64,000 nucleotides of DNA, from assembly GCA_021204025.1 (NCBI GenBank), contig JAJQAC010000086.1, positions 23,610 through 87,609 on the forward strand, read 5' to 3'. The DNA is from Clostridiales bacterium. GTDB taxonomy: Bacteria; Bacillota; Clostridia; Lachnospirales; Lachnospiraceae. Made by a program: the position numbers and the translations under genes. Below, piece by piece: positions 1 to 64,000 of the stretch. Every line of letters starts with the position of its first letter. The first letter of the stretch is position 1. Below the pieces are notes generated by a model. The model saw only the letters and a program-made list of their open reading frames with translations. It ran no database searches and had not been told where the DNA came from.

Positions 1-146
1 ACTCGCCGCGCCAGGCGGATGCAGCGTCAGCTGCAAAATTTCCTTATCCGCCTGTATTTATATCGAGTAGGAGGCGGCTTTTTCGCCTCATACTCGCCGC
101 GCCAGGCGGATGCAGCGTCAGCTGCAAAATTTCCTTATCCGCCTGT
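1..146. repeat. Dispersed hairpin repeat family A, two copies
   Basis: Positions 1-55 and 92-146 are an identical 55-bp direct repeat. Each copy holds an outer stem (CAGGCGGAT pairing with ATCCGCCTG) around an inner GCAGC/GCTGC hairpin and the single-stranded block CAAAATTTCCTTA. Between them, 65-95 forms another hairpin (GAGTAGGAGGC with GCCTCATACTC). Related copies with different stem sequence but the same plan are at 12477-12525 and 26534-26613, and the GAGTA/TACTC hairpin alone recurs at 55572-55605. The window begins inside a copy. It looks like a REP-like element or a structured RNA module; its function is unknown. Confidence 0.75.
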
Positions 147-154
147 GCGCATAA

Positions 155-198
155 AACAAAAAGGCGCGAGACAAATAATCCTTTACCTGTCTCGCGCT
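155..198 (-). terminator. Intrinsic terminator of the glycine riboswitch
   Basis: On the minus strand a 10-bp perfect stem (GCGCGAGACA with TGTCTCGCGC, 164-173 and 189-198) is followed by a U-rich tract (CCTTTTTGTTTT). It overlaps the 3' end of the second glycine aptamer, so it is the likely expression platform. Confidence 0.85.
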
Positions 199-352
199 CT
201 GTCATGTTCACCTGAAAGATTCCCGGCAGCCCGGTTGCTTCGCCGGCGCAGCTCACGGCTGCTTTCCAGAGTATCGTCAGAAGCTGGTCCTTTTGCCTGA
301 GAGTTTCTCTTCCCCTTCGGCGCACATCTTCGTATCTCTCCCAGCAACCTCA
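195..352 (-). ncRNA. Tandem glycine riboswitch
   Basis: Read on the minus strand, the sequence has the glycine-riboswitch signature: a GGGAGAG segment near 334-343, then CGCCGAAGGGG near 313-323, then CTCTCAGGCAAAAGGAC near 287-303. A second, weaker aptamer follows with ACTCTGGAAAG, GCGCCGGCGAAGCAA, TTTCAGGT and GACAGAGC (about 195-275). Two aptamers followed directly by a terminator is the classical cooperative arrangement. The controlled gene must lie beyond the left edge; glycine cleavage genes or a glycine/sodium symporter are the usual targets. The ppk gene upstream is a separate unit that ends at 466. Confidence 0.9.
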
Positions 353-465
353 TCCGATAACTATTCACTTGTTTATGAACCTAATCTAACATAGAAAAAC
401 AGAAAAGTCAATTCTGTCTTACTAACGTTATTTTTTTCACATTTCGGCTTACCAACGTTGTTTTT

Positions 466-2562
466 TCACAGAATTTCTTCCGTAATTTCCCGCTGTGTCG
501 CGTTCTCGTTTCGCACGGTTTCATAGGCGCATCGGAAGAAATATTCCTGAGAGTTCAGCTTCTCTTCTCCCTCCGCAGCCATTCTTCGCCGATAAGAACC
601 ATCCGGCATCTGATCTCTCGCCTGCACATTATCCCGCAGCATCGTATCAAACATCGCGCGCAGCCGGTTCCGGATCGCCGCATCAAGGATCGGCACAGCT
701 ACCTCCACACGCCGCAGCGTGTTGCGTGTCATAAAATCAGCTGAGGATATGTAAATCTTCTCCTGCTCTCCTCGCCCAAAGATATAGATGCGCGAGTGTT
801 CCAGAAAACGTCCCACGATGCTGACGACATGAATGTTGTCTGTCTTCCCCGTGATACCGGACTGAACACAGTTGATGCCCCGGACAATCATATCCACCGT
901 CACGCCCGCCTCGGACGCTTCAATCAGCTTGTCGATGATCTGTTTGTCGGTCAAGGAATTAATCTTCACACCAATGTACGCGTCGCCGCCATTTTTCTTT
1001 TCCTGAATTTCTTCATCGATCATGTCGAGCACCCGGTTTTGCAGACATTTTGGCGCTACCAGGAGATGCTCCATACGATCTACCGTCTCGCCCATAAAGA
1101 GCGCCTGAAATACCTCAGCCGCCTCTTTCCCGATCTCCTCGTTTGCCGTGATCAGCGACAGATCCGTATACAGCCGGGCGGTCTTTTCGTTATAATTACC
1201 GGTACCGATCTGTGTGATGTACTCGATCTGCCCTTCTTCCCGGCACGTGATCAGGCAGAGTTTAGAATGTACCTTCAATCCGTCCAGTCCATAGATCACA
1301 TGACATCCGGCGTCTTCCAGACGGCGCGACCACTCGATATTATTTTCCTCGTCAAAACGGGCTTTCAGTTCCACCAGCACATCCACCTGCTTGCCATTCT
1401 CAGCTGCCGCCACCAGCGCTTCGACCACCTTGCTGTTTCTTGCCAGCCGGTAGAGTGTCATCTTGATAGAAATGACGCTCCCATCCACCGACGCTTCATT
1501 TAACATTCTCAAGAATGGCGTAATACTCTCGTAAGGATAGGAGAGAAGGATATCATGATCCATCACCTGAGGGATGATCCTGCTGTCATACCGCACCATT
1601 CCGCTGTGCTGCGGAACCCGTTTCTCATAAAAAAGCTGAGGTTTCTGTCGCAGCTGATCCTGAAGCTGATACAGGAAAGACAGATCCATCGGCGCCTCTG
1701 TCACAAAAACCTGCTCATCTCTCAGACCCAGCTCGTGAAAAAGCTGCGCGGTGATTGGCCGGTTCAGTTCATACGAGATCTCCAGCCGCACCGGACAAAG
1801 TCTGCGGCGGCGACGGATCACCTCTGCCATATGATCCCGGTAATTTAACTCTTCATCAAAGACCTGATGCTCATCGATATCCGCGTTGCGCGTAATGCGG
1901 ATCAGGCATTTCTCCTCGATCACATATTTTTTAAATACCCGCGGGAGGAAATGCAGGATCATCTCCTCCACCAGCATAAAGCAGCCCGGACGTGAGGGAA
2001 TCGCAATCAATCGATCAAATACGCCTCCGTCGCACGAAATGATCGCGATTTTTTCTTTTTCCTTCTTTGTCCCGATCACTGCCACCGCGTAAATCTCTTC
2101 ATTCTTCAGGAACGGAAACGGCTGTTTACGGCCCACTACCATCGTGGAAAGCAGCGGCTGGATCTCTTTCGCAAAATATTTTTTCAGTGTTTCCTCTTCT
2201 TCTTCATTTAAAGAATCAAATTTTAACAGACGCAGCCCCTCGTCCGCCACAGATTTCATCAGCTTCTCATACGCTTCGTCTTTCCTGCCGTTAAGCAGAT
2301 GGACCTGTGCAAGGATCGCTGTGATCTGCTCCGCGGCGGTCATATTGGTCTTATTTTCCCGCTCCTCCTTTTTAAGCAGCATCCGGTCATGCAGCGAACC
2401 GACGCGCACCATGAAAAACTCATCCAGATTACTCTGAAAGATCGACAAAAAATTCAGTCTCTCACACAGAGGATTTTGCGTTGCTTCTGCCTCTTCCAGT
2501 ACCCTCTCGTTAAATTTCAGCCAGGACAGCTCCCTGTTCTGATAGCAGCTTATGTCATTCAT
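466..2562 (-). CDS. ppk1: Polyphosphate kinase 1
   Basis: PPK1 reversibly polymerises the gamma-phosphate of ATP into polyphosphate. The protein starts with the typical N-terminal block (NRELSWLKFNERVLEEA, then NLDEFFMVRVG) and contains the phospholipase-D-like catalytic domains with KVHSKLCLI, whose His matches the phosphorylated His435 of E. coli PPK, and IGTGNYNEKTA. The residue at the E. coli His454 position is Gln (YITQIGTGN). I chose the ATG at 2562, which has AGGAG 11 nt upstream and matches the family N-terminus. An in-frame start at 2679 would add a 39-residue hydrophobic leader that PPK1 does not normally have. It stands alone, followed by the riboswitch region. Family assignment is firm. 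Confidence 0.95.
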   Translation of the reverse strand: MNDISCYQNRELSWLKFNERVLEEAEATQNPLCERLNFLSIFQSNLDEFFMVRVGSLHDRMLLKKEERENKTNMTAAEQITAILAQVHLLNGRKDEAYEKLMKSVADEGLRLLKFDSLNEEEEETLKKYFAKEIQPLLSTMVVGRKQPFPFLKNEEIYAVAVIGTKKEKEKIAIISCDGGVFDRLIAIPSRPGCFMLVEEMILHFLPRVFKKYVIEEKCLIRITRNADIDEHQVFDEELNYRDHMAEVIRRRRRLCPVRLEISYELNRPITAQLFHELGLRDEQVFVTEAPMDLSFLYQLQDQLRQKPQLFYEKRVPQHSGMVRYDSRIIPQVMDHDILLSYPYESITPFLRMLNEASVDGSVISIKMTLYRLARNSKVVEALVAAAENGKQVDVLVELKARFDEENNIEWSRRLEDAGCHVIYGLDGLKVHSKLCLITCREEGQIEYITQIGTGNYNEKTARLYTDLSLITANEEIGKEAAEVFQALFMGETVDRMEHLLVAPKCLQNRVLDMIDEEIQEKKNGGDAYIGVKINSLTDKQIIDKLIEASEAGVTVDMIVRGINCVQSGITGKTDNIHVVSIVGRFLEHSRIYIFGRGEQEKIYISSADFMTRNTLRRVEVAVPILDAAIRNRLRAMFDTMLRDNVQARDQMPDGSYRRRMAAEGEEKLNSQEYFFRCAYETVRNENATQREITEEIL

Positions 2563-2913
2563 TTCTCTCAATTCTCCTGTTTCCTGTGTACTTCCTTTAG
2601 ATTTTCCCGGTTTCAGCCGACTGATCGCAAGGATCAGTATTGCGACTGAAATTGCGGCCATGCATATTGCTTCCATCATCTCGTTTATCCCATGTTCTCT
2701 CCTTACCCGTCATTTTCTGCCTGCCCGCTATATTGTACCGGGTTCATGTAAAGTCCAAAAGCAGCGTAATGTAAAATTCAGGTTAAGTGGGTGCGCGAGG
2801 CGTGAAAGAAAGCAGGCGTACCGGACGGATATGTCTGCTCATAAAAAGATTGATTTCTGTGGCGGCACGAATTATACTAGGATTTGGCTTCCAAAGGTAA
2901 TGACAAACCACCC

Positions 2914-3057
2914 GTCTCTGCGAGGGAAGAATATCCTCCGAGGACCGTTCGCACTTAGGTTTTCACGTAGCGGTACTAAGTTCGCAGGAAAAGCACCCTG
3001 CTCACTAAGTGCCGACGTGAAAAATGTCCTCTGCGGATATTCTTCCCTTGCAGAGAC
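2914..3057. repeat. Structured element C, copy 1
   Basis: A 144-nt fold-back. The outer arms (from 2914 and up to 3057) pair over about 31 nt with three mismatches and include GAGGAC/GTCCTC. Inside, TTTTCACGT pairs with ACGTGAAAA and CGGTACT with AAGTGCCG, topped by an apical hairpin GCAGG/CCTGC with an AAAA loop. The core (CTTAGGTTTTCACGTAGCGG and TAAGTGCCGACGTGAAAAA) is nearly identical to copy 2 at 17458-17597, whereas the outer and apical stems are unrelated in sequence yet still pair. It fills the 2680-3109 gap upstream of the MATE gene. No coding potential is supported. Confidence 0.8.
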
Positions 3058-3109
3058 TACTTTAAGTTGCGCAAAAAGTTTTTATTTCTATATCACTCAG
3101 GTACCTATT

Positions 3110-4468
3110 ATGTTGACTGAAATTTTATCGGGAAGTGAAAACATCCCCCTGCAAAAGAAAATATCTGTCGTCTGGAATCTCTCTATCCCGGCGATTCTGG
3201 CTCAGCTGACTTCGATTCTGATGCAGTATATCGATGCGGCCATGGTCGGACAGCTGGGGGCCGGTGCTTCTGCGTCGATCGGTCTGGTTTCTTCTTCGAT
3301 CTGGCTTCTGGGCGGTCTTACAAATGCCTCGGCAAGAGGTTTTTCTGTGCAGACGGCACAGAAGATCGGAGCCGGAGATGAGGCGCGGGCACGTCTGATT
3401 TTGAAAAATTCGCTCTGTGCTTCCCTGATCTTTTCGCTGGTACTGGCCGCCATCGGCATGACCATCAGCGGATCTCTGCCGGTATGGCTGGGCGGCGGTG
3501 CAGATATCTGCGCTGACGCCTCCTGGTACTTTTTTATTTACGCCTGTTCTCTGCCTGTCGTGCAGTTAAATAATCTGGCGCGTTTCATGCTGCAGAGTAT
3601 CGGAAATATGCGCCTTCCCAGTATCCTGAGCGCTCTCATGTGTGCTCTTGACGTATTGTTTAACCGGATCCTGATCCGGCGATTCGGCGTCGCCGGAGCG
3701 GCTCTTGGCACGGCATGCGCCCAGCTGATCATCGGTATCGTCATGCTGTGGGCGGCCTGCGCGCATTCCCCTGTACTGAGATTCCGGCGCAAAGAGCGGT
3801 TTTACTTGGACAGGGATATCCTCAGCAAGGCGATCCGTCTCGGAGTGCCCATGGCTTTTGAACATGTCGCCATCTGCGGAGCTCAGGTCGTATCAGTCGG
3901 TATCGTAGCTCCTCTGGGCACGGTGGCGATTGCGGCCAATTCGTTTGCCGTGACCGCGGAAAGCATCTGTTATATGCCCGGATACGGGATTGCCGCCGCC
4001 GTGGCGGCTCTTGTAGGGCAGTGCGTCGGCGCAAAAAAGCCCCGGCTTTCCCGGAGCTTTGCCAATCTGTCTGTACTGCTGGGCGCTCTGATTATGAGCG
4101 GCGCGGGCATCCTGATGTATTTTCTCTGTCCGCTGGTCTTTTCCATCCTGACGCCGGATTCGCAGGTGCAGGCGCTGGCGGTCAGGGTTCTGCGCATCGA
4201 ACTGCTGGCGGAGCCTCTGTTTGCCGTATCTATCGTGGCTTCCGGCGCCCTGCAGGGAGCCGGGGATACGCTGATTCCCAGTCTGTTAAACCTGATCAGT
4301 ATCTGGGGTGTCCGCATCGTGCTGTCTCTTCTGCTCGTGGGAAGATTTGGTCTGGCCGGCGCCTGGATCGGCATGGCGGTTGAGCTTTGTGTGCGCGGGA
4401 TCCTGATGTACGGGCGCATGCTTGTCACGTTCCGCGTTCCGCCTGACAGTGATACGTCCGCTCGCTGA
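3110..4468 (+). CDS. MATE family multidrug efflux transporter
   Basis: An integral membrane protein of about 452 residues with twelve hydrophobic segments and the MATE two-lobe layout: WNLSIPAILAQLTSILMQYIDAAMVGQLG in lobe one and a matching RLGVPMAFEHVAICGAQV segment opening lobe two. MatE proteins export cationic drugs or metabolites in exchange for Na+ or H+. The open frame runs upstream to 2552, but that extension crosses structured element C and has no membrane-protein character, so I start at the ATG at 3110. The Shine-Dalgarno is weak there. It converges with the purine nucleoside phosphorylase gene. The substrate cannot be told from sequence. Confidence 0.85.
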   Translation: MLTEILSGSENIPLQKKISVVWNLSIPAILAQLTSILMQYIDAAMVGQLGAGASASIGLVSSSIWLLGGLTNASARGFSVQTAQKIGAGDEARARLILKNSLCASLIFSLVLAAIGMTISGSLPVWLGGGADICADASWYFFIYACSLPVVQLNNLARFMLQSIGNMRLPSILSALMCALDVLFNRILIRRFGVAGAALGTACAQLIIGIVMLWAACAHSPVLRFRRKERFYLDRDILSKAIRLGVPMAFEHVAICGAQVVSVGIVAPLGTVAIAANSFAVTAESICYMPGYGIAAAVAALVGQCVGAKKPRLSRSFANLSVLLGALIMSGAGILMYFLCPLVFSILTPDSQVQALAVRVLRIELLAEPLFAVSIVASGALQGAGDTLIPSLLNLISIWGVRIVLSLLLVGRFGLAGAWIGMAVELCVRGILMYGRMLVTFRVPPDSDTSAR

Positions 4469-4530
4469 AAATCGGGCGGGATATCTTTACCTAAATCCCC
4501 GCAGATAAGTCATCGATTTCGATGACGCGC

Positions 4531-5355
4531 TTATAATTGTCTCACAATCTCCCTCAGCAGTGCGCCAAAGCGCCCGGAAACCATCTGCGATACCTTATCG
4601 ATCCCTTCGTCTGGATCTGCTGTACGATCCGCACTTAAATTGGTAGCAAGAGACAGACAAAGCACTTTCATCCCACAGTGCGCCGCTGTTAATGCCTCCG
4701 TCACTGTAGACATACCGACCATATCTCCGCCCAACAGACGCATCGCGCGAATCTCCGCCGGTGTCTCATAATGCGGTCCCGGAGCAAAAAAGTAATTTCC
4801 CTCCTGCAGGGAAAATCCCAGTTTTACTGCGCAGGACTTTGCCAGCTCACGCAGTTTCTGATCATACATCCCGTTCACACTGTAAAACCGCTCGCCAAAC
4901 TCTTCCAGATTCTGTCCGCGGCAGGGAGACGCCCCACAGAGATTGATATGATCTTTAATCACACAGATATCTCCCGGTTTATAATTGTAGTTAATCGCTC
5001 CGGCCGCGTTCGTCAGTATCACCTGTTTTACGCCCAGGAGATGAAACACGCGGATCGGGATCGACAGTTCATTGAAATCATATCCTTCATAATAATGAAA
5101 ACGCCCGGACATACACAGGATCCGTTTCCCGGAAAGCATTCCATAAATCAGTTTCCCGGCATGGGATGCCACAGTAGAAACCAGGAATCCGGGGATATCT
5201 GTATAATCAATGACAACCGGCTCTTCGATTTCTTCCGCCAGAGGACCCAGACAGGTCCCCAGGATGACAGCTGTTTCCGGCACAGCTCCGCCGATTTTCT
5301 CCCGGATATAGGAAGCGCTTTTTTCATAACGTTCTAATGGTATAGTCTGCATCAT
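4531..5355 (-). CDS. punA: Purine nucleoside phosphorylase (trimeric type)
   Basis: Cleaves purine (deoxy)nucleosides with phosphate to base and (deoxy)ribose-1-phosphate, the substrate of the phosphopentomutase at 12.6 kb. Visible family motifs: GTCLGPLAEEI (phosphate loop), SHAGKLIYG, GRFHYYEGY, LTNAAGAIN, GPHYETPAEI and GMSTVTEA with the base-binding region ending in SLATN. The start at 5355 has AGGAGGG eight nt upstream; the frame extends to 5448, but that leader is a hydrophobic stretch unlike the family. The 274-residue length is normal for the low-molecular-mass trimeric class. The EamA transporter gene lies 89 nt upstream on the same strand, so co-transcription is possible. Confidence 0.92.
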   Translation of the reverse strand: MMQTIPLERYEKSASYIREKIGGAVPETAVILGTCLGPLAEEIEEPVVIDYTDIPGFLVSTVASHAGKLIYGMLSGKRILCMSGRFHYYEGYDFNELSIPIRVFHLLGVKQVILTNAAGAINYNYKPGDICVIKDHINLCGASPCRGQNLEEFGERFYSVNGMYDQKLRELAKSCAVKLGFSLQEGNYFFAPGPHYETPAEIRAMRLLGGDMVGMSTVTEALTAAHCGMKVLCLSLATNLSADRTADPDEGIDKVSQMVSGRFGALLREIVRQL

Positions 5356-5444
5356 CTTGCTATCCCTCCTGACTGCAAATAAGCCGAAATAAAAAGTCAC
5401 AAAAGAATTTATTAAAACCATTGTAAAAAAAATCAAATGTTCTG

Positions 5445-6371
5445 TCAATCCTTACCGGAACCATCTTCCTTATCCGCAGCCAGCAGAAAAATTGTCGACA
5501 AAACACAGGCAAATCCCACAAAATCGATCCACACAAAACTGGCTTTCATCCATATGACAGAAAAAAATGTAGCCGATACCGGCTCGATCGAAGCAAATAG
5601 ACTCCCTTTCTTCGGCCCCACACAGCGTACTCCCTCCAGATAAGCCGTAAATGCCGTCACCGTGCCGAATAAGATAATCACTCCCATGCCAATGATTACC
5701 GTCGTATCAATCTCTGCGGACAGGGACCACGGACGAAATAACAGTCCCAGAACAATCCCTCCGACCAGCATGCCCCAGCCGGTCACAACCGCGGAACCAT
5801 AGCGGTTTAACAGAGATATCGGCTGCATCGTATAGATCGCCAATGCAACCGCTGATAAAAGTCCCCAGAATAGCGCTTCCCCGGAAAGTGCCATCGTGCC
5901 CGGAGTGCCGTGAGTCGCCAGTAAAAATGTCCCCAGCACCGCCAGTGCAACCGCTGCCAGTTCCGATGCTTTTGGCATCCGACGGTTTCGGAGCGACAAA
6001 ATGATCATAATAAGAACCGGACCGATATACTGCAGCACCGTCGCCGTCCCTGCGTTTGAAGCGCCGATCGCTGAGAAATAAGTATACTGGCACATACTCA
6101 TCCCCAATATCGCAAAGACCAGAATCCCTGCCGCATCCTTTTTCCAGATTGCAAACGCGCCGGCGCCTTCCCGCAGCAGACAGATCAATACCAGGATCAA
6201 TCCCGCGCAGAAAAGCCGGATCGGCACGAGCCAGTTTGAAGTCAGCCCCTTCGTCTGCAGGAGAAACTGTCCGCAGGTGCCGGAAAAGCCCCACAGGGTT
6301 CCTCCTGCCAACGTCAGGATGGTTCCCCGCAGTGCCTGATTTTTTTCTTCTGTTTTATGATTGTCTTTCAT
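5445..6371 (-). CDS. EamA/DMT family transporter
   Basis: About ten transmembrane segments in two EamA repeats, with GGTLWGFSGTCGQFLLQ near the start of the first and GLLSAVALAIYTMQPISLL opening the second, as in drug/metabolite exporters. The second repeat ends in a typical YLEGVRCVGPKKGSLFASIEPVSATFF segment. Possible starts are 6371 (ATG, chosen), 6398 (ATG) and 6404 (GTG); none has a strong ribosome site, so the N-terminus is uncertain by a few residues. It lies just upstream of the purine nucleoside phosphorylase gene on the same strand. A role in nucleoside or base movement is only a neighbourhood guess. Confidence 0.85.
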   Translation of the reverse strand: MKDNHKTEEKNQALRGTILTLAGGTLWGFSGTCGQFLLQTKGLTSNWLVPIRLFCAGLILVLICLLREGAGAFAIWKKDAAGILVFAILGMSMCQYTYFSAIGASNAGTATVLQYIGPVLIMIILSLRNRRMPKASELAAVALAVLGTFLLATHGTPGTMALSGEALFWGLLSAVALAIYTMQPISLLNRYGSAVVTGWGMLVGGIVLGLLFRPWSLSAEIDTTVIIGMGVIILFGTVTAFTAYLEGVRCVGPKKGSLFASIEPVSATFFSVIWMKASFVWIDFVGFACVLSTIFLLAADKEDGSGKD

Positions 6372-6546
6372 CTTCTGACATCCTGTTTCTTTCTTCATTT
6401 TCACACCGGAATTTTTTTAATTTTTCACAACTCCCCGGTAGTTCTCATGCCTCTCATGCCTTTTTCAGGGAACCGCCAGAGGGTTCCGTTCCGGTGTTTT
6501 CTCATTATAACAGATAATGTCGTATCTGACATGTTTTTTAAGAGAA

Positions 6547-6591
6547 TCAAAAACAGGATGTCAAAAGATTGTCGTATCTCCTGACACCCTG
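6547..6591 (-). terminator. Intrinsic terminator after the small membrane protein gene
   Basis: On the minus strand CAGGGTGTCA (6582-6591) pairs with TGACATCCTG (6554-6563), followed by TTTTTG. It separates the 6610-7065 gene from the EamA gene. Confidence 0.7.
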
Positions 6592-6609
6592 CTTTTCTCT
6601 TTTCTTTTC

Positions 6610-7065
6610 TCACTCATCCATCTCCGGCAATGCCAACCGTTTTAGCACTCGCTCCAGCTGCTCCATACTTTCCGGACAAATCGTCGTACATTCTCTTAAT
6701 ATTGCTAAAGTCTCTCCGAAAATTTCTAAAGACCTTCCTTTAAATATCGGGAATCCCTGCTCGAGTGCATATTCCACACCGGCCGCAAAGCGATATACCG
6801 TTACATCCGAAGGGTCTGTCTTTGCTTTCAGCGCCAGCTGCATCTCCCAGTAAGGATGTATTCCCTTAAATGCACGGAACGCATACACTCCTGCCGCCGC
6901 ATCCAGCAAAAATGCAGCACCGATCACGGCCAGCTCACGTATACTCAGGAAAAACAGAGCAAAAAACACAATTGATATTGCCAGGAAAAAATAACAGGTA
7001 AAAATACATTTCCGGTTTCTTTTATATTCTTTTTCCATCAGCACTTTATAATCTGTATACTGCAT
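6610..7065 (-). CDS. Small membrane protein of unknown function
   Basis: I do not recognise the family. The 151-residue product has two adjacent transmembrane helices near the N-terminus (CIFTCYFFLAISIVFFALFF and ELAVIGAAFLLDAAAGVYAF) joined by a very short loop, then a soluble C-terminal half of about 90 residues rich in charged and Leu/Glu residues. This suggests a cytoplasmic domain tethered to the membrane. The ATG at 7065 has AGGAAGG eight nt upstream; the frame extends to 7098 without a better site. It is flanked by its own terminator and by the amidohydrolase gene, and no partner is obvious. Confidence 0.75.
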   Translation of the reverse strand: MQYTDYKVLMEKEYKRNRKCIFTCYFFLAISIVFFALFFLSIRELAVIGAAFLLDAAAGVYAFRAFKGIHPYWEMQLALKAKTDPSDVTVYRFAAGVEYALEQGFPIFKGRSLEIFGETLAILRECTTICPESMEQLERVLKRLALPEMDE

Positions 7066-7164
7066 CACTGTTTCCTTCCTTTCAAATGAAGCCGGCAACT
7101 TTCAAATCTATTTTACCGGTTTCATTCAGAGAACATCCCCGACTGATCCGTCGGAAGCGACACA

Positions 7165-8295
7165 TTATGTAAAATCAGCCTGACAATAAACACATTCGCC
7201 ATCTTTAAATGTCATCTGCGGCACAAATACATGGCTGCCTGCAAAACTATGACCCGCAACATCCTGATGCCGAACTGATTTCTCCTTTAACTTCAGGATC
7301 ACCACATCCGCGGTCGTTCCTTCTCCCATGGAACCCAGCTCCAGCATCCCGATCAGCTCCGCCGGCCGGATCGTCGCACAGTCCAGCACATCCTTCCAGT
7401 CCATCCCGAAATCAATATACTTGGACAGGATCCTCGGCAGGGAATGCAAAGGCTGCAGGAAACCGTTTCCGTTATTGATATCGCTGCTGATCACGTCCGG
7501 CACAAATCCCTGCGCGACAGCGGCGCGGCATACCTCATTGTCAAAATTATTTCTTCCGTTAGAAGCGTCAAAGAGAACCCCTCTCTTTCTGGCTTCCAGC
7601 AGTCCCGGCAAAACCTTTCCGTCCGCTCCAAGACAGGTGTGATCCTTCCCCTGATAGATATGGCAGATCACATCACCCGGGCGCAAAAGCTCCGCCAGCT
7701 GATCCAGCGGGAGCGAACAGTCTGTCACATGGACAATCACCCTCGTCCCAACCTTTTCCGCGATCTCTACCGTGCGTTTGATAGAAGAGACAGCTTCTTC
7801 TCCTTCGATGATCCCATGTGAAAGCCGGGTTTTCAAACCCTTCAGGTTGTCCGGATACTTTTTAAATAAATGGATAATCTTATCTTCATCCATCAGAGCC
7901 GCGTCCAGATTCTCCGGATACTGATTATTGGACTGACCGCCGGACGCTACCAGCAGATCATTCAGGAAACGAACCTGCGATGACGCCACAAAGTTGCGGT
8001 ACACATGCTCATACATACCGGCGCCTGCGCTTCCTCCGTCCACAGCCGTCGTCACACCGCTGCAAAAAGAAACGGCGTCCGCTTCCACCCCGCCTTCTGT
8101 CGCTCCCCACAGATAATGCACATGATAGTCGATCAGGCCGACGGTTACGATACATCCCTCCGCATCGATCACCTGCCGGTACGAATGACCGGGTAACGGC
8201 GCTGCAATCTTTCCGTCAATCAGAGCGATATCTCCTTTCCGTACCTCATGGTGGGCGGGATCATAAATGGTTCCGTTCACAATTAAAAAATCCAT
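7165..8295 (-). CDS. Amidohydrolase / dihydroorotase-like metal hydrolase
   Basis: A cyclic-amidohydrolase superfamily enzyme (TIM barrel with a flanking beta-sandwich) that probably opens a cyclic amide or deacetylates a small substrate. Metal-site residues are visible: HVH in VGLIDYHVHYLW, a candidate bridging Lys in NLKGLKTRL, His in RVIVHVTDC and in DVICHIYQG, and the catalytic Asp in DVISSDINNGNG. It most resembles the amidohydrolases of the EF_0837/AHA_3915 type from memory. It is the last gene after a TRAP transporter on the same strand, so it probably processes the imported compound. A terminator-like hairpin at 8362-8391 lies between it and the receptor gene. Confidence 0.82.
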   Translation of the reverse strand: MDFLIVNGTIYDPAHHEVRKGDIALIDGKIAAPLPGHSYRQVIDAEGCIVTVGLIDYHVHYLWGATEGGVEADAVSFCSGVTTAVDGGSAGAGMYEHVYRNFVASSQVRFLNDLLVASGGQSNNQYPENLDAALMDEDKIIHLFKKYPDNLKGLKTRLSHGIIEGEEAVSSIKRTVEIAEKVGTRVIVHVTDCSLPLDQLAELLRPGDVICHIYQGKDHTCLGADGKVLPGLLEARKRGVLFDASNGRNNFDNEVCRAAVAQGFVPDVISSDINNGNGFLQPLHSLPRILSKYIDFGMDWKDVLDCATIRPAELIGMLELGSMGEGTTADVVILKLKEKSVRHQDVAGHSFAGSHVFVPQMTFKDGECVYCQADFT

Positions 8296-8361
8296 ACGTT
8301 TTCCTCCAGGGATAAATTTGACAGGGAACGACAGTTCCCCATTATTTCTGATTCATTGTCT

Positions 8362-8391
8362 GAAAACGGAGAGACAAAACTGCCTCTCCGC
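8362..8391 (-). terminator. Intrinsic terminator between dctP and the amidohydrolase
   Basis: On the minus strand CGGAGAGGCAG and TCTCTCCG form a short strong stem followed by TTTTC. It may reduce read-through from the TRAP genes into the hydrolase gene. Confidence 0.65.
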
Positions 8392-8412
8392 TTAAATGAT
8401 AACTGGATATCC

Positions 8413-9498
8413 TTACTGTCTTGCCGCTTCCACTGCGTCCTGGAATCCCTTCACAACATCCGCGCCGAGGTCTTCCTCAACCATATCATACACAACCTGA
8501 GCCTTTTCTCTCAGGAATGCCAGATCATCCTCACTGAATTCAACGATCTCGCAGCCCGCATCAAGAACCGTCTGTTTATCCGCATCAATTGACTCATTTG
8601 CCACGCCTTTCGCGTACTCAGATGCTTCCGCTGCGCACTCATCAATCAGTGCCTTAGTATTATCCGGAAGGCTCTGATACAGATCATTATTCATGAAGAA
8701 TACAATAATATGACCGACATGATTGGTCTCAACTACATATTTCTGCACTTCCTGAAGGTTGTTGCCGACAATATTCATATACGGATTTTCCTGACCATCC
8801 ACGGTACCCTGCTGCAGACCCATAAACAATTCGTTAAACTGCATGGGAACCGCGGAAGCGCCGATCTCGTTCCAATACGCAATATGATATTTGTTGGTCA
8901 TCACACGGATCTTCTGACCTGCCAGATCTGCCACAGAAGCCGTCGGAACATTGGTCGTCAGCTGACGGAAGCCCGCATCAGAGAAGCAAATCATATGGAT
9001 GCCGGACGCTTCACAATACTCATTAATCTGATTTTTCGCATAATCGCTTTCCAGGAAATTTCTCATATGATCGATATCGTCAAATACGTTCGGCATATCA
9101 AACAATGCCATCTCCTTAACAAAATCGGTCAGATCGGAAGTCATACCGGTTACCATCTCAATCGAACCAGCCACACAGGCTTCATCCTGCTCCGTCGTAT
9201 TGGCAAGCTGCCCGCCCGGATACAGCTCAATATCAATACTGCCGCCGGATTTCTCTCTCACCAGATCCGCAAAATACTCACACATCTTATAATTGGTTGT
9301 GGTCTCAGCTACCGTCATCGCCAGACTCCAGCTGTAATCGCCATAGTCTTCCGTCACCTCTTCTGCTGCTCCCTCTGCAGCCGCCGTTTCGGCAGCAGCA
9401 GCCGTCATGGACGCTGAGGAGGATGAAGACCCCGATGAACATGCGGTAAGGCTGACCGCCATGGTTCCTGCTAATAAGATTGCTAAAGTTTTTTTCAT
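8413..9498 (-). CDS. dctP: TRAP transporter substrate-binding lipoprotein (DctP family)
   Basis: The receptor of a tripartite ATP-independent periplasmic-type transporter. A lipoprotein signal (MKKTLAILLAGTMAVSLTAC, Cys20) is followed by a Ser/Ala/Glu-rich linker and a DctP domain. The domain contains the conserved Arg region (GFRQLTTN, KIRVMTN) that usually salt-bridges a substrate carboxylate, and the QGTVDGQENP segment typical of the family. The substrate is therefore probably an organic acid. It is 52 nt downstream of the large permease gene, in the order small permease, large permease, receptor, amidohydrolase. The symbol denotes the family, not dicarboxylate specificity. Confidence 0.92.
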   Translation of the reverse strand: MKKTLAILLAGTMAVSLTACSSGSSSSSASMTAAAAETAAAEGAAEEVTEDYGDYSWSLAMTVAETTTNYKMCEYFADLVREKSGGSIDIELYPGGQLANTTEQDEACVAGSIEMVTGMTSDLTDFVKEMALFDMPNVFDDIDHMRNFLESDYAKNQINEYCEASGIHMICFSDAGFRQLTTNVPTASVADLAGQKIRVMTNKYHIAYWNEIGASAVPMQFNELFMGLQQGTVDGQENPYMNIVGNNLQEVQKYVVETNHVGHIIVFFMNNDLYQSLPDNTKALIDECAAEASEYAKGVANESIDADKQTVLDAGCEIVEFSEDDLAFLREKAQVVYDMVEEDLGADVVKGFQDAVEAARQ

Positions 9499-9550
9499 TG
9501 CTTTCCTCTCCTTTATCTTTTTAATTTTTATAACTTTCTTAACCCTTTTG

Positions 9551-10849
9551 TTATGCCAGCACCGAAGGCAGCCACATACTCAGCCCCGGAACAAACACAA
9601 TCAACAGCAGACACAGGATAAACATAATGATAAACGGCACCGTCGCTTTTGCCAGATTAAGCAGCGGGATCCCGGTCATGCCGGACGCAACAAACAGATT
9701 GATACCCATCGGCGGCGTAACCATGCCCATCGCCAGGTTACATGTCATAAAGATGCCCAGATGAACCGGATCGACTCCCAGAGCCGTGGCAATCGGAAGC
9801 ATAATCGGTGTCAGGATCATGATATTCGGAATGTTATCGATAATCATACCGCATACAATCATAATCACATTCATCAACAGCAGGACGACGATCTTATTAT
9901 CCGTCATAGCCAGAACCATCTTTGAGATCGTCTGCGGATACTTAAGCAACGTCATGGTCTTCGCGAAAGCGGAAGCCGCAGCGATAACAAACAGGATATT
10001 AACATAGGTTCCCGCTCCTGCCATAAAGATATGCGGAATGTCCTTAATCTTAATCGAACGATACACAAAAATACACACCAGGAATCCGTAAATAACCGAG
10101 ATAACCGCAGCCTCTGTCGGGGAACAAATGCCGGAATAAATGCAGCCAAGGATGATCACCGGAGTCAGCAAAGCGAAGAAACTCTCTTTTAAAAGCTTAA
10201 TAAATCCCTTTGCATGGATCTGATCATAATTCTCTTTCAGCTTTTTCTTATCTTCCCCGTTTTTCTTACAGTAATAATAGCAGTATAATATCAGAAAGAG
10301 TCCGATCAGACATCCCGGAATGATGCCGGCGATAAACAGGGCAGATGGCGACGCGTTCGCCGCAGCCGAATATACGATGTAAGAAATACTCGGAGGGATG
10401 ATAACGCCGAGCGCTCCCGCTACCGTAACGATGGCCGTACAGAATACGATATCATAGCCCATATTCACCAGAAACGGGATCGTCATGGAACCTACCGCAG
10501 ACACTGTTGCCGGCGAAGAACCGGAGATCGCCGCGTAAAACATACAGGTTACCACCACTGCGCAGGGGAAACCGGCCGTCTTATTGCCGATAAAATAGCC
10601 AAAAAACTCAAACAGCTTCTGAGAGATGCCACCTTCCGCCATGATCATGCCCGATACCATAAACAGAGGAACCGCCAACAGGGTAAAACTGTTCATGCCG
10701 GAGAACATCGCTCTCGCCACGTCGATCGCGCCATAATTGATCGTTCCCATCATACCCGGAATCACCGCCATAAGACCGAACACCGCGCCCACCGGAAGGC
10801 TGATTACCAGAAAAACCGCCAGAAGGATAAAAAATAATCCGATTGTCAT
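9551..10849 (-). CDS. dctM: TRAP transporter large permease (DctM family)
   Basis: The transport subunit of the TRAP system, 432 residues with about twelve membrane segments. DctM features include an early SLPVGAVFGL segment, the SGSSPATVSAVGSMTIPFL motif around residue 110, PTEAAVISVIYG in the middle and TPPMGINLFVASGM near the end. It moves the substrate in symport with Na+. Its start codon overlaps the stop of the small permease gene by four nucleotides (10846-10849), indicating translational coupling. A good Shine-Dalgarno is absent, which fits re-initiation. Confidence 0.93.
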   Translation of the reverse strand: MTIGLFFILLAVFLVISLPVGAVFGLMAVIPGMMGTINYGAIDVARAMFSGMNSFTLLAVPLFMVSGMIMAEGGISQKLFEFFGYFIGNKTAGFPCAVVVTCMFYAAISGSSPATVSAVGSMTIPFLVNMGYDIVFCTAIVTVAGALGVIIPPSISYIVYSAAANASPSALFIAGIIPGCLIGLFLILYCYYYCKKNGEDKKKLKENYDQIHAKGFIKLLKESFFALLTPVIILGCIYSGICSPTEAAVISVIYGFLVCIFVYRSIKIKDIPHIFMAGAGTYVNILFVIAAASAFAKTMTLLKYPQTISKMVLAMTDNKIVVLLLMNVIMIVCGMIIDNIPNIMILTPIMLPIATALGVDPVHLGIFMTCNLAMGMVTPPMGINLFVASGMTGIPLLNLAKATVPFIIMFILCLLLIVFVPGLSMWLPSVLA

Positions 10850-11331
10850 TTTTTCTCTTTCTCCTTTCCGCTCACGTCAAGAAAAATCACCTCAATGCTT
10901 CGAACAACCGCCAGCAGGAAGCAAAACGTCATCACCCAGTAAAAATTCGCTACCGGAATCTGCAGCGCCGGACTCCTCTGCCCGGTCTTTAACGTGACGG
11001 CGATCAGATCGTAACCGCCTTTTACCAGCAAAACCGCAAATACCGCCACAATTACCGTGCAGATCAGGGTAATCACCCGCTGAACCGGTTTACTGAGCAT
11101 CGTAGTAAACGTGTCTACGCGGATCATGGAACGATTGCGGATCGTTGCCGGCAGGGAAAAGAACGCGCTCAGTGCCAGACAATAACAACAGACCTCATCT
11201 GACCAGGTCAGCGCATTGTTGAAACAGTAACGCATGACGACATTGGCAAATGACAATACGGTCATCACTGCCAGCAGAACAGCCATGCAGCCGAGCTCGA
11301 AATTTTTGTCGAGCCATTTTAAAATCGTCAT
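10846..11331 (-). CDS. dctQ: TRAP transporter small permease (DctQ family)
   Basis: The 161-residue small membrane subunit with four hydrophobic segments and the DctQ signature (FANVVMRYCFNNALTWSDEVCCYCLALSAFF). It pairs with the large permease encoded downstream. It is the first gene of the minus-strand TRAP operon, and the region upstream is shared with the divergent LysR gene, a usual arrangement for LysR control. Confidence 0.9.
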   Translation of the reverse strand: MTILKWLDKNFELGCMAVLLAVMTVLSFANVVMRYCFNNALTWSDEVCCYCLALSAFFSLPATIRNRSMIRVDTFTTMLSKPVQRVITLICTVIVAVFAVLLVKGGYDLIAVTLKTGQRSPALQIPVANFYWVMTFCFLLAVVRSIEVIFLDVSGKEKEKK

Positions 11332-11404
11332 AAACTACCTCCCGTAAAATAAAATTTGCACGAAGAACTTCTTCTTGACATCATTCTATCATCTATCTTA
11401 TAAT

Positions 11405-11446
11405 AAGTAAAACAGTTAAAACTAATTAAAATCAGAAGTTTTACTT
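11405..11446. promoter_or_regulatory. Inverted repeat between TRAP operon and LysR
   Basis: AAGTAAAAC (11405-11413) and GTTTTACTT (11438-11446) form a perfect 9-bp inverted repeat with a 24-bp AT-rich spacer in the divergent intergenic region. A LysR operator is the most natural reading. A weak hairpin is the alternative. Confidence 0.5.
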
Positions 11447-11528
11447 CTTTTTTGTGCATTTTTTCGATTTATTTTTATATATTTTTAGCATATTAGACAA
11501 AATTTTGGAGTTGAAAGGATGGATTGTT

Positions 11529-12473
11529 TTGGATTTCAAAATACTGGAATATATGATAGCGATTGCTGAAACCGGAAGCGTAACGAAAGCCGCCAAACGT
11601 CTCTACATTTCCCAATCCGGGTTAAATCAACAACTGATCAAAACAGAAACTGATCTTGGCACACCGCTCTTTTACCGCTCGAAAAAAGAAATGCGGCCCA
11701 CGCCGGCCGGCAAAATCTATATTGATAATGCCAGAAAGATCCTGCAGATCGCAAAAAACTGCGTTACCCAGATCTATGACCTGTCTGAAGATCCACAAGG
11801 TACGATTACTTATGGGCAGCCGTTCGAACACGGCGCCGATCTTTTTCTTCAGATTTCCCGGGAATTTTCCTCGCAATTCCCTCATGTATCCGTCACCCTG
11901 ATGGAACAGACCGTGCGGGAAATGCAGGACAAAATCGCAGCCAACCAAATGGATCTGGCTTTTGTCATGATGAAAAATCCTCCCTCCTCACAGTTCAATT
12001 ACGTGAAACTTGTCACGGAACGGCTGGTTCTCGGCGTTCCCATAAAACATCCCGCAGCTGCTGATACTACTCCCAATACGCCGCTTCACACAATAGATTT
12101 AAGACTTTTTAAGAACGATAAATTTGCTTTCATGTTTGCAGGTTCCACCATGCGCGCAGTCATAGATCCTTTGTTCGAAAAAGCAGGATTTGTGCCAAAC
12201 ATCCGTTACGAAACTCATATGAATAACCTTCTCTATCGTCTGGTACGCCAGGGTCTCTGCTGCACAATCATACCTCAGTCTTATGCCAGGAGAAACAGTC
12301 ACTGTGCATGGTTTCTCCTTGAAGGCGACCCCAGTTGGGAATGGTACATCATTTATTCCAAATTTCGAACACTCAGTGCCGCCGACCGATACCTGATCGA
12401 ACTTTCACAAAAATATGCACAGCAGATGAAGGATTACTGGCAAATCCATGGAATCGGCTCTCCGGTGGTATAA
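11529..12473 (+). CDS. LysR family transcriptional regulator (TRAP operon)
   Basis: An N-terminal winged helix-turn-helix (FKILEYMIAIAETGSVTKAAKRLYISQSGLNQQLIKTETDLG) is followed by a LysR effector domain. I start at the TTG at 11529, preceded by AAAGGA about nine nt upstream, because the helix-turn-helix should begin near residue 3. The frame is open to 11454, but the added leader is a hydrophobic stretch with no family match. It is divergent from the TRAP/amidohydrolase genes and is likely their regulator, sensing the imported compound or its product. This is inferred from the gene arrangement. Confidence 0.88.
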   Translation: MDFKILEYMIAIAETGSVTKAAKRLYISQSGLNQQLIKTETDLGTPLFYRSKKEMRPTPAGKIYIDNARKILQIAKNCVTQIYDLSEDPQGTITYGQPFEHGADLFLQISREFSSQFPHVSVTLMEQTVREMQDKIAANQMDLAFVMMKNPPSSQFNYVKLVTERLVLGVPIKHPAAADTTPNTPLHTIDLRLFKNDKFAFMFAGSTMRAVIDPLFEKAGFVPNIRYETHMNNLLYRLVRQGLCCTIIPQSYARRNSHCAWFLLEGDPSWEWYIIYSKFRTLSAADRYLIELSQKYAQQMKDYWQIHGIGSPVV

Positions 12474-12476
12474 AAG

Positions 12477-12525
12477 CCGGGTGCGGCATCAGCCGCAAAA
12501 ATTCCTTACCCGGCCCTGTGCATAA
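12477..12525. repeat. Hairpin repeat family A, copy at 12.5 kb
   Basis: CCGGGT pairs with ACCCGG around an inner CGGC/GCCG hairpin and the block GCAAAAATTCCTTA, ending in CTGTGCATAAAA. It has the same architecture as 1-55 and 92-146, but the stem bases differ and remain complementary. It sits between LysR and the deoB terminator. Confidence 0.7.
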
Positions 12526-12569
12526 AAAACAGATGTCAGGATCCTCATCTCACAAATCCTGACATCTGT
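12524..12569 (-). terminator. Intrinsic terminator of deoB
   Basis: A perfect 14-bp stem (ACAGATGTCAGGAT with ATCCTGACATCTGT) is followed on the minus strand by TTTTTTATG, directly after the deoB stop at 12571. It may also act on the converging LysR transcript. Confidence 0.88.
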
Positions 12570-12570
12570 C

Positions 12571-13761
12571 TTATCGTAATTTCCCTGAAATCGACGTCCC
12601 GACCGTCCCTTCCGGCATCTCCACTCCGAAATTGTCCGCAACCGTGGCTCCGATGACCGCGAAGGTATTCTCCTCCGGCAGTTCTCCGCTTCCTTTCATG
12701 GACGGCGAATACGCCAGGAACGGCACCTTCTCCCGCGTATGATCGGTTCCGGTATAGGTCGGATCATTTCCGTGATCCGCCGTGATAATCAGCAGATCAT
12801 CCTCTCTCAGACGGTCCAGCAGAACTCCCAGATTCTGATCGAACTTCTCGATCTCCCGCGCATACCCTCGTGGATCTCTTCGGTGTCCCCACAAAGCGTC
12901 AAAATCGACCAGATTCACGAAGCAAAGGCCACGGAAATCTTCCCCTGCCATGGCAATCGTCTGCTCCATGCCGTGAACCGAGCTTTTGGACTTCAGTGCT
13001 TTTGTAATTCCCTCTCCATCGAAGATATCCCGGATCTTGCCGATGGAGATCACATCCAGCCCGGCAGCCTTCAGCGCGTCCAGAACGGTCCTGCCGAACG
13101 GCTTCAGCGCGTAGTCATGGCGGTTGCTCGTCCGTTTGAACTCTCCCCTTTTCTTCCCCACGTAAGGTCTCGCGATCACCCGTCCGACCTTCCACTCGTC
13201 TTTCATCGTGATCTCGCGGGCAATCTCACAGCACCGGTACAGTTCGTCCAGTCCAAACGTCTCCTCGTTGCCGCAGATCTGCAGTACGGAATCCGCAGAT
13301 GTATAGACGATCATATGACCGGTTGCGATCTCCTCCTCAGCCAGTTCTTCCAGGATCTCCGTGCCGCTGGCGCTCTTATTGCCAATCACCTTATGCCCGG
13401 TTCGCTCTTCCAACTCCCGGATCAGTTCCGGCGGGAATCCATGTTCGGTAAATGTCTGAAAGGGCTTTGTCACCTCCAGCCCCATCATCTCCCAGTGTCC
13501 CGTCATCGTATCCTTTCCGCGGCTCAGTTCCCTGAGCTTTGCGTAATAAGCCAGCGGTTTCTCTACCGGGGCCACCTGCCTGAGCGGACATAAATTTGCC
13601 ATCCCCATTTTCTGTAAATTGGGAATCTCGAAACTGTCTACAGACTCCGAGATATGTCCCAGCGTATTTACTCCCACATCCCCGAACTCCCGGGAATCTT
13701 CCATCGCGCCGATTCCCAGGGAATCCATGACAACCACAAATATCCGGTTCCATTTGCTCAT
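12571..13761 (-). CDS. deoB: Phosphopentomutase
   Basis: Interconverts (deoxy)ribose-1-phosphate and -5-phosphate, the step after nucleoside phosphorolysis. It is an alkaline-phosphatase-superfamily metalloenzyme. Metal and active-site motifs: [15 protein letters not shown] at the start, [13 protein letters not shown] (nucleophile Thr), [38 protein letters not shown]. Length (396) is normal. The start at 13761 has AGGAG eight nt upstream; an in-frame ATG at 13782 is less well placed. A membrane-protein gene ends upstream on the same strand, and a terminator follows. Confidence 0.96.
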
Positions 13762-13784
13762 TTGCTCATCTCCTCTCATCAATT

Positions 13785-14783
13785 TTATTTTCCTCCCTGA
13801 AAATCTCTGTTAGTCGAACGTAATTCTTCTTTCTTTTCGCGCATTGATTTCTTCAGCTCTTCCAGAGCTTCGCGGTAATCCTCATGCCGCATCCTGGGGA
13901 ACGCTTCCAGAAGATGGCCGGCTCCGTAGTACCGATGCCGGAGCATCTTCCTTTTATAGTTTTCAGCGAGGATCTCCAGTTCCCTTTTCCTGCTGAGAAG
14001 TTTCTGGTACTGCGGATCTTTTTCCGCTTCCTTTTCTACTTCGATCGATACCATCATCAGCTTATTTCTCATCCCGGCGACATTTTCCCGCGCCTCGTTC
14101 TGGATTCTCTCCGCCGCGTCTCTCGCCTCCGCTTTGGCAAGCGCTGCCTGTACTCTCTGCTCATCGATCCGCTGATCCGTCGCAATCGCGGTCTTTGCAA
14201 TCCGCTCCGTCATCCGGTCACTGATCTCTCTCAGTTCTCCCGTAATGTGATCCAGTTTTTCCAGGCCATGGCTCAGGCCATTCACAACGAACACTGTCGC
14301 AACTGTATCCACCGCGTACAGGCAATACAGGAAAACCATTCCCCAGATCCCGATCATCGATGGAATGATTTCCACCATTGCCAGAATCAGTGGGTGAATC
14401 ACCCTCACCATCAGCACACAGCCGGTTCCCCACATCAGACTGAATTTCAGACAGACATAACCGCCGAGATTGAAGGGTTCATCCGTATAATCCCACCATC
14501 TCATATGAAACAGCTTATCCAATGCCCAGCCGCCAAAAAGCTCAATCGCACTGGTCAGACACATCCCTCCCAGAAACAGCACCAGAAGATTTTCCTCCAT
14601 GGGAAGCAGCAGCACGATCACCGCCAGCATCCCGAACCCATAGATCGGACAAACCGGACCGTTCAGAAAACCGCGGTTTACAATCGTTCCGAATGTAACC
14701 GCGTGATAAGCCACCTCCACGCACCATCCCAAGCAGGAATAAACCAGGAAAAATGCGCATAACAGATAGAAATCATTCATCAT
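13785..14783 (-). CDS. CmpB-type membrane protein with coiled-coil tail
   Basis: Residues 1 to about 175 hold five or six transmembrane segments and match the putative ABC-transporter type membrane family PF06541 (CmpB): [37 protein letters not shown] and [21 protein letters not shown] are its hallmark blocks. The remaining 150 residues are a charged, Ala/Glu/Arg-rich coiled coil ([17 protein letters not shown] and onwards). The biochemical role of this family is not established. It ends 23 nt before deoB on the same strand and may share its transcript. Confidence 0.82.
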
Positions 14784-15097
14784 TTATTTTCTCTTTCTGG
14801 CTTTGATTTTTTATAAAGGTTTCTGCAGATTCCGCATTTTCGCTTCCCTGCTCCAGATTTTTAGCACTCCCATGTCATGCTGAACACGAATCCGCTTACC
14901 GATCTCATCTGGCACTGCCCATGTTCTTCCGGCAGATCCACAAACCGCGGTTGAAAACATCAATACAGAATTCAGCAAGTTTTGCCTGGGGTTAGGGTAA
15001 CATATCAGATATGAAAAAACAAGAGGATTTTTCATGTAAAGCCCCTTGAGGTTTTCCTTATCAACGTATATAATGCAGAAGGAGGAGGTGCATAATT
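14784..15097. other. Intergenic region with a possible gene remnant
   Basis: A 314-bp gap. A minus-strand open frame (14811-15200) has a C-terminal part with a protein-like composition (AVPDEIGKRIRVQHDMGVLKIW), but its N-terminal half overlaps the nucleotidyltransferase gene and has no ribosome site. I read it as, at most, a decayed gene end. Otherwise I see only an AT-rich promoter region for the HEPN/MNT pair and the GGAGGAGG ribosome site at 15081-15088. Confidence 0.3.
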
Positions 15098-15472
15098 TTG
15101 TGTAAACTGATGCCTTTTGTATTGGAAAACGGAAATACCATTCAGGTGTCCGAATACAAAATCGATCGTCTGAAACAATATGTAAAAATGTTTTCAACAT
15201 TAAATGGCGTTGACCGTGTGATTCTTTTTGGTTCTGCTTTAGAGGAACGGTGTCGGAAAGATTCCGATATGGATTTCTGTATGCTATATCCGGATGAACA
15301 AAAATCTTTATATCGTGAGAACCTCAAAAAAATGTGGAGACTCTATCCTGAATCCTCCTACGATGATTTTCTTTCATTCGATACGAAGCGATTTGACGAA
15401 AATGATCATTTATATACGGTAATACAAGATATAAAAAACAAAGGGGTGGTGATTTATGACCGTAAATGGTGA
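15098..15472 (+). CDS. MNT-type nucleotidyltransferase domain protein
   Basis: A minimal nucleotidyltransferase of about 124 residues. The signature is VILFGSALEERCRKDSDMDFCML: the GS motif, followed by DxD metal ligands. In two-gene MNT/HEPN modules this protein is the antitoxin that modifies and blocks the HEPN RNase. The start is TTG at 15098, nine nt after a strong GGAGGAGG; an ATG at 15110 is the alternative. Its last 17 nt overlap the HEPN gene in another frame, the usual tight coupling. Confidence 0.85.
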   Translation: MCKLMPFVLENGNTIQVSEYKIDRLKQYVKMFSTLNGVDRVILFGSALEERCRKDSDMDFCMLYPDEQKSLYRENLKKMWRLYPESSYDDFLSFDTKRFDENDHLYTVIQDIKNKGVVIYDRKW

Positions 15473-15950
15473 AGTGGCATTTTACTACACACAGGCAAGA
15501 TCATACATAACCCAGGCATCACTTGCAATTGCCAGCGATGATCATTACAGAGTAGAACGAACCGCGGGAAATATATCACAGGCAGCAGAGTTTATTTTGA
15601 AAGCTATGCTAATCAATAAAGGTATTAAGCCCCCTCAGACACATAAGCATGAATTTTTAATGAACGAATGTGGCAAGGCAGGCATTAAAATACCAAAAAC
15701 ATTTCGCTCCATCTCTCCGATCCTGTATGAATATGAATCCTCTCTTCGATATGATTTTGATTGCGAGGTCGATGAACAGGAAGTGAAAGACTGTATAAAA
15801 ATTATCGAAAATATTTATGAATCAGTGGGAATTCCGTATATACATGAAGCGTATATCACCTTATCCAGAACAGTTCCCCGCGATAAATTACAGGGATTGT
15901 CAAAGACAACTGCAGTTGCAAAATTTAGAAAAATATTTTCTACAACATAA
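15456..15950 (+). CDS. HEPN domain protein, partner of the MNT gene
   Basis: A 164-residue, mainly helical protein of the HEPN superfamily (YYTQARSYITQASLAIASDD, then AAEFILKAMLINKGI and a C-terminal RYDFDCEVDEQEVKDCIKII). HEPN proteins next to MNT proteins are usually RNase toxins. The canonical catalytic R-x4-6-H motif is not evident here; the conserved Arg-Tyr is present but no His follows at the right distance. It may be a non-catalytic or divergent member. The last 25 or so residues look unlike the family. Start ATG at 15456 follows a GGGGTGG ribosome site. Confidence 0.8.
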   Translation: MTVNGEVAFYYTQARSYITQASLAIASDDHYRVERTAGNISQAAEFILKAMLINKGIKPPQTHKHEFLMNECGKAGIKIPKTFRSISPILYEYESSLRYDFDCEVDEQEVKDCIKIIENIYESVGIPYIHEAYITLSRTVPRDKLQGLSKTTAVAKFRKIFSTT

Positions 15951-16006
15951 GAAGACACTTCGGATGCATCCCATCGGTCTCAACCGAAGTGTCTTCTCTG
16001 ATCTTT
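15951..16006. terminator. Bidirectional terminator between HEPN and argH
   Basis: GAAGACACTTCGG (15951-15963) and CCGAAGTGTCTTC (15984-15996) form a perfect 13-bp stem with a T-rich flank on the plus side. It starts right after the HEPN stop codon and lies just beyond the argH 3' end. Confidence 0.8.
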
Positions 16007-16045
16007 TATATCTATGCCACATCGCTTCGCGGCGCCGCCGATTCT

Positions 16046-17419
16046 CTACTCTTCCAGCATCTTCCTGTATCTCTCCACCACCTCCGCCATCGCCTCATGT
16101 CCGGGGGCGCCGACGGTCTCCCGTCTCTGCACACACGTTTTCATGCCGATGGCGTCGTAGATATCCGCCTCAAAGACCGGGCTGACCGCCTGATAATCCT
16201 CCAGCGGCAGATCGTCCAGCGCAATCCCCTTATCAATGCACATCAGCACCAGACGCCCGATGATACCGTGAGCGTCACGGAAGGGAACGCCATGATTGAC
16301 GAGATAATCCGCCGCGTCGGTTGCGTTGGTAAAGCCGTTCTTCGCGCTCGCCTCCATGACGTCTTTGCGGAAGGTCATCGTCGCAATCATGCCGGTAAAA
16401 AGGGCAAGACACCCCTTGACGGTATCAATCGCGTCGAAGGTCAGTTCCTTATCCTCCTGCATATCTTTATCATAGGCCAGGGGGATCCCCTTCATCGTCG
16501 TAAGCAGTGACATCAACGCGCCGTACACACGGCCGGTCTTGCCGCGCACCAGCTCGGCAATATCCGGATTTTTCTTCTGCGGCATGATGCTGCTGCCGGT
16601 ACTGTAGGCGTCGTCGATCTCTACAAAGCGGTACTCATTCGAATTCCAGATGATGATCTCCTCGCTGAAGCGGCTCAGATGCATTGAAATCAGTGATAAC
16701 GCGCTTAAAAGCTCGATCACATAATCGCGGTCCGATACGGAATCCATGCTGTTTAACGTCGGCCCGTAAAAGCCGAGCAACTTCGCCGTATAATCCCGAT
16801 CCAGCGGGTAGGTCGTGCCGGCCAGCGCCCCGGAACCCAGCGGGCAGTAATTCATCCGCTCATAGATATCATGCAGCCGGCCGCGGTCTCTCGCGAACAT
16901 CTCAAAATACGCTCCCATATGATGCGCGAGCGTCACAGGCTGCGCTTTCTGCAGGTGGGTAAAACCGGGCATATAGGTATCCAGATTTTCCTCCATGATT
17001 TTCAGAATTGCCTCCAGCAGTTTCTTTACCAGCGCGTCGATCTCGCCGATCTCATCGCGGCAGTAGAGTTTCATGTCCAGAGCCACCTGGTCGTTACGGC
17101 TGCGGCCGGTATGCAGACGTTTGCCCGCGTCTCCGATCCGCTCGATCAGGTTTGCTTCCACAAACGAGTGGATATCCTCATGTTCCGCGGTAAACTCCAG
17201 GCGCCCCTCGTCCAGATCCGACAGAATCCCCTCTAATCCGCCGATGATCGCTTCTTTATCTTCCTCACTCACGATTCCCTGCTTTGCCAGCATCGTGACA
17301 TGCGCGATGCTGCCGCGGATGTCCTGGCGGTAAAATTTGCGATCAAAGGATAAGGACTCGTTGAAATTGTGAACGAGCTGGTTCTCTTCTTTTGTAAAGC
17401 GTCCTCCCCAAAGTTTCAT
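16046..17419 (-). CDS. argH: Argininosuccinate lyase
   Basis: The last step of arginine biosynthesis: argininosuccinate to arginine plus fumarate. Full family length (457). Motifs: MKLWGGRFTKE at the N-terminus, HTGRSRNDQVALD, GFTHLQKAQPVTLAHH, and the superfamily signature GSSIMPQKKNPD with its catalytic Ser. A GGGAGA ribosome site precedes the ATG. Structured element C (17458-17597) separates it from the yfhO-like gene upstream on the same strand. argG is not in the window. Confidence 0.97.
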   Translation of the reverse strand: MKLWGGRFTKEENQLVHNFNESLSFDRKFYRQDIRGSIAHVTMLAKQGIVSEEDKEAIIGGLEGILSDLDEGRLEFTAEHEDIHSFVEANLIERIGDAGKRLHTGRSRNDQVALDMKLYCRDEIGEIDALVKKLLEAILKIMEENLDTYMPGFTHLQKAQPVTLAHHMGAYFEMFARDRGRLHDIYERMNYCPLGSGALAGTTYPLDRDYTAKLLGFYGPTLNSMDSVSDRDYVIELLSALSLISMHLSRFSEEIIIWNSNEYRFVEIDDAYSTGSSIMPQKKNPDIAELVRGKTGRVYGALMSLLTTMKGIPLAYDKDMQEDKELTFDAIDTVKGCLALFTGMIATMTFRKDVMEASAKNGFTNATDAADYLVNHGVPFRDAHGIIGRLVLMCIDKGIALDDLPLEDYQAVSPVFEADIYDAIGMKTCVQRRETVGAPGHEAMAEVVERYRKMLEE

Positions 17420-17457
17420 AAAAATTATATCTCCCTTCGATTTAAATCATTCCGTCC

Positions 17458-17597
17458 GTCCATGATTTCACAACATCTTCCGAGGACCGCTCTCGCTTAG
17501 GTTTTCACGTAGCGGTACTAAACTCACCGGAAAACCATCCGGTTCGTTAAGTGCCGACGTGAAAAATGTCCTCTCCAGATGTTGTGAAATCATGGAC
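17458..17597. repeat. Structured element C, copy 2
   Basis: The arms starting at 17458 and ending at 17597 pair perfectly over 21 bp, with a further GAGGAC/GTCCTC block. The core matches copy 1 (2914-3057) over the TTTTCACGTAGCGGTACTAA and TTAAGTGCCGACGTGAAAAA parts. The apical hairpin here is ACCGG/CCGGT, against GCAGG/CCTGC in copy 1, and the outer arm sequence is entirely different. The right arm encodes the last 17 codons of the yfhO-like gene, whose TAA stop lies in the conserved core. Confidence 0.8.
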
Positions 17598-20285
17598 TAC
17601 TTCGTTGGCATCTTTCTGTGATTCTCTTTCGCCTTTACATTCTTCTATCTCACTATTCTGATCATATTCATTTTCAGGATTTTGTTCTTCTTCGCACTCA
17701 TACTCTTCTTCACTGTATTCGTTATCATCGTCCTCATACTCGATGATCTCAAAATCGTCGTCCCAGCGCTCTCTGCGTCTCCGGGCCGTCCATTCGCTGA
17801 TGCCAAATGCGGCCACAACCAGCAGTGCAATCACTGTGATCACGGCGCCAGCCTTTAATCCCCGTGGGAAATAATGGAGTTCTACGGTGTGTGTCCCGAC
17901 CCCGACCGGCACCGCGAGAAACGCGCCCAACATCCTGGACAACAGGACTTCCTCCCCGTCCACGGTCGCGGTCCATCCCTCGTCATAGGGGATGGTTGTA
18001 AATAAATAACCGCCGCCGCCCGCGTTTACCGTTCCTTTCAGGGAGGTATCGGTCCACTCTGTTACGCTCCAGGGATATCTGCCCAGTTCCTCGCAGATTG
18101 CCGAAAGTCCCTCCTGCGAGACCCGGTAGATACCGGCCTGCATCGTCACGTCTGTCTGCGTCGTCGAGAGCACGACTTCCTGCCCCGCCGGGCAAAATCC
18201 CAGACTCAGGAGGTATCCGCGATCCACATGTTCGTAATTTTTCGTCGTATCCGCGGTCATGACGCTTACATCCGTAATCTTTTTGTCCGTCACATACGCG
18301 TAATAAACGCCACTTTCCGCCGGGATAAAGGTCATGCTTTTTCCCTCTCCCCAGACGTCCTGCATCAGATAGAAAAACTGCGGTGCGCCCACGCTGTCCG
18401 CCAGAGAATTCTGCACATCCGCGGGATTTCCCAGATCGATATTCCAGCGGTTCTCCCAGCCCTCATCCACTACAAAGCCCAGAGGAAGCGTGTAAGTGTT
18501 TTCACAGAGCCAGGTTCCATTCTCCTGCGCAACCACCGTCTTTAACCCGTCTTCGTCCGGCTCCTCCGAATAGATGCCGTACCTGACATTCAGGAGCGCC
18601 TCCGTAAGAGGCGTCGTCCCTTCCGCGCCGTATGCGTTGGTCGAACTCTCGCAGCCCAGCTTTTTCATCAGAGAAGACATGTCCGCGCTCGCCATCGACG
18701 AGAAGAGTGAAATCGAGGGAAAATTCATCCATGCGCCGTCGTTCTTCGTCTTGCTGCTGATTTTCTTCATACGGAAGAATTCTTCCGACTGCTCCCGCGC
18801 CAGTCCTGCCAGCGTCCGCACATCCTCATTATCCTTCGTATAAGCGGTCCGGCTGGTCGTCGTCACGCTGGTCACAGCCATATTAACGGCCGCCTCCAGT
18901 GAGACCACAAAAAGTGCCGCCAGCAGAGCCGCGACACGACATCCCGGCCCTTTCCGGTAAAAACATATGACGGCGAGATATAACGCCAGAAAAACGATTG
19001 CCACGTAAAATACGAAAAAATGAAAATGCTCCTGAGTCACCAGCTTCTGAGCCAGGATGATAAAGATCACCGCTCCCCAGAATGCCCCGTAGATCTGCTT
19101 TTCCGAAAAATCCTCCACATGCTGACACGCCCGGCAGCAGATCACCAGCATCAGAAAAATATAGATATAGGACTGACGGCAGGGAAGGCTGTTCGGATAA
19201 TGGAAACCATGCCAGATGAAATTCGGGATATTCATCGCGAAGCTTCCCAGCAGAATCAACAGCAGCACACAATAGACGGCTTTTTCCTTTACGGATATCT
19301 TTTTCACCATCAGATACAACGTAAAAAGCAAAAATACCGCTACGCCGCAGTAGATATTCGGCCAGTGATCCAGGCCGATCTCCGACTCGACATTACCAAT
19401 ATGCCGCGCGATCATGTCGAAAATGGAAAAATACTCGGTAAAAGTTGTGGGGAACTTACTGTCCCCCGAAGCAGTCGACTGCAGTGTGTAGATCTCCGGC
19501 AGTAGCGTCACCGCCGCGAGCGCTCCGGCCAGAAGTGAAGACACGCCAAACTGCAGCCATCTCGTCACAAACTTTCTGCGGCTCATCCTGTCTTCCAGCA
19601 CCAGCAACGCGATGAAATCAAGCACCATGAAGATGCAGGTCATGATCGAGATGTAATAATTAGAAAAGATCGACAGCCCCAGAAATATCGTATATTTCAG
19701 GCACCTGCCCTCATGCACCAGTTCCTCCAGCGCCAGCACTATTAACGGGAAGAGCACAATGCAGTCCAGCCACATGATATTCCAGCTGTACGCTGCCATA
19801 TAACCGGACATCGCGTAAAAGATGCCGAAAAAAGCGACTCCTACATGATCCGTATGGCAGTGCTTTTTGAGATACCAGGCCATCGTCACACCGGCCAGGC
19901 CAGTCTTAAACACGATCAGATAGGTCATGAATTCCAGGACATAAGCCTTTGGACACAGGTATAACAGCCAGTTAAACGGACTCGCCAGATAATACGAATA
20001 CAGCGCCGCAAAATTCACTCCCATCCCGATATCCCAGCTGTAGAGCAGGCTTCCCCCTGTCCTCAGCTTGTACTGGAATTCTGAAAAAAAAGGCGCATAC
20101 TGATGATACATATCCGTCCGCAAAAAGGACTCTTCCCCAAAGGGAAAGATTCCTCTCTGCACAAATATGATAATCATCAATATAACCGGTATCACGAATG
20201 ACAGCATCAGGCCGTCGCCGGATCGGATCACTTCTTCCCATTCCACCGCTTCCCGGAAACGGCGGCCCGTTTGATTTCGCCCCAT
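17547..20285 (-). CDS. YfhO family membrane protein
   Basis: A 912-residue polytopic membrane protein with about a dozen N-terminal helices, a large extracytoplasmic domain and a final helix. It matches the YfhO family (GT-C-like fold): the DMYHQYAPFFSEF and GGSLLYSWDIGMGVNF blocks near residues 55-95 and the C-terminal YDEGWTATVDGEEV, FLAVPVGVGTHTVELHYFPRGLKAG segment are typical. In Bacillus, YfhO works in lipoteichoic-acid glycosylation. After the last helix a Glu/Asp-rich tail of about 75 residues follows. Its final 17 codons are encoded by structured element C, which appears to have replaced the original 3' end. It lies 40 nt downstream of the aminotransferase gene. Confidence 0.87.
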   Translation of the reverse strand: MGRNQTGRRFREAVEWEEVIRSGDGLMLSFVIPVILMIIIFVQRGIFPFGEESFLRTDMYHQYAPFFSEFQYKLRTGGSLLYSWDIGMGVNFAALYSYYLASPFNWLLYLCPKAYVLEFMTYLIVFKTGLAGVTMAWYLKKHCHTDHVGVAFFGIFYAMSGYMAAYSWNIMWLDCIVLFPLIVLALEELVHEGRCLKYTIFLGLSIFSNYYISIMTCIFMVLDFIALLVLEDRMSRRKFVTRWLQFGVSSLLAGALAAVTLLPEIYTLQSTASGDSKFPTTFTEYFSIFDMIARHIGNVESEIGLDHWPNIYCGVAVFLLFTLYLMVKKISVKEKAVYCVLLLILLGSFAMNIPNFIWHGFHYPNSLPCRQSYIYIFLMLVICCRACQHVEDFSEKQIYGAFWGAVIFIILAQKLVTQEHFHFFVFYVAIVFLALYLAVICFYRKGPGCRVAALLAALFVVSLEAAVNMAVTSVTTTSRTAYTKDNEDVRTLAGLAREQSEEFFRMKKISSKTKNDGAWMNFPSISLFSSMASADMSSLMKKLGCESSTNAYGAEGTTPLTEALLNVRYGIYSEEPDEDGLKTVVAQENGTWLCENTYTLPLGFVVDEGWENRWNIDLGNPADVQNSLADSVGAPQFFYLMQDVWGEGKSMTFIPAESGVYYAYVTDKKITDVSVMTADTTKNYEHVDRGYLLSLGFCPAGQEVVLSTTQTDVTMQAGIYRVSQEGLSAICEELGRYPWSVTEWTDTSLKGTVNAGGGGYLFTTIPYDEGWTATVDGEEVLLSRMLGAFLAVPVGVGTHTVELHYFPRGLKAGAVITVIALLVVAAFGISEWTARRRRERWDDDFEIIEYEDDDNEYSEEEYECEEEQNPENEYDQNSEIEECKGERESQKDANEVVHDFTTSGEDIFHVGT

Positions 20286-20325
20286 ATCGGTTCTGTCTTA
20301 CTCCTGTCTTATCTTTGTCTTATTT

Positions 20326-21636
20326 TTACTCCTGACCTGCTTCCTTGCGGTCGGCCAGAATCTTCTCAATGCTCACCAGCTTCACGCACAGCGCGAACAG
20401 ATGCATCGCGAGCTTCAGATCCTCCAGCGGCGGGAACGACGGCGCGATCCGGATGCTGCTGTCGCGGGGATCCTTTCCATAGGGATAGGTTGCGCCGGCT
20501 TTGGTCATCACCAGCCCCGCTTTCTTACATTTCGCGACGATACGCTTCGCGCAGCCGTCCATCGAATCAAACGCCACAAAATATCCACCCCTGGGATTGC
20601 TCCAACGGCCGATCTCCAGGCCGCCCAGTTCCTCTGTCAGGATGTCCTGGATCGCCTCAAACTTCGGACGCAGGATATCCGCATGGCGCCGCATATGCTC
20701 AACCATACCGTGAATACCGCCAAAATAGCGCACATGACGCAACTGGTTCACCTTATCATGGCCGATCGTCTGGATCTTTAACTGCCGCTCAATGTCCTCC
20801 AGGTTATTGCGGGACGTCGCGATCGACGCGATACCGGAACCCGGAAATGTAATCTTCGAGGTCGATGAAAATTTATAAACCAGATCCGGATTACCCGCGC
20901 GCTTGCACTCCGCGAGGATCTCAATCAGATGATCCTGATGATCATCATACAGATGATGGATGCCGTAAGCATTATCCCAATAGATCCGGAAATCCGGAGC
21001 CGCCGGTTTCAGACGCGCAAAGCGGCGCACGGTCTCATCTGAGTAACTGATGCCGGTCGGGTTGGCGTACTTCGGCACACACCAGATTCCCTTGATACTG
21101 TCATCCTCAGCCACCAGTTTCTCCACCAGATCCATATCCGGTCCGGTCGCCGACATCGGGATGTTGATCATCTCGATCCCAAAATACTCTGTAATAGCAA
21201 AATGACGGTCATATCCCGGCACCGGACAGAGAAACTTCACCTTGTCCAGTTTGCACCAGGGAGTGCTTCCCATGACGCCGTGCGTCATCGAACGGGAAAT
21301 GGTATCAAACATGACGTTCAGGCTGGAATTGCCGTAAATGATGATATTATCCGGATTGACTTCCATCATATCTCCGATCAGTTCCTTTGCCTCCGGCGTA
21401 CCGGTCAGCACGCCGTAGTTACGGCAGTCTGTGCCGTCGTCACTGCTCAGATCGGATTCACTGTTCAGCACATCCATCATCCCCATCGAGAGATTCAGCT
21501 GCTCCAGACTCGGCTTCCCTCTGGACATATTCAGGCTCAGATCGCGGCCCTGGAACTCATGATATTTCACATTCAGTTCCCGGTACAGCGCCTGCAGTTC
21601 TTCGTTGCTCATCTCGGTATATGCTTTCATTTCCAT
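20326..21636 (-). CDS. Aspartate aminotransferase, PF12897-type
   Basis: A PLP-dependent fold-type I aminotransferase of 436 residues. It matches the group of aspartate aminotransferases distinct from AspC (PF12897 family): SRGKPSLEQLNLS near the N-terminus, YGVLTGTPEAKELI, IIIYGNSSLNVMFD, CVPKYANPTGISYSDETV, and FSSTSKITFPGSGIA with the PLP-binding Lys. It interconverts aspartate/oxaloacetate with glutamate/2-oxoglutarate. It is 104 nt downstream of gatB, so it could share the operon and supply aspartate for Asp-tRNA. A gapped inverted repeat lies in that 104-nt gap. Confidence 0.9.
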   Translation of the reverse strand: MEMKAYTEMSNEELQALYRELNVKYHEFQGRDLSLNMSRGKPSLEQLNLSMGMMDVLNSESDLSSDDGTDCRNYGVLTGTPEAKELIGDMMEVNPDNIIIYGNSSLNVMFDTISRSMTHGVMGSTPWCKLDKVKFLCPVPGYDRHFAITEYFGIEMINIPMSATGPDMDLVEKLVAEDDSIKGIWCVPKYANPTGISYSDETVRRFARLKPAAPDFRIYWDNAYGIHHLYDDHQDHLIEILAECKRAGNPDLVYKFSSTSKITFPGSGIASIATSRNNLEDIERQLKIQTIGHDKVNQLRHVRYFGGIHGMVEHMRRHADILRPKFEAIQDILTEELGGLEIGRWSNPRGGYFVAFDSMDGCAKRIVAKCKKAGLVMTKAGATYPYGKDPRDSSIRIAPSFPPLEDLKLAMHLFALCVKLVSIEKILADRKEAGQE

Positions 21637-21740
21637 AATTTCTCCTCTCAGAATGCCTGATAACCGTTCCGGCAGCGGGATACCACAGAACCATATCTCA
21701 TCCCGGAGCCGGTTACCATTTCTACAGTTTCATCCATGCT

Positions 21741-23177
21741 CTACGCTTCCAGTATTTCCTTCACCAGCGCGTTGACCACCGCCGGATCGGCCTTGCCCTT
21801 CATGGCGCGCATCGTCTGCCCGACGATAAAGCCCATCGCCTTCTGCTTTCCGGCTTTATAATCCGCGACAGACTGCGGATTTGCCGCAATAATTTCCTCA
21901 ATCTTTTTCTTTAACGCGTCCTCGTCGTTGACGACTTTCAGACCTTTTTCTTCTACATACTGCTCCGGATCTACGTCGTCGGTAAAGACTGCCTCAAAGA
22001 CGCCCCGCGCTACCGTGCGGTTGATTGTATTATTATGAATCAGATTTATTAATTTTGCAAGGTTCTCCGGTGAAAAGTTCAGACTTTCCACTTCCTGACC
22101 CCGCTCCTTTAACAGACGCATCGCGTCCGTCATCAGCCAGTTGGAGACTTCCTTCGGCTGTCCGCAGATCGCCACGGTCTCTTCAAAAAGATCCGCCAGA
22201 TGCTTGGAACCGGTCAGAATCTGCGCGTCATACTCCGGCAGCGCGTATTCCGACTGATAACGCGCCATCTTTTCCGTGCACATCTCCGGCTGTTTCGCTT
22301 TGACGCGCTCGATCCATTCGTCGTCGATCCACACCGGCACCAGATCCGGATCCGGGAAATAACGGTAGTCCTGCGCGTCCTCTTTGGAACGCATTGCATG
22401 CGAGGATTCCTTATTGTCATCCCATCTTCTCGTCTCCTGGATGACCTTTTTCCCTTCCTCCAGAAGCTCGATCTGGCGCTCCCGCTCACCCTCGATCGCC
22501 CGCGCGATCGCCTTGAATGAATTCAGATTCTTCATCTCGGTACGGGTGCCAAATGCTTCCGTCCCAACCTCACGCACCGACAGGTTGACATCTGCGCGCA
22601 TCGATCCCTCCTGCAGCTTGCAGTCCGACGCGCCCAGATACTGGATGATCAGGCGCAGCTTTTCCAGGTAGGCAATCACCTCATCCGCGCTCCTCATATC
22701 CGGTTCCGACACGATCTCGATCAACGGCACGCCGCTCCGGTTATAGTCTACCAGGGAAACATCCTCCCACTCGTCGTGAATGAGCTTCCCCGCGTCCTCT
22801 TCCATATGGATTTCGTGGATCCGGACCTTCTTAGTGCCGGCCGCCGTCTCGATCTCTACCCAGCCGTCATGACAGATCGGCAGATAGAGCTGAGAGATCT
22901 GGTAATTCTGCGGATTATCCGGATAGAAATAATTTTTACGGTCAAATTTACAATACTGATTGATCCCGCAGTTGGTTGCCAGACCAACCGCCAGCGCATA
23001 CTCCACGACCTGACGGTTTAAGACCGGCAGCGAACCCGGCATCCCGGTACAGACCGGACAGGTATGGGTATTGGGCGCTCCGCCAAACGCGGTGGAACAA
23101 CCGCAGAAAATCTTGGTTTTGGAGGCCAGCTCTACATGGACCTCCAGGCCGATGACGGTCTCATACTGTCTGCTCAT
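21741..23177 (-). CDS. gatB: Asp/Glu-tRNA(Asn/Gln) amidotransferase subunit B
   Basis: The kinase/tRNA-binding subunit of GatCAB, which phosphorylates Asp or Glu esterified to tRNA before amidation. Signatures: YETVIGLEVHVEL at the start, CPVCTGMPGSLPVLN, DRKNYFYPDNPQNYQISQ, and the C-terminal YqeY-like tail ending MRAMKGKADPAVVNALVKEIL. I start at 23177 (GGAGG seven nt upstream); the open frame runs to 23309, but that part overlaps gatA and is not homologous. gatA ends one nucleotide upstream, so translation is coupled. Confidence 0.97.
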   Translation of the reverse strand: MSRQYETVIGLEVHVELASKTKIFCGCSTAFGGAPNTHTCPVCTGMPGSLPVLNRQVVEYALAVGLATNCGINQYCKFDRKNYFYPDNPQNYQISQLYLPICHDGWVEIETAAGTKKVRIHEIHMEEDAGKLIHDEWEDVSLVDYNRSGVPLIEIVSEPDMRSADEVIAYLEKLRLIIQYLGASDCKLQEGSMRADVNLSVREVGTEAFGTRTEMKNLNSFKAIARAIEGERERQIELLEEGKKVIQETRRWDDNKESSHAMRSKEDAQDYRYFPDPDLVPVWIDDEWIERVKAKQPEMCTEKMARYQSEYALPEYDAQILTGSKHLADLFEETVAICGQPKEVSNWLMTDAMRLLKERGQEVESLNFSPENLAKLINLIHNNTINRTVARGVFEAVFTDDVDPEQYVEEKGLKVVNDEDALKKKIEEIIAANPQSVADYKAGKQKAMGFIVGQTMRAMKGKADPAVVNALVKEILEA

Positions 23178-23178
23178 A

Positions 23179-24711
23179 TCACTGCACCTCCTTTTTCCAT
23201 TCTGCAGAACCGGCGATCCCGCGCTGTCCCGCAGACTCACAACCGCCGTCCGCTTTCGCAAGCTCCGGAGCCTCATACGTACGGCTGCACTCAAACGCAT
23301 ACCCCGCACGGATCACATTCTTCTCCTTAAAACAGTCGCCGATCAGCTGAAGGCCAATCGGGAGTCCCTGCGAATCTCTGCCGCACGGCACCGTCATCCC
23401 CGGCAGTCCTGCCAGATTGACGGAGATCGTATAGATATCGCCCAGATACATCTGCAGCGGATCGCCCAGCGAATCACCGATCTTCGGTGCCGTAAAGGGA
23501 GACGCCGGTCCCAGGATCACATCGAAGCGCACAAACGCCTGATCAAAGGCTTTCTTAATCAGCGCCTTTGTGCGCAGCGCTTTCAGATAATACGCGTCGT
23601 AATAACCGCTGCTTAAGACAAAGGAGCCCAGCATAATCCGGCGTTTCACTTCCTCGCCAAAGCCCTCCGAACGGCTCTTCTTATACATATTGTGGAGTCC
23701 CTCATACTCCGCGGTCCGGTATCCGTATTTGACGCCGTCAAAACGTGACAGGTTCGAGCTCGCCTCCGCGGACGCAATCACATAATAAGCCGGAATCGCG
23801 TATTCCACCAGGCTCAGATCAAACTCCTCGACGACCGCGCCCTTATCCGCCAGCACCTTCGCCGCCGCCAGGATCGCGTCCTTCACCTCCGGATTCAGAC
23901 CCTCGCTAAAATAATCTCTTGGAATACCGATCCGCATCCCCCTGACATCATCCACCAGCGCTGAGGTAAAATCCAGATCCTCACGGGCAATCGATGTGCT
24001 GTCCTTATGGTCATGAGAGGCAATCGCTTCCAGTACCGTCGCGCAGTCGGTCACATCCTTCGCGATCGGCCCGATCTGGTCTAACGACGAACCGTAGGCA
24101 ATCAGACCGTAACGGGATACGGTGCCATATGTCGGCTTGATCCCGGTCACGCCGCAAAAGGAACTCGGCTGGCGGATCGAACCGCCCGTATCCGATCCTA
24201 GCGCGTAAAAGCATTCATTCGCTGACACTGCTGCGCAGGAACCGCCGGACGAGCCACCCGGCACATGATCCGGATTCCACGGGTTACGGGTCACGCCAAA
24301 AGCGGATGTCTCGGTCGTGCTTCCCATCGCGAACTCATCCATATTAGTCTTTCCCAGGATGATCGCCCCGGCCTTTTCCAGATTTAACACTGCCTCGGCA
24401 GTATAGGTCGGTTTGAAATTATATAAGATCTTCGAGCTGCACGTCGTAAGCAGCCCCTCCGTACACATGTTGTCCTTGATCGCCACCGGCACTCCGGCAA
24501 GCGGTCCCGTGAGCTCCCCGCTCTCGATCCTTTTCTGCACCTCAGCCGCGCGGGCGAGCGCTCCCTCCTCATCGACGGTCACATAGCAGTTTAAGAGCGG
24601 TTCCCGCTCCCTGATCTGTGCCAGCGCCGCTTTTGTCGCCTGGACCGCGGTCACTTCCCCGGCCTGGATCTTTTTGCCCAGCGAAACCGCTGTCAATTCT
24701 AAGATACTCAT
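23179..24711 (-). CDS. gatA: Asp/Glu-tRNA amidotransferase subunit A
   Basis: The amidase-signature subunit that frees ammonia from glutamine for GatB. Catalytic Ser-cisSer-Lys triad: Lys in GVPVAIKDNMC, and Ser residues in VPGGSSGGSCAAV and GSDTGGSIRQPSSFCG. The C-terminus carries a short Gly/Ala tail. Order gatC, gatA, gatB, with gatC 16 nt upstream. Confidence 0.97.
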   Translation of the reverse strand: MSILELTAVSLGKKIQAGEVTAVQATKAALAQIREREPLLNCYVTVDEEGALARAAEVQKRIESGELTGPLAGVPVAIKDNMCTEGLLTTCSSKILYNFKPTYTAEAVLNLEKAGAIILGKTNMDEFAMGSTTETSAFGVTRNPWNPDHVPGGSSGGSCAAVSANECFYALGSDTGGSIRQPSSFCGVTGIKPTYGTVSRYGLIAYGSSLDQIGPIAKDVTDCATVLEAIASHDHKDSTSIAREDLDFTSALVDDVRGMRIGIPRDYFSEGLNPEVKDAILAAAKVLADKGAVVEEFDLSLVEYAIPAYYVIASAEASSNLSRFDGVKYGYRTAEYEGLHNMYKKSRSEGFGEEVKRRIMLGSFVLSSGYYDAYYLKALRTKALIKKAFDQAFVRFDVILGPASPFTAPKIGDSLGDPLQMYLGDIYTISVNLAGLPGMTVPCGRDSQGLPIGLQLIGDCFKEKNVIRAGYAFECSRTYEAPELAKADGGCESAGQRGIAGSAEWKKEVQ

Positions 24712-24727
24712 CCTGCTGCTCCTTTCT

Positions 24728-25021
24728 CTAACCGATCGTCTTCGGCACCTTAAACGCCTGCTCCTTCATCTGCGGAGCATTTGCTAGGGTATCACTGCTG
24801 CCGTCACCGTTTGTCACCACATCCTCACGAAAAACATTGGTCACCGGAAATACATGAGACATCGGCTCCACGCCGGTTGTATCCAGCTCATTCAGTTTAT
24901 CAATATAGTCCAGCATCCGCCCCATATCCTTCTTGGCTGCTTCCTTTTCCTCTGCGGAAAGCTCCAGCTTTGCCAGGATTCCTACATATTCGATTGTCTC
25001 GTCATCTATGATATTTGCCAT
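24728..25021 (-). CDS. gatC: Asp/Glu-tRNA amidotransferase subunit C
   Basis: The 97-residue small subunit that stabilises GatA. Typical segments: [44 protein letters not shown], then NVFREDVV. The start has GAGGAG seven nt upstream. Second gene of the T-box operon, 127 nt after aspS. Confidence 0.95.
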
Positions 25022-25148
25022 GACTGGTCTCCTCTGATCTTATTTCTTCCTATATCTTTTATCAATCACATCATTATTACGATTTATCTTGTTCTCTCCA
25101 GTTATCTTTTTTCAGTCTCTCTGTCACTCATAACATCTGCCCGCGCTC

Positions 25149-26480
25149 CTACGGCTCCAGCCGTGTCACATCCCGCGGGAAGAGCGACGTCTCTCTTACA
25201 TTCTGCTCGTCCAGCAGCCGCATCGTCAGACGCTCCAGTCCGATGCCGAGTCCGCCGTGCGGCGGCATCCCGTATTTAAAGATCGAAATGTAGTCCTTCA
25301 TATCTTCCGGATTCATTCCCCGCTTCTCCATTTTTTCCACAATCATCGCGTAATCATGGATTCGCTGCCCACCGGTCGTGATCTCGATTCCTTTATACAG
25401 CAGATCAAAACTCAGGGTAAATCTCGGATCCGCCGGGTCGTCCATCGCGTAAAACGGACGCTTCTTGGAAGGATAATGTGTTACAAATACAAAATCGCTG
25501 CCATACTCTTCCTTAAAATACCGTCCGATCAGCTGCTCCTCCTCCGGTTCCAGATCGAAGGGATTGCGGATCTTACGGTTGTACTTCTCCGCCGCCAGCT
25601 CCTTCGCCCGGTCAAAACGCACCTGCGGGATCTGCGGGATCGTCGGCAGCTCCACCCCGAGAATCTTTAACTCCTTGTCATAATCTTTCTTTAACAGCTC
25701 CATCATATACATCAGAAATCCGGTCTCCATCGCCATGACGTCCTCAAAGCTGTCGATGTATCCCATCTCAAAATCCAGGCCCATATATTCATTCAGATGA
25801 CGCGTCGTGTTGTGCTTCTCCGCGCGAAAGACCGGAGCGACCTCAAAGACCCGGTCAAAGACGCCCACCATGATCTGCTTATATACCTGCGGACTCTGCG
25901 CGAGCTCTGCCTTTTTATTAAAATAATTCAGCTTGAAGACATTGGCTCCGCCCTCCGCGCCGCGGGAGACAATCTTGGGAGAATGAATCTCGGTAAAGCC
26001 CTGACTCGAGAGGAATTCACGGAATCCCCACACGATTCCTTCCTGGATCTTAAACTTTGCGCGTTCCCGGACATTTCTCAGTGATATCGGGCGCAGAGCC
26101 AGGCGAGTCTCCAGCGACGTGCCCATCTTCCATTTATTAATCGCGAGCGGCAGGATCTCGGCCGGCTCTGAAAGCACCCGCACAGCCTCCAGACGGATCT
26201 CAAAACCCTGCGGCGCGCGCTCCTCCGCCGCCACAACGCCTGTCACCTCGATCGCTGACTCCTCTTTCAGCTCCCGGATATCAAAATCCGCTTTCCCTTT
26301 CTCGTAAACACACTGAACCAGCCCCTCTGCCTTGCGCAGAATGACAAACGCGACGTCTCCCATATCACGGATATTATGCACCGCGCCGTTTAATTTTACC
26401 GTCTTTCCGGTATAATCGCCCGCAAGGATCTCGTGAATCTCCAGTGTTTCCTTCTTCTTTACTCCGGTTAAAAATTCCAT
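25149..26480 (-). CDS. aspS: Archaeal-type aspartyl-tRNA synthetase (likely non-discriminating)
   Basis: A class II synthetase of 443 residues, without the GAD insertion of bacterial AspRS, so of the archaeal/eukaryotic type. An N-terminal OB fold (VKLNGAVHNIRDMGDVAFVILR) is followed by motif 2 (FEVAPVFRAEKHNTTRHLNEYMGLDFEMGY) and motif 3 (GLGIGLERLTMRLL). Because GatCAB is co-transcribed, it probably charges tRNA(Asn) with Asp for transamidation, making the pathway an Asn-tRNA route. The ATG at 26480 has AGGAGG nine nt upstream; the open frame extends to 26732, but that leader crosses repeat elements A and B and is not coding. The T-box at 26733-27130 controls it. Confidence 0.93.
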   Translation of the reverse strand: MEFLTGVKKKETLEIHEILAGDYTGKTVKLNGAVHNIRDMGDVAFVILRKAEGLVQCVYEKGKADFDIRELKEESAIEVTGVVAAEERAPQGFEIRLEAVRVLSEPAEILPLAINKWKMGTSLETRLALRPISLRNVRERAKFKIQEGIVWGFREFLSSQGFTEIHSPKIVSRGAEGGANVFKLNYFNKKAELAQSPQVYKQIMVGVFDRVFEVAPVFRAEKHNTTRHLNEYMGLDFEMGYIDSFEDVMAMETGFLMYMMELLKKDYDKELKILGVELPTIPQIPQVRFDRAKELAAEKYNRKIRNPFDLEPEEEQLIGRYFKEEYGSDFVFVTHYPSKKRPFYAMDDPADPRFTLSFDLLYKGIEITTGGQRIHDYAMIVEKMEKRGMNPEDMKDYISIFKYGMPPHGGLGIGLERLTMRLLDEQNVRETSLFPRDVTRLEP

Positions 26481-26533
26481 TTTCATTCTCCTCCTGGTTT
26501 GCTTTCGCTGATTCCATGACCGGGACTTTACAA

Positions 26534-26613
26534 TCGAGTACGGAAAATCACCTACTCGTCCGCACGAACCGGACGCGGCGCGGCCGCAAAACTCCTTACC
26601 TGGCTCTGTGCAG
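26534..26613. repeat. Hairpin repeat family A, copy at 26.6 kb
   Basis: TCGAGTA (26534-26540) pairs with TACTCG (26553-26558), then a G/C-rich arm follows around GCGGCC-GCAAAACTCCTTA and CTCTGTGCAG. The block order is the same as at 63-150, with substituted stem sequences. It lies in the leader between the aspS T-box and the aspS start. Confidence 0.65.
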
Positions 26614-26672
26614 AAGCAAAGTGAGTAAGCAGGCTGCAAAGCAGCATCTTCCTCTCTGCGATCTGTGTTCTG

Positions 26673-26715
26673 CCCGAAGGCTTTTTGTTCCATAAGACAT
26701 ATTTTCCTATGAAAT
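26673..26715. repeat. Repeat family B, copy 1
   Basis: CCCGAAGG-CTTTTTG-TTCCATAAGACATATTTTCCTA-TGAA matches a block at 47833-47880 at most positions. It lies in the untranslated leader of aspS, next to a family A repeat, so the two modules may form one composite element. Function unknown. Confidence 0.6.
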
Positions 26716-26732
26716 AAAAAAGCCCCGGTCAC

Positions 26733-27130
26733 GGAATACTGTTACATACTCCGGGACGGGACATATTTGGTCAATCAAAACATGCTCCGCGGTACCACCC
26801 GCATTGAGACCGGCCAATGCAAAAACCGCTCTCCTCTCATGACACGTAACGAGTGCCTGACGGATACCCCTACCTCGCCTTTCTTTGTCTCATATCCCAC
26901 GATCCTGCCATTCTGTGATCCTGCGATATGGTAATGTTGTCAAAAATATCTGACTTCAATGATACAAAGAATCGTATCGAAATATCAGCTCCGGAGCGTT
27001 CCCTTTACCGAGTCCAACCTGACCGCGCTCTCAACCGGTGACGCCGTCTCTCTGTCGAAGTCCTGCTGGCAAGAGTCTCCTTCTACGCCTCTCGTGCTTT
27101 GCCGCACGTATCTGTATTTTCTGCAATGAA
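26733..27130 (-). ncRNA. T-box leader of the aspS-gatCAB operon
   Basis: On the minus strand the T-box sequence AATGCGGGTGGTACCGCGG (26787-26805) is followed by a terminator hairpin (GTCCCGTCCCGGAGTATG and its complement, then GGGGCTTTTTTA, 26722-26760). A long Stem I region lies upstream, with AGAGAGACGG near 27043-27053 and GGGAACGCTCC around 26994-27003. The specifier was not resolved with certainty. GGGAACG contains both GAA (Glu) and AAC (Asn), the two tRNAs served by GatCAB. Confidence 0.88.
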
Positions 27131-27177
27131 GTAATATCTGGTTTTGACCCTGATATCACAAAATGCAACTGGTCAAC

Positions 27178-27206
27178 ATAATATCACATCTGATTTTTAA
27201 TTGCAA
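27178..27206 (-). promoter_or_regulatory. Promoter of the T-box/aspS-gatCAB operon
   Basis: On the minus strand TTGCAA (27201-27206), a 17-bp spacer and TATTAT (27178-27183) form a good sigma-70 type promoter directly upstream of the T-box leader. Confidence 0.65.
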
Positions 27207-27351
27207 GGGTCAAACCGAACAACTTAAGAATCTAAAGTCTGAATTGTTATCATTCACCGGCGGAAAAGTGTCAAATGAATATCCGTAAAATATAATATTT
27301 CCCCAAAATGTCATCATAATCTTTTTGAGGGGAATTTTTTCCTAATGTATA

Positions 27352-27400
27352 CTAAAAGGCAAGATCAGACACATCTTTTTATGTATCTGACCTTGTCTTT
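27352..27400 (-). terminator. Intrinsic terminator after the enolase-superfamily gene
   Basis: The arms 27358-27374 and 27381-27397 form a long imperfect stem with an AAAAAG loop, followed by TTTTAG on the minus strand. It lies about 50 nt beyond the stop of the 27450 gene. Confidence 0.8.
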
Positions 27401-27449
27401 TTAAGGATTTTTTGCAAATTCTATATGTATCTTATATGAATCTATACTT

Positions 27450-28592
27450 TTATACGTCTCTCACAGAACCGTCAAATGCGATCTGACAACTGATACTCCT
27501 CTGAGCCGGAGGAAACTTTTCGCTGATGTCATCCGCCAGCTCGATACCGATGCCGGGAGCATCCGGCACAACGAGGTAACCGTGATCCAACTCCAGAGGG
27601 GATTTGATCATCTGGCTTTCATTACCCTGAAGGTAGAAACTTGGGAACTCCTGAATACATACGTTGGGCACAGCTGCATCGAGTTGGAGACAGGCAGCCG
27701 TAGACACAGGACCAAGAGGATTATGAGGGACAATTTCAACATAATGGCTCTCAGCAATAGCAGCAACCTTCTTGCATGGGGTAAGCCCGCCCAGCGCACA
27801 CACGTCAGGCCGCACATACCGTGCCCCATGTCGGCTGAGCAGATCTTCAAATTCCTCAATGTTGATGAACCGTTCACCAGAAGCAATGGGCAGCCACGTT
27901 TTGGAAGCCAGCTCCGCCATGGCAGCATTGTTATCCGGAGGAATGGGATCCTCCAGGAACAGGGGATGATATTCTTCCACGCCCTTGGCAAATGCAATGG
28001 CATCCATGGGATTCATACTTCGATGGACTTCCAGAATCAGATCAAAATCATCACCCACGGCATCCCGACATGCTTTCACCCGGGCAATCTGCATGGCAAC
28101 CCGATGGGAAAAAATCCCATCCTCAAAGTCAGCAGTTTTTTTTCGGATATCGCCGGTGATCATAAGCCGGGCCGCCGTAAATCCCTGCTCCTTCACCTTT
28201 TTGCACTCTTCCGCCATTTCTTCCGGTGTAAATTTGAATACAGCAGGATAAGTGCGCACCTTGTCCCGGCACTTACCACCCAAAAGCTCATACACCGGTA
28301 CGCCAAGAGCCTTGCCCTTGATGTCCCACAGAGCGATATCGATGGCGGAAATGGCACTCATAATGATACTGCCGCGAAAATACATGCTGCGATACATATA
28401 TTGCCAGTGATGCTCGATCCGCATTGGATTCTGTCCCACAATGTATCCTTCCAGCTTTTTCAGAACCCCGATGGTTCCATCGAGATAACCCCAAGCACCA
28501 ACCTCTCCGATACCAGTGATTCCCTCATCTGTATGGAGCTTGATAAACAGATACTTGCTTGCAGGAATCAGTTCCATCCTTATAACTTTCAT
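27450..28592 (-). CDS. Mandelate racemase/galactonate dehydratase-like enolase-superfamily enzyme
   Basis: A 380-residue enolase-superfamily enzyme. The N-terminal capping domain is followed by a barrel with metal-ligand segments DLILEVHRSMNP, PLFLEDPIPPDN and IASGERF, and the catalytic-His segment VEIVPHNPLGPVSTAACL. This arrangement resembles D-galactonate-type acid-sugar dehydratases, which remove water by abstracting the alpha-proton of a carboxylate. The exact substrate is unknown. The start at 28592 has GGAGG eight nt upstream, better than the frame start at 28622. It lies in a cluster with a LysR regulator, an anion transporter, an esterase and an enoate reductase. Confidence 0.87.
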   Translation of the reverse strand: MKVIRMELIPASKYLFIKLHTDEGITGIGEVGAWGYLDGTIGVLKKLEGYIVGQNPMRIEHHWQYMYRSMYFRGSIIMSAISAIDIALWDIKGKALGVPVYELLGGKCRDKVRTYPAVFKFTPEEMAEECKKVKEQGFTAARLMITGDIRKKTADFEDGIFSHRVAMQIARVKACRDAVGDDFDLILEVHRSMNPMDAIAFAKGVEEYHPLFLEDPIPPDNNAAMAELASKTWLPIASGERFINIEEFEDLLSRHGARYVRPDVCALGGLTPCKKVAAIAESHYVEIVPHNPLGPVSTAACLQLDAAVPNVCIQEFPSFYLQGNESQMIKSPLELDHGYLVVPDAPGIGIELADDISEKFPPAQRSISCQIAFDGSVRDV

Positions 28593-28645
28593 TATGTAAA
28601 CCTCCAAATGTTCATAATACAACTCAGCTTTGCGATGGCTCGTCA

Positions 28646-28739
28646 GTTATCTGCACATTTTGGATAATAACATTGTAACAAAACGGGTTCGATTTCGTCA
28701 AATATGAAAAACAAACACTTTGGATAACAAAAAGTTATC
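28646..28739. promoter_or_regulatory. GATAAC-type operator sites upstream of the dehydratase gene
   Basis: GATAAC and its complement form a perfect palindrome, GATAAC-aaaaa-GTTATC, at 28723-28739. A looser pair GTTATC/GATAAT lies at 28646-28668. The same half-site occurs upstream of the transporter gene (29804-29827), so the LysR protein encoded between them is the likely binder. Confidence 0.5.
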
Positions 28740-29688
28740 AGAATGCTGGCGCACCTGCGTCTATCACCGGAAGCAGTTCCTGTCGGACAATTTGAATCAA
28801 ATCATGAACCAGATCGATGTTTGCGCAGCTTTCCTTGTATGCAACTTTTGACAATCTGCACACGGGAGGATTGCTAAAAATGCAGAACGCCAGTCTGGAA
28901 TCCAGATGCGGATAGATACGGTGATAATCAAAAGCATTGATCAACAAAACACCGCCTCCTTTTGCCGCCATATGATAGGCGGTATCCAGATTACCGAGCA
29001 TGACCGTATTGGACGGGTAGATTTCCTGCTGAGTCAGCATCTTGTTTGTAAATTCATAAAACCCATTTGTGGGGGAAGGCAAAAGGAAAGTTTCTCCTTC
29101 CAATTGCTGTCCGGTGATGGAAGCAGGATGATAAATCGTCGCCTCATGAACAGCAAACTTTTGGCCGCAGGCAGATGCCCGTGGAACCACACAATAAACA
29201 AACTCTCTACGGATATCCTCATATGTGATGTCCTGATATGTGGAAGTCAGTGCGCCAAATGCCACATCTAAAGAACCATCAATAATGCCGCCATCCATGT
29301 CCTTGAGACCGCCATCCTGTACATGGATGGAGATATCCGGGTGCAGTTTCTGAAACGTGGGAACCAAGATCGGCAGCCACTGCATTCCGCGGGTCATCCC
29401 CATACCGATGCGCAAAGTGCGCCGTGTCGTTCCCATATCCTGAAGCGTCATACGCAGCATGGTTTCGGATTTTTGTATTTCCTTCATCCTGGTGATATAT
29501 AACGCTCCCGCTTCTGTGATCTGGATCGGTTTCGTATTCCGGTTGAACAGTTTCACGCCAAGGTTCCCTTCTAATTTGTTCAAATACGCGGTCAATCCCG
29601 GCTGTGAAATGTACAGGCGGGCAGCAGCCTTGCGCAGATTCCGTTCTTCCGCCACAGCAAGTACATAATCAAATTTATCCAGTGTCAT
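28738..29688 (-). CDS. LysR family regulator of the catabolic cluster
   Basis: Helix-turn-helix KFDYVLAVAEERNLRKAAARLYISQPGLTAYLNKLEGNLGVKLFNR at the N-terminus, then the LysR co-inducer domain (VVPRASACGQKF, PSNTVMLGNLDTAYHMAAKG). Start at 29688 with GGAGGGG seven nt upstream. It lies between the dehydratase gene and the divergent transporter-esterase-reductase genes, both of which carry GATAAC sites. Confidence 0.9.
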   Translation of the reverse strand: MTLDKFDYVLAVAEERNLRKAAARLYISQPGLTAYLNKLEGNLGVKLFNRNTKPIQITEAGALYITRMKEIQKSETMLRMTLQDMGTTRRTLRIGMGMTRGMQWLPILVPTFQKLHPDISIHVQDGGLKDMDGGIIDGSLDVAFGALTSTYQDITYEDIRREFVYCVVPRASACGQKFAVHEATIYHPASITGQQLEGETFLLPSPTNGFYEFTNKMLTQQEIYPSNTVMLGNLDTAYHMAAKGGGVLLINAFDYHRIYPHLDSRLAFCIFSNPPVCRLSKVAYKESCANIDLVHDLIQIVRQELLPVIDAGAPAF

Positions 29689-29803
29689 GGTTGAACCCCT
29701 CCCTGCAGCTCGTGATATTTTAGATAATATCACAGAGATTTTGTCAGGTAAAGTGATGAAATCAGTGAATTTGCCGAAACATAATCATATTTTTTTATCG
29801 TTT

Positions 29804-29827
29804 GATAACTGAAATGTATTGGATAAC
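29804..29827. promoter_or_regulatory. Two direct GATAAC sites upstream of the transporter operon
   Basis: GATAAC at 29804-29809 and 29822-29827 are direct repeats 18 bp apart (TTTGATAACTG and TTGGATAACCG) in the divergent region between LysR and the anion transporter. They match the half-sites found at 28646-28739. Confidence 0.45.
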
Positions 29828-29920
29828 CGGCACCCCGAATGCTATATTCAAAATTGCTAAGCGATGGCAATTCGAGTTTGCACAGACACAAGAGACAAAC
29901 CAAACAGAAGGAGATTTTTT

Positions 29921-31234
29921 ATGAACACTCTGACAATTTGCCTGATTATTTGCGCCCTCACAATTATTGGATTTATCTGGGGCAAATGGTCTATGGCAAC
30001 CGTTTCCATGTGCAGCTTCATGCTGTTTATTATTACAGGATGTGTTACAGCCGAAACCGCTCTTAGCAACTTTGGCAACACCAACGGCATTATGCTGATG
30101 AGTATGTTTGTTGTGGCTGCCGGGTTCCGCAGAACCCAGTTTGTAAACGTGGTCGCCAACAGCGTCAACCGCCTCGCCAGAGGCAATATGACCACGATCA
30201 TGGCAGCCTATATTCTGATTACAATTGTTCTCTCCCAGTTCATCCAGAGTCCTGTCGTAGTATTTGGTATCATGAGTCCGATGATGGCCTCCACCTGCGC
30301 CAACATGAATGTAAGTCCCAGTAAGGTGATGTATCCGCTGGGCGTGGCGGCTATTGCCACCTGCAGCGCTTTTCCTGTCGGCAGCGGTGCTACCGTTTTT
30401 GCCGAACTCAATGCTTATCTGGAGAGTGTAGGTTATACCACTTATCAGGTTTCCTTAACAGATCCCATGAAGGCCCGCCTGCCAATGGTTATTGTCTACG
30501 CCGTTTACTGCATCTTCTTTGCCATGAAATTTGCCCCTGAACACCCGCTGGTTGAGATCACAGAAGCAAAAACCGGTGGTCGTCAGCAAGAGGCTCTGAA
30601 ACCTTTTCAGGAACGTTGTGGCTACATCATCTTCATCGCAGTTACAATCTGTTTGATTCTCCAGCCCCAAATCAACAGCACACTGGCTGCTGCTACCGGG
30701 TCTGGTATGGCGACCTGGCAGATCTGTATGGTCGGCGCCATCCTGATGGTCATGACCGGCGTTCTGACACCCAAAGAAGCCACCAACGCTATGCCCGTCT
30801 GGATGTATTTGCTTCTGGTTGGCAGTCTGACCATGGGCAATGCACTTCAGGCAACCGGTGCCGGTACCGTCATTGGCGACGCACTGGCAAATATGGTCGG
30901 CGGACTCGGCAACCGTTATCTGGTGGGCCTTGTATTCTTCTTCGTTCCTTTCCTGCTGACCCAGTTCATGCAAAACCGCACCGTCATGCAGGTCTTTATC
31001 CCTATTGCAGCCCTCGCCTGCCAGAGCATGGGCGCTAACCCTGTGGGCATCGTCATTCTGGTTCAGGCGGCCTGCCTGTCTGCCTTTATGACACCTATGG
31101 CCACACCTGCCGTACCGCAATACATGGCTGCCGGCGGCTATAATCTGGCCAGCACATTAAAGCAGTCTATCATCCCCTGCGTTCTGTTCTGTATTGTCAG
31201 CGTGCTGTGGACTATGACAGTTTTCCCAATGTAA
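29921..31234 (+). CDS. SLC13/CitMHS-like anion or dicarboxylate transporter
   Basis: About eleven membrane segments over 437 residues. It resembles ion-transporter superfamily permeases of the SLC13 (DASS)/CitMHS group, which move di- and tricarboxylates with cations: duplicated re-entrant segments carry SQFIQSPVVVFGIMSPMM and FLLTQFMQNRTVMQVFIPIA. The start at 29921 has AGGAG seven nt upstream; an earlier in-frame start at 29864 lacks one. First gene of a transporter-esterase-reductase unit, so it probably imports an organic anion used by the enzymes. Confidence 0.85.
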   Translation: MNTLTICLIICALTIIGFIWGKWSMATVSMCSFMLFIITGCVTAETALSNFGNTNGIMLMSMFVVAAGFRRTQFVNVVANSVNRLARGNMTTIMAAYILITIVLSQFIQSPVVVFGIMSPMMASTCANMNVSPSKVMYPLGVAAIATCSAFPVGSGATVFAELNAYLESVGYTTYQVSLTDPMKARLPMVIVYAVYCIFFAMKFAPEHPLVEITEAKTGGRQQEALKPFQERCGYIIFIAVTICLILQPQINSTLAAATGSGMATWQICMVGAILMVMTGVLTPKEATNAMPVWMYLLLVGSLTMGNALQATGAGTVIGDALANMVGGLGNRYLVGLVFFFVPFLLTQFMQNRTVMQVFIPIAALACQSMGANPVGIVILVQAACLSAFMTPMATPAVPQYMAAGGYNLASTLKQSIIPCVLFCIVSVLWTMTVFPM

Positions 31235-31300
31235 TTCTCATGAATCATTTTGCAGCATGGTTTTTACAGCCATGCTGCACCACTTAGAAAGGAGTAGTCT

Positions 31301-32188
31301 ATGCTCACACAAAAGCAAAAAGAGGAACTGGCAGCCCGTTTGCGCTCCGGAGTAAAATCTGCCAGTGCGGTATCACAGGAGGAATGGGACAGCTTCCCGG
31401 CAAACGTACAGGAATTATCCATTCCCACATCTCAGGGAAACGCCAGGCTTTATGCTGTTTTCACAGACACTGCTAAAGAGGGGAAACCGTTGATCCTGAA
31501 TTTTCACGGCGGTGGATTCATCGGCAGACATATGGATCGAGATGAGTTATTCTGCCGTAAAATGGCTATTCAATTTGGCGCTCTCGTTCTGGATGTAGAT
31601 TACAAACTGGCGCCGGAACATCCTTACCCGGTTGCCGCTCTGGAGTGCTGGGATGTAGCCAAATGGGCCCATGAGAACGCTGCTTCCCTGCATGCGGACC
31701 CGGACAAAATAATCCTGATCGGTTATTCTTCCGGAGGCAATCTGGTGGCCGGGATCTGTATGCGTGCCGGACTGACCAGAGCATTCCGCCCATTATGTGC
31801 GATCATTGATTATGCGCCGCTGGATCTCAAGACGGACCCGGCAAATAAGAAAGAGAGCATTTGTGATATGCCCGCTGAACGTGCGCAGGCATACAATGCC
31901 AAATACATTGTGCCGGAAAATGCCGAAGATCCATTTGTCAGTCCGGTCTTTGCAGAACCGGCATTGCTGGAGCAATTTCCGACAACACTGATCATCTCCG
32001 CCGGAGAAGATCGCCTTTGTGAAGAAAACGAACTGTTTGCCATGAAACTGGCCCAGGCCGGAGTTATCGTCACCAGCAAACGGTTTACCGAGAGCATTCA
32101 CGGGTTTGTCATCAACCGGATGTGCGAATGGGAACAGGCCACGAAGCTGATCTTTACTTTTATTGCCCAGCAGCTACACGGGGAATAA
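31301..32188 (+). CDS. Alpha/beta hydrolase, hormone-sensitive-lipase-like esterase
   Basis: A 295-residue esterase. Oxyanion motif LNFHGGGFIG, nucleophile elbow LIGYSSGGNLVAG (Ser), Asp in IISAGEDRLCEEN and His in FTESIHGFVINR make a complete triad. Enzymes of this group (HSL family IV) cleave small carboxylic esters. Between the transporter and reductase genes on the same strand, with a clear AAAGGAG site before the ATG. It may hydrolyse an imported ester. Confidence 0.9.
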   Translation: MLTQKQKEELAARLRSGVKSASAVSQEEWDSFPANVQELSIPTSQGNARLYAVFTDTAKEGKPLILNFHGGGFIGRHMDRDELFCRKMAIQFGALVLDVDYKLAPEHPYPVAALECWDVAKWAHENAASLHADPDKIILIGYSSGGNLVAGICMRAGLTRAFRPLCAIIDYAPLDLKTDPANKKESICDMPAERAQAYNAKYIVPENAEDPFVSPVFAEPALLEQFPTTLIISAGEDRLCEENELFAMKLAQAGVIVTSKRFTESIHGFVINRMCEWEQATKLIFTFIAQQLHGE

Positions 32189-32255
32189 ATCGTAAGGAAA
32201 GATGCTTTTACCAACAATTTAAAGAAACCAGCAAGAATCAATCGGAGGTATCCTT

Positions 32256-34202
32256 ATGGCTTATCAATATCCTCATCTCTGTGCCCCCATTACATTAGGC
32301 GGCACCACTTTCCGCAACCGGATGTTCTCCGCCCCTATGGGCGGCACAGACATCACTAACGATGGCTGCATCGGTCCCAAATCCACTGCTTTTTATGAGC
32401 TGCGGGGCAAAGGCGGCGCCGGGGCTGTTACGGTATCCGAATGCATGGTGCATCCCCAGACTGACGGCTCCCACGCCTATCATCTGGACGAGAGCATTTT
32501 GAACTCCCTGGCCTGTGCCACCTACACTGCTGATGCCATCCGCCGTCACGGAGCCATTCCCAGCCTGGAACTGTCTCACTCCGGAATGTACGCCGGAACC
32601 TATATGACCGACAAATCCAAACAGAAGTCCATGCATCAGTGGGGTCCTTCCACCTGCACTCGCCCCGACGGAGTAGAAGTCAGGGCACTGACCCAAAATT
32701 TGATAAATGAAATTGTGGCCGCTTACGGTCATGTGGCAGGTCTTGCAAAACGAGCCGGTTTTGAGATGTTGATGATCCACGGCGGTCACGGCTGGCTTAT
32801 CAACCAGTTCCTGTCTCCCATGTTCAACAAACGGACAGATGCATACGGCGGCTCACTGGAAAACCGCTGCCGGTTCGCCATTGAGGTGCTGCAATCTGTC
32901 CGTGCAGAGGTAGGGCCGCTCTTTCCCATCGAATTCCGCCTGTCCGGTGCAGAATTCGTGGACGAAGGATACGATCTCGATGAAGGGATCCGCATTGCAC
33001 AGCAGCTGGAGCCGTATATCGATCTGCTCCATGTGACTGCGGGTACTTATCAACGTACCTTTGGTATTACCCATCCCTCCATGTTTACAGAACATGGGCG
33101 GAATGTCTATCTGGCTGCGGAAATTAAAAAACACGTCAAAGTTCCTGTAGCCACCATTGGCGGCCTGAATGACCCGTCCCAGATGGAGGAAATTATCGCC
33201 TCCGGCAAAGCAGACGTGGTCTACATGGCTCGTGCATTACTGGCAGATCCTTTCCTGCCCAACAAGGTCATGGCAAATAAGGGCGAAGACATCGTCCGCT
33301 GCCTGCGTTGCTTCACCTGCATGGCAGAACGCGCCGCCACATCCACCCGACGCTGCACCGTCAATCCTCTGATTGGCCGGGAATGCGAAGGGGATGAAGT
33401 CCGCCCTGCTCCCATCTCCAAAAAGGTACTGGTAGCAGGCGGAGGACCCGGCGGACTATATGCCGCTTACACCGCTGCCCGCCGGGGACATCAGGTCGTC
33501 CTTTGTGAAAAAGAGCCGGAGCTGGGCGGCATCCTCAGGAGTGAGCAGGCTCTTCCCTTTAAATATGAAATGTATCAGCTGGCAGACACCTACGCCAAAA
33601 TTGCCAAAGATGCAGGCGTGGAAATTCGTCTGAATACTGAGGTCACGAAAATGTATGTAGAGCAGGAGGCTCCAGATGCCCTGATTATCGCCGTTGGCTC
33701 CGCACCACTGATGCCCCCTATCCCAGGTCTGAATGGGAACAACGTGGTAGTAGTCAATAACTACTATCTGGAAAAGGACAAAATCGGAGGCGATGTAGTA
33801 GTCATGGGTGGCGGCCTGGCGGGCTGTGAATGTGCTATCCATCTGGCGCAGGAGGGGAAAAGTGTCCATCTGGTGGAAATGAGGGACGCACTTGCTCCCG
33901 ATGCTAACGTTCGTCACCGTCCTCTTCTGCTAAAGGAGATCAACAAATGTGTTCACGTCCACGTCGGATACCGTGCGCTCCGGATCACGGAAGAAGGCGT
34001 AGTCTGCGTCAACCCAAAGGGAGATGAAATACTCGTCCCCGGCAAGAGCGTCATCTGCGCGCTCGGGCAGCGTTCCCGAACCGATGTGGTAGCAGATTTA
34101 CAGGGAACCGCGCCATTCGTCCGGGTGATTGGCGATGCCAGCCGGGTCAGCACCATTACGAATGCCGTCTATTGGGGTTATCACGCTGCTCTCGATATTT
34201 GA
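32256..34202 (+). CDS. Old-yellow-enzyme/enoate reductase-like FMN-FeS-FAD oxidoreductase
   Basis: A 648-residue flavoprotein of the 2,4-dienoyl-CoA reductase/enoate reductase family. An N-terminal FMN barrel (NRMFSAPMGGTDI, MIHGGHGWLINQFLSP, EFRLSGAEFVDEGYD) is followed by a 4Fe-4S cysteine cluster (CLRCFTC, then RRCTVNPLIG) and two nucleotide-binding folds (VLVAGGGPGGLYAA near 390 and VVVMGGGLAGCECA near 510). These enzymes reduce activated carbon-carbon double bonds under anaerobic conditions. With the esterase and dehydratase it suggests breakdown of an unsaturated organic acid or its ester. Terminal gene of the unit; strong RBS GGAGG. Confidence 0.93.
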   Translation: MAYQYPHLCAPITLGGTTFRNRMFSAPMGGTDITNDGCIGPKSTAFYELRGKGGAGAVTVSECMVHPQTDGSHAYHLDESILNSLACATYTADAIRRHGAIPSLELSHSGMYAGTYMTDKSKQKSMHQWGPSTCTRPDGVEVRALTQNLINEIVAAYGHVAGLAKRAGFEMLMIHGGHGWLINQFLSPMFNKRTDAYGGSLENRCRFAIEVLQSVRAEVGPLFPIEFRLSGAEFVDEGYDLDEGIRIAQQLEPYIDLLHVTAGTYQRTFGITHPSMFTEHGRNVYLAAEIKKHVKVPVATIGGLNDPSQMEEIIASGKADVVYMARALLADPFLPNKVMANKGEDIVRCLRCFTCMAERAATSTRRCTVNPLIGRECEGDEVRPAPISKKVLVAGGGPGGLYAAYTAARRGHQVVLCEKEPELGGILRSEQALPFKYEMYQLADTYAKIAKDAGVEIRLNTEVTKMYVEQEAPDALIIAVGSAPLMPPIPGLNGNNVVVVNNYYLEKDKIGGDVVVMGGGLAGCECAIHLAQEGKSVHLVEMRDALAPDANVRHRPLLLKEINKCVHVHVGYRALRITEEGVVCVNPKGDEILVPGKSVICALGQRSRTDVVADLQGTAPFVRVIGDASRVSTITNAVYWGYHAALDI

Positions 34203-34460
34203 GAAAATATTCCATGATGAAAAAGGAATCCCAGCTATCTGTCCACCTTAGACAGATAACGGGGATTTTCTTTCATTTACTTTATTTACAATATTTTTCA
34301 ATAACCATAGTTTTCCTTTATACTGCCTTCTCCTTTCATTATATACGTGCGCAACTGACAACCTCAACTTGACGTTTCACAAAAATAGCTTTATCATACA
34401 ATCATACAGCAAACACCGGACTGATCCAACAGGCGCACAGCGCCGGATAAGGAGACTTTG

Positions 34461-36068
34461 ATGCCAAAAGTTTTTAATGTCACAGGCGTATGTGTTCCCT
34501 GGAAACATTATATGGTAAACATTGATGATAAGCTTGCCCAGATTAAGACGCTTATCGATAAGGGCGCTTATTTTACCATTAATCGTGCCAGACAATATGG
34601 AAAAACGACTACGCTCAACGCTCTGGCTGCCTATCTGAATCATGACTATCTGACAATCACGATTGATTTTCAGGAATTCAGCAATATGTCATTCCGAGAC
34701 GAAAATACCTTTTCATCTGAGTTTGCTTCCAGCTTTCTGGACACACTGGATACAGAAAATGATTTCCCTGACGGGAATGAAAATCCTGCGATTAAAAGGC
34801 TGGTCGAAATCGCCACGCGGCCAGATACCGAGTTATCCCTGCGACGCCTGTTTAAGATCCTGAACCTGGTATGCTCAGCTTCTCAGAAACCAATTGTACT
34901 TATGATTGACGAAGCGGACAGCGCTCAAAATAATCAGGTTTTTCTGGATTTTCTGGCTCAGCTCAGGAATTATTATCTGAAGCGGGAAAAAACCGGTTTT
35001 TCCACTTTTCAATCGGTAATCCTCGCAGGAGTTTATGATGTCAAAAATCTCCAGTCAAAAATCCGCACCGAAGGTGAGCATAAACAGAACAGCCCATGGA
35101 ACATTGCTGCGGAGTTCGACATAAATATGAGTTTTTCAAAAAGCAGAATTGCCGGAATGTTAAATGAATACGAAACAGACTGGCACACAGGGATGGATGC
35201 GGATGAAATTGCAGGCCTGATTTATGATGATACTTCAGGATATCCGTTTCTGGTATCGAGACTGTGTATGCTGTTAGATGAAAAAGTATGCCGAACCGAT
35301 GGCAAACTACGCAAAAATTCCTGGAGCAGAGAGGATTTTTTTGCCGCCGAACGGATGCTCCTCTCAGAAAAGAATACCCTGTTTGAATCGCTTACCGCAA
35401 AGCTGAAGGATTACCCGAAACTGAATGAAATGTTATATTCACTGCTGTTTACAGGAAAAAATATTCTGTACAATCCGGACAACCCCCATATTGATATGGC
35501 GACGATGTTTGGCTTTGTCCGAAACAGCAATGGAATTCTCGCCATTTCGAACCGAATTTTTGAAACAAGACTGTATAACCTTTATCTTTCCACAGACGAC
35601 ATGCAGACAACCGATCTTTATAAAGCGTCCTTACTGGATAAAAACCAGTTTGTCACAAACGGGACTTTGAACATGCGTCTGATTCTTGAAAAATTTACAG
35701 AGCACTTTCACGATCTGTATGGAGACAGCAGGGATACTTTCATTGAGGATGAAGGCAGAAAATTCTTTCTCCTGTATCTGAGACCCATCATCAATGGAAC
35801 CGGCAATTATTATGTAGAAGCCAGAACCAGAGAATTAAAGAGAACGGATGTGATTGTTGATTACAGGGGAAAGCAATACGTCATAGAACTGAAAATATGG
35901 CATGGAAATGAATACAACAGCAGAGGCGAACAGCAGCTTGTTGATTATCTTAACGCTTATCATATCGACACCGGATATATGATCAGTTTTAATTTTAACA
36001 AAAAGAAACGAACCGGTGTACATGACATTATACTGAATGGAAAAACATTGGTTGAGGCGGTAATATAA
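34461..36068 (+). CDS. AAA-ATPase-like / PD-(D/E)XK nuclease-like protein (DUF1703 type)
   Basis: A 535-residue protein of the widespread AAA-ATPase-like (PF09820) plus PDDEXK_9 (PF08011) type. The N-terminal part has INRARQYGKTTTLNALAAYL (P-loop-like, QYGKTTT) and PIVLMIDEADSAQNN (Walker B-like). The C-terminal domain carries the nuclease pattern DVIVDYRGKQYVIELKIWHG, with Asp and the ELK of the PD-(D/E)XK core. The biological role is not established; these genes are often mobile and multi-copy. Start ATG 34461 follows AAGGAG by seven nt. It stands alone. Confidence 0.85.
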   Translation: MPKVFNVTGVCVPWKHYMVNIDDKLAQIKTLIDKGAYFTINRARQYGKTTTLNALAAYLNHDYLTITIDFQEFSNMSFRDENTFSSEFASSFLDTLDTENDFPDGNENPAIKRLVEIATRPDTELSLRRLFKILNLVCSASQKPIVLMIDEADSAQNNQVFLDFLAQLRNYYLKREKTGFSTFQSVILAGVYDVKNLQSKIRTEGEHKQNSPWNIAAEFDINMSFSKSRIAGMLNEYETDWHTGMDADEIAGLIYDDTSGYPFLVSRLCMLLDEKVCRTDGKLRKNSWSREDFFAAERMLLSEKNTLFESLTAKLKDYPKLNEMLYSLLFTGKNILYNPDNPHIDMATMFGFVRNSNGILAISNRIFETRLYNLYLSTDDMQTTDLYKASLLDKNQFVTNGTLNMRLILEKFTEHFHDLYGDSRDTFIEDEGRKFFLLYLRPIINGTGNYYVEARTRELKRTDVIVDYRGKQYVIELKIWHGNEYNSRGEQQLVDYLNAYHIDTGYMISFNFNKKKRTGVHDIILNGKTLVEAVI

Positions 36069-36070
36069 AT

Positions 36071-36171
36071 ATCCCGTCCTGGAATACTGTTACATATTCC
36101 GGGACGGGACTTATTTAGTCAATCAAAACATACTCCGCGGTACCACCCGCATTGAAACCGGCCAATGCAAA
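36071..36171 (-). other. Truncated T-box fragment acting as a terminator
   Basis: About 100 nt that match the 3' half of the aspS T-box (26733-26828), including AATGCGGGTGGTACCGCGG (36135-36154) and the terminator hairpin (36071-36110). No Stem I or specifier region is present. It lies between the 3' ends of the converging AAA gene (+) and the PTS EIIBC gene (-), with its own orientation matching the PTS gene. It cannot sense tRNA; it may serve as a bidirectional terminator. Confidence 0.8.
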
Positions 36172-36199
36172 AAATGCAGTGAAATGAAACTTAAGATAC

Positions 36200-37585
36200 T
36201 TAAGCATTCGGTTTCCAAAATAAAATCGTCAATGCCGCCGAGACAACAAAAGCAATCGCAAAACAAACCATAACCAGCCCGCAGTTGATGAAAGCGTTCT
36301 CCCCGCCTAAAAACATTCCGAAATTTAAGAATGAGGGACCGCCGATCGCGTATGCTTTTAACCGCAGGACGCCGGCAACCGCGCCGCCCACTGCGCCGCC
36401 GATCGAACCGAAGAAAAATGTTTTTCCATTCGGAACGTTGACACCGTAAATAACCGGTTCGGTAATGCCGACACAGGCCGCGACACAGGCACTCGCCGCA
36501 TTTGCCTTCTGTCTCTTATCCTTTTCTTTCAACCATACGCCGAAAGCCGCTCCCGCCTGCCCGATATTCGCAGAACCGGATGTCGGTGATACATAGTTAA
36601 AGCCGTTTGTAGAGATCATCTGAGTCAGGACAGGAACCATCCCATGATGGATCCCCAGAACCACCATTCCTGAATAAATACCGCCGTATACCAGGCCTGC
36701 CATCCAGCCGCCATGTACAAACAGCCAGTTCATACCGGACGCCAGCAGTTCGCCAACCCAGTAGGTAAACGGCCCGACCGTCCAGAGCGTGATCACCGTC
36801 GATACCAGTATCGTGATTGCCGGCACCAGGATGATCTTAAGCGGCCCCCTGATGATCCGGTCGCTGCCTCTCTCCACATAAGATGCCAGAATAATCGCAA
36901 AAACAATCGGCAGCACAGATCCGCTGTAGTCAATCACCCGGAACGGGATCCCCAGAAACGTCGATGTGGCCGTACCGTCCGTTATCATACTCGACCATGC
37001 GGGCGCCATCATCGCGGCGCAGATCGTAAGCGCTACATAGGAATTCATCTTAAATACTTTTGCTGTCGACGCCGCAAGCAAGAACGGCAGGAACGTAAAG
37101 ATCGCCATGGAGATCGTCACAAAATGCTTAAACGTCGGCATGGACATCGAGGCGCCGAACGCCATCGCTACCATAATAATCGCCGACAAAAATCCGCATC
37201 CGGCTAATGCCGGTACAATCGGGTTAAAAATCGCCGCGATCGTCTCAAAGAAACGGGTCAGGCCCCGCCCTTTTTTATTCTTCAGATCCTCTTTCAGGAT
37301 TTTCTGCTCATCGAGGTTCTCCTCAATCGCATTCTTTTCCTCCAGACCTGTCTCCGCTATAAATTTCCGGTAAACATTTGACACCTCCGCACCGATGATA
37401 ATCTGAGTCTGGAGTTCCCCATCCACAACGCCCAAGACCCCGTCGATCTCCTTCAACGCGGCGATATCTACCTTGCTCCTGTCCTTTGTAGCTACCCTCA
37501 GACGCGTCGCACAGTGCATCGCACTGGCCAGATTCTCCACTCCGCCAAGTCCCTCTATAATTTCCTTTACAGATATATCTGCCAT
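36200..37585 (-). CDS. PTS beta-glucoside-type EIIBC permease
   Basis: Phosphorylates a sugar during uptake. The N-terminal EIIB domain carries the phosphorylated Cys25 in SAMHCATRLRVATKDRSKVD. The EIIC domain from about residue 105 has ten hydrophobic segments, with the GIHHGMVPVLTQMI and GITEPVIYGVNVP blocks of the glucose/sucrose/beta-glucoside class. No EIIA domain is fused, so a separate EIIA is needed; a candidate lies at 48884-49351. An AAGGAGG site precedes the start. It is divergent from a GH1 glucosidase gene, which makes a phospho-beta-glucoside the likely substrate. The T-box fragment follows the stop. Confidence 0.93.
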   Translation of the reverse strand: MADISVKEIIEGLGGVENLASAMHCATRLRVATKDRSKVDIAALKEIDGVLGVVDGELQTQIIIGAEVSNVYRKFIAETGLEEKNAIEENLDEQKILKEDLKNKKGRGLTRFFETIAAIFNPIVPALAGCGFLSAIIMVAMAFGASMSMPTFKHFVTISMAIFTFLPFLLAASTAKVFKMNSYVALTICAAMMAPAWSSMITDGTATSTFLGIPFRVIDYSGSVLPIVFAIILASYVERGSDRIIRGPLKIILVPAITILVSTVITLWTVGPFTYWVGELLASGMNWLFVHGGWMAGLVYGGIYSGMVVLGIHHGMVPVLTQMISTNGFNYVSPTSGSANIGQAGAAFGVWLKEKDKRQKANAASACVAACVGITEPVIYGVNVPNGKTFFFGSIGGAVGGAVAGVLRLKAYAIGGPSFLNFGMFLGGENAFINCGLVMVCFAIAFVVSAALTILFWKPNA

Positions 37586-37717
37586 GCCTCTCCCTCCTTA
37601 GCATTAAACTGGTTTCAGACTAACATTCTTTCATTTTATTGTCAATACTTCTGAATCTTACTTTTCTCTCATTATCCTCCGCCCGATTCCGAAATCCTTT
37701 TGAAAAAGCAATTTTCA

Positions 37718-39209
<1,492 letters not shown>

Positions 39210-39279
39210 GTTCTGGCAAAATTATCGATCTACCTGTCAGTTTTCTCAACCACTATTGAAAATAAAGGAGGCATATTCT

Positions 39280-40235
<956 letters not shown>

Positions 40236-40239
<4 letters not shown>

Positions 40240-41381
40240 TCTGCCTGGGACTGATCCTGGGGGCCTGTCTCATCTGGATCCTCCAGTGCAGTCTGTACCG
40301 ACATTTCTGGCAGCGGGGATTAAACGCGACAGTTTCCTTCTGTGAAGAAGAAGTCACGGAAGGCGACACGGCCTCCCTGGACGAGGTCATCACCAACGCC
40401 AAATACCTCCCGCTCCCGGCTCTCCATGTCAAGTTTCAGATGGGAAAAGATCTGGTATTTTTAAATCAGGAAAATTCCACCATCACGGACCAGAACTACC
40501 GGAGCGATATCTTTTCCTGCATGCCCTGGCAGAAGATCATCCGACATCTGGAATTTCAATGCCGCAAGCGAGGTCTGTACGCCATCCGCCAGCTCGATCT
40601 GGTCAGTTACGATTTCCTCTGGAGCAGCCAGTTCTTTACCTCGCTCCCGGCGGAAACTTATCTGTACGTATATCCGTCCTTTGTGGATCCGGTACGCCTG
40701 GAACTCCCGCTCCGGCAGCTCTCCGGCACGATGGCGATCCAAAACGCCCTGATCCGCGATCCTTTTGACCTGCAGAATATCCGTGACTACACCCGTCACG
40801 ACCCATACCGCGACGTCAACTGGAAAGCGACCGCCCATACCGGCTCCCTCAAAGTCAACGTCCACACACCCGCCGCTTCCTGGCAGGTCACATTGATCCT
40901 GGACGGCGACGCCGACCGGCTCTGGGCTGACCTGGATCTGAAAGAAGAAACCATACGGCTCGCAGCCACGCTCACCGACCTGCTGATCGCCAGAGAGACT
41001 CCGGTATCCATCCGTTCCAACGCGCGCGACTGCTTCACACAGCATGAACTGAATCTGCGCCACGGCGCCGGAAAAGACCACCTGCGGGCAGCGCTGCAGC
41101 TCCTTGCGCGGGCGGATCTGGAGGGAACGGACCGACGCTCCGCCGAACAGCTGATTGACGAGCTCATCGAAAAACATCAGCGCGCCGACGGCCAGAATAC
41201 GACCGTTTACCTGCTCCTCTCTCCCTGCCAGCGGGAATCCCTGGCAGAGAGATACGCCGAACTCACTGCGCTCTCCCCCGGTTCCCAGTGGATTCTCCCG
41301 ATCCGCCCCGACGACGAGCTGCGCCTCGATCCGGCTGTCTATGGACTCTCCGAAGGTTTTTATCCGTGGGAGATCCGCTGA
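40236..41381 (+). CDS. DUF58 domain protein
   Basis: A 381-residue protein with an N-terminal hydrophobic helix and a C-terminal DUF58 domain. The recognition block is LQNIRDYTRHDPYRDVNWKATAHTGSL (the conserved RxYxxGD...INWKA pattern, here in a variant form). Such proteins are partners of MoxR ATPases. Four-base overlap with moxR shows coupling; the following membrane protein gene starts 93 nt downstream. Confidence 0.9.
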
Positions 41382-41474
41382 CCGTATACCAATTTCACCT
41401 GTACCACTTTGATAGATAATCCGATGAATTTATGCCAATAAAGTAACTTCACCCCACCCCCGGAGGCTCCGCCC

Positions 41475-42518
41475 ATGAAAAAACTTCTCAACCACTGGAT
41501 CGACAACTCCTGCGTCTCCCTCCACCTGGGACTGACCATAACATTCTGCGCCATTTACGCCCTCGGAGGGCTGCTGGGCTCCTCCGGCGTATCTGAAAAC
41601 ATTGTTTCCGCGCTGCATACAATCGGTTTTACCGGTCTCTTCGCCGTGATCCTCCTTGTCATCCTGCACATCAACATTCACGGAAGCAACCATTTCCTCA
41701 AACATTTTCAGGATACCAGTCATCTGCCCTCCACGCAGATCACGCGGGTCGGCCTCTTCTGCGCCCTCCTGCTTCTGATCGCCGCATCGGCGCTGATGGG
41801 CGGTCTTGCCGTACTCACAGGAACCCTTTGGACCGCGCTCAAAGCATGGTTTGCCTCCCGGCCCGTTAGCAGCGATCTGGAAGCGGCGGCTAACATCATG
41901 CCGGATGCTGATACCGAATCTCCGGACCTCTCCGCTCTCGCTGAAAGCATGGAAACACCTTCCTGGGTCGAGATGCTGGAACAGATCCTCAATATCCTGG
42001 GCGTCGTCCTGATCGCTGCCCTCGTTATTTTCGTGCTTGCGCGGCTGATCCTCCGCCTCTACCGGCGATTCAGCCAGCCCATCGGCTGGGATGACGATGT
42101 GCGTATCTCCTTAAAACCGCATGCCACCGATGACACCGCTTCCGAACATCCAAAGCCACATTCTCTAAGCGAACGACTCTCACGCATCTTCTCACGGCCG
42201 AAAACCCCGGATGAACAGATCCGCCGGATCTATCGCCAGAGAATCCACGCAGGACTTGCTCGTACCGGAGCCGGCAGGGCACCATCTCCTGCTCCGGGAA
42301 GTCTGATCCAGCCAACCGAGGCTCCCGCTTCCTCTGATCAAAACAATGCAAAATCCGACGTATCCTCCGCCGGGCTCACGGCCTCCACACCCGCCGAACT
42401 CGAAGACCTCGCAGGACTTAAGGATTCTCAGCTTCACGCGCTTTATGAGAAGGCACGCTACAGTGCGGAACCTTGTCTACATGATGATGTTGTTATGTTA
42501 AAAAACCACAATATATAG
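41475..42518 (+). CDS. Membrane protein with DUF4129-like C-terminus
   Basis: Membrane helices near residues 20-75 and 90-120, a hydrophilic stretch, another helix (ILNILGVVLIAALVIFVLARLIL), and a Pro/Ser-rich linker before a C-terminal segment IRRIYRQRIHAGL ... TPAELEDLAGLKDSQLHALYEKARY. That end matches the DUF4129 pattern found in moxR-DUF58-transglutaminase operons. No transglutaminase-like gene follows here, so the operon looks incomplete or reduced. The last codons overlap an AT-rich NrdR-like box. Confidence 0.75.
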   Translation: MKKLLNHWIDNSCVSLHLGLTITFCAIYALGGLLGSSGVSENIVSALHTIGFTGLFAVILLVILHINIHGSNHFLKHFQDTSHLPSTQITRVGLFCALLLLIAASALMGGLAVLTGTLWTALKAWFASRPVSSDLEAAANIMPDADTESPDLSALAESMETPSWVEMLEQILNILGVVLIAALVIFVLARLILRLYRRFSQPIGWDDDVRISLKPHATDDTASEHPKPHSLSERLSRIFSRPKTPDEQIRRIYRQRIHAGLARTGAGRAPSPAPGSLIQPTEAPASSDQNNAKSDVSSAGLTASTPAELEDLAGLKDSQLHALYEKARYSAEPCLHDDVVMLKNHNI

Positions 42519-42587
42519 TGTTAAATTTATTTTCCTTTTCTTAATTTCCTCTTGCAATCTTCTGGCAAAGCTGTTATGATAGTTATC

Positions 42588-42647
42588 GCCACTATATGTG
42601 GCACAGCCTAAACACCAGATATTGTGTCTTTTTCGTATATACTGTGT
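42588..42647. promoter_or_regulatory. NrdR-box-like repeats upstream of nrdD
   Basis: The 42519-42836 gap holds ACACCAGATATTGTGT (42612-42627), CCACTATATGTGG (42590-42602), CGTATATACTGTGT (42634-42647) and, earlier, ACAATATATAGTGT (42508-42521). These resemble the NrdR consensus ACACNATATNTNGTGT in part. Spacing does not fit the usual pair exactly, so NrdR control is only suggested. The rest of the gap is unremarkable. Confidence 0.4.
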
Positions 42648-42836
42648 CTTTTCATCCAGAACGGAATGAATCGTTCCCTTTTGTCCGGAGTTGTGTACCA
42701 ATGGCACACGACTCCGCCAAAAGGATATGCAGACACATCCGCCTGACCCGTTATTCACAGAACTGATCGAAACACAGCTCTTCAGGCCACTGATATCGTA
42801 TTCAAATCCATATACAGAACATGCAAGGGGGCAATT

Positions 42837-45014
42837 ATGATACTCAAAGTAATCAAACGAAACGGAGAAGAGGTCGTTTTTGAGATCGACAAGATCAAAA
42901 ACGCTATCGCAAAAGCAAATAATGAGATTCCCAAGATCCATCAGCTTAATACTTATCAGATCGACGCCATCGCCGAGACCATCGAAAAGCGGCTTCAGAC
43001 GATGACTCACGCGGCCAACGTCGAGGATATCCAGGACATGGTGGAAACCGGCATCATGGAGATGCGCGGCTATGAAGTGGCACAGAAGTATGTCCGTTAC
43101 CGCTATAAACGTGAGATGGCGCGTAAGGCCAACACCACCGACAACGGCATCCTCGCGCTGATCGATCGCGCCAATGAAGAAGTAAAACAGGAAAATTCCA
43201 ACAAAAACCCGACCATTAACTCCACTCAGAGGGATTATATGGCGGGCGAAGTCAGCAAGGACCTGACCATGCGCCTTCTGCTCCCGGAGGACATCGTACA
43301 GGCTCACAACGAGGGGATCATTCATTTTCACGACTCCGATTATTTTGCTCAGAAGGAACACAACTGCGATCTGATCAACTTGGAAGACATGCTGCAGAAC
43401 GGCACCGTTATCAGTGAGACTCTGATCGAAAAGCCGCACAGCTTCTTTACCGCCTGCAACGTCACCACGCAGATCGTCGCCCAGGTTGCCAGCAACCAGT
43501 ATGGCGGACAGTCTTTCTCGCTCGCGCATCTGGCTCCCTTCGTGGATATCAGCCGCCAAAAGCTGCGCCGGAATGTCATTGAGGAGCGGACCGAGTGCGG
43601 CGAACCGCTTGATGAGACCATCATCAACAAGATTGTGGAGAAACGTCTCCGCGATGAGATCAAGAGCGGCATCCAGACTATCCAGTACCAGCTCATCACC
43701 CTGATGACCTGTAACGGACAGGCACCTTTCGTCACCGTCTTTATGTATCTGGATGAAGTGCCTGAGGGACAGACGCGTACCGATCTTGCCATGATCATCG
43801 AGGAAGTCCTGGTGCAGCGTATGCAGGGCGTAAAAAATGAAAAGGGCGTGTGGATCACTCCTGCTTTCCCCAAGCTGATTTATGTTCTCGATGAAGACAA
43901 TATCACCGAAGGTTCCCAGTACTGGTATCTCACCGAGCTTGCCGCAAAATGCACCGCCAAACGGATGGTGCCGGACTACATCTCCGCCAAGATTATGAAA
44001 GAGCTCAAAAAGGGCGCCGTCTACACCTGTATGGGATGTCGTTCTTTCCTGACCGTCGAAGAGAGTCAGAAGAATCCGGACGGAAGCTATAAGTTCTACG
44101 GCCGCTTCAATCAGGGCGTCGTAACGATCAATCTGGTCGACGTCGCCTGCTCCGCGGAGGGCGATATGAATCGTTTCTGGGAGATCCTGGATGAACGCCT
44201 GGAGCTCTGCCACAGGGCACTGCGTTGCCGGCATGAGCGTCTGCGCGGCACGGTTTCGGATGTTGCTCCCATCCTCTGGCAGAACGGTGCACTGGCAAGA
44301 CTTAAGAAGGGCGAGACGATTGATCCTTTGCTCTACAACGGCTATTCTACCATCTCCCTGGGTTATGCCGGACTCTATGAGATGTGTATGCGCATGATCG
44401 GGAAGTCCCATACCTCTGAGGAAGGCCGGCCTTTCGCGCTGAGCGTCATGCAGCGCCTGAACGATAAATGCGCCGAGTGGAAGGCTGCCGAGCGGATCAG
44501 CTATTCCGTATACGGCACACCGCTCGAGTCCACTACCTACAAATTTGCCAAGTGCCTGCAGAAGCGCTTCGGCATCATCCCAGGCGTCACAGATAAGAAC
44601 TATATCACCAACAGCTATCACGTCCACGTCTCAGAGCAGATCGACGCGTTCAGCAAACTTACGTTTGAGTCCGAGTTCCAGAAGCTGTCTCCGGGCGGAG
44701 CGATCAGCTATGTGGAAGTACCAAATATGCAGCACAATATCCCCGCCGTACTCTCCGTCATGCAGTTCATTTATGAGAACATCATGTACGCCGAGTTAAA
44801 CACCAAGAGCGACTACTGTGAGTGCTGCGGCTACGACGGCGAGATCAGGATCGTTGAAGACACATCCGGCAAGCTCGTCTGGGAATGCCCGAACTGCGGC
44901 AACCGCGACCAGTCAAAGATGAGCGTCGCCCGCCGTACCTGCGGTTATATCGGCACTCAGTTCTGGAATCAGGGGCGGACGCAGGAAATTCGCGACCGGG
45001 TGCTGCATCTGTAA
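42837..45014 (+). CDS. nrdD: Anaerobic ribonucleoside-triphosphate reductase
   Basis: Class III reductase, making dNTPs in the absence of oxygen with a glycyl radical. The N-terminal ATP-cone (MILKVIKRNGEEVVFEIDKIKNAIAKANNEI) is followed by the barrel domain; the C-terminal zinc site has CECCGYDGE and CPNCGNRDQ, and the glycyl-radical motif RRTCGYIGTQFWNQGRTQEIRDRV carries the radical Gly at about residue 703. Length 725 is typical. No nrdG activase gene follows within this window, which is unusual, because nrdG often adjoins nrdD. A strong terminator lies 84 nt downstream. Confidence 0.97.
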   Translation: MILKVIKRNGEEVVFEIDKIKNAIAKANNEIPKIHQLNTYQIDAIAETIEKRLQTMTHAANVEDIQDMVETGIMEMRGYEVAQKYVRYRYKREMARKANTTDNGILALIDRANEEVKQENSNKNPTINSTQRDYMAGEVSKDLTMRLLLPEDIVQAHNEGIIHFHDSDYFAQKEHNCDLINLEDMLQNGTVISETLIEKPHSFFTACNVTTQIVAQVASNQYGGQSFSLAHLAPFVDISRQKLRRNVIEERTECGEPLDETIINKIVEKRLRDEIKSGIQTIQYQLITLMTCNGQAPFVTVFMYLDEVPEGQTRTDLAMIIEEVLVQRMQGVKNEKGVWITPAFPKLIYVLDEDNITEGSQYWYLTELAAKCTAKRMVPDYISAKIMKELKKGAVYTCMGCRSFLTVEESQKNPDGSYKFYGRFNQGVVTINLVDVACSAEGDMNRFWEILDERLELCHRALRCRHERLRGTVSDVAPILWQNGALARLKKGETIDPLLYNGYSTISLGYAGLYEMCMRMIGKSHTSEEGRPFALSVMQRLNDKCAEWKAAERISYSVYGTPLESTTYKFAKCLQKRFGIIPGVTDKNYITNSYHVHVSEQIDAFSKLTFESEFQKLSPGGAISYVEVPNMQHNIPAVLSVMQFIYENIMYAELNTKSDYCECCGYDGEIRIVEDTSGKLVWECPNCGNRDQSKMSVARRTCGYIGTQFWNQGRTQEIRDRVLHL

Positions 45015-45097
45015 GGAAGAATGCGTGACGTGAAAAATTACAATTCAACAGTATATATGATATTTCAATAGTGTGTATATTTATAAAAGCCTAGAAT

Positions 45098-45134
45098 AAT
45101 AGCGGTTCCCTGAGTATTGGAACCGCTATTTTTC
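45098..45134 (+). terminator. Intrinsic terminator of nrdD
   Basis: AATAGCGGTTCC (45098-45109) and GGAACCGCTATT (45119-45130) form a perfect 12-bp stem followed by TTT. Two imperfect direct copies of AAAAATTACAWTTCAACMGT flank it, at about 45034-45053 and 45143-45162. Confidence 0.85.
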
Positions 45135-45171
45135 GCACAACTAAAAATTACATTTCAACCGTGTGCCATAT

Positions 45172-46111
45172 TTACTTCAACATCGACAAATACTTCGGAT
45201 ACTCCCCCTCCGGCACCTTCAGCGCTGCCAGCGCCTGCTCTGCCGTCCACGACATCGTCTCCATCAGAGCCCGCAGATTTTCAAGCAGTTTCTCGGCTTT
45301 TCCCTCTGCTCTACCTTCGGCTTTTCCCTGATTTAAAATCCGGGTTGCCTCTGTCATAAGCACTTTTCCGCCCATAACATCTCTCACCTCTTCCTTCAGG
45401 CGGCCATACTTCGCCGCAAGATTCACCAGCACCTTTATGGACATTTCCTGCGTGATCTTTTTCGCATATTCCTCAATCACACCCTGCTGTACCAGCGTGT
45501 CCAGGCGCTGCCCGATGGTTACATATTCTGCTTTTAGCGATTCCAGCTTCTTATCATTGGTATTGTATTCCGGAAACTGCTTCTCATACCGGAAAAGATA
45601 AAATGGTAATATCCAGCGTTCCTTTCGGCGCTGCGATCCGCATCGTCATCGAATCGATATTCGTCCCCGGCGGCCTCAGGAAGATCACCGCGCAATGAGG
45701 GGTTGTCACTTCCAGTACGTGATCCGTCAGGGTGCTCTCATCCAGCGCCGTCTGCGTCGCATATTCGAACATCCGGATCAGGATGCTGCTGTCCGCATTT
45801 GTCTGGCACTCGCACAGATACTTCTTCTCTTTGACTGAGGTTTTCTCTTTTGTCTTTTCATCCCTGGCAATCAGCCGGAACGATCCATCCGTAATTCGCT
45901 TCTCCTCTCCGCCGCCCTCATGGTTCATGAAGTGAGTCTCTTTCGTGAATAGGACGTCATTGTATTCGTCCAGATTCTCCTGAAACACTTCACTTATAAG
46001 TGGAATCAGCCACTTTCTGCAGTCATTCTCCATCGTGCGGTGTACGTCGTCATAGGGCGTACTACTCAGAAGTTCATCTTTTGTTGAAGGGCGTTCCTGT
46101 CCCATCAACAA
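45172..46111 (-). pseudogene. PD-(D/E)XK nuclease family gene with frameshift and internal deletion
   Basis: Two fragments of one gene on the minus strand. The N-terminal part (46111-45584) has the Rpn/PDDEXK-transposase-type core: KWLIPLISEVF, ITDGSFRLI (the metal Asp) and YLCECQTNADSSI (ECQ-type catalytic Glu). It ends out of frame at 45584. The other frame continues with FYLFRYEKQFPEYN, which is the usual downstream part, and then the C-terminal Glu/Ala/Gly-rich tail at 45480-45172. The stretch normally found between (about 20-25 residues with a VPVMKVQ-type motif) is missing. So a deletion plus a shift around 45600 inactivated it. Confidence 0.75.
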
Positions 46112-46301
46112 ATAATCCTCCTCTGTCTGGTTTTGAATTACATCTCTATCTTAACCCACAAACCACAGCCATGCAAGATTTTTCCGCAAGAAAGACTTTT
46201 TCATGGTCAAACCCGGAACCGTCCATCCATCTGAATCGATCAGGCAACGGTCTTTCGTCTCCTGCTCGCTGTACCGATTGCCAGAAACGACCGGTACCTT
46301 T

Positions 46302-47654
46302 TTATCCTTCCACCGGAAGATTTCTAAAATAATATGTAATAAGAGGAAGCATGGTAGCAAACGTCAGGATATCGCTTATGGCCTGTGCCGACTGAATCCC
46401 CAGAATACCAAAGAAATGTGTTCCTATTATGATAGTGGGTATAAAGAAAAGGCCGTTTCGGAATAATGAGGAAACAAAAGCCAGAAACGCCTTTCCCGTG
46501 CTCTGGAAGGTCATATTGGAAACTACGCCTAGCAGCTGAAAAAGCATACTCACACACTGAAGTCTTAACGCCAGTATCCCGATATCCAGCACCTCAGGAT
46601 CTTTTCGGAATATACTGACCGCATAGGGAGCGGCAAAAAAGCAGATAACAGCACAGGTACCTAAAATTCCTTCACTTAAAATCAGGGTAAATCGAAACGC
46701 CTGCCTTACCCTGGAGTATTTTTTTGCCCCGTAATTGAATCCGCTTACAGGCTGATAACCCTGCCCAACACCAAGACCGACCGCAAATACCAGGAATACA
46801 ATCCTCGAAACGATACTCATAGCGGCAACCGCGGCATCCCCATAAACAGCGGCATAATTATTTAACAACATGGTTGAAATGCTTTGAAGTCCCTGTCTTG
46901 ACATAGACGGGAATCCAATGGTTACAATATCCTTAAATTTATTCAGGTCAGGCTTAATATGCGTAAATCTCAGTTTGACCGACGTCTTCCCCCGTACAAA
47001 AAACGAAAGAAGGATGAAAAAGCTCACGATCTGCGAAAATGCCGTGGAAAGACCGGCTCCGTATATCCCCAGGTCAAAATAAAAGATAAGAATCGGATCG
47101 CCGATCATATTTAAAAGCGCGCCGGAGACAAGACCTGCCATCGCATAGTTTGCCTTACCCTCAAATCTCAGAATGTTATTCATGACAAAGCCACAGACGG
47201 TAAACGGCGAGGCGGCAATGATAAATTTTACATAGGTGGCCGCATATGGCAGAATCGTTTCCGTACTGCCCAGAAGCCTTAAAAAGGGATTTAAAAAAGC
47301 CAGGCATATTCCGCCGATAACGATACTTAAAACAAACGCAACCATAAAAGATATCGTGGCATATTCTCCAGCCGCTTCTTCATCCTTTTCTCCCAGGCTT
47401 CTGGCGATATTGCTTCCGGCACCCTGGCCGAACATAAACCCGATTGCCTGCAAAACTGACATAAACCCGAAAACAATGCCCACAGCTCCGCTGGCGCTTA
47501 AGCCGATCTGACTGACAAAATAGGTGTCCGCTATATTATATAAGTTGGTAACCAGCATACTGATAGTAGCCGGTATTCCCAGCGAAAGAATGATCCGGTT
47601 CACCGAGCCCTCGGTCATTTTTTTATACTGCGTGTCGTTTCTTTCCTTTTGCAT
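46302..47654 (-). CDS. MATE family efflux transporter
   Basis: A 450-residue membrane protein with the MATE layout. It begins with SVNRIILSLGIPATISMLVTNLYNIADTYFVSQIG and repeats the pattern in the second half (FKDIVTIGFPSMSRQGLQSISTMLLNN). It is not closely similar to the MATE pump at 3110-4468; it looks like the group of Na+-coupled DinF/NorM-like pumps. ATG 47654 follows GAGGTG by six nt, preferred to the GTG at 47663. Substrate unknown. Confidence 0.88.
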   Translation of the reverse strand: MQKERNDTQYKKMTEGSVNRIILSLGIPATISMLVTNLYNIADTYFVSQIGLSASGAVGIVFGFMSVLQAIGFMFGQGAGSNIARSLGEKDEEAAGEYATISFMVAFVLSIVIGGICLAFLNPFLRLLGSTETILPYAATYVKFIIAASPFTVCGFVMNNILRFEGKANYAMAGLVSGALLNMIGDPILIFYFDLGIYGAGLSTAFSQIVSFFILLSFFVRGKTSVKLRFTHIKPDLNKFKDIVTIGFPSMSRQGLQSISTMLLNNYAAVYGDAAVAAMSIVSRIVFLVFAVGLGVGQGYQPVSGFNYGAKKYSRVRQAFRFTLILSEGILGTCAVICFFAAPYAVSIFRKDPEVLDIGILALRLQCVSMLFQLLGVVSNMTFQSTGKAFLAFVSSLFRNGLFFIPTIIIGTHFFGILGIQSAQAISDILTFATMLPLITYYFRNLPVEG

Positions 47655-47832
47655 CGTTTGCACCTCATTCCTGCCATTGTTTTTATCCGCACAGGAAAAC
47701 TCTTACCTCGTGTTTCCAATTATCTCCCGACACCTGTTGCGTGATTATATTTTATCCTCTCACCAGGCGTTCATCAAGCAACAATCCCCGGCAAGTGTCG
47801 CAGAATAAAGAATATGCGCCTTGCGCACCCCG

Positions 47833-47880
47833 CCCGGAGGGCTTTTTGATTCCATAGGACATACTTTCCTACTATGAATC
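47833..47880. repeat. Repeat family B, copy 2
   Basis: CCCGGAGGGCTTTTTGATTC followed by CATAGGACATACTTTCCTA matches 26673-26715 at most positions. It sits between the MATE gene and the exported nitroreductase, preceded by a GCGCC/GGCGC-like hairpin (TGCGCCTTGCGCA at 47815-47827). Confidence 0.6.
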
Positions 47881-47927
47881 GAAAATGACCTCCCTGACAA
47901 AAGTCATGGGAGGTCTGGCAAGACAGA

Positions 47928-48599
47928 TTAATTTACAAACGTCGTCATCTCAGAGAAATCATTTCTTACAGTCGGCCCCGTGATTGCATCTGCGTCGAGC
48001 GTGCTTGTGTCTGTCGCCTCACCGATCAGAATCGCTCCCACAAATGCCATCTCATCCGGGATACCGAGCTGCTCTTTGTATTCCGCCTGTTTCTCGCCGT
48101 TCAGAACCATAGATGGAGACGAGATAATCTTTGTTCCATAACCAAGAGCCAGAGCTGCAGAGTTCATCGCCTGAGTCGCGAGACCTGCGTCATACTCCTT
48201 GCCGTCCCCGCAGGAAATCAGAATGACCAGCGGCGCGTCGGCAATCCCTGCCTTTGCGGTTCCGCCCATGACCCCTGCCGGCATGCCCGCACTCATATCG
48301 TCGGCAATCTGCTGTAAAACCTCATGAGAGGTTACCGCGGTGAAATGCCAGTTTTGCATATTCATCCCGCTTTGTGCGTTAATTCCTGCTTCCAGAATCG
48401 TGCGCGTATCTTCCTCCGGCACCGGAGTATCTTCGAAATATTGATTGGTTTTCACTTCGGTCAGATACTGTGCAAACGCTTCCGACTCTGCCGCTTCCGT
48501 TCCTGTTGCTGCTGTTTCTGCTGTCGTCTCCGCGGCAGCAGTGAAACAGCCAATCAAAGCAACTGCAACCAACACGGAAACAATCATTCTTTTCTTCAT
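47928..48599 (-). CDS. Exported nitroreductase-family lipoprotein
   Basis: A 223-residue protein with an N-terminal lipoprotein-like signal (MKKRMIVSVLVAVALIGC, Cys18) and a Thr/Ala/Glu-rich linker, followed by a nitroreductase-fold domain. Domain marks are TRTILEAGINAQSGMNMQNWHFTAVTS, the FMN-binding pattern, and PLVILISCGDGKEYDAGLATQAMNSAALALGYGTKI. Nitroreductases are normally cytoplasmic NAD(P)H/FMN enzymes, so export is unusual. The start at 48599 follows AGGAGG by eight nt. Transcribed alone. Confidence 0.85.
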   Translation of the reverse strand: MKKRMIVSVLVAVALIGCFTAAAETTAETAATGTEAAESEAFAQYLTEVKTNQYFEDTPVPEEDTRTILEAGINAQSGMNMQNWHFTAVTSHEVLQQIADDMSAGMPAGVMGGTAKAGIADAPLVILISCGDGKEYDAGLATQAMNSAALALGYGTKIISSPSMVLNGEKQAEYKEQLGIPDEMAFVGAILIGEATDTSTLDADAITGPTVRNDFSEMTTFVN

Positions 48600-48694
48600 G
48601 AACAAATCCTCCTTCATTAATGATTATGTTCATTATAATATGGTTAGCAAAATGTATCAAGCGTAATAAGTTAATCCTATGTTACAAATCACAT

Positions 48695-48774
48695 CCATGC
48701 CACGCACCACGCTGCGGTGCTAAGCGCCAGTGGCGCTTGTTAAGCACCGACCGAAGCGGGAGCGGAGAGCATGG
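48695..48774. repeat. Structured element C-related hairpin, copy 3
   Basis: CCATGC (48695-48700) pairs with GCATGG (48769-48774). Inside, CGGTGCT pairs with AGCACCG, topped by an apical hairpin AGCGCCA/GGCGCTT. The GCGGTRCTAA and TTAAGYRCCGAC blocks match copies 1 and 2, but GGTACT/AAGTGCC has become GGTGCT/AAGCACC, a paired change. The unpaired asymmetric segment lies on the 3' side here rather than the 5' side. Confidence 0.6.
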
Positions 48775-48795
48775 GCCAAGTACGTAATGGAGCCA

Positions 48796-48883
48796 AAGCG
48801 GCGCCCACCTCGTCGTAGACGACTTTAAATGTGGGCGCCGCCGTTACAGGTTACACGTCAGTTTCCTGACGTGTGACCTGTAA
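48796..48883. repeat. Two strong adjacent hairpins at the EIIA 3' end
   Basis: GGCGCCCAC/GTGGGCGCC (about 48799-48840) and a 19-bp stem GTTACAGGTTACACGTCAG with its complement (48842-48883, one mismatch) follow each other directly. The second starts at the EIIA stop codon. Neither has a U-run, so termination in the classical sense is not clear; they may be transcript-stabilising hairpins or part of the element next to them. Confidence 0.55.
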
Positions 48884-49351
48884 CTATCCTATCCTGACTA
48901 TCCCCTGATCGCCTGCTCTTACCGTCCCGTTTTTCAACAGTCTGATCTTTTCTCCTCCTGTAAAGACGACCGGCGACACAAGGGACATCCCCTGACTTTT
49001 CACATAATTGATATCAACCTCCGCCAGGGATTCTCCCTGTTTGATGTTATCACCCTGTTTCACAAAGACCTGAAACCCCTGGCCTTTCAAATTTACAGTG
49101 TCAATGCCAAGATGGATCAGTATCTCCATCCCATCGGCGGTTGTTATGCCAAAAGCGTGTCCGGTCGGAAATGCCGCCGTCACGGTTCCACTGACAGGTG
49201 CGATCACTTTCCCGTCTGTGAGTTCAACCGCAAACCCATCACCCATCACTTTCGTGGCAAATGCCGGATCCGGCACCTGTTCGATCGATAACAGCGTCCC
49301 TGTCATCAGACATATCAGTTCTTCTTTCTTTTTACGGCCAAATAATCCCAT
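48884..49351 (-). CDS. PTS EIIA, glucose type
   Basis: A 155-residue standalone EIIA (Crr-like). The phosphorylatable His80 lies in MEILIHLGIDTVNLKGQGF, with a second conserved His65 in PTGHAFGIT. It passes phosphate from HPr to EIIB domains. It starts 3 nt before the end of the preceding lyase gene's stop, so it is coupled (ATG-TAG-ATG arrangement). It likely serves the EIIBC encoded at 50726, and could also serve the EIIA-less permease at 36200. Confidence 0.92.
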   Translation of the reverse strand: MGLFGRKKKEELICLMTGTLLSIEQVPDPAFATKVMGDGFAVELTDGKVIAPVSGTVTAAFPTGHAFGITTADGMEILIHLGIDTVNLKGQGFQVFVKQGDNIKQGESLAEVDINYVKSQGMSLVSPVVFTGGEKIRLLKNGTVRAGDQGIVRIG

Positions 49352-50716
49352 CTACATCTCCTCCCTTAACTGACTCGCTATTCGTCTGGCCTCCCGCGCC
49401 ATCTTATGAGCCAGAAAGCTGCTGAGTCCTGTATAATTTTCTGGCAGTATCATATCTTTTAACTCCTGCTCCGTAAAATTCTCCGCCAGAATCTTATCTT
49501 CCTTTAAGACGGTAAGATAGTCTTTTCCTTCCAGTTCTACCTTCATCGCCTTATCATACAAAAGCTGATGAGCCTGATCCTTACCAAGTTTTCCGGCAAT
49601 CCGCATCATAACACACTCACTGTTATCCAGTCCATGATTTAACATGGCGTTTTGATACATCCGTTCTTTATTGATGCGAATCGTGTCGGTAAGCTCCTCC
49701 GCACGCATCAGTACCTCTGTAGTAAGTTCAAGCGCCTCTTCCATCATTCTGTCATATAACATATAGGAACTGGAATCCCCTTCAAACATCCGCACACTGG
49801 AAAAAAGTCCCAGAGATACCATCGAATACAGCTTCTGTGAATTGGCGATGATTCCCTTTGCCAGCTTTGGATTAATCTTTTGTGGCATGGTTGAACTTCC
49901 AATCGTCCCTTCCTGAAAGGCTTCACTGACCTCTCCGAATTCCTCCAGGCCAGTGTAATACACTTCTTCCGCCATTTTATGGAGCACATTACACAGGAGA
50001 GCGAGATTCATGATATATTCTTCTTTATGACTGCTGATATTTCTGGACGGAACCGGCATCGTATACATCCCCAGCTTCTCAGACATCCGCTGTTGTACCC
50101 GGTATCCGGTCTCTCCGGTCGCATTAAAAGCTCCTACCGCTCCTCCTGCCATGACCTGAAATACCCGTTTCTCACACTCCTCCATGCGCTGCACCGCATT
50201 CAGCAGTTCACTGATCCAGACAGACACTTTGTATCCATAGGTAATGGGAATCGCATGACGGCCATGTGTGCGGCCCGCCATCACCGTTTCCGCGTGCTCA
50301 TCAGCCAATCTGCCCAGGTGTTCCAGAATATCCACGATATAGGACTTAAAGATTCTGTGAATCCTGTAGGCAGTGTAAAGCTGCGCTGTCTGCTGGATAT
50401 TCTGGGTTGTGACCCCATAGTGAACATATTTTCCACTTTCTTCATCACATGCTTTGACCAGCACCTTCACGAATGGGACAAACCCATGCCCTACCTTCTC
50501 TTTAATCCTCTCCATTTCTTCCAGATCAATCCGATCCAGTTTTGCGTTCTCCATAATATTATCCGCTGCTTTGCGGGGGATAAATCCCTCCTCCGCCTGT
50601 GCATCCGCCAATGCGGCTTCTACCGTCAGCCAGGACTCGATTTTTGCATCTCTGGTCAGAAGCGCCTGGATCCCGCGGTCATTTCCCTTGCTTTTTGAAT
50701 CATACAATGCTCTCAT
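49352..50716 (-). CDS. Adenylosuccinate lyase-like enzyme in a PTS operon
   Basis: A 454-residue enzyme of the fumarase/aspartase superfamily. C1 region AGRTHGRHAIPITYG, C2-type catalytic His environment, and the C3 signature EGTIGSSTMPQKINPKLAKG with its catalytic Ser. It looks like adenylosuccinate lyase (purB) or 3-carboxymuconate cycloisomerase, but the genomic setting is a sugar PTS. Superfamily enzymes split a C-N or C-O bond with release of fumarate. The substrate here may be a sugar conjugate imported by the PTS. It lies 9 nt after the EIIBC stop and abuts the EIIA gene. Confidence 0.85.
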   Translation of the reverse strand: MRALYDSKSKGNDRGIQALLTRDAKIESWLTVEAALADAQAEEGFIPRKAADNIMENAKLDRIDLEEMERIKEKVGHGFVPFVKVLVKACDEESGKYVHYGVTTQNIQQTAQLYTAYRIHRIFKSYIVDILEHLGRLADEHAETVMAGRTHGRHAIPITYGYKVSVWISELLNAVQRMEECEKRVFQVMAGGAVGAFNATGETGYRVQQRMSEKLGMYTMPVPSRNISSHKEEYIMNLALLCNVLHKMAEEVYYTGLEEFGEVSEAFQEGTIGSSTMPQKINPKLAKGIIANSQKLYSMVSLGLFSSVRMFEGDSSSYMLYDRMMEEALELTTEVLMRAEELTDTIRINKERMYQNAMLNHGLDNSECVMMRIAGKLGKDQAHQLLYDKAMKVELEGKDYLTVLKEDKILAENFTEQELKDMILPENYTGLSSFLAHKMAREARRIASQLREEM

Positions 50717-50725
50717 CGCTATCCC

Positions 50726-52303
50726 TTATCCCTTCATAATCTTGTCAACCGCATTTCTTACAAATTCCACATGAGGGCCAAATACAACATGAATGTGATT
50801 TTTAGATGGGAAGAAGATGCCTGCGCATCCCGACTCCTTCAGGCCGACCTGGTTAACCTTTTCCGGATCTTTCAGGTCAATACGCAGTCGGGACACACAA
50901 TTCTCTACCTTCAGAATATTGTCAGCACCTCCCAGATTTGCGATCACAATGCGTGCAATTTCCGGCCAGTTCTTATCTTTCAACAGCTGACTTGCGGATT
51001 CTTCTACCTCAAATGCCTCACGCCCGGGTGTCTCCAGATTCCACTTCTGAATAAAGAATCGAAATGCCGCATAAAACACCGCGAAATTGACAAGACCTAA
51101 CAGAATCAGGCTGACCCAGTTTGTATTTTCATACATCAGTCCAAAGATACCAAAATCAAAGATGGTGCCCCGGATATAACCAATCGCAATGTGCAGCATC
51201 TGATAAGGAATCGTCATCAAACCGCACAAAACACAATAAACCGCAAAGAGCTGTGGTGAAATGAAAAGGAAGGAAAATTCCAGTGGTTCCGTGATATTTC
51301 CCAGAAAAGCTGTCAGTACGCAGGTTGTAATAACGCCCTTGCACATTTTGCGATTCTTCGGAAATGAGGTATGATACATTGCCAGTCCGATGGCCGGAAT
51401 ACGGAAAAGCGTCGTCAGCATCTGACAGCCTCCCAGATAACTCGTCAGCTTTGGCATAAATTCCGCCCAGTAAGGACTGTCCGGGCCAAGATTAAAAAGG
51501 ATTTCATTTACTGCCGGTAAAATTCCCACATACTCCGTACCGTTAATCATATAAGTGCCGCCCGCTTCTGTAAAGCGAACCACCGCTGCCAGAACATGGT
51601 GGAGACCAAAAGGAATCAGCGCACGATTCAGCATATAATAGATACCGCTTCCTATGTAATCTGTCGTAAAAATAAAGGAAATACTGATCAGAAACTGAAT
51701 CAGTACATTCCATATCACAGGAAGCACCAGCCCGATCGGAATCATACACACAAATGTGATAATCGGTATGGATTTTTTCCCGCCAAAGAACGCAAATGCC
51801 AGTGGAAGCTCCAGGTCATAAAAACGATCTGCCACCTTTGCCGCGACCAGACCGGAAATCAGGCCTCCCAGAGCCTCTGTCTTTAACGTCTGTACGCCAA
51901 GCACGACTCCCTGACCGACCTGATCCATGACCGCGCTGTCTGCCAGCGTTCCGGTAGCACGAAGGTATACATTCATAACCGTATTCAATGTCAGATACCC
52001 CGCTACCGCGGCAAAAACAGCGATTCCTTTCTCCTTCTTTGCCATACCCTGAGCGACACCCATGGCAAACAAAATCGGAATATTGTTGAAGATAATACTG
52101 GTAATGTCTCTTGCACTGTTAATAATCAATTTTAAGAAAGGAAGTGCCAGAACCGGGAATTTCTCGACCATATAAGACTGTCCCAAAGCACTGCAGATAC
52201 CCATAATCATGCCGATCGGTGCCAGAAGTGCGATCGGAAGCAGAAGAGAACGTCCAAAGGTCTGAATCTCATCTTTGAAGCTAACAGAAGTTTCTTTACT
52301 CAT
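50726..52303 (-). CDS. PTS EIICB permease, MalX/glucose-like
   Basis: A 525-residue permease. About ten N-terminal membrane segments (GRSLLLPIALLAPIGMIMGICSAL) form EIIC with the SFLFISPQLFAVYCVL block, then a linker and a C-terminal EIIB domain with the phosphorylated Cys in ILKVENCVSRLRIDLKD. It resembles the alpha-glucoside/MalX class. No EIIA is fused; the EIIA gene two positions downstream supplies it. Start ATG 52303 with GGAGG. First gene of the operon, divergent from a PRD regulator. Confidence 0.9.
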   Translation of the reverse strand: MSKETSVSFKDEIQTFGRSLLLPIALLAPIGMIMGICSALGQSYMVEKFPVLALPFLKLIINSARDITSIIFNNIPILFAMGVAQGMAKKEKGIAVFAAVAGYLTLNTVMNVYLRATGTLADSAVMDQVGQGVVLGVQTLKTEALGGLISGLVAAKVADRFYDLELPLAFAFFGGKKSIPIITFVCMIPIGLVLPVIWNVLIQFLISISFIFTTDYIGSGIYYMLNRALIPFGLHHVLAAVVRFTEAGGTYMINGTEYVGILPAVNEILFNLGPDSPYWAEFMPKLTSYLGGCQMLTTLFRIPAIGLAMYHTSFPKNRKMCKGVITTCVLTAFLGNITEPLEFSFLFISPQLFAVYCVLCGLMTIPYQMLHIAIGYIRGTIFDFGIFGLMYENTNWVSLILLGLVNFAVFYAAFRFFIQKWNLETPGREAFEVEESASQLLKDKNWPEIARIVIANLGGADNILKVENCVSRLRIDLKDPEKVNQVGLKESGCAGIFFPSKNHIHVVFGPHVEFVRNAVDKIMKG

Positions 52304-52420
52304 GATATCCTCCACTCAATCAATGTTTTTATTTTTCCATCCTGGCCAGTAATTGATTATATTATATCGTTTCTCCTGAACACCTTCAAGGCCACTTTTC
52401 TGATTCATCAAAGGCAAAAA

Positions 52421-52426
52421 ATTATA
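52421..52426 (-). promoter_or_regulatory. Candidate -10 box for the PTS-lyase operon
   Basis: On the minus strand TATAAT lies at 52421-52426, about 120 bp before the EIICB start, with no clear -35 box. A weak -35 fits an activator-dependent promoter, consistent with the divergent regulator gene. Confidence 0.4.
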
Positions 52427-52577
52427 CCCAAAAAATACACCTGAAACCATTTGCTTATGATACAATATACACAAGATATCATCCCGCGTCTGTTCCGCAC
52501 TGGCACACGGGAAACATAAATGACAAATCAGGTCACAATTTCTGCTCACAATCTGATCATACAGAGGGAGATAAGTT

Positions 52578-54134
52578 ATGGGAATTCATTATTACGATCT
52601 TCAGACAGCCTCGCTGATTCAGGAAAGGCACTCCATGTCTCTTTCTGAATGTGCTCATCGTCTGAACAAAAGTATCAGCAGCATAAAGAACAGCATTGCC
52701 GCTGTCAACGCATATCTCGCGCCGGAACAGCAAATTCTCATCAATGATAATCATGCTGTTTTTCAGATGACCTATAAGGAATATCTCGCTTTTATCCACT
52801 CCTTAACGCTTGACGACTATTACCCTTCCCAGTCAGAACGTCTGGATATCATCACGATATATGCATTTTTCAACGAGATCCTTAACATGACACACCTTTA
52901 TGATACCCTGCGTATCAGTCTCTCTACCAAAAAGAAAGACAGCCGTGCGCTGTCTGAACGACTTGCCGGCATAAATCTCTCCACAGAGACCATGCCGCGG
53001 GCGGGAATCCGCATTGTCGGCGATGAAGTTCTTTACCGCATCTGCGTCAGCAATATTCTCTGCCAATATATCGAAGTAGACCGCGATTTCCATCTCACTT
53101 TTCGGCAGGCTGATAATCCCTGGCAGCTGCTGATCGCCCGGTATTACCTGGTCAAAGCCGATACCCAAATTGAACGTACACGACTGGCTCTGATCCATTT
53201 GATCGAGGCCAACCGGTACCGGATTGCCTATCCGTCGATTAAATTTCTTTATATTTATCTCAGCTGTGCCTATTTTCGACTGGATAACGGTTATCCACTG
53301 ACAAGTGTGAAGATACTCCCGGTTTCCACTCACGATCACCGCATGTTCCAGGAATCCGCGGAAAACGAATTTGCTAATCAGCTCATTTCCGCTTTAGATT
53401 TCACCTCGCATGTCCTGCCTCCCCTCAACGAGACTCTGTCTTCCCTGTCAGAACAGATGATCCGCGAGGTACAACAACAGATCATCACAGGAATTCTTGA
53501 TGACCACTGCATCTATGAAGAAGTTTACTCCTATCTCCATAAATGTCTGATCCGCAATCAATATCATTTTTCTTTTTATGATAATAAACTTGAAGACACC
53601 AGACAATATTACAACAACCTGTATGATGTACTGAAAGCAGCCGTAAAGCCCATCGAACAATTTTACGATTTCTCCCTGAGCCATTTTCAGCTTGCCTCAC
53701 TGACATTGATTTTCCGGAAATTTATCAACAAGAATAAACTTGCCGGACGCAACCAAAAGCGCCTTATCATCGTCACGAATTCTTCTGTAGAAAAAACAGG
53801 CTTCTTTATGGAAAAGCTGAAACTGAGGGTAGATGTCCGTCTGGAAGAAGTGATCCACATCAATGAACTTTACCTGCTTGAGCAGATGGAATACGATCAT
53901 CTGATCGTTTTTTCCAATCGGATCGCCACCTTGCTTCATGATCTGGGATATTCCTGCATCAAACTGCATTTTTATCCGACCGAAGATGATTTTCAGTTTT
54001 TATTCCGGCAGGGTTTTTCCACATCCCGGCGAAAACTGAAAGCTCCGGCCTTTGCTGCCGAGATTTCCGGGCTGGATCCAGCAGGTTTAAGTCGATATCT
54101 GGTCGAGCATTATAGTGATTTCTTTATCGAATAA
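52578..54134 (+). CDS. PRD-domain transcriptional regulator (BglG/MtlR-like)
   Basis: A 518-residue regulator. The N-terminal helix-turn-helix (LIQERHSMSLSECAHRLNKSISSIKNSIAAVNAYL) is followed by long helical regions of the PRD type, with candidate His sites (around PLNETLSSLSEQMIREVQQQIITG), and a C-terminal region resembling the EIIB-like part of MtlR-type activators (RLIIVTNSSVEKTGFFMEKLKLRV). Such regulators are controlled by phosphorylation from the PTS. It is divergent from the EIICB-lyase-EIIA operon and is probably its activator. Confidence 0.8.
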   Translation: MGIHYYDLQTASLIQERHSMSLSECAHRLNKSISSIKNSIAAVNAYLAPEQQILINDNHAVFQMTYKEYLAFIHSLTLDDYYPSQSERLDIITIYAFFNEILNMTHLYDTLRISLSTKKKDSRALSERLAGINLSTETMPRAGIRIVGDEVLYRICVSNILCQYIEVDRDFHLTFRQADNPWQLLIARYYLVKADTQIERTRLALIHLIEANRYRIAYPSIKFLYIYLSCAYFRLDNGYPLTSVKILPVSTHDHRMFQESAENEFANQLISALDFTSHVLPPLNETLSSLSEQMIREVQQQIITGILDDHCIYEEVYSYLHKCLIRNQYHFSFYDNKLEDTRQYYNNLYDVLKAAVKPIEQFYDFSLSHFQLASLTLIFRKFINKNKLAGRNQKRLIIVTNSSVEKTGFFMEKLKLRVDVRLEEVIHINELYLLEQMEYDHLIVFSNRIATLLHDLGYSCIKLHFYPTEDDFQFLFRQGFSTSRRKLKAPAFAAEISGLDPAGLSRYLVEHYSDFFIE

Positions 54135-54202
54135 CCGGACCCGGAGAAATCGGAATCGAAGTATGTTATTGAAACAAAACAACTGAATTATTTTCACAGC
54201 GC

Positions 54203-54231
54203 TTGACAAACTACTTCCTTGGAAGTATCTT
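54203..54231 (+). promoter_or_regulatory. Promoter and palindromic operator of the DUF3990/XRE pair
   Basis: TTGACA (54203-54208), 17-bp spacer, TATCTT (54226-54231). The spacer holds the palindrome TACTTCC-TT-GGAAGTA (54212-54227). An operator at this place suits autorepression by the XRE-type partner. Confidence 0.65.
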
Positions 54232-54267
54232 ATAAGTAACTCTAAAGAAGTACAAGGAGAGTTCTTT

Positions 54268-54945
54268 ATGGATAAACTTATTTTGTATCACGGTTCGCCC
54301 ATCATCATAGAAAAACCTGAGTTCGGAAAAGGAAAAGGTAATAACGATTATGGAAGAGGTTTTTATTGTACCGAGCATATCGAACTCGCAAAAGAATGGT
54401 CCTGCAGTTTAAACACGAACGGATATGCAAACAAGTATGAGCTTACTACGCAAAATTTCAGAATCCTGAATTTGTCCGACGAGGAATATACCATTTTGAA
54501 CTGGCTTGCCATTCTGATTCAAAACAGAAAAACAAGATTATCAACTCCGATTGCCGTTCGTGGAAAGGAATGGCTCATTAAAAATTTCCTTCCGGAATAT
54601 ATGGATTATGATGTGATCGTGGGTTATCGGGCGGATGATTCGTATTTTTCATTCGCAAGATCATTTTTGAGTAATGAGATTTCGCTGTCACAGTTAAGTC
54701 GGGCAATGAAACTCGGCAAACTCGGTGAACAGTATGTAATCAAATCTAAAAAAGCATTTGACGCCATAACCTATATCGACAGTACCCTTGCCGATAACCG
54801 TATCTATTATGCCAAAAGAGTAAAAAGAGATCAAGATGCCCGTGCCGCATACTACAAAGAACTGGAAACCGATGACATTAACGGTATATTTATGAGAGAT
54901 ATTATCAGAGAGGAGATCAAATCGGATGACCCACGCTTACGCTGA
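54268..54945 (+). CDS. DUF3990 protein, ADP-ribosyltransferase-like toxin candidate
   Basis: A 225-residue protein of the DUF3990 family. The N-terminal LILYHGSPIIIEKPEFGKGKGNNDYGRGFYCTE pattern (HGS, then a short gap and DYGRGFY) is the typical opening of ART-fold families that bind NAD. DUF3990 members are often encoded with helix-turn-helix proteins as two-gene toxin-antitoxin units. The catalytic residues are not proven. Start with AAGGAGAG. Its last 20 nt overlap the next gene. Confidence 0.8.
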   Translation: MDKLILYHGSPIIIEKPEFGKGKGNNDYGRGFYCTEHIELAKEWSCSLNTNGYANKYELTTQNFRILNLSDEEYTILNWLAILIQNRKTRLSTPIAVRGKEWLIKNFLPEYMDYDVIVGYRADDSYFSFARSFLSNEISLSQLSRAMKLGKLGEQYVIKSKKAFDAITYIDSTLADNRIYYAKRVKRDQDARAAYYKELETDDINGIFMRDIIREEIKSDDPRLR

Positions 54946-55579
54946 GGAATACTTAGACGATGCAATGCGAAACTTAGGCGAAGCATTTGATTACGCGGTC
55001 AACGCCTGTAAAATAGATATGGAAGAATTTATGCAATATTTTATTACTGGTAAATATGCAGAACAATTCGGAAACGGAAATCCCAAAATAATATCCGGAA
55101 TGTCCGGCACAGAACTTACGATCAACATTATTTTGGAAGCGGGAAAAAACATAGACTTCCCCGAAAGCCAGACAATCTATGATTATTCTGCAGAATATTG
55201 GTGCGGATGGATTCTGGCATATTATCAATGGTACACAGCACGATCTTTCAAAAATATATATGATTATATATCTATGGCAGAAGTATACAAACTCTATCCA
55301 ATCCTGCACGAAGCGCCCGAAGACAAGTTTGTGGATACAGTCAATGCTATTATCTCAGGCAAAATCGGGACAACCGCACTTCAGACACAGCGAAAAAGAA
55401 TCGGCTTAACTCAGGCGCAGCTTGCCGGGAAAGCAAATGTCAATTTACGAACACTGCAGCAGTATGAACTTGGTGCAAAAAGCATCAATAAAGCATCATT
55501 TCAAACAGTAATGGCGCTTTGTCAGGCACTTGGCTGTCAGGCAGAAGATATTTTAGAGTATGAAACCGGGGTCGAGTAG
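54926..55579 (+). CDS. XRE helix-turn-helix protein, antitoxin candidate
   Basis: A 217-residue protein. The N-terminal 150 residues are of unknown type (acidic, helical, with the YDYSAEYWCGWILAYYQWYTA segment); the C-terminal 60 residues form a clear XRE helix-turn-helix (KRIGLTQAQLAGKANVNLRTLQQYELGAKSINKASFQTVMALCQALG). The joined layout with the DUF3990 gene, and the palindrome in its promoter, point to an autoregulatory antitoxin. The last two codons and stop come from the repeat at 55572-55605. Confidence 0.82.
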   Translation: MTHAYAEEYLDDAMRNLGEAFDYAVNACKIDMEEFMQYFITGKYAEQFGNGNPKIISGMSGTELTINIILEAGKNIDFPESQTIYDYSAEYWCGWILAYYQWYTARSFKNIYDYISMAEVYKLYPILHEAPEDKFVDTVNAIISGKIGTTALQTQRKRIGLTQAQLAGKANVNLRTLQQYELGAKSINKASFQTVMALCQALGCQAEDILEYETGVE

Positions 55580-55605
55580 GAGGCGTCTTTTTTCCTCATA
55601 CTCGC
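55572..55605. repeat. GAGTA/TACTC hairpin of repeat family A
   Basis: TCGAGTAGGAGGCG followed by a T-run and CCTCATACTCG matches the hairpin at 63-97 almost exactly; the T-run is longer. It supplies the stop codon of the XRE gene. A short inverted CCCTGCC/GGCAGGG follows at 55612-55630. Confidence 0.65.
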
Positions 55606-55679
55606 CGTTGCATCCCTGCCTGTTTGGCAGGGATACAAATTTTCTGCGATTCTTTCTTTTAACAAACTCACATTTCAAT

Positions 55680-56654
55680 TTATTTCAGATATGCTCCAAA
55701 GAAAGATTCGATCTTATCGAACGGAATGATGTCCGATTGATCATACAAATCTGTGTGAACCGCTCCCGGTATGATCATCAGTTCTTTATTCTCACCGGTC
55801 AGCTTTGCAAAGGCGTCCCTGCTGAAGTAACAGGAGTGAGCCTTTTCTCCATGGATGATGAGCACGGCGTTGCGGATCTCCTGGCTGTACTGCAGGATCG
55901 GCATATTCATAAAGGACTGGCAGCCGGTCACATTCCATCCTCCGTTAGAGTTCAGGCTACGGGGATGATAGCCTCTCTCGGTCTTATAATAGTCGTAATA
56001 GTCCTTTACAAAGAAGGGCGCGTCCTCCGGCAGTGGGTCAACAACGCCGCCGCCCAGAGCGTAAGAGCCGTTTTTGTAATCCTGGGTATGCTGAGCGCAG
56101 AGAACTTTTCGTTTTTCATATCTGGCTTCCTCGCTGTCCTCACTGTCAAAATACCCGTTGGCGTTCACACGGGTCATATCGTACATGGTGGAGGCTACCG
56201 TGGCCTTGATACGGGTATCCAGCGCCGCCGCGTTCAATGCCATACCTCCCCAGCCGCAGATGCCGATGATCCCGATCCGCTCCGGGTCAACGTTGTCCTG
56301 CACCGAGAGGAAATCCACCGCGGCCATGAAGTCCTCCGTGTTAATATCCGGGGACGCCATATAACGCGGCGTTCCTCCGCTCTCGCCAGTGTAAGAAGGA
56401 TCAAAGGCGATCGTCAGGAAACCTCGCTCCGCCATAGTCTGCGCATACAGACCGGCCGCTTGCTCCTTCACCGCGCCGAACGGTCCGCACACCGCGATCG
56501 CCGGGAATTTACCTTTAGCGTTTTTCGGCACATACCGGTCAGCAGCCAGCGTGATCCCATACTGGTTATGGAATGTCACCTTACTGTGTTCGATCTTTTC
56601 ACTCTGTGGGAATGTCTTGTCCCATTCATTTGTTAAAGTAAGCTCTTCCTTCAT
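55680..56654 (-). CDS. Alpha/beta hydrolase with Cys nucleophile (cytoplasmic paralogue)
   Basis: A 324-residue alpha/beta hydrolase. Characteristic blocks: PAIAVCGPFGAVKEQAAGLYAQTMAERGFLTIAFDPSYTGES, then RIGIIGICGWGGMALNAAALD, where Cys replaces Ser at the nucleophile elbow (GICGWGG), and a C-terminal IIPGAVHTDLYD with the catalytic His. The Cys recalls dienelactone hydrolases. It is a close paralogue of the 56861 gene but lacks the signal peptide. Start 56654 (AAAGGA nine nt upstream) or 56678 are both possible. Controlled by promoter C (56724-56780). Confidence 0.85.
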   Translation of the reverse strand: MKEELTLTNEWDKTFPQSEKIEHSKVTFHNQYGITLAADRYVPKNAKGKFPAIAVCGPFGAVKEQAAGLYAQTMAERGFLTIAFDPSYTGESGGTPRYMASPDINTEDFMAAVDFLSVQDNVDPERIGIIGICGWGGMALNAAALDTRIKATVASTMYDMTRVNANGYFDSEDSEEARYEKRKVLCAQHTQDYKNGSYALGGGVVDPLPEDAPFFVKDYYDYYKTERGYHPRSLNSNGGWNVTGCQSFMNMPILQYSQEIRNAVLIIHGEKAHSCYFSRDAFAKLTGENKELMIIPGAVHTDLYDQSDIIPFDKIESFFGAYLK

Positions 56655-56723
56655 TGTGTTCTGTCCTTTCCGATTCATTTCAAATCCTGTTTTCTCTTTT
56701 ATTGGCACCAAATATCTGTCATT

Positions 56724-56780
56724 ATTTTATATTAGAACAAAAGAACTGACAAATACTTAATTTTATTTCTTATTATTCTC
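56724..56780 (-). promoter_or_regulatory. LysR-regulon promoter C (hydrolase gene)
   Basis: On the minus strand AAATTAAGTATTTGTC (56747-56762 and context) carries TTGTCA as -35, a 17-bp spacer and TAAAAT (56724-56729) as -10. The upstream bases GAATAAT-AAGAAAT match the corresponding part of promoter B. Confidence 0.7.
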
Positions 56781-56860
56781 AAAACGTATATCCGGCTGAT
56801 TTTTCGTTGTTTGCAGGTTATTTTCCTACTGCCTCTGAATACCCTTCTTTAACATCTGAT

Positions 56861-58075
56861 TTATTGAAACGCTTCCATAAAGAAGCTCTCCAGCTTATCA
56901 AAGGGAATGATATCTATCTGATCATACAGATCGGTATGGTTTGCCCCCGGGATGATCATCAGTTCTTTATTGTCACCCTGAAGGAGCTCATAAGCCGCTT
57001 CACTGTACATCAGAGAATGTGCCTCCTCTCCATGTACCAGGAGTACCGCGCTGCGAATCTCCGGCGCATACTCAAACAACCGCATATTCATCAGGGAACC
57101 GCTGGCCGTAGCCGCCCATCCGTTGTTTGAATTGAGCGAGCGCGGATGATAACCACGTTCCGTCTTATAATAGTCATAATAATCCTTCACAAACTGCGCG
57201 GCATCCTCCGGAATCTCATCCGCTACACCGCCTGCCAGAGTGTAGGAGCCGTTTTTATAATCCTCCGTCCGCTGGTTGTTATACGTGACACGCGCCTCAT
57301 ATCTGCCATCTTCATCAACGGAATCAAAATATCCCAGCGCGGTATTCCGGCTCATATCATACATCGTCATCGCCGCCGTTGCCTTGATCCTGGTATCCAG
57401 CGCCGCCGTCTGGAGAGCCATGCCGCCCCAGCCGCAGATGCCGATGATACCGATTTGCTCCGGGTCAACATTGTCCTGCACGGAAAGGAAGTCGATCGCC
57501 GCCTGGTAATCCTCTACATTGATGTCCGGCGAGTTAAAATATCTCGGATATCCGGAACTTTCACCCGTATAAGACGGATCAAACGCGATCGCAAGGAAGC
57601 CCCTTTTCGCCATCTCCTGCGCGTAAAGTCCGGAGCTCTGCTCCTTGACCGCGCCAAACGGCCCGCAAACCGCGACAGCTGCAAGTTTGCCGGTATAGTC
57701 CTTCGGCTCATACAGATCAGCTGCCAGCGTATTGCCAAAGTGGTTGACAAAGGTTACTTTCCGGTGGTTCACTTCATCGCTGAGTTCAAAGACCTTGTCC
57801 CACTCATCCGTCAGCACGATATCCTCTACCTGGATCGTGGTATCCTCGATCTCTCCGTAATTGACGGCTCCTGTGGTCTGCGCAGCCGTTTCCTCTTCTG
57901 CTTTCTCCTCCGACTCCGCGGTTACAGTCGTCTCCGCCTCTGTTTCCGCCGCGGCGGTCTGCTCTGTCGTCTGTGCCTCCGTGGTGGTCTGGCTGCTCTG
58001 AGCCGAGCATCCCGTGCTCATCAATACCGCCAGCGCCAATGCTCCTGCCATCATCTTTCTCCAGTTCTTTTTCAT
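56861..58075 (-). CDS. Exported lipoprotein alpha/beta hydrolase, paralogue of 55680
   Basis: A 404-residue version of the 55680 protein with a lipoprotein signal (MAGALALAVLMSTGC, Cys23) and a Thr/Glu/Ala-rich linker of about 70 residues. The catalytic blocks are the same: VAVCGPFGAVKEQSSGLYAQEMAKRGFLAIAFDPSYTGES, then IGICGWGGMALQTAALD with Cys at the nucleophile elbow, and IIPGANHTDLYDQ. The pair thus acts on both sides of the membrane. It starts 32 nt after the small gene at 58105, with which it shares promoter A. RBS AAGGAG. Confidence 0.87.
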   Translation of the reverse strand: MKKNWRKMMAGALALAVLMSTGCSAQSSQTTTEAQTTEQTAAAETEAETTVTAESEEKAEEETAAQTTGAVNYGEIEDTTIQVEDIVLTDEWDKVFELSDEVNHRKVTFVNHFGNTLAADLYEPKDYTGKLAAVAVCGPFGAVKEQSSGLYAQEMAKRGFLAIAFDPSYTGESSGYPRYFNSPDINVEDYQAAIDFLSVQDNVDPEQIGIIGICGWGGMALQTAALDTRIKATAAMTMYDMSRNTALGYFDSVDEDGRYEARVTYNNQRTEDYKNGSYTLAGGVADEIPEDAAQFVKDYYDYYKTERGYHPRSLNSNNGWAATASGSLMNMRLFEYAPEIRSAVLLVHGEEAHSLMYSEAAYELLQGDNKELMIIPGANHTDLYDQIDIIPFDKLESFFMEAFQ

Positions 58076-58104
58076 AAGATTCTCCTTTCTTTTCTGTTGC
58101 ACTG

Positions 58105-58338
58105 CTAATACCGTCCGTGTTCGAGTGCGAACACCAGATAATCCAGACAGTCAATTTTCTTTTGCTTTTCCCGCAGCTCTTCCAGGATGGTCTTCCTGTC
58201 AACCGCAAGCATTCTCAATACTAAAGATACCTGTCTTGTTTTTACCAGCGTCACATACTTTTCCACCATATCGCTGCTACAGCCCATGTCATACAGATTC
58301 TGCCGCAGCAGTCCCTCTTTGTCTGTTGCCTCTGCCAT
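58105..58338 (-). CDS. Small conserved cytoplasmic protein of unknown function
   Basis: A 77-residue acidic, helical protein (KEGLLRQNLYDMGCSSDMVEKYVTLVKTRQVSLVLRMLAVDRKTILEELREKQKKIDCLDYLVFALE). I have seen similar small proteins next to redox or flavodoxin genes in Clostridia but cannot assign a function. Start 58338 has AAGGAG seven nt upstream. First gene of the unit with the lipoprotein hydrolase, under promoter A. Confidence 0.72.
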   Translation of the reverse strand: MAEATDKEGLLRQNLYDMGCSSDMVEKYVTLVKTRQVSLVLRMLAVDRKTILEELREKQKKIDCLDYLVFALEHGRY

Positions 58339-58360
58339 CTTCATACTCCTTTGTAGCGAT

Positions 58361-58431
58361 ATTGTACATTCCAGATGCAGAAATGTAAAATACTTAAAAG
58401 TAATTTCCAGTTATTCTTGTATTAAATAACT
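58361..58431 (-). promoter_or_regulatory. LysR-regulon promoter A (small gene and lipoprotein hydrolase)
   Basis: On the minus strand TTTACA (58384-58389), 17-bp spacer, TACAAT (58361-58366). Upstream, TTAAGTATTT abuts the -35 box, and an AGTTATT/AATAACT inverted repeat (about 58409-58431) precedes it. The layout matches promoter B almost base for base. This gap, 58339-58613, also carries the start region of the LysR gene. Confidence 0.72.
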
Positions 58432-58613
58432 GTTTCTGCTATATTATTATCTATATGATCTGTTATTTATCAGCTTATAATGGCCTGAAGTGATTTCAAC
58501 TGTTTGTGAATGAAATAAAGGTGCAATCAGAATATGGAGAGGCGTAATGTGAAAGATAATTCTTTCATCACTTTTTGAGCCGCGAACGAAATAGCGGCGG
58601 AATGGAGATTATT

Positions 58614-59510
58614 ATGGAATTGCGGGTTTTACGTTATTTTACAGAAGTTGCCAGGCAAGGCAGCATTACCGGTGCGGCCAGAACGCTGCATATTTCTCAG
58701 CCTACTTTGTCTAAACAGCTCAAGGATTTGGAGGCTGAACTTGGATGCAAACTGTTTGTCCGCGGAAATTATAATGTGCATCTGACCGAGGAAGGAATTT
58801 TGCTCCGTAAACGAGCGGAAGACATTCTGGACATGGCAGACAAAACCATCGGAGAATTTCAGTCTCTGAATGATGTGACAGGCGGCGATATACGAATCGG
58901 CTGTGCCGAATCATGGCTGATTCGCTACCTGGCCAGCGCTATCCAGGACTTCCGTCAGCGATACCCGGGACTGAGATTTCATATCACCAGCGGGGACACT
59001 CGTGTGGTGGTCAATGATCTGGAACAGGGGCTTTCCGATTTTGTGGTCATCGTAGAACCGCCTGACCTTTCAAAATATAATTATCTCTCCCTTCCAGGAA
59101 GTGATACGTGGGGGCTCCTGATGCGGGCAGACAATCCACTGGCACAGAAAACAGCAATCTGCCGGGAGGATTTACAGGGCATTCCGCTCATCACTTCGCC
59201 CCAGTCCATTCGTGCAGATCTTCCGAGATGGTGCGGAGAGATGGTTGACCAGTTAAACATAATCGGGACGATCAACCTGTTTTATAATGGTTCGGTTTTT
59301 GTCAGAGAGGGCTTAGGATGTCTGCTGACCTTTGACCGGCTGGCTGATGTCAGTCCGGAGAGTGGTCTGTGCTTTCGGCCTCTGTCTCCGAAACTGGAAA
59401 CAAAAATGTATATCATCTGGAAGAAGTATCAGGTCTTCACGCCGATTGCAGAGAGACTGATAGATTTATTAAAAGAGTACTTTTCCGAAAATCAGGAGAT
59501 GGCCAAATAA
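58614..59510 (+). CDS. LysR family regulator of the redox/hydrolase regulon
   Basis: Helix-turn-helix LRVLRYFTEVARQGSITGAARTLHISQPTLSKQLKDLEAELGCKLFVR at the N-terminus and a LysR effector domain after it. Start at 58614 (GGAG six nt upstream); an earlier in-frame ATG at 58602 also exists. Divergent from the small gene and lipoprotein hydrolase; three promoters nearby share its presumed operator, so it probably controls all three units. Confidence 0.9.
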   Translation: MELRVLRYFTEVARQGSITGAARTLHISQPTLSKQLKDLEAELGCKLFVRGNYNVHLTEEGILLRKRAEDILDMADKTIGEFQSLNDVTGGDIRIGCAESWLIRYLASAIQDFRQRYPGLRFHITSGDTRVVVNDLEQGLSDFVVIVEPPDLSKYNYLSLPGSDTWGLLMRADNPLAQKTAICREDLQGIPLITSPQSIRADLPRWCGEMVDQLNIIGTINLFYNGSVFVREGLGCLLTFDRLADVSPESGLCFRPLSPKLETKMYIIWKKYQVFTPIAERLIDLLKEYFSENQEMAK

Positions 59511-59532
59511 AGGTTAAATAAAATTTTAAATG

Positions 59533-59604
59533 TAGTTATTTATTTACAGAATAATTAGAAATAGAAATTAAGTATTTGTCATTTCTGTCACTTCGATATA
59601 AAAT
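59533..59604 (+). promoter_or_regulatory. LysR-regulon promoter B (acetyltransferase and fusion gene)
   Basis: TTGTCA (59576-59581), 17-bp spacer, TAAAAT (59599-59604). Upstream AGTTATTTATTTACAGAATAA, then GAAATAGAAATTAAGTATTTGTCA, gives the same order of blocks as promoters A and C. Confidence 0.72.
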
Positions 59605-59657
59605 GATATCAACCTGATATCAACCATAATGGCACCAACCTAGGAGGCGAATTGACA

Positions 59658-60227
59658 ATGAGTATTGAAGATGTTATTAAAAATTTTCTTGATGAAACCA
59701 CTGAAAATGAAGCCTGCAACACTTACGCGGACGTCCTTTATCAGGAAGCGCTCCGCATCACTATGGAGCTGAACAACCAGTATCATACGCCCGAGGAAAT
59801 CCGGGAGATCATGGCTCGTCTGACCGGACAACCGATCGATGCTTCTTTCCGGTTGTTTCCGCCGTTTTACACGGACTTTGGAAAGAATATCCACATCGGA
59901 AAAGACGTTTTTATCAATTCCGGCTGTCATTTTCAGGATCACGCCGGCATTACCATCGGCGACGGCTGCCTGATCGGCCACAACGTGGTACTGGCGACCA
60001 TCAATCATGATCTGGATCCGGCACAAAACCGGAAGAATCACTATGCGCCTGTTACTATCGGCTCCCATGTATGGATTGGCTCCCAGGCTACGATCCTGTC
60101 CGGCGTCACGATCGGCGAGTGGTCTGTCGTAGCGGCGGGAGCTGTCGTGACAAAAGATGTGCCGGCGTTCACCGTCGTGGGCGGCGTGCCCGCGAAAATA
60201 ATCAAAAAGATTGACAGGGAGGGATAG
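59658..60227 (+). CDS. Hexapeptide-repeat sugar O-acetyltransferase (maltose acetyltransferase-like)
   Basis: A 189-residue left-handed beta-helix acetyltransferase of the LacA/Maa/NodL group. A helical N-terminal part is followed by repeats [LIV]-G-x4 (NIHIGKDVFINSGCHFQDHAGITIGDGCLIGHNVVLATINHD), with the His of the CoA-dependent active site in ATINHDLDPA, and the C-terminal GAVVTKDVPAFTVVGGVPAKIIKK loop. It acetylates a sugar or similar hydroxyl. ATG 59658 is preceded by AGGAGG (10 nt). Ends one nt before the fusion gene. Confidence 0.9.
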   Translation: MSIEDVIKNFLDETTENEACNTYADVLYQEALRITMELNNQYHTPEEIREIMARLTGQPIDASFRLFPPFYTDFGKNIHIGKDVFINSGCHFQDHAGITIGDGCLIGHNVVLATINHDLDPAQNRKNHYAPVTIGSHVWIGSQATILSGVTIGEWSVVAAGAVVTKDVPAFTVVGGVPAKIIKKIDREG

Positions 60228-60228
60228 G

Positions 60229-61791
60229 ATGAAGCGAATCTTCACATTAATGATATCAATTTGTATGCTCACTGTCTTGTCAGCCTGCAGCGCGGAAGGA
60301 GCTGAGACAACGTCCGTCGCCAAAAACAATTCCCCTTCCGATACAAATGTCCAATCAGACACACAAGGATTACCGAAAGGAATCGATACGGACACGACGG
60401 CAACGGAACCTGAAGTCACGAATTCTGCTTCCGGCTATCACTCCGTCAGCGGCACCTCTACTGACAGCAATATTCTGGTAGCATATTTCTCCTGTACCGG
60501 GACAACCAGACAGATCGCGGGATGGATCGCAGAAGAAACCGGCGCTGATCTCTATGAAATCACGCCGGAAACGCCGTATACCGCGGATGACCTGAACTAC
60601 AATCAGTCCTCCAGCCGCGCCAACCGGGAGCAGGCGGATTCTTCTGCCAGACCTGTGATCTCCGGCAGCGTGGAAAATATCAGCCAGTATGATGTGATTT
60701 TCCTTGGCTACCCCATCTGGCATGGACAGGCCCCGAGAATCATCAGCACCTTTCTGGAAAGCTATGACCTCTCCGGTGTTACTATCATCCCCTTCTGCAC
60801 CTCCCATAGCAGCGGCATTGGCTCCAGTGCAGAAAATCTGCATCCAATCGCTCCCGATACGGTTACGTGGATGAGCGGGCAAAGATTCTCCGGAAACGCA
60901 TCCGCGGAAGAGGTAAAAGAATGGGTGAAAGGTCTGGAATTACCGACAGCGAAAACCCCTGCAGCAGCTACAGCAGGTAACTTTAACTTAGAGACAAAGA
61001 CGGTACTGCTGAACAGCGGCTATGAGATGCCCATCCTGGGTCTTGGCACTTACAGTCTGACCGATGAGGAATGTGCCGTTTCCATCTCCGCGCTGCTGGA
61101 AGCGGGCGGCCGGCTGATCGATACCGCATATATGTACCACAACGAGGCAGCCGTCGGCCAGGCGATCCGCGACTCCGCTGTGCCCAGGGAAGAAATCTTT
61201 GTCATCACTAAACTCTACCCCAATCAGTTTGATGATGCGGCCAGCGCAATCGATGAAGCGCTGGAACGGATGGGACTGGATTACATCGACATGATCCTCC
61301 TGCATCATCCGGGCGACGGCGATGTACAGGCCTATCTGGCATTGGAACAGGCCGTCGCGGACGGCAAGGTTCATTCCATCGGTCTCTCGAACTGGTATGT
61401 GGAGGAGCTGGAAGAATTTCTTCCCCAGGTCAATCTCACCCCGGCGCTCGTGCAGAATGAAATCCATCCCTACTATCAGGAAAATGACGTAATTCCCTAC
61501 ATCCAGTCATTGGGGATCGTGGTACAGGGCTGGTATCCTCTCGGCGGACGGGGACATACGGCGGAATTGCTGGGCGATGAAACCATCACCGCCATCGCAG
61601 AAACCCACGGTGTATCTTCCGCCCAGGTAATCCTGCGATGGAATCTCCAGAAAGGCGTCGTCGTCATCCCCGGCTCCAGCAATCCGGAGCACATCCGCGA
61701 AAACCTCGATCTCTTTGGCTTCGAACTGACCGGGGAGGAGATGCAGCAAATCAATGCCCTAGACAGGAATGAAAAGCATGACTGGTATTAA
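60229..61791 (+). CDS. Exported flavodoxin-aldo/keto reductase fusion lipoprotein
   Basis: A 520-residue fusion. A lipoprotein signal (LMISICMLTVLSAC, Cys20) and a Ser/Thr-rich linker precede a flavodoxin-like domain (about 80-245; ILVAYFSCTGTTRQIAGWIA for FMN-phosphate binding, DVIFLGYPIWHGQAPRII). An aldo/keto reductase domain follows (about 258-520) with its tetrad intact: Asp and Tyr in LIDTAYMYHNEAAVG, Lys in VITKLYPN, His in MILLHHPG. AKRs need NADPH, not normally available outside the cell, so location or electron source is puzzling. Start at 60229 (GGAGG six nt upstream). Follows the acetyltransferase by one nt. Confidence 0.9.
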   Translation: MKRIFTLMISICMLTVLSACSAEGAETTSVAKNNSPSDTNVQSDTQGLPKGIDTDTTATEPEVTNSASGYHSVSGTSTDSNILVAYFSCTGTTRQIAGWIAEETGADLYEITPETPYTADDLNYNQSSSRANREQADSSARPVISGSVENISQYDVIFLGYPIWHGQAPRIISTFLESYDLSGVTIIPFCTSHSSGIGSSAENLHPIAPDTVTWMSGQRFSGNASAEEVKEWVKGLELPTAKTPAAATAGNFNLETKTVLLNSGYEMPILGLGTYSLTDEECAVSISALLEAGGRLIDTAYMYHNEAAVGQAIRDSAVPREEIFVITKLYPNQFDDAASAIDEALERMGLDYIDMILLHHPGDGDVQAYLALEQAVADGKVHSIGLSNWYVEELEEFLPQVNLTPALVQNEIHPYYQENDVIPYIQSLGIVVQGWYPLGGRGHTAELLGDETITAIAETHGVSSAQVILRWNLQKGVVVIPGSSNPEHIRENLDLFGFELTGEEMQQINALDRNEKHDWY

Positions 61792-61934
61792 AATCTGAGA
61801 ATCCAGTGACTTATCATAACCACTGGTATCCGATGCAAAATCAAAGATAAAACCGTCCCTTATATTCTTATCCCCCTTGAAATATGTCGAAAAATCCGGT
61901 ATAATGTGGGAACAACCAGGAAAGGAGGAACGAG

Positions 61935-62336
61935 ATGACTGACAGTGAGAAACTTGATCTACTATTAGAGAAAGTGAACGGTATGGAAAATCGATTAGAC
62001 TCTATGGAAGGTCGATTAGATTCTATGGAAGGTCGATTAGACTCTATGGAAGGTCGATTAGATTCTATGGAAAGTCGATTAGATTCTGTGGATACACGAT
62101 TAAGCCACATCGAAACCGATCACGAAAGTACAAAAGCCGAAGTAAAAACGATCAAAATTACTCTCGAAAACGAAACCAACCGCAATATCCAGTTGATTGC
62201 CGAAGGACACATGAATCTTGATCGGAAGCTCGATGAGGCATTGACATCCCTCCATCCAAACACAATGTACCACCTGAAGGTGAATCACCTCGACGCAGAA
62301 CTAAAACACGTCAAAGAATTCTTAGGAATCGCGTAG
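61935..62336 (+). CDS. Coiled-coil protein with heptad tandem repeat
   Basis: A 133-residue protein whose first part is a perfect tandem heptad, (M-E-G-R-L-D-S) in variants, encoded by a 21-bp DNA repeat from about 61983 to 62100, giving five to six copies. The remainder continues as a helical coil (HIETDHESTKAEVKTIKITLENETNR). I do not recognise the family; it resembles small coiled-coil proteins next to regulatory or toxin genes. AGGAGG precedes the ATG. Promoter region is short; no partner gene adjoins. Confidence 0.75.
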   Translation: MTDSEKLDLLLEKVNGMENRLDSMEGRLDSMEGRLDSMEGRLDSMESRLDSVDTRLSHIETDHESTKAEVKTIKITLENETNRNIQLIAEGHMNLDRKLDEALTSLHPNTMYHLKVNHLDAELKHVKEFLGIA

Positions 62337-62559
62337 GTCTTTCGCCTGTACATACCAGATAGATAAAACAGAAATCATTCTGTCAACGAACCACTGGAGC
62401 TGCCACTGGCAGCTCCTTCTGTATCCATATAAACTCTGTAAAAAGCCCCTGAGGACTGCTACGCAATTCCCGGAAATTACCAATTGCCTGAGCAGGGATA
62501 TTGACACTACAGGACGTACACGGGATCCTCAATGCCCCGTATCAAGCCTGAAAAATCCA

Positions 62560-63288
62560 TCAAAGATAATCATCCTCCAAATATTTCCACACAGACCGCG
62601 TCATTTCTCTGGAGAAATCAGAATCATACTTCCTCTTACAGAATGCCGCGCACCATTCTTCAAAAGTGGCGTTTTTCGCCTTAAAACCAAGCATATCCCG
62701 AAGCTCAGCTCCATCCATCGGGTGATACCGGTTCTCATGGACAATGTGGCGCAGGCTGCAGCGGAGCGGTTTTTCCCGGTTTTTCTGCTGCTCGGTTGGA
62801 TAACCAAAGACCAGCATGACCGCCGGGAATACATATGGCGGAAGGCCCAGAAGTTCCCGTTGTTTCTCGCAATTCTCCATGATATCGCCAATATAACAGG
62901 AACCGATCCCGAAGCTCTGCGCCGCGACGACCGCGTTTTGCGCCGCGATCACGGTATCGGTAACTGCAAGCATCAGGTCACCCACCCCCGGATCGCGCAG
63001 CGTTACTCCCGCCTCCCGGTACGCGTCGTGCCATTTTTTACAATCCGCGCAGAACACAAGCACCATCGGCGCTCTCGCGATAAAAGGCTGGTGATCACAG
63101 GATTCCGACAGGTTTTCTTTCAGTTTGGGATCTGTCACATCGATAATCGTGTAAAGCTGCTGACAACCGGCGGAAGGCGCTTCCATCGCAGCGAGCAGAA
63201 TCTTCTGCTTGATCTCGCTCGGGATGGGACGGTCTTCATAGGCGCGAACCGATTTCCGCTCTTTCAGGCTTTGGATAATTTCATTCAT
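62560..63288 (-). CDS. Nitroreductase family protein, NfsA/Frp-like
   Basis: A 242-residue FMN oxidoreductase. IIQSLKERKSVRAYEDRPIP at the start, SAGCQQLYTIIDVTD and RDPGVGDLMLAVTDTVIAAQNAVVAAQSFGIGSCYIGDI form the FMN site; the C-terminal extension fits the NfsA/flavin-reductase subgroup. Substrates are probably nitroaromatics, quinones or flavins using NAD(P)H. It lies after tRNA-Ser and a terminator on the same strand. Confidence 0.88.
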   Translation of the reverse strand: MNEIIQSLKERKSVRAYEDRPIPSEIKQKILLAAMEAPSAGCQQLYTIIDVTDPKLKENLSESCDHQPFIARAPMVLVFCADCKKWHDAYREAGVTLRDPGVGDLMLAVTDTVIAAQNAVVAAQSFGIGSCYIGDIMENCEKQRELLGLPPYVFPAVMLVFGYPTEQQKNREKPLRCSLRHIVHENRYHPMDGAELRDMLGFKAKNATFEEWCAAFCKRKYDSDFSREMTRSVWKYLEDDYL

Positions 63289-63398
63289 TGGAAAATCTCC
63301 TGATCTGATTTCAATTTTTCGTTACATAATAAACTGTCACCGCACAACAATCAAAACACACCACGGTGATAACGTCGACAGCGACAAATATTAATTAC

Positions 63399-63438
63399 CA
63401 AAAAAAGCACCTAAACCGCTATGTGGCTCAGGTGCTTA
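63399..63438 (-). terminator. Intrinsic terminator between tRNA-Ser and the nitroreductase
   Basis: On the minus strand AAGCACCT pairs with AGGTGCTT, closing a longer loop with GAGCCACATAGCGGTT, and is followed by a run of T's (TTTTTTTGG). It lies downstream of the tRNA. Confidence 0.75.
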
Positions 63439-63561
63439 TCCTGGTTTCAAATTGTTTCAAAGCTATAGCGGCTACTTCTTTCTAAGAATAGTCGAACTTT
63501 TGTTTGATAACCCTAACTTTTTACAAGTCTCCAAAATGGCTTAAAATCAATATTTTTCGAG

Positions 63562-63647
63562 CGGAGAGGGTGGGATTCGAACCCACGCGCCCTTGCGGAC
63601 AAACGGTTTTCAAGACCGCCTCGTTATGACCACTTCGATACCTCTCC
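63562..63647 (-). tRNA. tRNA-Ser (UGA)
   Basis: An 86-nt type II tRNA on the minus strand. Acceptor GGAGAGG pairs with CCTCTCC, the T-arm is GTGGGTTCGAATCCCAC, and the anticodon loop CTTGAAA lies in a GCGGT/ACCGT stem, giving anticodon UGA. A long variable arm is present, as expected for Ser. The 3' CCA is not encoded. Coordinates run from acceptor to discriminator base. Confidence 0.95.
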
Positions 63648-63703
63648 TCAAACGTGCTTCTTAATTTTAATCGATATATGCCGCTCTGTCAAGCCGTTTT
63701 TTA

Positions 63704-63762
63704 CTTTTTATCCATTCGCTTTTTATCTATTCGCTTTTTATCTATTCGCTTTTTATCTATTC
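63704..63762. repeat. 15-bp tandem repeat, four copies
   Basis: Unit CTTTTTATCYATTCG repeated at 63704-63718, 63719-63733, 63734-63748 and a partial fourth copy to 63762, just after the tRNA 5' region. A stem TTCGCGGGCAA/TTGCCCGCGAA follows (about 63762-63807), downstream of the hydrogenase gene on the minus strand. Confidence 0.85.
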
Positions 63763-63826
63763 TTCGCGGGCAAGCCTGCCCATCCCGGTCATCGGCATTG
63801 CCCGCGAATCATTGATTTAATAAAGC

Positions 63827-64000
63827 TTACCCATACAATTTTACATTCGGATTAATCACAAATCCATTCCGGTCTCGCGCCGGGCTTGCCGGCATCTTCC
63901 AGGCATTGTGATCGGTATGCAACAGCTGATGTGCCTTATGGCTAAGCGGTGCTTCCAGGAAATTCTCATACAGTTTCTGGACATCCGGATTGTGGTGGGA
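63827..64000 (-). CDS. [FeFe] hydrogenase C-terminal end (partial)
   Basis: Only the last 58 codons fall in the window. They read SHHNPDVQKLYENFLEAPLSHKAHQLLHTDH and end shortly after, which matches the C-terminus of large [FeFe] hydrogenase subunits (SHENP...KLYEEFLGKPNSHKSHELLHTHY). These reduce protons with reduced ferredoxin or NADH during fermentation. The start lies right of the window. Confidence 0.85.
   Translation of the reverse strand, partial: SHHNPDVQKLYENFLEAPLSHKAHQLLHTDHNAWKMPASPARDRNGFVINPNVKLYG

Follow-up and report, generated by a model that had tools for sequence, protein, structure and literature searches.

Two hairpin copies in the window

The window, the whole stretch of 64,000 nucleotides that was analysed, contains two copies of a large hairpin element. 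Copy 1 is neighboured by a polyphosphate kinase gene on the minus strand and a MatE transporter gene on the plus strand. Copy 2 is flanked by genes for YfhO and argininosuccinate lyase, each on the minus strand, and the YfhO reading frame terminates inside it, with its stop codon at 17547. The initial annotation had located the two copies at 2914-3057 and 17458-17597, and both were recovered, with the boundaries and parts reported in Table 1, by a covariance model built from 43 copies of the same genome; since both window copies are among these 43, their bit scores are not independent of the model.

As previously noted, the two copies have a nearly identical core, enclosed by outer arms which differ in sequence, each being self-complementary (TCTCTGCAAGGGAAGAATATCC in copy 1 vs TCCATGATTTCACAACATCT in copy 2, minus strand). 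The description of the outer arms as wholly different is right for these two copies, but does not extend to the family: the arms of many copies follow a common consensus, near TCCCTGAGAGGAAA, from which copy 2 departs as an outlier. Both copies are highly structured: not one of 200 dinucleotide shuffles was as stable as copy 1, on either the minus or the plus strand (z = -12.3 for the latter), or as copy 2 on the minus strand. Copy 2 is also present at the orthologous locus of a related genome, G006, with identical outlier arms and a GCAA in place of the GAGA side loop; both G006 contigs terminate within the element.

Table 1. Coordinates of the two element copies and of their parts within the window
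Feature	Positions	Strand	Basis
Copy 1, short form, entire folded unit; RNA-like strand is the minus strand	2910..3062	-	model 179.2 bits; fold z -9.2
Copy 1, 5' tag GTAG, foot of outer stem	3057..3060	-	
Copy 1, outer stem, 5' arm	3035..3056	-	fold
Copy 1, outer stem, 3' arm	2915..2936	-	fold
Copy 1, conserved core, 5' side CGGCACTTAG	3005..3014	-	
Copy 1, apical hairpin with GA/GA internal loop	2981..3004	-	fold
Copy 1, conserved core, 3' side CTTAGTACCG	2971..2980	-	
Copy 1, side hairpin GU-GCGA-AC (GNRA loop)	2947..2954	-	fold
Copy 1, 3' foot CGGGT (family consensus CGGAC)	2910..2914	-	
Copy 2, short form, entire folded unit; insertion common to relative G006	17454..17602	-	model 161.5 bits; fold z -10.9; orthologue
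Copy 2, 5' flank GCCAACGAAGTAG, including tag GTAG at 17597-17600	17597..17609	-	
Copy 2, outer stem, 5' arm, outlier sequence	17577..17596	-	fold
Copy 2, outer stem, 3' arm	17459..17478	-	fold
Copy 2, side hairpin GC-GAGA-GC (GNRA loop; GCAA in G006)	17489..17496	-	
Copy 2, 3' foot CGGAC	17454..17458	-	

Comparison with Rfam 15, at the gathering score, returned no match to the element in the window or in 20 homologous loci, the only window matches being a glycine riboswitch and a tRNA (275-353 and 63562-63647, both on the minus strand); one stray match (E 1.7) came up when copy 1 was scanned by E-value.

A shorter relative had been proposed at 48695-48774. This region is not matched by the covariance model at E 0.001 and is part of another structured repeat, also dispersed and of the ACCGAAGCGGAGCG type; 11 distinct segments of that repeat were identified by motif search in the window and the fetched loci. 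The region was consequently rejected as a third copy, and its paired substitution (GGTACT/AAGTGCC vs GGTGCT/AAGCACC), residing in another repeat, is no evidence on the hairpin element. Yet another repeat, with CTTATCGGAAGTT-like arms, was seen in the flanks of several copies (L011, L020, L028, L039), which suggests nesting.

Size, forms and distribution of the family

The element is dispersed throughout its genome: the 20-base core, searched with up to 3 mismatches, is found 66 times in 3.04 Mb, against a single match for the reversed-pattern control. A right end could be recognised in 65 copies: 44 belong to a short form of about 150 nt, 20 to a long form, which adds a 43-nt hairpin module, and one carries an internal deletion. 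In the 20 long forms (within L044-L065) the module, endowed with a hairpin of its own, is located in the core; the short or long state differs between the own genome and G006 at 5 of 10 shared loci. The 43 aligned copies are those left after setting aside the 20 long forms, L063, which has no right end, L006 and L058.

The covariance search advocated by the initial annotation, based on these 43 copies, gave matches at E 0.001 in 26 of the 99 genomes sampled, comprising 25 of the 61 from the same family and one (G085, a 205-nt variant) of the 38 sampled from other families of the order. Within the genus, 11 of 23 other members have no match, and copy number varies widely among genus-mates. Further carriers among the matches listed are Lachnospiraceae assemblies and Clostridiaceae bacterium 1XD21-29. 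Also among the matches listed, many copies (L081, L108, L128 and others) lie within about 80 bases of contig ends, indicating that the repeat breaks assemblies. As the wrong strand of true copies itself scores up to 72 bits in the model, sequences were inspected alongside scores.

A strict regular expression for the core finds 19 of the 25 best matches, missing one near-identical to own copies, and the exact core pattern, which is strict and misses known carriers too, is present in 2 of 391 genomes of the class, the own one included. Four exact 18-base matches, in records from Pirellulaceae, Saccharimonadia, Spirochaetaceae and Enterococcus, were not confirmed by the model and were dropped. 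No match to the element was found in viral contigs by two exact-pattern scans, nor in a plasmid collection at E 1e-5. A literature search, mostly of papers available without subscription, returned no description of this hairpin family.

The predicted fold and its strand

Read on the minus strand, the unit, of about 145-205 nt and with 53 pairs in the model, starts from a 5' flank near TGCCAATAAAGTAG, followed by a variable outer stem of 20-23 bp, a 3x3 GNA/GGA internal loop, a GAGGAC/GTCCTC helix and a three-way junction. One branch of the junction is formed by TTTTCACGT/ACGTGAAAA, the core and an apical hairpin with a symmetric GA/GA internal loop; the other is a small hairpin, GY-GNRA-RC, and the unit ends with the 3' foot CGGAC. 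The core holds U.U and C.A oppositions, the position of the latter being a U-A pair in one relative (L175, from G020).

Several observations support the notion that the element folds on one strand, the minus strand, in an RNA-like manner. For all tallies of loops, mismatches and tags in other genomes, three antisense rows and identical rows were removed, reducing 120 sequences to 117 and then to 108 distinct relatives. In 104 of these 108 the minus-strand side loop is a GNRA tetraloop (GAGA 61, GGGA 16, GAAA 14, GCAA 6, GCGA 4, GGAA 2, GTAA 1), so that 7 of the 8 GNRA variants occur; the four exceptions are two AGGA loops and the two long relatives of L198. Single mismatches are biased in the same direction, G.U outnumbering A.C on the minus strand by 113 to 31 in other genomes, by 78 to 27 when three apical pairs are left out, and by 49 to 18 in the outer stem, where p is 1.9e-4 assuming independent copies; such p-values are optimistic, because copies are related, and the sequences from other genomes were aligned to a model of own copies, in which G.U is permitted and the loop is known. 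In the own copies the figures are 40 and 13, falling to 23 and 13 without the apical pairs, a weak bias which is not significant (p 0.13). Two points count against the minus strand: the folding energy of copy 1 slightly favours the plus strand (-84.8 vs -80.5 kcal/mol), and the conserved C.A opposition of the core would become a G.U pair there.

Covariation and the rewriting of the outer arms

In the own copies 98.7% of cells pair, and two-sided changes are seen at 27 of the 53 pairs; slid controls have 34-49% of cells paired and two-sided changes at 9-12 pairs. In other genomes, where all 111 distinct rows were counted, three antisense ones included, and where the alignment leans toward the model structure, the corresponding figures are 96.1% and 51 of 53 pairs, against 37-45% and 30-37 pairs in the slid controls. 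All four Watson-Crick types occur in other genomes at each of the 23 outer-stem pairs.

At ten loci shared with G006, 194 pairs of the outer stem stayed as they were, 29 were altered on both sides and 3 on one side, and 1 falls at a gap; 28 of the 29 two-sided changes lead to another Watson-Crick pair, and one to G.T. The flanks of the same loci differ at 801 of 5682 sites (about 86% identity), and independent substitution at 14% would, by our own arithmetic, predict roughly 55 one-sided and 4-5 two-sided changes. This comparison omits L031, whose partner was aligned on the wrong strand, and the locus of copy 2, where the G006 contigs end. Such an excess of two-sided over one-sided changes indicates that arm copying or conversion contributes, and it seems that arms are copied in place as well as converted from other copies: L050 retains the outer end of its arm, with the inner part replaced on both sides by a sequence absent from the other fetched copies, and at L004, L046 and L064 the inner arm of G006 is similar to that of other copies, within the subset of G006 copies compared. 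Template switching can generate changes of this type, according to the portion of PMC8794818 available.

Covariation alone is thus not proof of function or selection, and that of the outer stem overstates selection. The earlier proposal of a selected fold finds support in the GNRA loop and in covariation, but its main argument, that the stems change and keep pairing, is weakened by paired arm changes which point to copying; the case is carried instead by the GNRA loop, the strand bias and the unpaired core. We regard as unlikely, in spite of the 29 two-sided changes against 3 one-sided ones, of the L050 arm, of those resembling other copies and of the published role of template switching, that the element is a neutral palindromic repeat or MITE, its arms complementary merely through template switching and gene conversion and its fold without a role: GNRA loops, a G.U excess on one strand, an unpaired core conserved across genera and the conservation of tag and foot would all be left unexplained.

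The G006 comparison provides an unusually clean natural test of joint change of the two sides of a stem, as the divergence of the flanks was measured along with it. Whether compensatory change occurs in one step bears on the use of covariation as evidence for RNA structure in general.

Ends, pairs and gene context

The ends of the element, which had been taken to vary, are conserved, with a GYAG-like tag at the 5' side and a CGGAC-like foot at the 3' side. GTAG is found in 32 of 43 own copies and CGGAC in 28 of 43; among the 108 distinct relatives the tag is GYAG in 53 and NNAG in 87. The tag is not wholly unpaired: the model joins its final G to the foot.

Close neighbours form inverted pairs with short spacers. 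After removal of four duplicate loci, 112 matches in 84 loci yielded 28 neighbour pairs within 700 bp, of which 27 are arranged tag to tag, one faces outwards and none is in tandem, with gaps of 46-513 nt (median 51). Eighteen of the 27 tag-to-tag pairs are contributed by one genome, G023, and are copies of a single double unit of about 350 bp; the other nine come from G008, G011, G022, G034, G039, G060 and G085. The same direction is observed in two more pairs, in records L093 and L135, and in two of the own genome. The G023 double unit (L202-L221) is embedded in more extended conserved flanks that terminate in inverted ACCTTATCGTGC/GCACGATAAGGT-like repeats, and the double hairpin with its flanks is perhaps a composite mobile unit.

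Genomic localization highlights a preference for the 3' ends of genes: out of 117 flanking gene pairs, from the own genome, G006 and other genomes and based on crude gene calls, 38 are convergent, 17 divergent and 62 unidirectional (convergent vs divergent, p 0.006). The upstream gene is co-directional with the element in 40 of 56 own copies (p 0.0018).

This last bias, together with the variety of GNRA loops, the G.U excess among mismatches and the conserved unpaired core, would suit a structured RNA transcript as the functional molecule, acting as a 3'-UTR stabiliser or processing element or as a protein binder, the DNA hairpin and its dispersal being secondary. The sense bias is however weak elsewhere, co-directional genes being found for 14 of 22 elements in G006 and for 22 of 43 in other genomes; in a tag-to-tag pair at most one partner per transcript may be in sense; and the uneven copy number, with nearly half of the genus-mates having no match, is unlike that of a needed RNA. 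We consider this explanation possible, yet doubtful.

Mobility, decay and the search for a mobiliser

Sites carrying the element in one genome are empty in its relative, and the element therefore moves. The counterparts of own copies L018, L045 and L003 are empty in G006, and at window positions 41381-41474 it is G006 that has a long form (L100), the own genome being without the element. Window positions 41433-41448 read TGCCAATAAAGTAACT, the 5' flank of the element without the hairpin, where L100 carries the long form. L054 differs from G006 by a larger insert.

Decay and size reduction were also observed. L065 and L005 correspond to half-hairpin remnants in G006, and six REP-sized hairpins of the own genome (L427-L432) carry the tag and foot of the large element. 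One of them, L431, is orthologous to a full element in G006, which indicates that small forms can come from internal deletion, or the reverse. At the loci compared with G006, neither exact ends nor a constant target-site duplication emerged.

No mobilising gene was found at the Y1_Tnp and RVT_1 loci searched. Of the genomes searched for Y1_Tnp, it occurs in 9 of 13 that bear the element and in 7 of 11 genus-mates that do not, and the element is absent from 28 Y1_Tnp loci scanned at E up to 1, so that a RAYT/Y1 mobiliser was rejected. A group II intron reverse transcriptase was likewise discarded, as the one RVT_1 gene found, at a contig edge, has no element at its locus. In G033 a Y1 transposase of 270 aa (L274), RAYT-like by eye, was noticed without an element nearby.

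Interpretation

In the initial annotation the hairpin was proposed to be either a new structured RNA family or a mobile element of an unusual hairpin type. Each of these alternatives is supported, by the GNRA-bearing fold on one strand, strong covariation of pairs, the lack of any Rfam counterpart and the presence or absence of copies between close relatives, although the arguments drawn from a third copy and from variable ends fail and that from stem pairing is weakened.

The explanation we favour, and to which we give about even chances of being correct, is that of a giant, branched, REP-like, non-autonomous intergenic mobile element, whose folded single strand would be bound by a trans-acting enzyme. 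The unit would be the one-strand three-way-junction hairpin of about 150 nt, with its tag and foot, occurring singly or in tag-to-tag inverted pairs. The enzyme would recognise the folded strand via tag and core, and then move or copy the element; the strand recognised would most likely be DNA that becomes single-stranded during replication, or possibly RNA. Copies lying downstream of a gene, in sense, would also be transcribed as folded 3' UTRs. Arm complementarity could be kept partly by template-switch or conversion copying, which would rewrite both arms at once, and partly by strand-specific selection against badly paired copies. This explanation has against it that the Y1_Tnp and RVT_1 loci yielded no mobilising gene, that neither exact ends nor a constant target-site duplication emerged, and that the choice of strand is weakened by the folding energy of copy 1, by the C.A opposition of the core and by the own-genome mismatches outside the apical pairs.

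In a quite unlikely variant, the folded RNA itself would be the mobile form: a protein-free, SINE-like bacterial element, reintegrated via a trans enzyme recognising the GNRA junction. Snap-back copying during such a cycle would rewrite both outer arms at once and, if true, would account for locus-specific arms around a universal core.

Whichever its mechanism, the family adds a large, polymorphic, structured repeat to Lachnospiraceae.

Comparison with known systems

In IS200/IS605-type elements the transposase recognises a hairpin on one DNA strand, and the hairpins are two and subterminal. The mobile element favoured here would share with them the notion of one-strand hairpin recognition by a transposase, but features a single full-length hairpin and has no Y1 gene in or beside the scanned elements.

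The closest kind is that of the GTAG-tagged REPs and REPINs. According to the parts of PMC3733652 and PMC3116915 available, these resemble the element in being intergenic palindromes scattered through the genome, in carrying a GYAG-like tag at one end, although that of the element is partly paired in the model, in forming inverted pairs separated by short spacers, in having stem sub-families whose changes compensate each other and in preferring gene 3' ends. REP units are stem-loops of 20-40 bp with a stem of 6-13 bp and an unpaired GTAG tag, degenerate as GYAG/GYRG; the element is instead about 150 nt long, with a three-way junction, a GNRA side hairpin and a conserved inner core, and only the six REP-sized forms of the own genome come into that size range. 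The REPtron, a RAYT gene flanked by the repeat, is a feature of REPs which the element lacks in the 28 Y1_Tnp loci. Failing both REP size and RAYT association, the element is not classed as a REP; neither Clostridi nor Firmicutes is mentioned in PMC3733652.

That the family is nonetheless a classical GTAG REP/REPIN one, moved by a RAYT transposase and with unusually long hairpins, is in our opinion very unlikely. The GYAG-like tag, the inverted pairs, the location at gene 3' ends and the REP-sized forms would be as expected; units several times too large, a Y1_Tnp distribution uncorrelated with that of the element, Y1 loci devoid of copies and the sole RAYT-like protein seen, that of G033, are not, nor is the genome of G019, assembled in 2 contigs and 95% complete, with 4 element matches and no Y1_Tnp match.

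Intergenic repeat families are also found in another Firmicute group, the bcr1-bcr18 repeats of the Bacillus cereus group, which are similar by description, with no shared sequence claimed: in the portion of PMC3446304 available, bcr1-bcr3 are MITE-like, bcr10 and bcr18 have a conserved secondary structure, and about half of the copies are transcribed in UTRs or operons. Finally, long palindromic candidate RNAs from gut bacteria were described among the structured RNA candidates of the human microbiome; the three palindromic examples given in the accessible part of PMC8040213 are from Bacteroidetes or of unstated phylum, and the present hairpin family may sit, unnamed, among its 3161 candidates.
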